Below are positions 1-25,168 of a DNA stretch of 25,168 bases, one piece after another. The notes below the pieces were generated by a model. It did not search any database, had not been told where the DNA came from, and saw nothing but the letters and a program-made list of their open reading frames with translations. The position numbers and the translations under genes were made by a program. This DNA is from a virus. Positions within the stretch are counted from its first letter, which is position 1. Each line of letters starts with the position of its first letter. Where the stretch lies: positions 1-25,168 of the IMG/VR virus record IMGVR_UViG_3300042308_000536. One strand, 5' to 3'.

Positions 1-126
1 TGTCGTCAATCATTTTCTTGACGACTTTTACACAGAAGTTAAAAACACAACACCTGTTAGAGAAGGTCGTGCAAAAAGAGCCTGGCGCAAAACAGGTAAA
101 TATGATATAACACGTAAGGGCGATAC
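1..126 (+). repeat. Terminal direct repeat, left copy (circle closure)
   Basis: Bases 1-126 are identical to 25041-25166; base 127 (T) differs from 25167 (A). The length is close to the largest k-mer used by common short-read assemblers, so it most likely reflects assembly closure of a circular or permuted genome rather than a biological terminal repeat. Confidence 0.9.
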
Positions 127-253
127 TACTGTTATGAGAAATGACGTTCCATATGTAGGACTTCTAGACGAAGGGTCAAGCAAACAAGCACCAAGAGGCA
201 TGACCGGACCTGCATTCGAAAAATTAAGCAAAAGAAGGTTTAGAAAAATATGA
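1..253 (+). CDS. HK97 gp10-like neck / head-tail joining protein, C-terminal part (gene begins at 24982 across the circle junction)
   Basis: This is the 3' part of a gene cut by the opening of the circle. Reading frame 2 is open from base 2 to the TGA at 251-253, and joins in frame to the ATG at 24982 to give about 103 residues. That length, the basic N-terminal region, the TPVREGRAKRAWRK segment and the 'PYVGLLDEGSS...PRGM' segment before the C-terminus fit the HK97 gp10-like family (neck or minor tail proteins that join the head to the tail tube). The stop overlaps the next start as ATGA (250-253), so translation of the two is probably coupled. Family assignment is from remembered motif pattern and position between the tail tube and tail chaperone genes. 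Confidence 0.75.
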   Translation, partial: VVNHFLDDFYTEVKNTTPVREGRAKRAWRKTGKYDITRKGDTTVMRNDVPYVGLLDEGSSKQAPRGMTGPAFEKLSKRRFRKI

Positions 254-609
254 GCACAGTATTAGATAAAGCAAAATCGCATTTCAGAGAAAAAATTAGC
301 GGCGGATTAAAAGGTCCTGTTGATATCCCAGAGTGGGATTGTCAAGTTTGGTATAAACCAGCAACAAGTTTCCACCAAGAATCAAAAGTTATCGAACTGC
401 AGCAAGCGGGTAAGACAGTCGAGGCTTTAGTTCACACACTAATCAGTCGTGCATTAGATGAAAATGGCAAGCCGATTTTTAAAATCGTTGACAAACATGA
501 TCTAATGCGTAGCGTAGATCCTGCTGTTATATTAAGAGTTATTCAAGCAATGAATGATGAAAATACATATGATGGCGAAAACTTAGAGGAAGTGGCGTTA
601 AAAAACTAA
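250..609 (+). CDS. Tail assembly chaperone (gpG-like)
   Basis: A protein of 119 residues between the neck protein and the tape measure, which is the standard place for the tail assembly chaperone of long-tailed phages. These proteins coat the tape measure while the tube polymerises and are absent from the virion. The second half is mostly helical with charged residues, and the extreme C-terminus is acidic before ending VALKN. Its start overlaps the upstream stop (ATGA). The last sense codons carry a slippery heptamer (600-606) immediately before the TAA at 607-609, and an open -1 frame follows. This is the gpG/gpGT arrangement known from lambda. The call rests mainly on position and the frameshift architecture rather than on sequence motifs. 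Confidence 0.75.
   Translation: MSTVLDKAKSHFREKISGGLKGPVDIPEWDCQVWYKPATSFHQESKVIELQQAGKTVEALVHTLISRALDENGKPIFKIVDKHDLMRSVDPAVILRVIQAMNDENTYDGENLEEVALKN
585..606 (+). promoter_or_regulatory. Programmed -1 frameshift signal: slippery A AAA AAC with upstream SD-like stimulator
   Basis: Positions 600-606 read A AAA AAC with the zero frame set as TTA AAA AAC TAA, so both the P- and A-site tRNAs can re-pair after slipping back one base. An SD-like AGAGGA at 585-590 lies 9 nt upstream, similar to the stimulator of dnaX frameshifting in E. coli. After slipping, the ribosome reads CTA AGA AGC and continues to 770. I could not see a convincing downstream hairpin by eye. Confidence 0.75.
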
Positions 610-770
610 GAAGCGACACCGAGACCATGTTGTTGTTTAGAATTGCACAAGAACTTGGTAAAAGTGTCGAAGAAGTAGCAAATTTTAGTGCCACAGAAAT
701 ACGAGGTTGGAGTGCTTTCTTAACTATTCAATATGAAGAGTCGAAAAAGCAAGCCAATAAAAAACACTAA
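606..770 (+). CDS. Tail assembly chaperone T extension (gpT-like), made as a -1 frameshift fusion to 250-609
   Basis: This is the -1 frame continuation of the upstream chaperone: LRSDTETM, then about 46 more residues (LLFRIAQELGKSVEEVANFS..., ending KKQANKKH) to a TAA at 768-770. The fusion would be about 173 residues. The short domain with an 'ELGKSVEEVANFSATEIRGW' pattern is typical of the T half of tail chaperones, where T binds tail tube subunits and G binds the tape measure. An in-frame ATG at 627 exists but has no good ribosome binding site, which favours expression by frameshifting. It ends 11 nt before the tape measure start. The segment is easily missed because it overlaps no long ORF. 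Confidence 0.72.
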   Translation, partial: LRSDTETMLLFRIAQELGKSVEEVANFSATEIRGWSAFLTIQYEESKKQANKKH

Positions 771-781
771 AGGAATTTCAA

Positions 782-3592
782 GTGGCAAACACCTATGAAC
801 TCATAGTTAAAACTGTAGACCAAAGCAGTAGAGCAATCTCAAATATAGAAAAAAGTTTGGCTTCGTTAGAAAGACGTAGCCAAACTGTTAACACAGTATT
901 ACGTGGTGTTGGTATTGCTATTGCGGCTGTAGTAGGTTCACGTGCATTGGGCAGTGTAATTGAAGTAACCAGCAGATTTGAAGATTTAAGATCAACACTT
1001 TCTACAGTTACAGGAAGTGCAAAAGCAGGCGCTGATGCATTTTCTTTTGTTCAAAGATTTGCAGCCAACACTGCATTCAGTGTCGAAGATTTAACTGAAA
1101 CATACATAAAATTAAGAACATCTGGTATTACTCCTACAGAAAAATTATTAAGAACATTTAGTGATGCTGCAAGTGTGACTACTGACAGAGTAGGATCATT
1201 GCAAGCAATTACTGACTTATTGAGCAGAACTACTGCAGGTGGTTTAGGATTAGAAGACCTTAACAGACTTGCTGATAGAGGCATCCCGGTATTTGATATC
1301 TTACAAGATAAACTTGGTTTAACTAGATTAGAGATTTCTAAGTTTGGTCAAACTGCAGAAGGCGCAACTCAAATTGTTAATGCATTGCTTGAAGGGCTAA
1401 ATGAAAGATTTGGCGGAGCAACTGAAACAAGTTTAAACAACTTAAGTGTATTAACAAGTAACCTGGGTGAATCAATAAACACAGCACTTGCTGCATTTGG
1501 TGAAGGTCTTGCACCAGCACTTAAAGAAGTTATACGTGAATTAACAGCATTCATTAATGGTAATGAAGGTTTCTTTAATCAATTAGGACAATTAGCAGGT
1601 GATGCACTTACTGGTATTGCAAATGGTATTAAATCATTAGCCGGCACATTAGGATTGATAGATCCTGGTGGCTTACAAAGAGCATTGGCTACTGTATTAG
1701 ATGGATTTGCAAGCCTAGCAGAAGGTGTAGCAATTAGTGTTGATGCTTTAGTAAACGGAGTTAAGGCAGGTGCTGTATTGATACAACAAGCGGTTGTAGC
1801 AGTTAGCAGATTATTAAGCACTATCCCAGGTATAGATTTTGAATTTAAAATAGGATTAGAAGGTGAATCATTAGAAGGCACTATTGATAGACTTGCACGT
1901 GAAGCAAGAAGTGCAGATATTGCATTAAGCAATGCAATTGATACAAATCTAATTATTAAACAAGAACAAAAATTAAGAGATATGGAAAGACTTATTGCTG
2001 GTCTTAGATTAGAATTTAGTGATGAACAATTACTGGCTGATCCTGGATTCCAGGATCTTGGTCAACAAGTTATGAGACAACGTAATATAATTGAACAAAT
2101 GTATAAAGATAGAAGTATTTTTATACAAAGAATCGTTGACGAAGAATCACAAAAAATTAGAGATAGTATCGATGCCGGCGAATTATTAATTATAACTCCG
2201 TTTAGTCAAACACCTAGTGGTGTATTAGCGGCAACCCAACCAACTGTTGACGCTATTAGACAACGTGCATCTGAAATTAGAACTGCGGCAGAAGAAACTG
2301 CTAGAATTATTGCTATTCAAGAAGAATTCCCACTATATGATGATGCAATATTACGCAATGCAAGAGGATATGGAATATTATCAGATGCAGCAAGTAATGC
2401 CGCTGCAGCATTAACACCATTCCAGTCAGTATTAGCAACAGTTGATGGTCAGATTGGCACAAATAATGCAAAAGTCGCTGAACTAACTGCAATATTGCGA
2501 GAAGCAAGTGCTGCATTTGCAAATGGTAGCATAAATGCACAACAATATGCTGCAGTTATTGCCAATGTAGGTAATGCTGCTAGTGGGGCTGGTGCAAATC
2601 TTCAAACATTAGAAACAGTTCTTGCAAATGCTATTACCACAGGTCAGCAAAATGCACAAACACAAGAATTGAATGCTGAAGCACTGGCTTATGTTAATGC
2701 TAATAGCGAAAAACTAGGACTTACTGGTGAAGCACTAAAGCAAACACAAATTGCACTAGGTATGGAATTCAAAACCGTAAGTGCTAGTGCTGGTGGTGCT
2801 GCAGAAGCAATCGAAACTGTTACCAGCACATATGAACGTTCTATAAAAGCAATTAAAGATTACGAACTTAATAACAAAAATGTAAGTGGCGCTATGCAAA
2901 GACTTGAAAGTGATTTTACTAGTGGTAAAATCACACTCGAGCAATTCCGTGTTGGTATGGAAGGCATGGGTGCTGGTATGGAAAATATTCAGAATCAAAG
3001 CATTGCAATGGGTCTTACACTTACCGAAGCATTTGCAAGTGCAGGTGATGGTCTTGCTAGAGGACTTGCACGTGGTATTGTTCAAGGCGAAGGTATATTA
3101 GAATCGTTTAAGAACTTTATGTCAAGCATATTTGAAGAAATACTTTATCAAATTATTCAACAAGCATTCATCAAACCATTAGTTGCAAGTTTAACAAGTG
3201 GATTAAGCAGTGCATTCGGTGCATTTGCTTCCGGCGGTGCAGGTGCATTTGCAGGCGGATTGTTCGGCGGCGGTGGATTGTTTAGTTTCTTCGGATCATT
3301 GCTAGGTGGCATATTTGGATTTGCTAACGGTGGTATTGTGCCTGGCTTAAGCACATCAGGCGATAGTGTTCCTGCAATGTTAACACCCGGCGAAGTTGTT
3401 CTAAATAAAGGTCAACAAGCCGCCCTACTAAATGATGGCGTAAATACTGGTGAACCAATCACAGTAAACTTCAACATTAATGCGATTGATACTAGAAGCG
3501 GAACTGAATTTATTCTAAATAATCGTTCACAAATTACTAGTGTTATACAGCAAGCCTATAATAGCAGAGGCAGACAAGGACCGTTAGGATAA
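782..3592 (+). CDS. Tail tape measure protein
   Basis: A protein of 936 residues starting at GTG, with AGGA at 771-774 giving a 7-nt spacing. The N-terminal part has helices and a hydrophobic stretch near residues 40-60. The middle is long and helical with many Ala, Gln and Glu. The C-terminal quarter has a Gly/Phe-rich hydrophobic segment (about 805-855) followed by the GGIVPG...GDSVPAMLTPGEVVL signature, which is common at the C-terminus of tape measure proteins. At the usual 0.15 nm per residue, the inferred tail length is about 140 nm, pointing to a siphovirus. The protein fixes tail length, is threaded through the tube and is ejected on infection. It follows the chaperone genes directly and precedes the tail tip genes. 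Confidence 0.93.
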   Translation: MANTYELIVKTVDQSSRAISNIEKSLASLERRSQTVNTVLRGVGIAIAAVVGSRALGSVIEVTSRFEDLRSTLSTVTGSAKAGADAFSFVQRFAANTAFSVEDLTETYIKLRTSGITPTEKLLRTFSDAASVTTDRVGSLQAITDLLSRTTAGGLGLEDLNRLADRGIPVFDILQDKLGLTRLEISKFGQTAEGATQIVNALLEGLNERFGGATETSLNNLSVLTSNLGESINTALAAFGEGLAPALKEVIRELTAFINGNEGFFNQLGQLAGDALTGIANGIKSLAGTLGLIDPGGLQRALATVLDGFASLAEGVAISVDALVNGVKAGAVLIQQAVVAVSRLLSTIPGIDFEFKIGLEGESLEGTIDRLAREARSADIALSNAIDTNLIIKQEQKLRDMERLIAGLRLEFSDEQLLADPGFQDLGQQVMRQRNIIEQMYKDRSIFIQRIVDEESQKIRDSIDAGELLIITPFSQTPSGVLAATQPTVDAIRQRASEIRTAAEETARIIAIQEEFPLYDDAILRNARGYGILSDAASNAAAALTPFQSVLATVDGQIGTNNAKVAELTAILREASAAFANGSINAQQYAAVIANVGNAASGAGANLQTLETVLANAITTGQQNAQTQELNAEALAYVNANSEKLGLTGEALKQTQIALGMEFKTVSASAGGAAEAIETVTSTYERSIKAIKDYELNNKNVSGAMQRLESDFTSGKITLEQFRVGMEGMGAGMENIQNQSIAMGLTLTEAFASAGDGLARGLARGIVQGEGILESFKNFMSSIFEEILYQIIQQAFIKPLVASLTSGLSSAFGAFASGGAGAFAGGLFGGGGLFSFFGSLLGGIFGFANGGIVPGLSTSGDSVPAMLTPGEVVLNKGQQAALLNDGVNTGEPITVNFNINAIDTRSGTEFILNNRSQITSVIQQAYNSRGRQGPLG

Positions 3593-3595
3593 TCG

Positions 3596-5740
3596 ATGAG
3601 TAACGTTTTTACATACCCAAACAACGCAGGAACAAATTATATAAATCCGACCGACCCGATACTATTGGGTGCGATGGAACGTGCTAATACATTTTTAAAT
3701 GGCGGAAATTCCGCAAGTATACCATATGCAACAGCATATGCTGGAAATAATACAAGAATGTCTGGACTAAGTCCAAGAACACCAGAAAATTTATTAAGCA
3801 TGATTAGTTACAATAGATCATTCTACGGTGTAGCAAGTGGCAGTGGTCAATCAGGATTTCCAAACTATTACAGTGTCTACAATATGCCTAATCTTTATGC
3901 ATATTTTCACGTAATTAAATTTGGATTTGATACTGCAACAACCAATCCAACCGATGGAACATTACGTTTAGGTTGTATTAGAAACAGTTCTACACATACT
4001 GGTTTACCTATAACTGTTGCTTCTACACAAACACATGGTATGGGTAACGCAAGTTTAAAATATACAGATACATACGATAGACAATTTGATTTCTCTGGAT
4101 TTACAGGTGGATATGCTGCACTTAATGGTAACACTTACTATGTAAAAGTTGTGGACGGTCGTTATCTAGATGTTTACACTAATGCTGCTGGCACAAATAT
4201 TGTTAACCCATCGGGCTTTGGCGCTTATAATGGAGATGGGTTTGCAGTTATTGATCAGCCATCTAACGGCCCTTATCAATTAGTCGGCGTAACTTATAGA
4301 GACCAAAGCAACGCACGTTATTACTATTATGACAAAGATCATTACAGCGGCGCTGGTAATGAAGTCGGCTTTCAGTTTGGTGCATATAAAGTAGGTGCTA
4401 GAGCACAATTTTTCGTAAAATCAGGTCAACAAAATACAAGCAGTTTTAGTAGTAATACACCTATCGACCATGGCAGTGTTGCTGAATGGTGGTATGACAG
4501 TGATTTTTATCCACGTGTAACAATTACTTGTAATGGTGATGGACAAGTCTATAATGGTAGCAATGGCTATGTCACTGGAGTTAGTTTCGATCCAGAATTC
4601 TGTGGTCTTATGGATGGCGGCGGCACTAATTCTCTTCCAACACTATATGGTGCTGAATGTTTGATATTACCAGACAATTATGATAGTGATCCACTTGCAG
4701 GTTATAATTTTGCTATTAGTAATATTACACAAGCAAATCCTGGTGTAATAACATTTACAAATAGTGTGTTTACACAAACCGGCGGTCTGAAAACTATCAC
4801 CGGTGTTAGTGGAATGACTCAAATTAACGGCAAGGCAATTTATCTAAAATCAATATCACATAATCAAGCACAAATTTATACAAATTCGGCATTAACAACT
4901 ACACTTGATACAACCGGTTATACTGCTTATACTAGTGGCGGAAGTTTATCAGATTATGATGACAATTACTTTGGTTATGTAAGTGTCTTTAATAACGGCA
5001 ATTGGAGTGGACGTAATCCCACTACACTCGGAGCAGGTAACTTTGCTCCAGGACCGCTAGATCTAAATGCTACTGGTAGTATTGACCAGGTATGGCCTAA
5101 CGTAGTTAAGCCTGCAAAAATTGATTGGAGACTTATTCAACCAACAAGAAAAACATATGGTCAAGATTTAACAAGATATACTAATAGCACTAGTGCATAT
5201 GGTTATAGACTTACATTACAATATAATAATATAAGCAAAGCAAACTGGCGAGTATTTGACGGATTTATAAAATCAATGCGTGGTGCAAGTGCGCCGTTCA
5301 TGTTCTATGCATCAACCGCTGATATGGGATACAATGTATTTGAAACCGATCCAGATACAGTAACAACATGGACAAACACTGTTAGAACTGCAACTACAAA
5401 TAGTGCGGGTGATAGCATGGTGTATTTCTTCGGATTTGCGCCAAACATAACTATATGTGAGGCAAATGATGTATTTTTTAGCACTCACACATACAGAAAC
5501 AACTTTACATACAACAATGTTGGTTTTGCAGGTGGCAGTTTTGGTAGCAATGCTTTTGGAGAAGCAATTATTAGATTTACACACCCACTTAAGAATTCGA
5601 TTGCTGCGTTAAGAACTGACATTCAACCAACAAGTTTATGGAGTGGATTAAATTGTATGCTTTCTGCAGATGAAGTTGAATACGATTGGCATCCAACAGG
5701 TAAGTTTGTAAGTTTCGAAGTATCATTAGATTTAATATAA
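3596..5740 (+). CDS. Large minor tail protein (distal tail / tail tip structural) with two FCCH-like modules
   Basis: A protein of 714 residues starting 3 nt after the tape measure stop. Two internal segments, near residues 170-215 (ALNGNTYYVKVVDG...) and 400-455 (MTQINGKAIYLKS...TAYTSGG), look like copies of the E1 FCCH-like module common in marine phage tail proteins. The C-terminal part (about 500-714; 'AKIDWRLIQPTRKTYGQDL', ending FVSFEVSLDLI) looks like a beta-rich ring-forming tail domain. From its place between the tape measure and the NlpC-type peptidase it probably forms the distal tail ring, with the modules as external decorations. The position matches that of the DUF2460-type distal tail protein of gene transfer agents and related phages, but I cannot confirm that family from motifs. 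Confidence 0.65.
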   Translation: MSNVFTYPNNAGTNYINPTDPILLGAMERANTFLNGGNSASIPYATAYAGNNTRMSGLSPRTPENLLSMISYNRSFYGVASGSGQSGFPNYYSVYNMPNLYAYFHVIKFGFDTATTNPTDGTLRLGCIRNSSTHTGLPITVASTQTHGMGNASLKYTDTYDRQFDFSGFTGGYAALNGNTYYVKVVDGRYLDVYTNAAGTNIVNPSGFGAYNGDGFAVIDQPSNGPYQLVGVTYRDQSNARYYYYDKDHYSGAGNEVGFQFGAYKVGARAQFFVKSGQQNTSSFSSNTPIDHGSVAEWWYDSDFYPRVTITCNGDGQVYNGSNGYVTGVSFDPEFCGLMDGGGTNSLPTLYGAECLILPDNYDSDPLAGYNFAISNITQANPGVITFTNSVFTQTGGLKTITGVSGMTQINGKAIYLKSISHNQAQIYTNSALTTTLDTTGYTAYTSGGSLSDYDDNYFGYVSVFNNGNWSGRNPTTLGAGNFAPGPLDLNATGSIDQVWPNVVKPAKIDWRLIQPTRKTYGQDLTRYTNSTSAYGYRLTLQYNNISKANWRVFDGFIKSMRGASAPFMFYASTADMGYNVFETDPDTVTTWTNTVRTATTNSAGDSMVYFFGFAPNITICEANDVFFSTHTYRNNFTYNNVGFAGGSFGSNAFGEAIIRFTHPLKNSIAALRTDIQPTSLWSGLNCMLSADEVEYDWHPTGKFVSFEVSLDLI

Positions 5741-5749
5741 GGATTTAAA

Positions 5750-6175
5750 ATGTCAGAAGAACAAGAATATACAACCAATGGTTTAGAATTATTTCTAATT
5801 CAACACAGACATGGCGAATTCGAATGGGGATACAACGATTGTAATACATTCATTGTAGAATATGTAGACTTTTTATTAGGAACAAATATTATTAGTGAAG
5901 TTCGTGGGAAGTATTTTAATGCCCGTTCAGCATTAGCATTTGTTCGTAATTATAAGCCTTTAGATGTAGGATTGCAAGAAGCGGGATTTACAAACACTGA
6001 AACACCACAAAATGGTGACATTATAACATTTCTAAGACACGGTTTTGTATGTGGTCATATTGTTGGATTTAATCGTGTTCATAGTATAGATGAACAAGGC
6101 GGATATATTGCTGTTCCTTTAAATCAAGTCGATCTATCACATCCAGATTTAAAGATATGGAGACACAATGGCTAA
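5750..6175 (+). CDS. NlpC/P60-like cysteine peptidase of the tail tip (DUF6950-like)
   Basis: A protein of 141 residues. The segment EFEWGYNDCNTF (Cys31) matches the 'F-x-W-G-x-x-D-C' signature around the catalytic Cys of small phage NlpC/P60-like proteins. NGDI (88-91) and GHIVGF with His103 fit the downstream strand and catalytic His. An RGKYFNARSA segment lies between them. Such proteins sit in the tail tip, where the fold helps cross or remodel peptidoglycan during entry. This is the only candidate cell-wall hydrolase I see in the genome. The ATG follows AAGGATTTAAA, and the 3' end overlaps the next gene by 8 nt (6168-6175). Confidence 0.72.
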   Translation: MSEEQEYTTNGLELFLIQHRHGEFEWGYNDCNTFIVEYVDFLLGTNIISEVRGKYFNARSALAFVRNYKPLDVGLQEAGFTNTETPQNGDIITFLRHGFVCGHIVGFNRVHSIDEQGGYIAVPLNQVDLSHPDLKIWRHNG

Positions 6176-6728
6176 TCGTGGTATGAATGCTGCAACTCAA
6201 ACAGAAGTTGCAAAACAAAATATAACAAGTTTTGAATTATTAGAAATAGTATTAGATGCTGCAACATATCGCTACACAAATGGTCCTTGGAATGTATCAT
6301 ATGGTGGAAATACCTACGAAGCATTAGGTAATTTCTTAGGGTTTAGTGAAATTCAAGAAAACACACAGATGCAAATTGCTGAAGTAACCATAACACTCAC
6401 AGGTTTAAAAGCAGACAGCATTAACTTCTTTGCAAGCACTGATTTTATCGATAGAACTGTCAGAATTTATAGACAATTATGGAATGATACATCAGGTGTT
6501 GTAGGAACTTATAAAATATTTGAAGGACGCTTTAAAAGTGCTGCATTAGAAGATAGTGGAGATACTATTACTGTAGGAGGCGTGGCATCAAATCAATTTG
6601 TCGATTTTGAACGTATCGCAGGAAGACTAACTAATGATGATGACCAGCAATATCACTATCCAAATGATCGCTTTTTCGAATTCTCTCATGAAGTCTTGAA
6701 AGACGTTAAGTGGGCACCACCAAGTTAA
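6168..6728 (+). CDS. Tail hub / baseplate protein (DUF2163-like)
   Basis: A protein of 186 residues overlapping the peptidase gene by 8 nt, so probably translationally coupled. It is beta-rich, with FELLEIVLDAATYRYTNGP near the N-terminus and a C-terminal 'RIAGRLTNDDDQQYHYPNDR...F' segment ending in DVKWAPPS. The GR-x-TN-x-x-x-QQ-x-x-x-P-x-D pattern recurs in tail hub proteins encoded next to the NlpC-type peptidase and the central tip protein. Probable role: connecting the distal tail ring to the tip. The family name is a best guess; the structural role is supported by order (tape measure, distal tail, peptidase, hub, tip). Confidence 0.62.
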   Translation: MANRGMNAATQTEVAKQNITSFELLEIVLDAATYRYTNGPWNVSYGGNTYEALGNFLGFSEIQENTQMQIAEVTITLTGLKADSINFFASTDFIDRTVRIYRQLWNDTSGVVGTYKIFEGRFKSAALEDSGDTITVGGVASNQFVDFERIAGRLTNDDDQQYHYPNDRFFEFSHEVLKDVKWAPPS

Positions 6729-6741
6729 GAAGGAATAAAAA

Positions 6742-8154
6742 ATGCCATTCGCATTACCAATTTTAGGGGGCATAGGAGCGGGCGTTGCCGGATTCTTTGG
6801 CGTCTCATTACTCGCAACATCACTTACTGCAATATTAATCGGAGGTGTCATCGTAGTTGGTGCATCATTGTTGATGAGAAAAATGATGTCTCGTCAACAA
6901 GCAGATCCCGGTATGCTTATTAACAAAAATAGTAACAACGACCCTATTCCAATAGTTTATGGCGAACGCCGTGTTGGTGCTACAAGAACATTTGTTAGAA
7001 GTGCAGGCGCAACAGGTGGTGCCGGTCACGAATATTTGCATATTGTTTATACAATTTGTGAAGGACCTATCCAAAGTATACAAAAGATTTATTTTAATGA
7101 TGTTGAAGTATGGGATGTATCGACCGGCATTGCAACAAGTGCAGGCGAAGATAATATTAACTATACTGGATTATTAGAAATTACTAATCACTTAGGCAGC
7201 ACTACAGAAACTGCTGATGCAAATCTAGTTGCAAGATTCCCTAGTGAATGGACTTCAAACCATAGAGGCAGAGGTATTGCTTACAGTTATATTCGTATGA
7301 AGTATAATAGAGATGCATTTGGCGGATTGCCAACTGTTACGTTCTTAGTTCGTGGTCGTAAAGTAAGAGATGTGGACAATACAGGTGCTGCAGAAGCATA
7401 CAGCACTAACCCTGCAAATATACTTTATGATTATCTAACACATCCAATATATGGTCGTGGCTTCCCTGCTAGTCTCATAGACATTACAAGTTTCCAGGAT
7501 GCTAAAGATTATTATAATTTGACACATACTTATTTAGGAGCCGCCAAATATACAATTAATGGCGCACTCGCATCAGATGATAATACGTATGATAACGTTC
7601 AAAAAATACTTGCATCATGTAACTCTGCATTAATCTTCTCAAATGGTGTTTATAAGTTGCTTCCTTTCAAAGTTGCAAACTCCACAGATACAATTACTGA
7701 TAGTCACATTGTAGATAGTTGGAGCATGAGTTTTGGAGATAAGACTCGTAGATTTAATACCATACGTGTTTCTTTTGCTAATATTGAAGATGACTACCAA
7801 CAAGGTGCAATTACTGTCGATAATTCTACTTTTAAAGCAGATGACAATAACTTATTGCTTAAAAAAGATATTAACTTTGATTTAGTAGTAGATCCAGATA
7901 GAGCAAAATTGTTAGCATATGAATTATTGATGCAAAGTCGTTATCAAACCACAATCGAATTAACATTGCCTCACGTAAAACAAACATTAGAACCAATGGA
8001 TGTTATAACATTCGAACATAGTCAAATCACCGATCAAGTGCCTACATTATATCGAGTATTAGACATTCAATTACGTAGTGATGGCACTGTTAAAATTATT
8101 GCACAAGAATACAATGCTGCAGTTTATACCGAAGTCGATCCAGATACATTATAA
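6742..8154 (+). CDS. Central tail tip / host-specificity protein (J-like, phage-tail_3 type)
   Basis: A protein of 470 residues. The N-terminus (about 4-45) is strongly hydrophobic and glycine-rich, as in tip proteins that may insert into the membrane during ejection. It is followed by 'NDPIPIVYGERRVGAT', a classic J-type opening, and by 'NPANILYDYLTHPIYGRG' (about 223-240), which is diagnostic of the phage-tail_3 central tip family. The C-terminal part (after about 350) is beta-rich and ends TEVDPDTL. It is much shorter than lambda J (over 1100 residues), so receptor binding is probably left to the separate fibres at 8164 and 14448. The start is preceded by AAGAAGGAAT. Confidence 0.85.
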   Translation: MPFALPILGGIGAGVAGFFGVSLLATSLTAILIGGVIVVGASLLMRKMMSRQQADPGMLINKNSNNDPIPIVYGERRVGATRTFVRSAGATGGAGHEYLHIVYTICEGPIQSIQKIYFNDVEVWDVSTGIATSAGEDNINYTGLLEITNHLGSTTETADANLVARFPSEWTSNHRGRGIAYSYIRMKYNRDAFGGLPTVTFLVRGRKVRDVDNTGAAEAYSTNPANILYDYLTHPIYGRGFPASLIDITSFQDAKDYYNLTHTYLGAAKYTINGALASDDNTYDNVQKILASCNSALIFSNGVYKLLPFKVANSTDTITDSHIVDSWSMSFGDKTRRFNTIRVSFANIEDDYQQGAITVDNSTFKADDNNLLLKKDINFDLVVDPDRAKLLAYELLMQSRYQTTIELTLPHVKQTLEPMDVITFEHSQITDQVPTLYRVLDIQLRSDGTVKIIAQEYNAAVYTEVDPDTL

Positions 8155-8163
8155 GGACCAAAA

Positions 8164-9768
8164 ATGGCACGAGTTATATTAAATCAGAACCAAACATATG
8201 TGAGTGATGCAGATGATATCATTACACAGATCGGTAATTTAAGTGATGTATTCATCACTAGTGCTGCAAATGGTGACATACTGGTCTATAATGATAGTTT
8301 AAGTCGTTGGGAAAATTCGCCAAACAGCGAACTTACCAGTCTTAATGCATTAAGTGATGTAGAAATAACCACACCTTCAAACGGCAGTGTATTAGTTTAT
8401 GATGATGCTGATGAGGAATGGAAAAATAGCAATGAATTAAGAATTAGAGAAGATATTAGTATTACACATTCTAATTCAAGTTTCTTTGGTATTTCAAGAG
8501 AAGCGAGTGACAGCGAGTTATTTGTGGCCAACACAGAAGAAAACGGCACTGACTGTGGTTCACTCGCTTTCTACGGACAAAATAGTAATTACGATCCTTC
8601 TTATATTGCTGGTTTCAAATATGCAGAAATACGTGGATTGATAGATGATAACACCGAAGATGCACATACAGGTAGTTTACTCTTCCAATTATCAGAAGCA
8701 GGTAATCTTGAAACAAAAGTAGATCTTACAATATCTGAATTAAGGGCTAATCTTCAGACTGTTAAAATTAGCAACGGCGGCGGCACTCCATATTTGTATT
8801 TTAATAATAATAATTCAGGCATTGAAAATGGTGATTATTTAGGTGCTTTTATTTTTACTGACAATAATGGTTATGAATATGCTGATATCGGAGCAAAATT
8901 AATTGATAATACCACAGGCAACGAAACCAGTAACTTTACAATCTTCAATAGCAGTAACGGAAACTTTAAACAATGTTTAAACATTGAAGGAGAGTTTGAT
9001 GAAACACAATTTACTACTGAGTTTGTAAGTCACTATCACAATGAGTCTACTGGACCAAGATTTTATCTTATCAACAGCAATGACCCAGGTGTGAATGGCC
9101 ATAGTAGTGGTGTATTCCATTTTGGTGGTTACAGCGATACAGGTTCTTATCAGAACTATGCTACTATTGAAACCCTTATGGATGACACTACTGATGGTGC
9201 AGAAAATGCTGCAATGTTATTACGAACAGTTACCAACGGCACTGTAGAAACTAAGATAGAAATAGGTGCTAGTGAAATTAATGTAAACAATGCTCAAGTA
9301 ATCATAAATGACAAAATTAAAGTAAATGGCGCAGTATATGATGACTTTACAGTTGTTAGATCAGGTAGCGGTAACTATGCAGCAAACATAGCCTCTAACA
9401 TCAACGCCAACTTAGCCAACGGTGATCGTAGTAGTTTTATCGGATTTGAAATACAAACTAACACAGACTTTGCATATCCTGGACTTATCGGTAGTGAATA
9501 TAATGCATCAGGCACAAGTAACGGCAATAAAATTCTATTGCAAGTATATGATGATGGTGTAAACAGTTTCACTAGGAATACTATCTTAGAAGCAGCAGAA
9601 GAACGTGTAGTCGCATACAGACCATTCAAATTAGCAGGATATGCATCTACTGCATTGCCCACAGGCGCACAAGGTGGTGATATGATTGCTATTAGTGATG
9701 AGGGTTATAAACCTGCATATTATGATGGCTCTGATTGGCTTTATGTGCATGATAATAGTGCAGTATGA
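8164..9768 (+). CDS. Tail fibre / appendage protein 1
   Basis: A protein of 534 residues beginning 9 nt after the tip gene. Near the N-terminus are two copies of a short module, LSDVFITSAANGDILVYND and LSDVEITTPSNGSVLVYDD, each followed by a Trp and an NS pair. A related copy occurs in the second fibre (14448). The middle is low-complexity beta-rich sequence with many Asn, Ser, Gly and Thr. The last 50 residues (ASTALPTGAQGGDMIAISD...WLYVHDNSAV) match the C-terminal tip found on many marine phage fibres. Predicted role: virion-surface fibre for receptor binding, attached through the N-terminal modules. It ends the tail operon and is followed by 114 nt without a gene. Confidence 0.75.
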   Translation: MARVILNQNQTYVSDADDIITQIGNLSDVFITSAANGDILVYNDSLSRWENSPNSELTSLNALSDVEITTPSNGSVLVYDDADEEWKNSNELRIREDISITHSNSSFFGISREASDSELFVANTEENGTDCGSLAFYGQNSNYDPSYIAGFKYAEIRGLIDDNTEDAHTGSLLFQLSEAGNLETKVDLTISELRANLQTVKISNGGGTPYLYFNNNNSGIENGDYLGAFIFTDNNGYEYADIGAKLIDNTTGNETSNFTIFNSSNGNFKQCLNIEGEFDETQFTTEFVSHYHNESTGPRFYLINSNDPGVNGHSSGVFHFGGYSDTGSYQNYATIETLMDDTTDGAENAAMLLRTVTNGTVETKIEIGASEINVNNAQVIINDKIKVNGAVYDDFTVVRSGSGNYAANIASNINANLANGDRSSFIGFEIQTNTDFAYPGLIGSEYNASGTSNGNKILLQVYDDGVNSFTRNTILEAAEERVVAYRPFKLAGYASTALPTGAQGGDMIAISDEGYKPAYYDGSDWLYVHDNSAV

Positions 9769-9882
9769 TCCATGCCACTATTCTGCTATAGTTGTTCAAA
9801 ATAGACACTACATACAGTAAAAGAAAACAAAAAGATACAGTTAAATTCGCTACATATAGCACCATTAAACCCTCGAGGAAAA

Positions 9883-10476
9883 ATGATACTACTACCTAAT
9901 AAAACAGTCGATCCTAAATACAATTGGATGCGAGGCTTACACGTTCCTGTTAGAATTATTAACGGTTTAATGGACATAAGTCAAATTGTATATGCAGTAG
10001 GCGGCAGCAAACCCTTAATTATAGGCGATACAGTGTATGGTCGTGTTATGGGTAAACCAGGATATATTAGTTTTTATACAACTACAGAAAACATATATAA
10101 CGAGATATTAAACCATCCTGATTCATATTATTATTGGTCTAGGGAACGACCATCTAAAGGATATGCAAATCCACCTATGCCTACACTATTTGTTAGAGGT
10201 AGAACATCCAGCGAAGAACCGTGGCATAAATGGTCAGAACGGCAGATAGCAAACAAAATTATTGCTATTTGTGAAGATAGTGTAAAGAGTAAAGATCCTA
10301 TTGATATTATTTGTTTAGTTAATGGATTATCACATTGGGCATTTTTAGAACTATTTCAGTCAAGATATCCGGAGCATTATTATGAGTATACAAAATATAA
10401 AAAAATACCTAACACAGATAGCCTCGCCACAGAGTTATCTAAAAGATTTCCCTATATGTCCAGCACTGCAGAATAA
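9883..10476 (+). CDS. Unknown protein, 197 residues
   Basis: I do not recognise a family. The start at 9883 is supported by CGAGGAA just upstream. The protein is basic and rich in Tyr, Trp and Pro (for example YYYWSRERPSKGY and EEPWHKWSERQIANK), with no signal peptide, no membrane segment and no clear catalytic motif. The C-terminal 31 codons overlap the next gene in another frame (10382-10476). It is the largest gene here for which no structural role is evident. It may be a phage-specific accessory protein or a DNA- or protein-binding factor. Confidence is high that it is coding and nil for function. Confidence 0.7.
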   Translation: MILLPNKTVDPKYNWMRGLHVPVRIINGLMDISQIVYAVGGSKPLIIGDTVYGRVMGKPGYISFYTTTENIYNEILNHPDSYYYWSRERPSKGYANPPMPTLFVRGRTSSEEPWHKWSERQIANKIIAICEDSVKSKDPIDIICLVNGLSHWAFLELFQSRYPEHYYEYTKYKKIPNTDSLATELSKRFPYMSSTAE

Positions 10477-10810
10477 CGTTAAACGTGTAAAGATATATGA
10501 GTATGATGGCGTTGAAAACCTTCATACAATATGCTGCATGTTTACACCTTTTAAATTGTTTAGTGTAGTAATCTCAATGCCACCTGCATGGGATCCAGAC
10601 TCATTAGATACACTTGCAGAATATTTGGAAGTGGAATATCCAAACTTAGCAATATTGCATCATCACCCGGAAGTTGTTAGGATGATTGGAAGCAAACCAG
10701 CACCAAGCCCAGGCATACCTATACTCATAATTCAAGACAAAGAAATATTACTTAAAGATAAAGCCAGACTCAAAAAGACAGACTATTATAAGTTATGGCG
10801 TAACAAATAA
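10382..10810 (+). CDS. Unknown protein, 142 residues, with Cys/His-containing N-terminal half
   Basis: The start at 10382 lies inside the previous gene, giving a 95-nt overlap. It has its own ribosome binding site (CCGGAG, ATG 8 nt later), which supports this start over later ones. Visible features are FPICPAL (about 23-29), an ICC pair near 50, YPNLAILHHHPE (about 85-96), a hydrophobic GIPILIIQDKE strand, and a C-terminal 'ARLKKTDYYKLW'. The CPxA, later HPE, then liQ and YYxxW pattern reminds me of an uncharacterised family seen in marine phages, but I cannot name it. The overlap suggests coupled expression with 9883. No membrane segment is visible. Confidence 0.65.
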   Translation: MSIQNIKKYLTQIASPQSYLKDFPICPALQNNVKRVKIYEYDGVENLHTICCMFTPFKLFSVVISMPPAWDPDSLDTLAEYLEVEYPNLAILHHHPEVVRMIGSKPAPSPGIPILIIQDKEILLKDKARLKKTDYYKLWRNK

Positions 10811-11167
10811 GACAAAATATTTGTTATATAACAAATTTATAACTAGATATTACATGTTGCTACTACGTATCAACAGAAGAACTACTAAATCTTCACTACG
10901 TTCGATTTCTTGTTCTTCGATTGCATTTCTATTTCTTTCAAAGTCATCATATAGAGGTAATAAGAAATAATATCGAATAGACATCAAGTTTGAGATAGTG
11001 ATGGCTACTGTGATCTGGCAACAAAAAAAAATAAATCTTTTTGTTCCGATCTCGTAACCACCACACACTTTTCGACTTCAAGAATCGATCAGCGACCTAT
11101 TACTCTATTACCCGGAAGTTTGACTATGTGTAACCGGAACCCTTGCGGGAAGTAGGCATACCACTGT
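10811..11167. other. Non-coding stretch between convergent genes
   Basis: This 357-bp gap separates the + strand gene ending at 10810 from the end of the leftward gene at 11168. It holds a perfect 18-bp palindrome at 10819-10836, an A/T stem at 11020-11027 / 11038-11045, and a potentially folded patch at about 11095-11155. That patch contains CCGGAACCC followed by a CCC-TTGC-GGG hairpin (a CCC-GCAA-GGG tetraloop on the - strand). A 44-codon leftward ORF (10984-10850) exists but has no ribosome binding site, and I do not call it. No strong terminator was found for either converging gene. Confidence 0.5.
10819..10836. repeat. Perfect 18-bp palindrome
   Basis: ATTTGTTATATAACAAAT is a perfect dyad starting 9 nt after the stop of the 10382 gene. 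It could be a weak AT-only terminator, since TTTAT follows on the + strand, or a binding site. Base pairing is clear; function is not. Confidence 0.4.
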
Positions 11168-11587
11168 TTATCTATTGCTAATAGGTGCAATAGCAGCGTC
11201 AGGTGCGTTAGCCATCATATATCCACCTGATTTTGCATTCCATTGTGTTCTTAGAGCCTTGATTGATTTTTGTTGTTGTGCCAATTTATTTTTTCTATCA
11301 ATTACAGTAATAGTTATTTGTTCTAATTTGCCAAGGTTTTTCTTAGATATTTTTTTGCCTTTATTATAACATAAGCCCCAGTATGCGCCCCAAATTGCCT
11401 GTTCAGATTTGTTTAAGTCTTGCCATAATGCATCACGAAAGTTCAGCAATAGAACAATATCCCCAAAGTGAGGATGCTGTTCAATTGTTGAAAGCGAAAT
11501 ACCTTTTCGCTTTGCCCAATACCCAATAAGTTGTTGCTGCTCGATATAACGAACATTTGCAGCAAAATTTTTGTCTATTGAGTTCAT
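11168..11587 (-). CDS. Leftward gene of unknown function, 139 residues
   Basis: One of only two convincing leftward genes. The start at 11587 is preceded by AAGGCAACAAAT, a plausible ribosome binding site. The N-terminal half is helical (YWAKRKGISLSTIEQHPHF, about 23-41). Then come a WGAYWGLCYNKGKKISKKN segment (about 66-84) and a basic coiled-coil-like stretch near 85-115. The C-terminus is low-complexity (Ala, Pro, Met). The basic helical composition allows a nucleic-acid-binding role, but I see no classical helix-turn-helix. Its opposite orientation, its own promoter-like site at 11678-11693 and its structured leader suggest it is expressed separately from the late genes, so an early or regulatory role is possible. 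Function unknown. Confidence 0.7.
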   Translation of the reverse strand: MNSIDKNFAANVRYIEQQQLIGYWAKRKGISLSTIEQHPHFGDIVLLLNFRDALWQDLNKSEQAIWGAYWGLCYNKGKKISKKNLGKLEQITITVIDRKNKLAQQQKSIKALRTQWNAKSGGYMMANAPDAAIAPISNR

Positions 11588-11622
11588 ATTTGTTGCCTTA
11601 TACTGTGCCTTATATTTGTGTA

Positions 11623-11680
11623 GTAGGGTGACCTAAGGCATAAGTCCGACGGGTAATTACTTCCGTTGTTTTAACCCTAC
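11623..11680 (-). ncRNA. Three-way-junction structured RNA in the leader of the 11168-11587 gene
   Basis: A perfect 7-bp closing stem (GTAGGGT with ACCCTAC; 11623-11629 with 11674-11680) encloses two hairpins. One is at 11630-11646 (GACTTA-TGCCT-TAGGTC on the - strand) and the other at 11648-11669 (ACGG core pairing with CCGT). On the - strand the element begins exactly where the TATAAATA-type site would start a transcript, and it lies 36 nt upstream of the start codon. Wobble pairs favour one hairpin on each strand, so strand is not proven. At 58 nt it is too short for a tRNA. It could be a cis-regulatory leader, a stabilising 5' end or a free small RNA. Confidence 0.5.
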
Positions 11681-11715
11681 AATATTATTTATATATTTTA
11701 TATTCAGGATGTCAA
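11678..11715 (-). promoter_or_regulatory. Leftward promoter for the 11168-11587 gene (unit A)
   Basis: On the - strand, TTGACA (11710-11715) lies 16 nt upstream of TATAAATA (11686-11693), followed by ATATTGTA. The -35 and -10 are close to the sigma70 consensus, and the -10 also equals the T4-type late box. Predicted start is the G at 11680, which opens the folded leader. The 16-mer TATAAATAATATTGTA is repeated exactly at 11938-11953. Confidence 0.55.
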
Positions 11716-11733
11716 CTGAATTATTCAGTTTTT
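11714..11733 (+). terminator. Weak rightward terminator-like hairpin
   Basis: AACTGAA (11714-11720), loop TTA and TTCAGTT (11724-11730) are followed by TTT. The stem is AT-rich and overlaps the leftward -35, so it could equally be an operator. Confidence 0.3.
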
Positions 11734-11734
11734 A

Positions 11735-11773
11735 TGTGCAAAAATGCACAAGTATCTGAACAAAAATGCACAA
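11735..11773. repeat. Inverted repeat plus two 13-bp direct repeats spaced by 22 bp
   Basis: CAAAAATGCACAA occurs at 11739-11751 and again at 11761-11773, a spacing of 22 bp or about two helical turns. The first copy also forms the dyad TGTGCA-AAAA-TGCACA (11735-11750). The pair sits just upstream of the unit A promoter and just downstream of the unit B terminator. Paired sites spaced this way suggest a protein-binding site (operator or iteron-like). Confidence 0.4.
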
Positions 11774-11774
11774 T

Positions 11775-11807
11775 AAAAAACCCTACTGTTATAATTTAAC
11801 AGTAGGG
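11775..11807 (-). terminator. Intrinsic terminator of leftward unit B
   Basis: A perfect 11-bp stem (CCCTACTGTTA at 11781-11791 with TAACAGTAGGG at 11797-11807) and a 5-nt loop. On the - strand it is followed by six U (11775-11780). There is no U-tract on the + strand, so it acts leftward. Confidence 0.8.
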
Positions 11808-11940
11808 CCAGATAGTTAAAAGAAAAGTTAGTTTAGGAACAGAATATACAAGAGAAACAGGTCACCACGACAGCGAGTAAGCACAACTTGTTATATTCAG
11901 GTTTATCAAGGAACATGCCATCTGTTTTTTAAATGCTTAC
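11775..11940 (-). ncRNA. Putative structured small RNA (unit B), about 165 nt
   Basis: The RNA is inferred from a promoter-like 16-mer (11938-11953) at one end and a strong terminator at the other, with no ORF of useful size between. The 5' end would lie in a 7-bp stem, GTAAGCA with TGCTTAC (11934-11940 with 11877-11883). That stem encloses possible hairpins near 11915-11929 (AACA/TGTT) and 11888-11912 (CTTG/CAAG). The layout, promoter then a stem sealing the 5' end, parallels the element at 11623-11680. Confidence 0.45.
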
Positions 11941-11953
11941 AATATTATTTATA
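11938..11953 (-). promoter_or_regulatory. Leftward promoter-like site of unit B
   Basis: TATAAATAATATTGTA on the - strand is identical over 16 bases to the unit A site. No good -35 is visible; TTAGCA inside the upstream terminator stem is the nearest match at about 15 nt. It matches the T4-type late box, or a sigma70 -10 with a poor -35. Confidence 0.45.
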
Positions 11954-11956
11954 ATC

Positions 11957-11995
11957 AAAAAAAATCCCTGCTAAGAGAGTCATATAGCAGGGATT
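11957..11995 (-). terminator. Intrinsic terminator of leftward unit C
   Basis: A perfect 11-bp stem, AATCCCTGCTA (11963-11973) with TAGCAGGGATT (11985-11995), and an 11-nt loop. On the - strand a run of eight U follows (11957-11964). The + strand side lacks a U-tract. Confidence 0.8.
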
Positions 11996-12045
11996 CTAAA
12001 TTTAAGGAGATTAAAAAATGGACCTCATGGTCACTTTACAATCAT
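11957..12045 (-). ncRNA. Putative small RNA (unit C), about 85 nt
   Basis: A leftward transcript from the TATAAATA site at 12049-12056 would run through a small GACC-ATGA-GGTC hairpin (12021-12032) and an A/U-rich linker, then end at the strong terminator 11957-11995. It is antisense to the ribosome binding site and the whole of a rightward 9-codon ORF at 12018-12047, so it could act on that leader. Evidence is promoter-like box plus terminator only. Confidence 0.4.
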
Positions 12046-12047
12046 AA
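12018..12047 (+). CDS. Possible 9-codon leader peptide
   Basis: ATG at 12018 is preceded by a strong ribosome binding site, AAGGAG at 12004-12009, at 8 nt. It encodes MDLMVTLQS and stops at 12045-12047, 8 nt before the start of the 97-residue membrane protein, which itself has no ribosome binding site. Translation of the short ORF may therefore deliver ribosomes to the next gene. It overlaps putative antisense unit C. Coding by signals only. Confidence 0.35.
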   Translation: MDLMVTLQS

Positions 12048-12048
12048 G

Positions 12049-12056
12049 TATTTATA
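12049..12056 (-). promoter_or_regulatory. Leftward promoter-like box of unit C
   Basis: TATAAATA on the - strand, followed by CTTATGATTGTA, a 4-nt-longer relative of the unit A and B sites. No clear -35. The box overlaps the start codon of the rightward gene at 12056. Confidence 0.35.
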
Positions 12057-12349
12057 TGGAAGAAATAGTTGAAATAACCAGCAAATACGCTTTTCCTATA
12101 ATTGCTGCGTGTGGCATGGGATATTTTCTGTATTTCATTTGGCGTTGGGTCACAGAAGAAATCGATCCTGTATTAGGTGCTACGATGGGAACATTAATTA
12201 AACTTGTAGATAGAATACGCATGTTGGATAATGAATTGATTCGCATGAAGATGAAGATTGACACAACATTAGAACTGAGAGAAAAAATTCGTGCTGCAGA
12301 GTTAGAAGAACTACGAAATCAAAACTCCCCAAAAAATAACCCATTATAG
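12056..12349 (+). CDS. Small membrane protein with C-terminal coiled coil (possible holin or spanin-like)
   Basis: A protein of 97 residues. Residues 11-32 form one strong membrane segment (YAFPIIAACGMGYFLYFIWRW). It is followed by an acidic patch, a conserved-looking GTLIKLVDRIRMLDNELIRMKMK helix and a charged coiled-coil tail. One membrane helix plus coiled coil is compatible with a holin, an inner-membrane spanin or a membrane anchor, but no diagnostic motif is visible. The start has no ribosome binding site of its own; translation may depend on the 9-codon ORF just upstream. It precedes a sigma70-like promoter at 12363, so it is probably not in the same transcript start as the genes that follow. 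Confidence 0.65.
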   Translation: MEEIVEITSKYAFPIIAACGMGYFLYFIWRWVTEEIDPVLGATMGTLIKLVDRIRMLDNELIRMKMKIDTTLELREKIRAAELEELRNQNSPKNNPL

Positions 12350-12362
12350 GGCAAGAATTATA

Positions 12363-12391
12363 TTGACTGCTAAATACATATATGCTATAAA
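12363..12391 (+). promoter_or_regulatory. Rightward sigma70-type promoter for the 12422-14063 genes
   Basis: TTGACT (12363-12368), a 17-nt spacer, then TATAAA (12386-12391) preceded by TGC (extended -10). The predicted start near 12398 falls just before the AAGGAG at 12407-12412. The -10 lies inside a 9-bp dyad (12380-12405). Confidence 0.65.
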
Positions 12392-12405
12392 AGAAAATAG
12401 CATAT
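12380..12405. repeat. Inverted repeat overlapping the -10 (operator candidate)
   Basis: ATATGCTAT (12380-12388) pairs with ATAGCATAT (12397-12405) across 8 nt. The half site ATATGCT/AGCATAT recurs in the dyad at 18336-18352. Its position over the -10 and start site fits a repressor site or a 5'-end hairpin. Confidence 0.45.
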
Positions 12406-12421
12406 CAAGGAGCACAGCAAT

Positions 12422-12532
12422 ATGATATCGCAATTAAACAATCACAATGAATTAGTAATTCTAATCAATCATCTTACGAAGATGGTTCAAGAACTACAAC
12501 AACAAGTTAAAGATTTACAGGAGAGAAAATAA
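12422..12532 (+). CDS. Small coiled-coil protein, 36 residues
   Basis: ATG at 12422 has a strong ribosome binding site (AAGGAG at 12407-12412). The product starts MISQLNNHNEL and ends with a helix rich in Gln, Leu and Lys (MVQELQQQVKDLQERK), a short coiled coil. The stop overlaps the next start as TAATG, so it is the first gene of a coupled series driven by the promoter at 12363. Function unknown; it may be an oligomerising partner of a neighbour. Confidence 0.6.
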   Translation: MISQLNNHNELVILINHLTKMVQELQQQVKDLQERK

Positions 12533-12801
12533 TGGCAAAGTGGAAAGAATTTGAAGATGATGAGAGCCCATTTGGTATTGCAGAAACATATACTAAAGCC
12601 TGGGAAAAGAATGACTTTCGTTTAACAGACGAACAATTAGATTATATGAATGGTGAAGTATTACAAAAACTTATGCATATGATCCCTGGATATGAAGAAA
12701 AATATAAGCGGGCAATTTATGAATATGTAATCGCACAATTGGCTGACTATTCAGTTCATTCTTATTGGCAGATCCGTAATAGAGAAAAGGCAGCACACTA
12801 A
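12532..12801 (+). CDS. Unknown protein, 89 residues
   Basis: The start is coupled to the upstream stop (TAATG), with CAGGAGAG as ribosome binding site. The product is acidic at the N-terminus (MAKWKEFEDDESPFG) and helical, with several aromatic residues in the C-terminal half (YEEKYKRAIYEYVIAQLADYS). There is no membrane segment and no Cys. The stop again overlaps the next start (TAATG at 12799-12803). I recognise no family. Its coupling on both sides indicates a co-regulated set of small cytoplasmic proteins. Confidence 0.65.
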   Translation: MAKWKEFEDDESPFGIAETYTKAWEKNDFRLTDEQLDYMNGEVLQKLMHMIPGYEEKYKRAIYEYVIAQLADYSVHSYWQIRNREKAAH

Positions 12802-13238
12802 TGACCACACATGTTGTTTATTATAATAAGAAAATTACCAATGCTAATACTGTATACACTCAAATTGATGTGTCAGACTTAGACCTTATAATGTCTACAT
12901 TGCGTCGTGGGCTTTATGATTTGTTAGAGCGATCAAATTATGATAATGCTGCAAAGGATTGTTTAACACATCAAGATGAAACATTCCGTAAACATTTAAA
13001 TGCTGGCAAACACCAACATAATAGTTTAGGATCTTTCTTAGGTGGATTGCTTGCACAACATGAAGGTAATGTTAAAAAAGATATTAGTGAAAAGATGTTG
13101 GCAGGAATTCATCTTGCAAGTAAAGTCTTTGCTGTATTCAATGAAGATAGCCCAGAGATTGTATTTGTAGAAAAGAAAGACTTAACAACTAAACCAACTA
13201 CTATATTTGATCAAATGTTTGGAGCACAACATGTCTGA
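12801..13238 (+). CDS. Unknown protein, 145 residues
   Basis: Coupled by TAATG to the previous gene. The N-terminal third is beta-like (HVVYYNKKITNANTVYTQIDV), followed by helices with a His-rich loop (LNAGKHQHNSLGSFLGGLLAQHEG, about 67-90). The conspicuous His residues might bind metal, but I see no known motif. The C-terminus overlaps the next gene's start (13231) by 8 nt. No membrane segment or signal peptide is visible. Not recognised; probably an accessory protein in the host-takeover or regulatory set. Confidence 0.65.
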   Translation: MTTHVVYYNKKITNANTVYTQIDVSDLDLIMSTLRRGLYDLLERSNYDNAAKDCLTHQDETFRKHLNAGKHQHNSLGSFLGGLLAQHEGNVKKDISEKMLAGIHLASKVFAVFNEDSPEIVFVEKKDLTTKPTTIFDQMFGAQHV

Positions 13239-13407
13239 TATGAGTATTATTGCTAAGTTGAAAGGATATAGTTTAGAGCCTGGTGAATGTTTACTTAGAA
13301 TTGATGATGAATATATTGTTGTAAATGTTACAAATATAGAATTTTCATTTCAGCCACAGATATTACCAAGTATTAGAATAGAAGGATATTTCCATGACAA
13401 AACCTAA
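13231..13407 (+). CDS. Unknown small protein, 58 residues
   Basis: I place the start at 13231 because GGAG lies 6 nt upstream. An in-frame ATG at 13207 would add 8 residues without a ribosome binding site. The product (MSDMSIIAKLKGYSLEPGECLL...) is mainly beta, with alternating hydrophobic residues in DDEYIVVNVTNIEFSF, suggesting a small barrel. It overlaps its upstream neighbour by 8 nt and its downstream neighbour by 14 nt. Function unknown. Confidence 0.55.
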   Translation: MSDMSIIAKLKGYSLEPGECLLRIDDEYIVVNVTNIEFSFQPQILPSIRIEGYFHDKT

Positions 13408-13798
13408 AATGAAAGACGTGCCATACTGGACCCAATATCAGATGCAACGTGCAATGGCAAGAAAGAGAAACATAGAATGGCACCTTACCTTTGCACAGTG
13501 GCTTGAATGGTGGGGCGATGATATTGAATATAGAGGAAAACACCCAACTGATTTAGTTATGGGTCGTATTGATACAAATAAACCTTATCAATTAGATAAT
13601 TTGCTAAAGACAACACATGCTGACAATATTAGTAGATCAGTTAGAGGTGTTGTTACAAAAAAAACAAGACCATGCAGAACACCCATTGGTGATTTTGTAA
13701 GTGTAGCAGAAGCAGCAAGAGCATATGGCCATGCTAACGCAACAACAGTTAATCGTAGGCTGTTAAATGGTCACGAGGGATACGAATATCTTGACTAA
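13394..13798 (+). CDS. HNH-like homing-type endonuclease or DNA-binding protein with C-terminal NUMOD1-like domain
   Basis: A protein of 134 residues. RNIEWHLTFAQWLEWWGDD (about 25-43), then RGKHPTDLVMGRIDTNKPY (47-65) and QLDNLLKTTHADN (66-78) follow the pattern of a common phage HNH-like family (W-x-L-T-F-x-x-W, M-x-R-x-D, Y-x-x-x-N). The His/Asn metal-binding set looks incomplete, so activity is uncertain. Residues 94-134 (RTPIGDFVSVAEAARAYG...) match the NUMOD1 DNA-binding module of GIY-YIG and HNH homing enzymes. It overlaps the previous gene by 14 nt and has AAGGAT as ribosome binding site. It is free-standing, with no intron visible around it. Confidence 0.65.
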   Translation: MTKPKMKDVPYWTQYQMQRAMARKRNIEWHLTFAQWLEWWGDDIEYRGKHPTDLVMGRIDTNKPYQLDNLLKTTHADNISRSVRGVVTKKTRPCRTPIGDFVSVAEAARAYGHANATTVNRRLLNGHEGYEYLD

Positions 13799-13925
13799 AA
13801 AGATGGGGCAAGAGACAAGCACATCCCCTACCCCATCCCGCACAGCGATCTTATGCAATCGCACAAGTATTTACAAAAAAATAGCACATAGAGTGCTTTC
13901 GATAAATAAATTAGGAATTAATAAA

Positions 13926-14063
13926 ATGCTACTTTCAGATGAGATGCAACTGAGACGAGAATTAATAACTTGTATCAGATTAATAAATGGGTTGCTAGTT
14001 ATCACATATCTTGCTGGTGCAGTATATGCAGTAACAGTGGCAGTTCGATTAATAACAGGATAA
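13926..14063 (+). CDS. Small single-span membrane protein, 45 residues (holin candidate)
   Basis: I choose the ATG at 13926, preceded by TTAGGAATT. The frame is open back to 13767, but that extension is low-complexity and overlaps the endonuclease gene. The product has a charged N-terminus (MLLSDEMQLRRE) and one membrane helix at about 18-40 (LINGLLVITYLAGAVYAVTV). A GATAAATA box lies at 13901-13908. The short length, single span and place before a fibre gene allow a holin or other membrane-active role, but no family signature is visible. Confidence 0.5.
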   Translation: MLLSDEMQLRRELITCIRLINGLLVITYLAGAVYAVTVAVRLITG

Positions 14064-14067
14064 GCCA

Positions 14068-14436
14068 ATGGCAAATACATTTACAATTGTAAATAATTCA
14101 ACAAACGAAGTATTAGTTCAGATTGATCAAGGCACCGATTTTGGTGAATCATTGGTTTTTTATACTGACAATACTAATACTACAAGAAGAAATTTAACCG
14201 GATATACTTTTAGTGCCAAAGCACGATACGGAACACATGCAAGCGATACAGTGGTAACATTTACTACTCAAGTCACCGACGCAGCACAGGGTGTTGTTAA
14301 TTGGGCATTGACTGACACACAAACCCAAGCAATGAAACCAGGACGTTGGGTGTTTGATTTAGAAATGAGTGTAGGTGGCGAAGTTACCAGAATAATGTGG
14401 GGAACAGTAGAAATAAAACCCGCAGCAACATATTAA
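14068..14436 (+). CDS. Small virion-associated protein with BppU-like N-terminal beta fold
   Basis: A protein of 122 residues. The pattern IDQGTDFGESLVFYTDN...RRNLTGYTFSAKAR, then VVNWALTDTQTQAMKPGRWVFDLEMSV and GTVEIKPAATY, matches the small Ig-like/BppU N-terminal fold found widely in phage baseplates and fibre attachment proteins (polar strand, 'dLTGy', 'YDLe' and a G-x-V-x-V end). It lies 11 nt upstream of the large fibre gene, so it probably links that fibre to the virion or is an accessory tail protein. The Shine-Dalgarno sequence is weak. Confidence 0.65.
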   Translation: MANTFTIVNNSTNEVLVQIDQGTDFGESLVFYTDNTNTTRRNLTGYTFSAKARYGTHASDTVVTFTTQVTDAAQGVVNWALTDTQTQAMKPGRWVFDLEMSVGGEVTRIMWGTVEIKPAATY

Positions 14437-14447
14437 GGAAAATATAG

Positions 14448-17426
14448 ATGAGTGATAGTGTTGTAATCTCTAAAACTACAGATACCATTAGTGTAAGTGT
14501 AGTAAGCACCGGACAAGTAAACACCGGACAAAACATCGGTGATGGCGCTGGTGTGTTTAAAGAAAAAGTAGGTGCTGATTTTAGATATCGCACACTAACA
14601 CAAGGCAACGGTATTAATATTACACAAAACGCTAATACCGTAGAAATTGGATTAGACGTTACCGACAACGTAACATTTAATAATTTAACAGTTAATGGAA
14701 CTGTTAATTCGGATCTAATCCCAGACGGCGATGAAACAAGAAATTTAGGCAGTGCCGCCGCTAAATGGAATGAATTATACCTAAGTGGAAATACAATTAC
14801 ATTAGGTACCGCTACAATTAGTTCATCAGATGGTGGAATTATTCTTCCAGCAGGTTCAACAATAGATGGCGAAACAATTGCAACCGGCGCAGTTACTGAC
14901 ACCGACGATGTTCCAGAAGGTTCAACTAACCTTTATTATACCAGCACTAGAGTTAACAATGCCTTTGATACTAGACTGGCTACTAAGACAACCACAAACT
15001 TAGCAGAAGGCACTAACTTATATCATACCACTGCTAGAGCAAGAAGTGCAATTAGTGTAACTGATGCAGGCGGCGATGGCAGCATGGCTTATAACAGTTC
15101 TACTGGTGTAATAACTTACACTGGTCCTAGTGCTACAGATGTTAGAGCACATTTTAGTGCCGGCACAGGTATTACAATTACCAATGGTGCAATTGCTTCG
15201 ACTATTACACAATTCACAACTGCTAATGCTAGAAGCGCAATTAGTGCTACTGATGTAGGTGGTGAAGGTAGTTTCAGTTATGACAGTGCTACTGGTGTAA
15301 TGACATATACCGGTCCTAGCCATAGTGGTCTAGAAGTAACCAGTGCTAAGAATCAAGCAAACGGATATGCTGGTCTTGATAGTTCAGGTAAAGTAGCCGC
15401 AGCACAATTACCAAGTTATGTAGATGATGTTGTAGAAGCAGCAAACCTAGCAGCATTACCTGTAAGTGGTGAAACTGGTAAAATATATGTTACATTAGAT
15501 ACTAACAAAACATATCGTTGGAGCGGTAGTGCTTATGTAGAAATAAGTGCAAGCCCTGGATCAACTGATGCAGTAACCGAAGGCTCAACTAATCTTTATT
15601 TTACAACACAGAGAGCCCGTGATGCATTTTCAGCATCAACCGGCATTACAATTACCAATGGTGCAATTGCCACAACAATTACCCAATATACTGATGCAAG
15701 TGCAAGAAGCAGTATTAGTGTAACTGATGCAGGCGGTGATGGATCATTAAGTTATAACTCATCAACTGGTGTTATTACCTACACAGGCCCAAGCGCATCA
15801 GAAACCCGTGCTCATTTTACTGCTGGAACTGGTATTAGTATAACTAACGGCAGCATTGCTTCAACTATTACCCAATATACTGACGCAGGTGCAAGAGCCG
15901 CTGTTAGTGTAACTGATGCAGGTGGTGATGGTAGCCTTGCTTATAACAATACTACTGGTGTAATCACTTATACTGGGCCAAGCGCATCTGAAACCCGTGC
16001 TCATTTTAGTGCAGGAACAGGTATTACTATAACAGATGGTGTAATTGCCAACACTGTTACAGATACAAATACAACTTATGCTATTAGTGCAGTAACCGGC
16101 GGCCCATCAGGTGCTAATTTAAGATTAACTGCGGGTGGCAGTGGATCAGGGCACGATGATGTTACATTTGCTAACGGAACAAACATTGCAGTAACAAGAA
16201 CTGATGCCAATACAATTACAATTGGAACAACTGGACTTGCAACAGTAGCAACCAGCGGTGCTTATAGTGACCTTAGCGGAACACCAACAATACCAACAGT
16301 CCCTGAAGACTTAAATGATTTACTTGATGTCAATGCGCCTTCTCCATCTGATGGTGATGTGCTTACATGGGACGGCACCGCAGGTGAATGGACAAATTCA
16401 CCAGCAGGCGGTGGCGGCGGTGGATCGTTTGACCAAGGTCTTGACACCACAGATAGTGTAGAATTTGCTGGTTTAACATTAACAGGCGGCGCTACAACCG
16501 TAGGCATTGATAACCGTGCTACACAATATAGTGAAATTATTGTTGCTGGAAGCAGTGTCAATGGTGGCACTGGTATAGAATTAAGATATAACAAAGAAGT
16601 AGGCGCATTAGCAGATGGCGATTCGCCGACATTAATTGAATTTGCAGTAGTTGCTGACAATGATGGTGATCCACAATACGGATATACAGGTAAAATACAA
16701 TCAACCTTAGGTATGGATGGCAATCTGAATAATATTCAATTTACAATTTATGATGATGGTATTACTACATTTGATGAAAATCAAGTATTGTTATTGCAAT
16801 ATGATAGTGCAAACTTTAACAATGGCACATTAAAAATAAATTATGATAGCGTGAACACTACTAGCAAAATTAACAGTCTTGCAAATGATTTACATCTAAT
16901 TAGTGATACTTCAATTGAGATCCATAATTTATCAATTGGAGAACCTTGGATATTCAACGGTAATGGTGATCTTATATTGCCAACTGGCGGTGATATCAAA
17001 GACAGCGAAGGTAATAGTGTCCTTGGAAGTATATTTGGTGATTATAATGATGACAACACCGATTATCCAACAGTAGAAGATAGTCCATCATCATATACAC
17101 ATTTTCTAGACATTGGAACTCACAATGCCTATGAATTGAATATGAATACATCACAATTTACATTAAGACTAGGCAACAGCACACAAACAACATACAAAGC
17201 ACCTAGAACAGTATGGCTTGTGCTTAATGATGTCTATTCGGGCGGGACTATAGATTTTTCACTAAATGTAGATAGTAGCACTGCACTTGCAGACACTGTT
17301 ACACTAAGAAGTGGCGGATCATTTCCTAGCACTAGTTCGTTTACTGCAGGTAATGGCGTAACTTATATACAATTAGTATCACCAGATAATAAGAACTGGT
17401 TCTTCTTTAGCAGTGACTTAACATAA
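14448..17426 (+). CDS. Large repetitive tail fibre protein 2
   Basis: A protein of 992 residues, the largest in the genome. The N-terminal 170 residues (GNGINITQNANTVEIGL..., 'GDETRNLGSAAAKWNELYL') match fibre segments common in marine myoviruses. Residues about 198-535 contain four imperfect copies of a unit built from 'AISVTDAGGDGS', 'GVITYTGPS' and 'RAHFSAGTGITITNG', with a collagen-free linker inserted after copy 2. Around residues 622-660 is the module LNDLLDVNAPSPSDGDVLTWD, also present in the fibre at 8164, then a run of six glycines. The C-terminal 300 residues are unique and beta-rich and probably bind the receptor. It is followed directly by a terminator (17431-17456), which closes the transcription unit. 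Confidence 0.8.
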   Translation: MSDSVVISKTTDTISVSVVSTGQVNTGQNIGDGAGVFKEKVGADFRYRTLTQGNGINITQNANTVEIGLDVTDNVTFNNLTVNGTVNSDLIPDGDETRNLGSAAAKWNELYLSGNTITLGTATISSSDGGIILPAGSTIDGETIATGAVTDTDDVPEGSTNLYYTSTRVNNAFDTRLATKTTTNLAEGTNLYHTTARARSAISVTDAGGDGSMAYNSSTGVITYTGPSATDVRAHFSAGTGITITNGAIASTITQFTTANARSAISATDVGGEGSFSYDSATGVMTYTGPSHSGLEVTSAKNQANGYAGLDSSGKVAAAQLPSYVDDVVEAANLAALPVSGETGKIYVTLDTNKTYRWSGSAYVEISASPGSTDAVTEGSTNLYFTTQRARDAFSASTGITITNGAIATTITQYTDASARSSISVTDAGGDGSLSYNSSTGVITYTGPSASETRAHFTAGTGISITNGSIASTITQYTDAGARAAVSVTDAGGDGSLAYNNTTGVITYTGPSASETRAHFSAGTGITITDGVIANTVTDTNTTYAISAVTGGPSGANLRLTAGGSGSGHDDVTFANGTNIAVTRTDANTITIGTTGLATVATSGAYSDLSGTPTIPTVPEDLNDLLDVNAPSPSDGDVLTWDGTAGEWTNSPAGGGGGGSFDQGLDTTDSVEFAGLTLTGGATTVGIDNRATQYSEIIVAGSSVNGGTGIELRYNKEVGALADGDSPTLIEFAVVADNDGDPQYGYTGKIQSTLGMDGNLNNIQFTIYDDGITTFDENQVLLLQYDSANFNNGTLKINYDSVNTTSKINSLANDLHLISDTSIEIHNLSIGEPWIFNGNGDLILPTGGDIKDSEGNSVLGSIFGDYNDDNTDYPTVEDSPSSYTHFLDIGTHNAYELNMNTSQFTLRLGNSTQTTYKAPRTVWLVLNDVYSGGTIDFSLNVDSSTALADTVTLRSGGSFPSTSSFTAGNGVTYIQLVSPDNKNWFFFSSDLT
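15039..16060 (+). repeat. Four imperfect coding repeats in the fibre gene
   Basis: Copies begin near 15039, 15228, 15702 and 15894. Copies 1 and 2 are tandem, copies 3 and 4 are tandem, and about 300 nt of other coding sequence lies between the pairs. DNA identity between copies 3 and 4 looks high, suggesting recent duplication or recombination; all stay in frame. Confidence 0.75.
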
Positions 17427-17430
17427 AAAC

Positions 17431-17456
17431 AATAGGAGCAAATTGCTCCTATTTTA
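17431..17456 (+). terminator. Intrinsic terminator after fibre 2
   Basis: The stem AATAGGAGC with GCTCCTATT (17431-17439 with 17445-17453) closes over AAATT and is followed by TTT. An A-run upstream makes it potentially bidirectional. It separates the fibre unit from the terminase unit. Confidence 0.8.
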
Positions 17457-17476
17457 ATCAATGAAAGGGTATACTG

Positions 17477-17860
17477 ATGACCGATAATCAGGCGGAGAAC
17501 GACACCAACTCAGAGGTGGAAATAAAAGAACCATTAAAAAGCCGTAGAGGCCGTCCTAAAGCACAAATTGATTTAGAACAAGTCTACAAACTTGCAAGTG
17601 TAGGTTGCACAATAAAAGAAGTGTCCTGGATCATGGATGTTCATGAGGATACAGTTCAAAGGCGTGAAGATGTCCGTGATGCATATGATAGAGGCACGGA
17701 AAATGCAAAGGTTAGATTGCGTAAAGCAATGTTTGTTAATGCTATTGATAGATTTAATCCAGCAGTGCAAATCTTCCTTGCTAAGAATCTGTTAGGCATG
17801 AGCGATCAAGGCTACAACACTAGTGATAGCAATGCAACCCTGCCATGGTCTGATGATTAA
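17477..17860 (+). CDS. Terminase small subunit-like DNA-binding protein
   Basis: A protein of 127 residues. An acidic tail is followed by RRGRPKAQIDLEQVYKLASVGC (about 23-44), then a helix-turn-helix-like stretch (TIKEVSWIMDVHEDTVQRR, 45-63), and a C-terminal 'NPAVQIFLAKNLLGMSD' (94-110). This combination is typical of TerS-like proteins that recognise phage DNA and deliver it to the large subunit. AAAGGG upstream provides the ribosome binding site. Unusually it is separated from the large subunit by about 1 kb holding a leftward secreted-protein gene and a small RNA. The stop is 3 bp from the end of that converging gene, with no terminator between. Confidence 0.75.
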   Translation: MTDNQAENDTNSEVEIKEPLKSRRGRPKAQIDLEQVYKLASVGCTIKEVSWIMDVHEDTVQRREDVRDAYDRGTENAKVRLRKAMFVNAIDRFNPAVQIFLAKNLLGMSDQGYNTSDSNATLPWSDD

Positions 17861-17863
17861 ATT

Positions 17864-18193
17864 TTATTTGCAATAAGCAGTGCCTAGAATTACTTGATGT
17901 GGGTTATGGATTTGCACATAATTGATATCATCATCAAATTCTACACACCAACCATGTGCTACAGTTCTTGCAACATTTTCGTCTAGATAAGATGCAGGCC
18001 AGTTGCCGATAATAACAACAGTGTCATTAAATGCAATACCTACATCTTGGATTCGATTATCCCATTGATGCATTTGCGATAACACACTTCTATTATATGC
18101 GCTAGCAGTTTGCGAACCAATAACTGCACTATTTGCTGCAGTGCAATATTGTGCTATAAAAACAGCAGCAAGAGTTGCGATAGTGATATTCAT
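17864..18193 (-). CDS. Small secreted protein with signal peptide, unknown function
   Basis: A protein of 109 residues. I start at 18193 because AAGGAGATTACA precedes it; a longer frame to 18220 has no ribosome binding site. Residues 1-23 (MNITIATLAAVFIAQYCTAANSA) look like a signal peptide with a hydrophobic core and an Ala-x-Ser-Ala-like cleavage region, though without the usual basic residues. Cys83 (HGWCVEF) and Cys108 (TAYCK) could form a disulfide in the periplasm. It has its own sigma70-like promoter and opposes the late genes, a layout typical of cargo genes, for example envelope proteins that block superinfection. No family is recognised, so this role is inference. Confidence 0.65.
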   Translation of the reverse strand: MNITIATLAAVFIAQYCTAANSAVIGSQTASAYNRSVLSQMHQWDNRIQDVGIAFNDTVVIIGNWPASYLDENVARTVAHGWCVEFDDDINYVQIHNPHQVILGTAYCK

Positions 18194-18204
18194 TGTAATC
18201 TCCT

Positions 18205-18219
18205 TTTTAATAAGCAACA
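18205..18219 (-). other. 5' hairpin of the secreted-protein mRNA
   Basis: On the - strand, TAAGCA-ATGT-TGCTTA forms a 6-bp hairpin at about the predicted 5' end of the mRNA and just before the ribosome binding site. It may stabilise the message or serve as a regulatory site. Confidence 0.35.
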
Positions 18220-18233
18220 TTGCTTACTCATAT

Positions 18234-18262
18234 AATATAATATATGCCTAATAGGATTACAA
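18234..18262 (-). promoter_or_regulatory. Leftward sigma70-type promoter for the secreted-protein gene
   Basis: On the - strand, TTGTAA (18257-18262), a 17-nt spacer and TATATT (18234-18239). The predicted start near 18227 is followed by a hairpin and a strong ribosome binding site. Confidence 0.6.
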
Positions 18263-18273
18263 GAAATTTTTTG

Positions 18274-18295
18274 ACATTTCTTAGTAACGAAATGT
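18274..18295. repeat. Inverted repeat between the leftward RNA terminator and the leftward promoter
   Basis: ACATTTC (18274-18280) and GAAATGT (18289-18295) form a 7-bp dyad around TTAGTAAC. It lies just upstream of the -35 at 18257-18262, where a regulator could bind. No matching regulator is identified in the genome. Confidence 0.35.
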
Positions 18296-18298
18296 TAC

Positions 18299-18330
18299 AA
18301 AAAAAAGTGGCAGACCTAAGTCCACCACTT
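18299..18330 (-). terminator. Intrinsic terminator of the leftward small RNA
   Basis: AAGTGG (18305-18310) pairs with CCACTT (18325-18330); inside, GAC-CTAA-GTC adds a second helix across a CA/CA internal loop. A run of eight U follows on the - strand (18299-18306). Confidence 0.75.
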
Positions 18331-18335
18331 AGTTG

Positions 18336-18352
18336 AATATGCTCAGCATATT
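18336..18352. repeat. 17-bp dyad AATATGCT-C-AGCATATT
   Basis: Perfect 8-bp arms around a single base. It forms hairpin 2 of the putative small RNA. It also shares the half site ATATGCT/AGCATAT with the dyad over the promoter at 12363, so it could be an operator. Confidence 0.45.
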
Positions 18353-18374
18353 ACTTTATAACTAAAGCAATTAC

Positions 18375-18403
18375 ATTATAGTAAAATATGAGGGTGTTGT
18401 CAA
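18375..18403 (-). promoter_or_regulatory. Leftward consensus sigma70 promoter for the small RNA
   Basis: On the - strand, TTGACA (18398-18403), a 17-nt spacer and TATAAT (18375-18380). This is a perfect match to both consensus hexamers and the optimal spacing, the strongest promoter in the window. Confidence 0.8.
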
Positions 18404-18405
18404 CT

Positions 18406-18413
18406 TATAAATA
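18406..18413 (+). promoter_or_regulatory. Rightward T4-late-like box upstream of the 18445-20129 genes
   Basis: TATAAATA with no recognisable -35. The expected start near 18419 would give a short leader before the GGGAG ribosome binding site at 18433-18437. It lies back to back with the leftward promoter at 18375-18403. Confidence 0.4.
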
Positions 18414-18444
18414 TCTCTGACAGAGTAGTAGTGGGAGTGACACC

Positions 18445-18624
18445 TTGACAAAACAGCGGCTGGATAAGATAGAAGCGGATATCGAAACGATTAAAACAAA
18501 TCATTTATTTCACATTGAACAAGACATTTCTGAATTAAAAATAACATTAAAAGAAATGGATATGAAAATGTGGGGTCTTGCTGCATTAATTATTGGTGCC
18601 GCAATAGCAGGGATGTTTATATAA
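18445..18624 (+). CDS. XhlA-like small membrane protein (holin/lysis candidate)
   Basis: A protein of 59 residues starting at TTG (18445). GGGAG at 18433-18437 supports this start, and the alternative GTG at 18437 runs into a stop. A charged coiled coil covers about 3-40 (RLDKIEADIETIKT...ISELKITLKEMD), and one membrane helix forms the C-terminus (WGLAALIIGAAIAGMFI). Coiled coil plus a terminal membrane helix is the plan of the XhlA/hemolysin family, which works with holins in host lysis. The stop overlaps the next start (TAATG). Too short for many gene finders, but signals and architecture agree. Confidence 0.65.
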   Translation: MTKQRLDKIEADIETIKTNHLFHIEQDISELKITLKEMDMKMWGLAALIIGAAIAGMFI

Positions 18625-18755
18625 TGCCAATACGTAAAACAAAAGAAGGTTATAAATGGGGCAGCAAAGGCCCATTTAAAACTAAACGTCAAGCAGCATC
18701 AGTTGCACGAGCAGCATATGCAAGTGGGTATAAACCCAAAAAACGCAGCAGATAA
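18624..18755 (+). CDS. Small basic phage protein, 43 residues
   Basis: The start at 18624 is coupled to the XhlA-like stop. A longer frame from 18570 would lie inside that gene and is rejected. The product (MPIRKTKEGYKWGSKGPFKT..., then AARAAYASGYKPKKRSR) matches a widespread tiny phage protein type with a 'GYKWG' start and an 'R-x-x-ASGY' end, often near packaging genes. It is strongly basic and may bind nucleic acid. The function is not known. The C-terminal KPKKRSR is repeated at the end of the next mini-gene. Confidence 0.65.
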   Translation: MPIRKTKEGYKWGSKGPFKTKRQAASVARAAYASGYKPKKRSR

Positions 18756-18766
18756 GGATATAATCA

Positions 18767-18811
18767 ATGGCTAAAATGACAAAGCGTAAACCAAAAAAGC
18801 GTAGCCGATAA
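18767..18811 (+). CDS. Possible 14-residue basic peptide
   Basis: ATG at 18767 with AAGGAT upstream encodes MAKMTKRKPKKRSR. Its last seven residues repeat the C-terminus of the previous protein with different codons, which suggests an internal duplication or selection at the protein level. The stop overlaps the next start (TAATGA). It may be a real micropeptide or a ribosome relay. Confidence 0.35.
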   Translation: MAKMTKRKPKKRSR

Positions 18812-18891
18812 TGAGTTACAGTCCCGGACAATTAAATCATTCATTACATGCAGGTTCTGCCGGATTTGAAATTATATTAGAAAAAATTTAA
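18811..18891 (+). CDS. Possible 26-residue peptide coupled to terminase
   Basis: ATG at 18811 overlaps the preceding stop, and its own stop overlaps the terminase start (TAATG at 18889-18893). The product (MSYSPGQLNHSLHAGSAGFE...) is not recognised. Because the terminase start has no strong ribosome binding site of its own, reading through this chain probably delivers ribosomes to it. Confidence 0.4.
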   Translation: MSYSPGQLNHSLHAGSAGFEIILEKI

Positions 18892-20129
18892 TGCCACTAA
18901 GCACAGCACAGCGAACTATATGCGACGACGAACATAGATTTAGAGTAGCGATTTGCGGTCGTCGTTTCGGTAAAACTTATATGAGTGTCAGAGAAATGGC
19001 ACGATTTGCGAGACACCCGAATCGCAAAATATGTTACATTGCACCAAGTTATCGTCAAGGCAAACAAACTGTCTGGAATGATTTAAAAGATAGACTTGGT
19101 AAACATCGCTGGATTAAAAAAGTTAATGAAAGCGAATTAACAATTACACTTATTAACAATAGTCAAATATTATTAAGATCCGCTGACAATTATGATAGTA
19201 TGCGTGGTCTTGGTCTTGATTTTGTTGTCTTCGATGAATTTGCAGATATTGCCAAAGAAACATGGACAGAAGTTATACGTCCAGCGTTATCTGACAGACA
19301 AGGACATGCATTGTTTATCGGCACACCAAAAGGTATGGGCAACTGGGCCAAAGACTTATGGGATCAAGGACAAAGCCTTGGATTCGATGATTGGAATAGT
19401 TATCAATATACTACATTAGATGGCGGCAATGTTCCTGAAGAAGAAATCGAATCTGCCAAACATGATTTAGATGAACGAACATTTAGACAAGAATACATGG
19501 CAACATTCGAAACATATGCTGGTGCAATTTATTATAGTTTTGATAGATCCCAATTGTTTGATATTTCTAAATTACAACCAGAGATACAAAACAATGAAGT
19601 GTTACATGTAGGAGTAGACTTTAACGTTAATCCTATGAGTGCAGTAATTGCAATTAAGCGCAATGAAAAACTTTATGTAATTGATGCAATCGAAATATAT
19701 GGTAGTAACACAGAAGAACTATGTCGTGAAATAAGACAAAAATACGGAGATTCAAGAAAGTATTTTGCTTACCCTGATGCTTCAGGTGGCAATTCAAATA
19801 CTAAAGGATCAAGCGACCATAATATATTAAGAGCAAATAAGTTCGAAGTTAGGACGCCTGGAAGGAATCCACCTGTTAAAGATAGAATTGCCGCTGTAAA
19901 TAGTGCTCTGAAAAGTTCAAAAGGTGAGATTAAACTTTATATAAATAAAACTGCAAGACGATTAATAGAATGTGTTGAAAAACACACTTATAAGGGTGAC
20001 ACAAGGCAACCTGATAAGGATAGTGGATTTGACCATTTAAATGACGCATTGGGATACTTAACGGTTTATCATCTTCCAATACAGCGTCCTGTTAAACAAG
20101 ATACAACAAGTGTATTTGGACACTTTTAA
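18891..20129 (+). CDS. terL: Terminase large subunit
   Basis: A protein of 412 residues with both motor and nuclease domains. Walker A is CGRRFGKT (22-29), Walker B is FVVFDE (111-116), and the coupling motif region is FIGTPKG (142-148). The RNase H-like nuclease has acidic residues at HVGVDFNVNP (Asp243), AYPDASGG (Asp296) and GFDHLNDALGY (Asp381, Asp385). It pumps phage DNA into the procapsid through the portal and cuts it. It is translated from a TAATG overlap with an upstream micro-ORF. All key motifs appear intact. Confidence 0.95.
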   Translation: MPLSTAQRTICDDEHRFRVAICGRRFGKTYMSVREMARFARHPNRKICYIAPSYRQGKQTVWNDLKDRLGKHRWIKKVNESELTITLINNSQILLRSADNYDSMRGLGLDFVVFDEFADIAKETWTEVIRPALSDRQGHALFIGTPKGMGNWAKDLWDQGQSLGFDDWNSYQYTTLDGGNVPEEEIESAKHDLDERTFRQEYMATFETYAGAIYYSFDRSQLFDISKLQPEIQNNEVLHVGVDFNVNPMSAVIAIKRNEKLYVIDAIEIYGSNTEELCREIRQKYGDSRKYFAYPDASGGNSNTKGSSDHNILRANKFEVRTPGRNPPVKDRIAAVNSALKSSKGEIKLYINKTARRLIECVEKHTYKGDTRQPDKDSGFDHLNDALGYLTVYHLPIQRPVKQDTTSVFGHF

Positions 20130-20138
20130 GGATTTGCG

Positions 20139-21815
20139 ATGCTAAGTGAAAAAGAAATTAAAGAAGTTCACCCAGAATATAACGAAAATGCTCCTCTTTG
20201 GGATTATTATTATCGTTCATATGTAGGCGGTGATGAATACAAAAAAGGTGCATACCTACGTAAGTATCTTAACGAAGATGCCGCACCAGGTGATCAATAT
20301 GGTCAACGACTTGCTAATACAGCATTACAAAACCATGTTAAAAGTATTGTTCACATATACAGAAGTTATTTGTTCCGCAATGGTCCGAAACGCACCTTAG
20401 CCAACTTAATGAATTTACCTGACGTTTTAAATTTTATAACTGATGTTGATCTTAATGGCACCGATTTAAACGCATTTATGAAAAAGTTAAATGACGGATT
20501 AATGGTGTATGGCAGCATGTGGGTTTTAGTAGATAGACCAGCATATAGAACACTTACAAGAGCACAAGAACTAGAAATGGGAATTCGTGCGTATGCAAAT
20601 GCATATATTCCTAGTAACGTTTTAGATTGGGAATTTAAACCCGATGTTACTGGTAAAAATAAATTAGTCTATCTAAAAGTAGTAGAATTTAGTGGCGAAA
20701 ATTATGACAATTTAGTTGTATGGTATGAAAATAGAGTAGAACGTTACACTGTTGAAAAAAATCAATACAAAAGACAAATTCTAACACGTGGTAGTATCGG
20801 TCAAGATACTGGCGATTCTATAGTTGAATATGGCAAAATTATAAAGTCTGAAGAATATATAAATCCTTTAGGTTATATTCCAGCATTTAGATTACTAACA
20901 GATGACGGTAATAGTCAGATTGCAGATATTGCTGATACCCAGCGTTCCATATACAATAGATTATCCGAATTAGAACAAGCAATTCGTGTTAGTGGTCATC
21001 CTACACTTGTAAAAACTGCTGATACTTCAGCAAGTGCTGGTGCAGGTAGTATTATTACTATGCCTGAAGATTTACCAGGAGATAAAAATCCATACCTATT
21101 ACAACCAAGCGGTAGCACTATTAATTCTATATTACAAGCAATTAATATGGATATTGATGCCATTGATAAAATGGCTCATGTTAGTGGTATTAGAGGCACT
21201 ATTGGATCTGCAATGTCAGGTGTTGCACTGCAAACAGAAATGGCAATGCTTAACAGTAGATTAAGTGATTTTGCAGAAATATTACAAGAAGCAGAATATA
21301 AGATCTGGGAATTGTGGTTAAATTGGCAAAACCTTACTGCAAGTCAAGACTTTATGATTGAATATGGAAAGAGTTTCGATATTCGTGATAAACAATCTGA
21401 TCTAGCATTGTTAGAAATTGCTACAAAAATAGTTAATAACGATATGCTAAAGATGGAAATTCAAAAATCAATAGCAAAGATATTAGTTACAGATGAAGTT
21501 AAGTTATCTGCAATACTAGACAATATCGAGAATCCACCAGTTAGAACTTACGAAAATGGTGAACCTATCGATCCACGTTTACCTCCACTGTATCGTAATG
21601 CTGCAGGTGAGGCTCGTCAATGTGCAAACTGTGAATATTTCAATCCCGAAACCCTTGCATGTAATGCGTTTGGTGGCGCAACTGTAAGACCTGCGTGGGT
21701 TTGCGCTAAATGGGAGGCCATTGAACTAGAAGATAATGATAGTTCAGACGACGATGAAGAATCAGATGAACTAGAAGATAATGATAGTTCAGATGACGAT
21801 AATGCATCCGAGTAA
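20139..21815 (+). CDS. Portal protein with C-terminal four-Cys (HiPIP-like) domain and acidic tail
   Basis: A protein of 558 residues directly after the large terminase. The N-terminal 'WDYYYRSYVGGDEYKKGAYL', the helical crown and stem region with 'QRSIYNRLSELEQAI' (about 267-281), and 'SGVALQTEMAMLNSRLSDFAE' (about 352-372) match portal proteins, which form the dodecameric DNA gate of the head. The unusual part is the end: Cys495, Cys498, Cys508 and Cys522 in a C-x2-C-x9-C-x13-C arrangement with nearby aromatics. A 29-residue acidic tail made of two copies of LEDNDSSDDD follows. The last spacing equals that of HiPIP iron-sulfur proteins. The domain may bind [4Fe-4S] or zinc. Confidence 0.88.
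   Translation: MLSEKEIKEVHPEYNENAPLWDYYYRSYVGGDEYKKGAYLRKYLNEDAAPGDQYGQRLANTALQNHVKSIVHIYRSYLFRNGPKRTLANLMNLPDVLNFITDVDLNGTDLNAFMKKLNDGLMVYGSMWVLVDRPAYRTLTRAQELEMGIRAYANAYIPSNVLDWEFKPDVTGKNKLVYLKVVEFSGENYDNLVVWYENRVERYTVEKNQYKRQILTRGSIGQDTGDSIVEYGKIIKSEEYINPLGYIPAFRLLTDDGNSQIADIADTQRSIYNRLSELEQAIRVSGHPTLVKTADTSASAGAGSIITMPEDLPGDKNPYLLQPSGSTINSILQAINMDIDAIDKMAHVSGIRGTIGSAMSGVALQTEMAMLNSRLSDFAEILQEAEYKIWELWLNWQNLTASQDFMIEYGKSFDIRDKQSDLALLEIATKIVNNDMLKMEIQKSIAKILVTDEVKLSAILDNIENPPVRTYENGEPIDPRLPPLYRNAAGEARQCANCEYFNPETLACNAFGGATVRPAWVCAKWEAIELEDNDSSDDDEESDELEDNDSSDDDNASE
21723..21800 (+). repeat. Direct repeat encoding the acidic portal tail
   Basis: About 33 bp starting GAACTAGAAGATAATGATAG at 21723 recur at 21768 with one visible difference, offset 45 bp and in frame. 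It encodes the twofold LEDNDSSDDD and may vary in copy number. Confidence 0.75.
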
Positions 21816-21844
21816 GGGTGCAAAATCATAGGCGGTAATGCGTC

Positions 21845-21852
21845 TATAAATA
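21845..21852 (+). promoter_or_regulatory. Rightward T4-late-like box upstream of the scaffold and capsid genes
   Basis: TATAAATA followed by ACATTACA in the 74-nt gap between portal and scaffold genes. There is no convincing -35. It is well placed to boost scaffold and capsid expression. Confidence 0.4.
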
Positions 21853-21889
21853 ACATTACAAATTACTCATAGAGAGGTTAAATGTCACA

Positions 21890-22591
21890 ATGGACAATAA
21901 TGCATTGGTTACAGATGAAACACTAACTGGTAGTGCTTCTAACACTGTTGAAAATAACCAGGGACAAACTGCAAGCGAAAGATTGTTTACACAAGAAGAA
22001 GTAAACATGATTATTGCTAAGAGAGCAGAAAAGATGGCCAAACAGAAGTTTGCTGACATCGATGTTGAAGAATACAAAGAACTTAAAATGCAAAAAGATA
22101 AGGCTCAGAAAGATGAGTTGATTCGTAAGCAAAAGTTCGAAGAAGTTCTGAAACAACAAAAAGAACAATTTGATAGTGAAATTAACACCTTGCGATCACA
22201 ACTAACAAGTGTCAAAATTGATGGTGCAGTGCTTGATGCTGCAAGCAAGTTTGGCGCAGTTAGTCCACAAGATGTTGCTGCATTAATGAAAACTTCTATA
22301 CAGTTAGATAGCAATGGTAATCCAGTTGTGTTAGATAATAATGGCAATGTTCGTTATGATCCATCAACTGCAGAACCACTTACTGTTGAACGTGCTGTTC
22401 AAGAGTTTTTAGATACAAAACCATTCTTTAAGGCAGGCGGCCCAGCCGGTGCCGGAACTCGTGGAAATGCACAACCAGTTCGCACTGAACAATTGAAACT
22501 ATCTGATTTGGACATGAAAAATCCAGAGCATCGTAAACTCTATGCTCAAATGATGGATCCAAAACGTGTCCGTAATTTTTATTCATCTTAA
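21890..22591 (+). CDS. Capsid scaffolding protein
   Basis: A protein of 233 residues between the portal and the major capsid protein, the usual place of the scaffold. Residues about 35-110 form a highly charged coiled coil (FTQEEVNMIIAKRAEKMAKQ..., then FEEVLKQQKEQFDSEIN). A linker with NGNPVVLDNNGNVRYD and a basic C-terminus (MMDPKRVRNFYSS) follow; basic C-termini of scaffolds bind the coat protein. It is not part of the mature virion. GAGAGG lies 12 nt upstream, rather far. A 14-codon ORF (21882-21926) in another frame has the better spacing and may modulate initiation. Confidence 0.85.
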   Translation: MDNNALVTDETLTGSASNTVENNQGQTASERLFTQEEVNMIIAKRAEKMAKQKFADIDVEEYKELKMQKDKAQKDELIRKQKFEEVLKQQKEQFDSEINTLRSQLTSVKIDGAVLDAASKFGAVSPQDVAALMKTSIQLDSNGNPVVLDNNGNVRYDPSTAEPLTVERAVQEFLDTKPFFKAGGPAGAGTRGNAQPVRTEQLKLSDLDMKNPEHRKLYAQMMDPKRVRNFYSS

Positions 22592-22607
22592 TAAAGGAAA
22601 ATAAGAG

Positions 22608-23465
22608 ATGGCAAACGAAATCGACACAGGCGTAGGTGCTGGCGTTCTTTATGAGAACATCAGTCAAGCCGCACAATACGTCTTCAATGAAAATGCAATG
22701 CTCCGCAATCTTGTAACTGTTTACAACATGGTCGGAACCCCAGGTCTAACTGCAAGTATTCCAGTATGGCCAAAAGCAAGTGCTGTTAGCGCACTTTCCG
22801 CAGGTGCAGACCTATCAAACGATAGCGCCCTTGCAAGCGTAACTGCAGTTGATATTACCGCTGCTGAATACGGTAACATGGCAACTGTCCAAGACATCAT
22901 CATCGAAGCATCACCAAGTGATGTTGGTGCTGACGTTGGTCGTCAACTAGGTGCCGCTCTTGCACAAGCAATGGACGAAACACTTGTTGACCTATTTGCT
23001 TCTTTCTCAGCAAGCGTTGGTTCTGCTGGTGCAGAAGTAACTGCTGCAACCATTATGGCTGCTGCTGCTAAACTACGTGCTGCAAGCGTTCCTATGCAAG
23101 GTCTAGTTTGCGTTCTACACCCATACCAAGCATATAACCTAAAAACAGGTTTCTTGAATGCTGGTGGTTCTTTCGGCGCTGCTCCAGATGTAGCAAACAC
23201 TGTTGCTCGTGAATATTTCGTTGGCCGTATCGCTGGCGTAGATATCTACGAATCAGCATCAATCGACATCGATGGTAGCGATGACGCAGTAGGCGCACTA
23301 TTCCACCCAGCCGCACTAGGCTTGGCTCTAAAGCGTGATATCCGCATTGCTCTACAACGTGATGAATCCCTACGTGGTTTCGAAGTTGTTGCAAGTGCTG
23401 CATGGGGTGCAGGTATCATCGACAACGTTAAGGGCGTTAAGATCGTCGGCGACGCTGCTCTTTAA
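22608..23465 (+). CDS. Major capsid protein
   Basis: A protein of 285 residues following the scaffold, preceded by AAAGGAAAATAAG. The N-terminus (GVLYENISQAAQYVFNENAM), the central 'VWPKASAVSALSAGADLSND' and 'AAEYGNMATVQDIIIEAS', and the C-terminal 'LGLALKRDIRIALQRDESLRGFEVVASAAWGAG' fit compact HK97-fold coat proteins, which assemble the icosahedral head. Codon choice differs from the rest of the genome: many codons end in C (AAC, GAC, ATC, TAC) where other genes use T or A. This is the expected mark of the most highly translated phage gene. No protease gene is nearby, so maturation is probably by scaffold release without a dedicated protease. Confidence 0.9.
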   Translation: MANEIDTGVGAGVLYENISQAAQYVFNENAMLRNLVTVYNMVGTPGLTASIPVWPKASAVSALSAGADLSNDSALASVTAVDITAAEYGNMATVQDIIIEASPSDVGADVGRQLGAALAQAMDETLVDLFASFSASVGSAGAEVTAATIMAAAAKLRAASVPMQGLVCVLHPYQAYNLKTGFLNAGGSFGAAPDVANTVAREYFVGRIAGVDIYESASIDIDGSDDAVGALFHPAALGLALKRDIRIALQRDESLRGFEVVASAAWGAGIIDNVKGVKIVGDAAL

Positions 23466-23486
23466 TTGATATAAAAGGATAACAAC

Positions 23487-23933
23487 ATGGCATTCGCTAC
23501 AAACACTGATCTAGTCGAATATGTTCCTGATATCTTAAATCATGGTATCGGTGACTTTACCGATCAATTGACTAAGGCACAGGCTGACATTGAAAAAATG
23601 ATAAAAATTCGCTGGTTCGACCAAGAATATGCGACAAATACTATCTATCGACTACACAGAGTGGGTGCCAGTTGGGATGCATCTAAGTTGGATGAAACAC
23701 AATGGACTAAGTGTGCTGTTTACAGGGCACTTAGCCACTACATTTATCCTATGCTTAGTAACTTCCGTCCAGAAGGCGATGCTTTCCGTGAGCAAATCCC
23801 ATTTTATCGTGAAAAATTTGTTGAAGAACTTGATCTAGAATTTGGATTCGGAATTCGTTACGACAGTAACAATGACGGTTCATATAGTGAAGGTGAAAAG
23901 CATGAATTTGTGCAGGATAGATTGATAAGATGA
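23487..23933 (+). CDS. Head-tail connector / adaptor protein (gp6-like)
   Basis: A protein of 148 residues after the capsid gene, where the adaptor that docks on the portal is usually encoded. It is mostly helical; 'DLVEYVPDILNHGIGDFTDQLTKAQADIEKMIKIRWFDQ' is a typical opening of such adaptors, and 'WTKCAVYRALSHYIYPMLSNFRPEGDAFREQIPFYREKF' resembles the core helices. The C-terminus overlaps the next start as ATGA (23930-23933). It has a good ribosome binding site (AAAAGGATAAC). Assignment is by position and helical pattern. Confidence 0.7.
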   Translation: MAFATNTDLVEYVPDILNHGIGDFTDQLTKAQADIEKMIKIRWFDQEYATNTIYRLHRVGASWDASKLDETQWTKCAVYRALSHYIYPMLSNFRPEGDAFREQIPFYREKFVEELDLEFGFGIRYDSNNDGSYSEGEKHEFVQDRLIR

Positions 23934-24355
23934 GCAAGCGTGAAGAAATTGCCAAAAACATTGTTACTACACTGGCGGCTATAACAAGCCCAAGGTTAGG
24001 TCGTGTTACTCGTGAACCGATTATAATCAGCGAATTAAGCCGCCAAGCACTACCAGCAGTATTTGTTGAAAGTGCTGACGAAACTCGTGAACAGTTAACA
24101 ATGGGTGGAGGAAGAACTGGAACCATAAACTATAATTTGGATATTTTGGTCAGTAGTGATACAAGAGACACAGATAGAAATCGTTTAGTAGAAGCCATCG
24201 AAGAAGCATTAGAAGTTGATGTCAGAAGAGGTGGTAATGCATTAGATGGAGAAGTAACAATAGTAGAAGTTATTGATCCAGGTGAAGCAGTTCCATATGC
24301 AACCATGCGTGTTGTATACCAAGTATTATATCGTTATGAAAGAGGAGCCGCTTGA
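23930..24355 (+). CDS. Tail terminator / tail completion-like protein
   Basis: A protein of 141 residues, translationally coupled to the adaptor. Visible features are an N-terminal helix, then 'REPIIISELSRQALPAVFVESADETRE' and a beta-strand pair around 'TINYNLDILVSSDTRDTD', a helix (RLVEAIEEALEVD), and a final strand pair (ATMRVVYQVLYRYERG). This order of strands and helices matches the gpU/minor-tail fold of proteins that cap the tail tube and bind the neck. It lies between the adaptor and the tail tube gene, as expected. The stop overlaps the next start (TGATG). Confidence 0.68.
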   Translation: MSKREEIAKNIVTTLAAITSPRLGRVTREPIIISELSRQALPAVFVESADETREQLTMGGGRTGTINYNLDILVSSDTRDTDRNRLVEAIEEALEVDVRRGGNALDGEVTIVEVIDPGEAVPYATMRVVYQVLYRYERGAA

Positions 24356-24561
24356 TGGCATTAATGAAACATCCTAATGGAAACATCACTGATGTTCCAG
24401 AGTCCAAAGTAGAGAGAAATCTAAGCAGAGGATTCACAGTTGTTGATGCAGAAAATGCACAACCCAAACGCATAACCAGAACAAGTTCGACTAGAACTCG
24501 TCCTGGTCCAGAACAAGCACCGCAAGTAGCGGATGACGATACTAATGAGGAAATACTATAA
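24355..24561 (+). CDS. Small protein in the neck/tail block, 68 residues
   Basis: I use the ATG at 24355 (TGATG overlap; GAGGAG 7 nt upstream) rather than the TTG one codon earlier. The N-terminus (MALMKHPNGNITDVPESKVERNLSRGF) resembles a short motif seen in small phage neck-region proteins ('kHP-x-G-...-V-x-x-s-k-v-...-l-x-x-G-f'). The rest is basic, then Pro/Asp-rich and probably disordered. The function is unknown; it may be a head completion or tube accessory factor. It overlaps the tail tube start (TAATG). Confidence 0.65.
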   Translation: MALMKHPNGNITDVPESKVERNLSRGFTVVDAENAQPKRITRTSSTRTRPGPEQAPQVADDDTNEEIL

Positions 24562-24965
24562 TGGCAACTTATCTTGGTAAAGATGGTTTCGTCCTATTTG
24601 GTGCAGGTGTTGTTGGAGAACTTCGTGGCTTCAGCATTGAAGAATCTGCAGAAACACTAGACGATACTGTAGCAGGAGACACAAGCCGCAGTTTCAAAGT
24701 AACTTACAAGAACTGGACTGCAACTGTTGATGTTCTATACGATATGGACGATACCGCACAAGATTCAGCAATTGGATCAAGTGTTAACGTAAAATTCTAT
24801 ACCGAACCAGGCACAACATACGGAACTGCCGACACTGGCGATGAAGAAATTAGTGGTGCTGCTGTAATCATCGGCAGAACTATTAATGCTTCATACGATG
24901 GTTTAATCGAAGCAAGTTTCAGTCTACAAGGTGTAGGTAACTTAACTTACGGCACTAAGTCTTAA
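24561..24965 (+). CDS. Major tail tube protein
   Basis: A protein of 134 residues. The layout (MATYLGKDGFVLFGAGVVGELRGFSIEESAETLDDTVAGD, then SFKVTYKNWTATVDVLYD...) is typical of tail tube proteins: an early strand with a tube-type 'G-x-V-x-E' turn, the 'D-x-T-x-x-G-D' segment, and a C-terminal strand with 'SYDGLIEASFSLQGVGNLTYG'. Rings of this protein stack along the tape measure to form the tail. It is coupled by TAATG to the small gene upstream and followed by the gp10-like neck gene. It shows mildly enriched C-ending codons, consistent with high expression. Confidence 0.85.
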   Translation: MATYLGKDGFVLFGAGVVGELRGFSIEESAETLDDTVAGDTSRSFKVTYKNWTATVDVLYDMDDTAQDSAIGSSVNVKFYTEPGTTYGTADTGDEEISGAAVIIGRTINASYDGLIEASFSLQGVGNLTYGTKS

Positions 24966-24981
24966 TTTTAAGTGATTGACG

Positions 24982-25168
24982 ATGGCAAAATTTAGATCCG
25001 CTCGTGCTGCTAGCGCAGATATACAGAGAGACTTAAATGCTGTCGTCAATCATTTTCTTGACGACTTTTACACAGAAGTTAAAAACACAACACCTGTTAG
25101 AGAAGGTCGTGCAAAAAGAGCCTGGCGCAAAACAGGTAAATATGATATAACACGTAAGGGCGATACAA
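24982..25168 (+). CDS. HK97 gp10-like neck protein, N-terminal part (continues at base 1)
   Basis: The gene starts at ATG 24982 (MAKFRSARAASADIQRDLNAVVNHFL...) and runs off the window end. Joined at the 126-bp overlap, it continues in frame to the stop at 251-253. The helical, basic N-terminus fits gp10-like proteins that bind around the head-tail joint. The ribosome binding site is weak (AAGTGATTGACG). The last two bases of the window differ in one position from bases 127-128, so the final residues shown here should be taken from the copy at the start. Confidence 0.75.
   Translation, partial: MAKFRSARAASADIQRDLNAVVNHFLDDFYTEVKNTTPVREGRAKRAWRKTGKYDITRKGDT
25041..25166 (+). repeat. Terminal direct repeat, right copy
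   Basis: Matches 1-126 exactly. The gp10-like reading frame crosses the junction without interruption, which supports true closure at about 25.04 kb. Confidence 0.9.

Follow-up and report, generated by a model that had tools for sequence, protein, structure and literature searches.

The short phage-encoded RNAs sar of P22 and OOP of lambda run antisense to their own target genes; sar has been proposed to pair at a translation start, and OOP is a short separate transcript (PMC12197685). VpdS of phage VP882 and PreS of lambda are Hfq-dependent small RNAs with tested targets, which act in trans and alter phage or host mRNAs (PMC12197685). In a marine phage, cyanophage S-PM2, a non-coding RNA of about 225 nt (CfrI) is antisense to psbA and a homing endonuclease gene (PMC2984593). 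We identified a locus in a small marine siphophage genome which, judged from its sequence and that of its relatives, very probably encodes a conserved structured phage RNA (unit B) with its own predicted promoter and terminator. Like OOP it would be a short separate transcript and like sar it would pair at translation starts, but it has no gene opposite, carries a generic start-site complement and, unlike both, contains a conserved double pseudoknot. The likeness to VpdS and PreS is one of predicted mode of action, as unit B is also proposed to act on mRNAs in trans. With CfrI it shares being a non-coding RNA of a marine phage, but unit B overlaps no genes.

A closed 25-kb phage genome and its relatives

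The stretch of DNA analysed here, referred to as the window, comprises positions 1-25,168 (25,168 nt) of the IMG/VR record IMGVR_UViG_3300042308_000536. It represents a closed phage genome of about 25.0 kb, as its terminal 128 bases match at both ends with one difference. Portal, scaffold, capsid, tape measure, tail and terminase genes were recognised, and TerL is 47% identical to TerL of Pelagibacter phage HTVC202P. None of the window genes matched a replication family, although ORFs without assignment could still hide one, and the T4 late factors gp55, gp33 and gp45 had no match among the window proteins. Gene 17477 gave a weak sigma factor match (E = 0.03), which was outscored by terminase small subunit.

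Relatives were fetched by searches with terminase and with ORF-C, the protein gene of the locus, and the comparison, which covered seven divergent genomes, drew on contigs L095, L123 of G001, L125 of G004, L188, L005, L006 and L007 of G015. G015 is a second closed genome (25,439 bp with a 127-bp repeat) that contains structural genes, terminase, an HNH-like gene, a few small genes without assignment and the cassette described below, and no recognisable replication gene. Both the window and G015 thus combine capsid genes with the absence of recognisable replication genes, as satellite viruses do. No further members were found in bacterial genomes using ORF-C or the RNA E motif (see below), in sequenced phages by DNA or protein search, or among 29 related viral records, and a search of viral contigs with close DNA patterns returned only contigs that were already known. 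Two contigs of the same species as the window, L088 and L090, break at window positions 10357 and 12016 and therefore lack the cassette region; this stretch is perhaps variable or difficult to assemble.

Leftward boxes resemble late promoters of marine T4-like phages

Three leftward boxes had been reported in the initial annotation of the window, and TATAAATA is indeed present on the minus strand at 12056-12049 (box 1), 11953-11946 (box 2) and 11693-11686 (box 3). Box 1 is promoter-like and heads unit A, its best -35 match is 3/6, and it overlaps the start of a rightward gene (12056-12349) encoding a membrane-like small protein (phrog_18771). At least 590 relatives of this protein occur in viral contigs, those of the pelagimyophages HTVC008M and Melnitz among them. 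Box 2 is part of TATAAATAATATTGTA (11938-11953, minus strand) and heads unit B, with G 11940 as the predicted first transcribed base and no good -35 (4/6, spacer 15). The unit C promoter (11678-11725, minus strand) consists of TTGACA, 16 nt and TATAAATAATATTGTA. The exact 16-base promoter that had been assigned to units A and B is real and occurs twice genome-wide (11953-11938 and 11693-11678), but it is shared by boxes 2 and 3 and not by box 1, because box 1 continues CTTATGATTG. The description of the genome as otherwise rightward was nearly right, a second leftward unit being located at 18403-17864. At 18403-18297 (minus strand) a perfect TTGACA-17-TATAAT promoter has a terminator within the next 75 nt, and a leftward gene of 118 aa comes after it; similar leftward promoters are present in L095 (9232 and 9103) and L093 (8489 and 7964).

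The number of TATAAATA copies in the window is ordinary (6 against 3.7 expected; 14/100 shuffles), but their placement is unusual, with five of the six being intergenic, and an origin by chance was rejected. In seven related phages ATAAATA was intergenic in 25 of 36 cases, compared to 208 of 1152 for all its anagrams, which places it first among 21. On the plus strand of the window, TATAAATA is found upstream of the scaffold-capsid operon (21845-21852), a position kept in G015, G001 and G009, and upstream of the terminase operon (18406-18413). In the T4-like pelagimyophage HTVC008M, 14 of 18 copies of ATAAATA lie within 100 nt upstream of a CDS, and the distance to the ATG is often exactly 13 nt. 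The late promoter published for T4-like phages of marine origin is NATAAATA (PMC2984593). The intergenic placement, the kept operon box, the HTVC008M pattern and the published promoter together suggest that the box is a promoter element of the T4-late kind. The octamer is identical to that of the marine T4-like myophages, the distance to the predicted start is similar, and a -35 is likewise lacking in window box 2 and L005-L007 (PMC2984593; HTVC008M).

Two features differ from T4-type late systems. Late promoters of the T4 type require gp55, gp33 and gp45, none of which was recognised in the window. In addition, while the unit B promoters of the window and L005-L007 have no good -35, those of the leftward-clade contigs L123, L125 and L095 carry -35 matches of 5-6/6, as do several unit C promoters, so that reading by host sigma-70 is also possible.

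In HTVC008M (L211, 1-50000) many late genes have TATAAATA-N5 immediately before the ATG, from which leaderless late mRNAs are predicted. A looser promoter pattern mostly retrieved hsp20/dnaK leaders of other phages: about 65 phage contigs, often large ones (L128-L196), have TTGACA-17-TATAAATA-N5-GTAGG before hsp20- and dnaK-like genes (e.g., L128 3295-3255, minus strand, and L131 3490-3530, plus strand), and a GUAGG..CCUAY stem often opens at the first base of these leaders. Those of L128, L131, L144 and L163, searched as one batch, had no Rfam match.

Unit B is a probable conserved RNA with a double pseudoknot

Unit B is a predicted structured non-coding RNA of 166 nt (11775-11940, minus strand). 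The strong terminators proposed after the first two boxes were recovered: unit B ends in an intrinsic terminator (11775-11809, minus strand) whose hairpin of 13 bp, at about 11809-11775, is followed by a U-run, and a terminator-like hairpin at about 11997-11957 follows box 1. No ORF of at least 50 aa is present in the unit A or unit B interval, in line with the apparently non-coding nature of both; the short ATG/GTG/TTG frames of unit B, which reach 31 codons in homologues, are unconserved and have no convincing ribosome site.

A B-like RNA was found at the same location in six further phage contig groups, which include contigs L095, L123, L125, L188, L005, L006 and L007, and where it was located between the same flanking genes or upstream of the ORF-C homologue. 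These loci consist of the box followed by N5 and G, an RNA of 165-268 nt, a terminator, a second promoter and a small gene. The RNA sequences can barely be aligned and a sequence profile did not recover held-out members; moreover, when unit B is folded in nested form with its terminator left out, it is no stabler than shuffles (z = -0.09). The support for unit B is therefore comparative and not energetic, and the kinship of the B RNAs rests on position, promoter and structure.

In the window, stem a pairs the predicted first base and its neighbours (11940-11933) with 11884-11877 (GUAAGCAU/GUGCUUAC; shuffle p = 0.0075). A pseudoknot helix b pairs 11927-11922 with 11860-11855, and helix c (11899-11888 with 11853-11842), which has one bulge, encloses a' and b'; all three are on the minus strand. 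The window, L095, L125 and L123 share the topology a - b - hairpins - c - a' - hairpin - b' - c', and the joint score of the a/b/c double pseudoknot reached p ≤ 0.005 in each of the four, while by the same score it was not found in L005-L007. Across these four genomes 97% of the cells are paired and 9 of 17 pairs have changed on both sides (0/500 shuffles), compared to 25-34% paired in slid controls; the alignment was assembled by hand from the helices and so leans towards structure, but the compensated pairs are plain in the sequences. Compensatory change had been set beforehand as the test of the stems, and the helices are kept in this way in the clade of the window, where a double pseudoknot takes the place of the multi-branch structure originally proposed. 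A first-base stem of 6-11 bp is present in each of the seven genomes (shuffle p 0.0025-0.065), beginning at base 3 in L095.

Searches of unit B and RNA E against Rfam release 15 at gathering cut-offs gave no family, and a permissive search gave chance-level matches only; no tRNA or tmRNA was found. An HDV-like ribozyme was considered for unit B because the topology is alike (a 7-bp first-base stem and a nested double pseudoknot), but no Rfam model matched. HDV-like cleavage is unlikely to apply, as the promoter spacing places the start of stem a at the predicted transcription start, which would leave nothing 5' to cleave.

Another reading takes the boxes mainly as T4-type late promoters and the short RNAs as by-products of strong promoters facing strong insulating terminators. 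ATAAATA is the promoter word of the clade and no other leftward terminators in the region are as strong, both of which would fit, but the compensated helices and the invariant GCCAUU block described below are left unexplained and we regard this reading as improbable.

Units A and C differ from unit B

The three units had been taken as one repeated design of a family of phage small RNAs. Unit B does behave as a small RNA, having analogues with promoter, stem and terminator and compensated helices, but unit A has neither the 16-mer nor a good first-base stem, and unit C serves as leader to a protein gene. Unit A is a predicted RNA of 87 nt (11957-12043, minus strand) with a 5' hairpin, an unpaired UCCUU and a 13-bp terminator, and its fold, terminator included, is stabler than shuffles (z = -6.2). 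The 7-bp first-base stem ascribed to both A and B holds for box 2, whereas box 1 has a weak one of 5 bp (p = 0.23). Positions 12021-12004 of unit A, CCAUUUUUUAAUCUCCUU, are complementary to a ribosome site plus AUGG at natural spacing, and this anti-start fragment paired better than shuffles with translation starts of its own genome (p < 0.005). Unit A may thus represent a shorter RNA of the same kind as unit B.

As had been proposed, the third box is followed by a folded leader and a protein gene. The unit C leader (11588-11680, minus strand) opens with the first-base stem GUAGGGU/ACCCUAC (p = 0.010), and its first 16 nt are identical in the window and L095. A possible pseudoknot of UGCCUUA with UAAGGCA holds the ribosome site, so that the leader might carry a pseudoknot of its own over this site; its fold compared to shuffles gave z = -1.1. 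The leader is followed by ORF-C (139 aa; 11168-11587, minus strand), which is all-helical, has an EQQQLIGYWAK motif and is unassigned to a family. Its predicted structure (helical, mean pLDDT 80) had no match among solved structures and four among viral models, all of them uncharacterised phage proteins.

Unit B carries a candidate pairing site for translation starts

An alignment of six otherwise divergent B 5' domains contains GCCATT as its sole invariant block, which occupies the loop of a hairpin, with YTCC after it. This loop is altered in the window and L095, and the window counterpart is AUGGCAU (11921-11915) plus UUCCUU (11913-11908), together 11908-11921 on the minus strand. The spaced GCCAT..YTCC pattern occurred in 0.1-0.6% of shuffles. 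GCCAUU..YUCC is complementary to a ribosome site with AUGGC after it, and starts with AUGGC are frequent (11/38 in G015 and 7/39 in G001).

We compared the pairing of this fragment with all translation starts of its own genome; the fragment, topology and pairing tests were chosen after viewing the sequences, and the p-values are to be read as post hoc. The fragment out-paired dinucleotide shuffles at p < 0.005 in five genomes, at p = 0.02 in L095 and at p = 0.015 in the window, while most other tiles of the B RNAs did not out-pair shuffles. Random genome windows paired worse. Scrambling GCCATT weakened the pairing in all five genomes analysed and scrambling YTCC in three of five, and the general pairing to ribosome sites could in part come from YUCC alone. 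The best partner of the window loop is the start of gene 6742, and both halves of the loop segment fit it (AAGGAAUAAAAAAUGCCAUUC), but taken singly this match did not reach significance (p = 0.11). Statistically, and in tests designed post hoc, the complementarity to mRNA starts thus exceeds chance, as expected of a trans-acting antisense RNA.

Antisense action in cis was also considered. No ORF of at least 50 aa lies opposite 11775-11940, and a cis antisense RNA of the sar/OOP type was rejected. Antisense action on the leader of the next gene was rejected as well, since the complementarity was strong in L123 (0/300 shuffles), weak in the window (13/300) and not found in L095, L125 and L188. 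In L123 (1528-1791, minus strand) the G001 RNA B is complementary to nearly the entire leader of the next gene, with a perfect core of 15 nt and -33.5 kcal/mol.

From these patterns antisense action of unit B at translation starts appears plausible. We give about an even chance to the fuller proposal that unit B is a free-standing, intrinsically terminated and structured phage RNA that acts in trans in an antisense manner. The first-base stem would protect the 5' end from decay, and the exposed GCCAUU loop with YUCC (AUGGCAU and UUCCUU in the window) would pair with the ribosome-binding site and start codon of phage mRNAs, among which AUGGC is a common start. This pairing would reduce their translation, making unit B a putative trans-acting repressor.

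Unit B belongs to a cassette with ORF-C and a second structured RNA

Beyond what could be seen in the window alone, unit B belongs to a larger cassette that consists of B, a terminator, ORF-C and a structured RNA which we call RNA E. In small marine siphophages this cassette would take the form of RNA B, a terminator, a promoter and an early gene, often ORF-C followed by RNA E. RNA E measures about 255 nt, includes a long hairpin whose loop contains a U-run, and is found downstream of ORF-C in L125, L188, L005, L006 and L007; conserved and covarying copies are located at L005 4283-4556, L006 4295-4544, L007 4280-4558 and L125 914-634 (minus strand). In an alignment of five sequences, 21 of the 67 consensus pairs have changed on both sides and 94.8% of the cells are paired (0/500 shuffles). 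Conservation of RNA E far exceeds that of ORF-C, whose members share about 30% identity, and neither ARAGORN nor Rfam gave a tRNA or tmRNA match. The window contains a diverged copy of the long-hairpin domain (10991-11088, minus strand; E = 0.43), again with the U-run in the loop, at the expected place and on the expected strand downstream of ORF-C. L095 and L123 have B and lack ORF-C and E. In these contigs (L095 2601-1680 and L123 about 1445-570, both minus strand) RNA B is followed by two other genes, a zinc-ribbon-like one of 69 aa and one of 200 aa that matches no family.

The gene order bears on the possibility that unit B acts in cis. HK022 put RNA makes polymerase pass terminators, and the structured 5' RNA of B might similarly alter polymerase or sense a signal, giving some read-through into ORF-C. 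In every case B immediately precedes an early gene, its structure starts at the first base and it ends in a terminator; alternative pairings link its 5' region to the bases just before that terminator, and the extensive leader complementarity in L123 would also fit. Against this, the next gene has a strong promoter of its own right after the terminator in all seven genomes, and the second transcript in L125 and L123 has no structured leader. We consider a cis-acting leader or antiterminator unlikely, and less probable than the trans-acting RNA proposed above.

RNAs take part in the replication of ColE1-type plasmids, as primer and regulator, and in phi29 packaging, as pRNA. If B, ORF-C and E formed a module of this kind, they would replace replication proteins or serve in packaging. 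The absence of recognisable replication genes from the two closed 25-kb genomes speaks for such a module, as does RNA E, which is more conserved than ORF-C and lies immediately before terS and terL in L005 and G015. In the window, however, E is 6 kb from terS; a strong terminator closes B, which is unlike a primer, and L095 and L123 have B without ORF-C or E. We regard an RNA-based replication or packaging module as improbable.

Possible helper dependence and significance

The satellites MiniFlayer and MulchRoom resemble the window in having their own capsid genes and no replication genes, but they are Streptomyces satellites of 14-17 kb with known helpers, whereas the window is likened to them by its gene content (PMC10690885). 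As the closed genomes of about 25 kb (the window and G015) have no recognisable replication genes, dependence on a T4-like helper is possible, and this is the boldest reading of our data. Gene 12056 of the window is shared with the pelagimyophages HTVC008M and Melnitz, but it is also present in many other contigs. These marine siphophages of 25-28 kb would then be satellites of T4-like pelagimyophages, with capsid, tail and packaging genes and T4-type late promoters but lacking genes for replication and late transcription; B, E and ORF-C would carry most of the non-structural programme, and B would tune translation of the phage and possibly of the helper. This full scenario we hold to be quite unlikely. 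T4-type late promoters depend on factors that the phage seems not to encode, so that the promoter result offers a simple test.

The cassette comprises two RNAs without Rfam match and one small protein, and its presence in genomes without a recognisable replication gene raises the question of how such phages take over cells, by RNA, by a helper or by both. Most known phage small RNAs come from prophages of enteric bacteria, and a conserved pseudoknotted RNA module in minimal ocean phages would extend this theme to uncultured phages of the virulent type.
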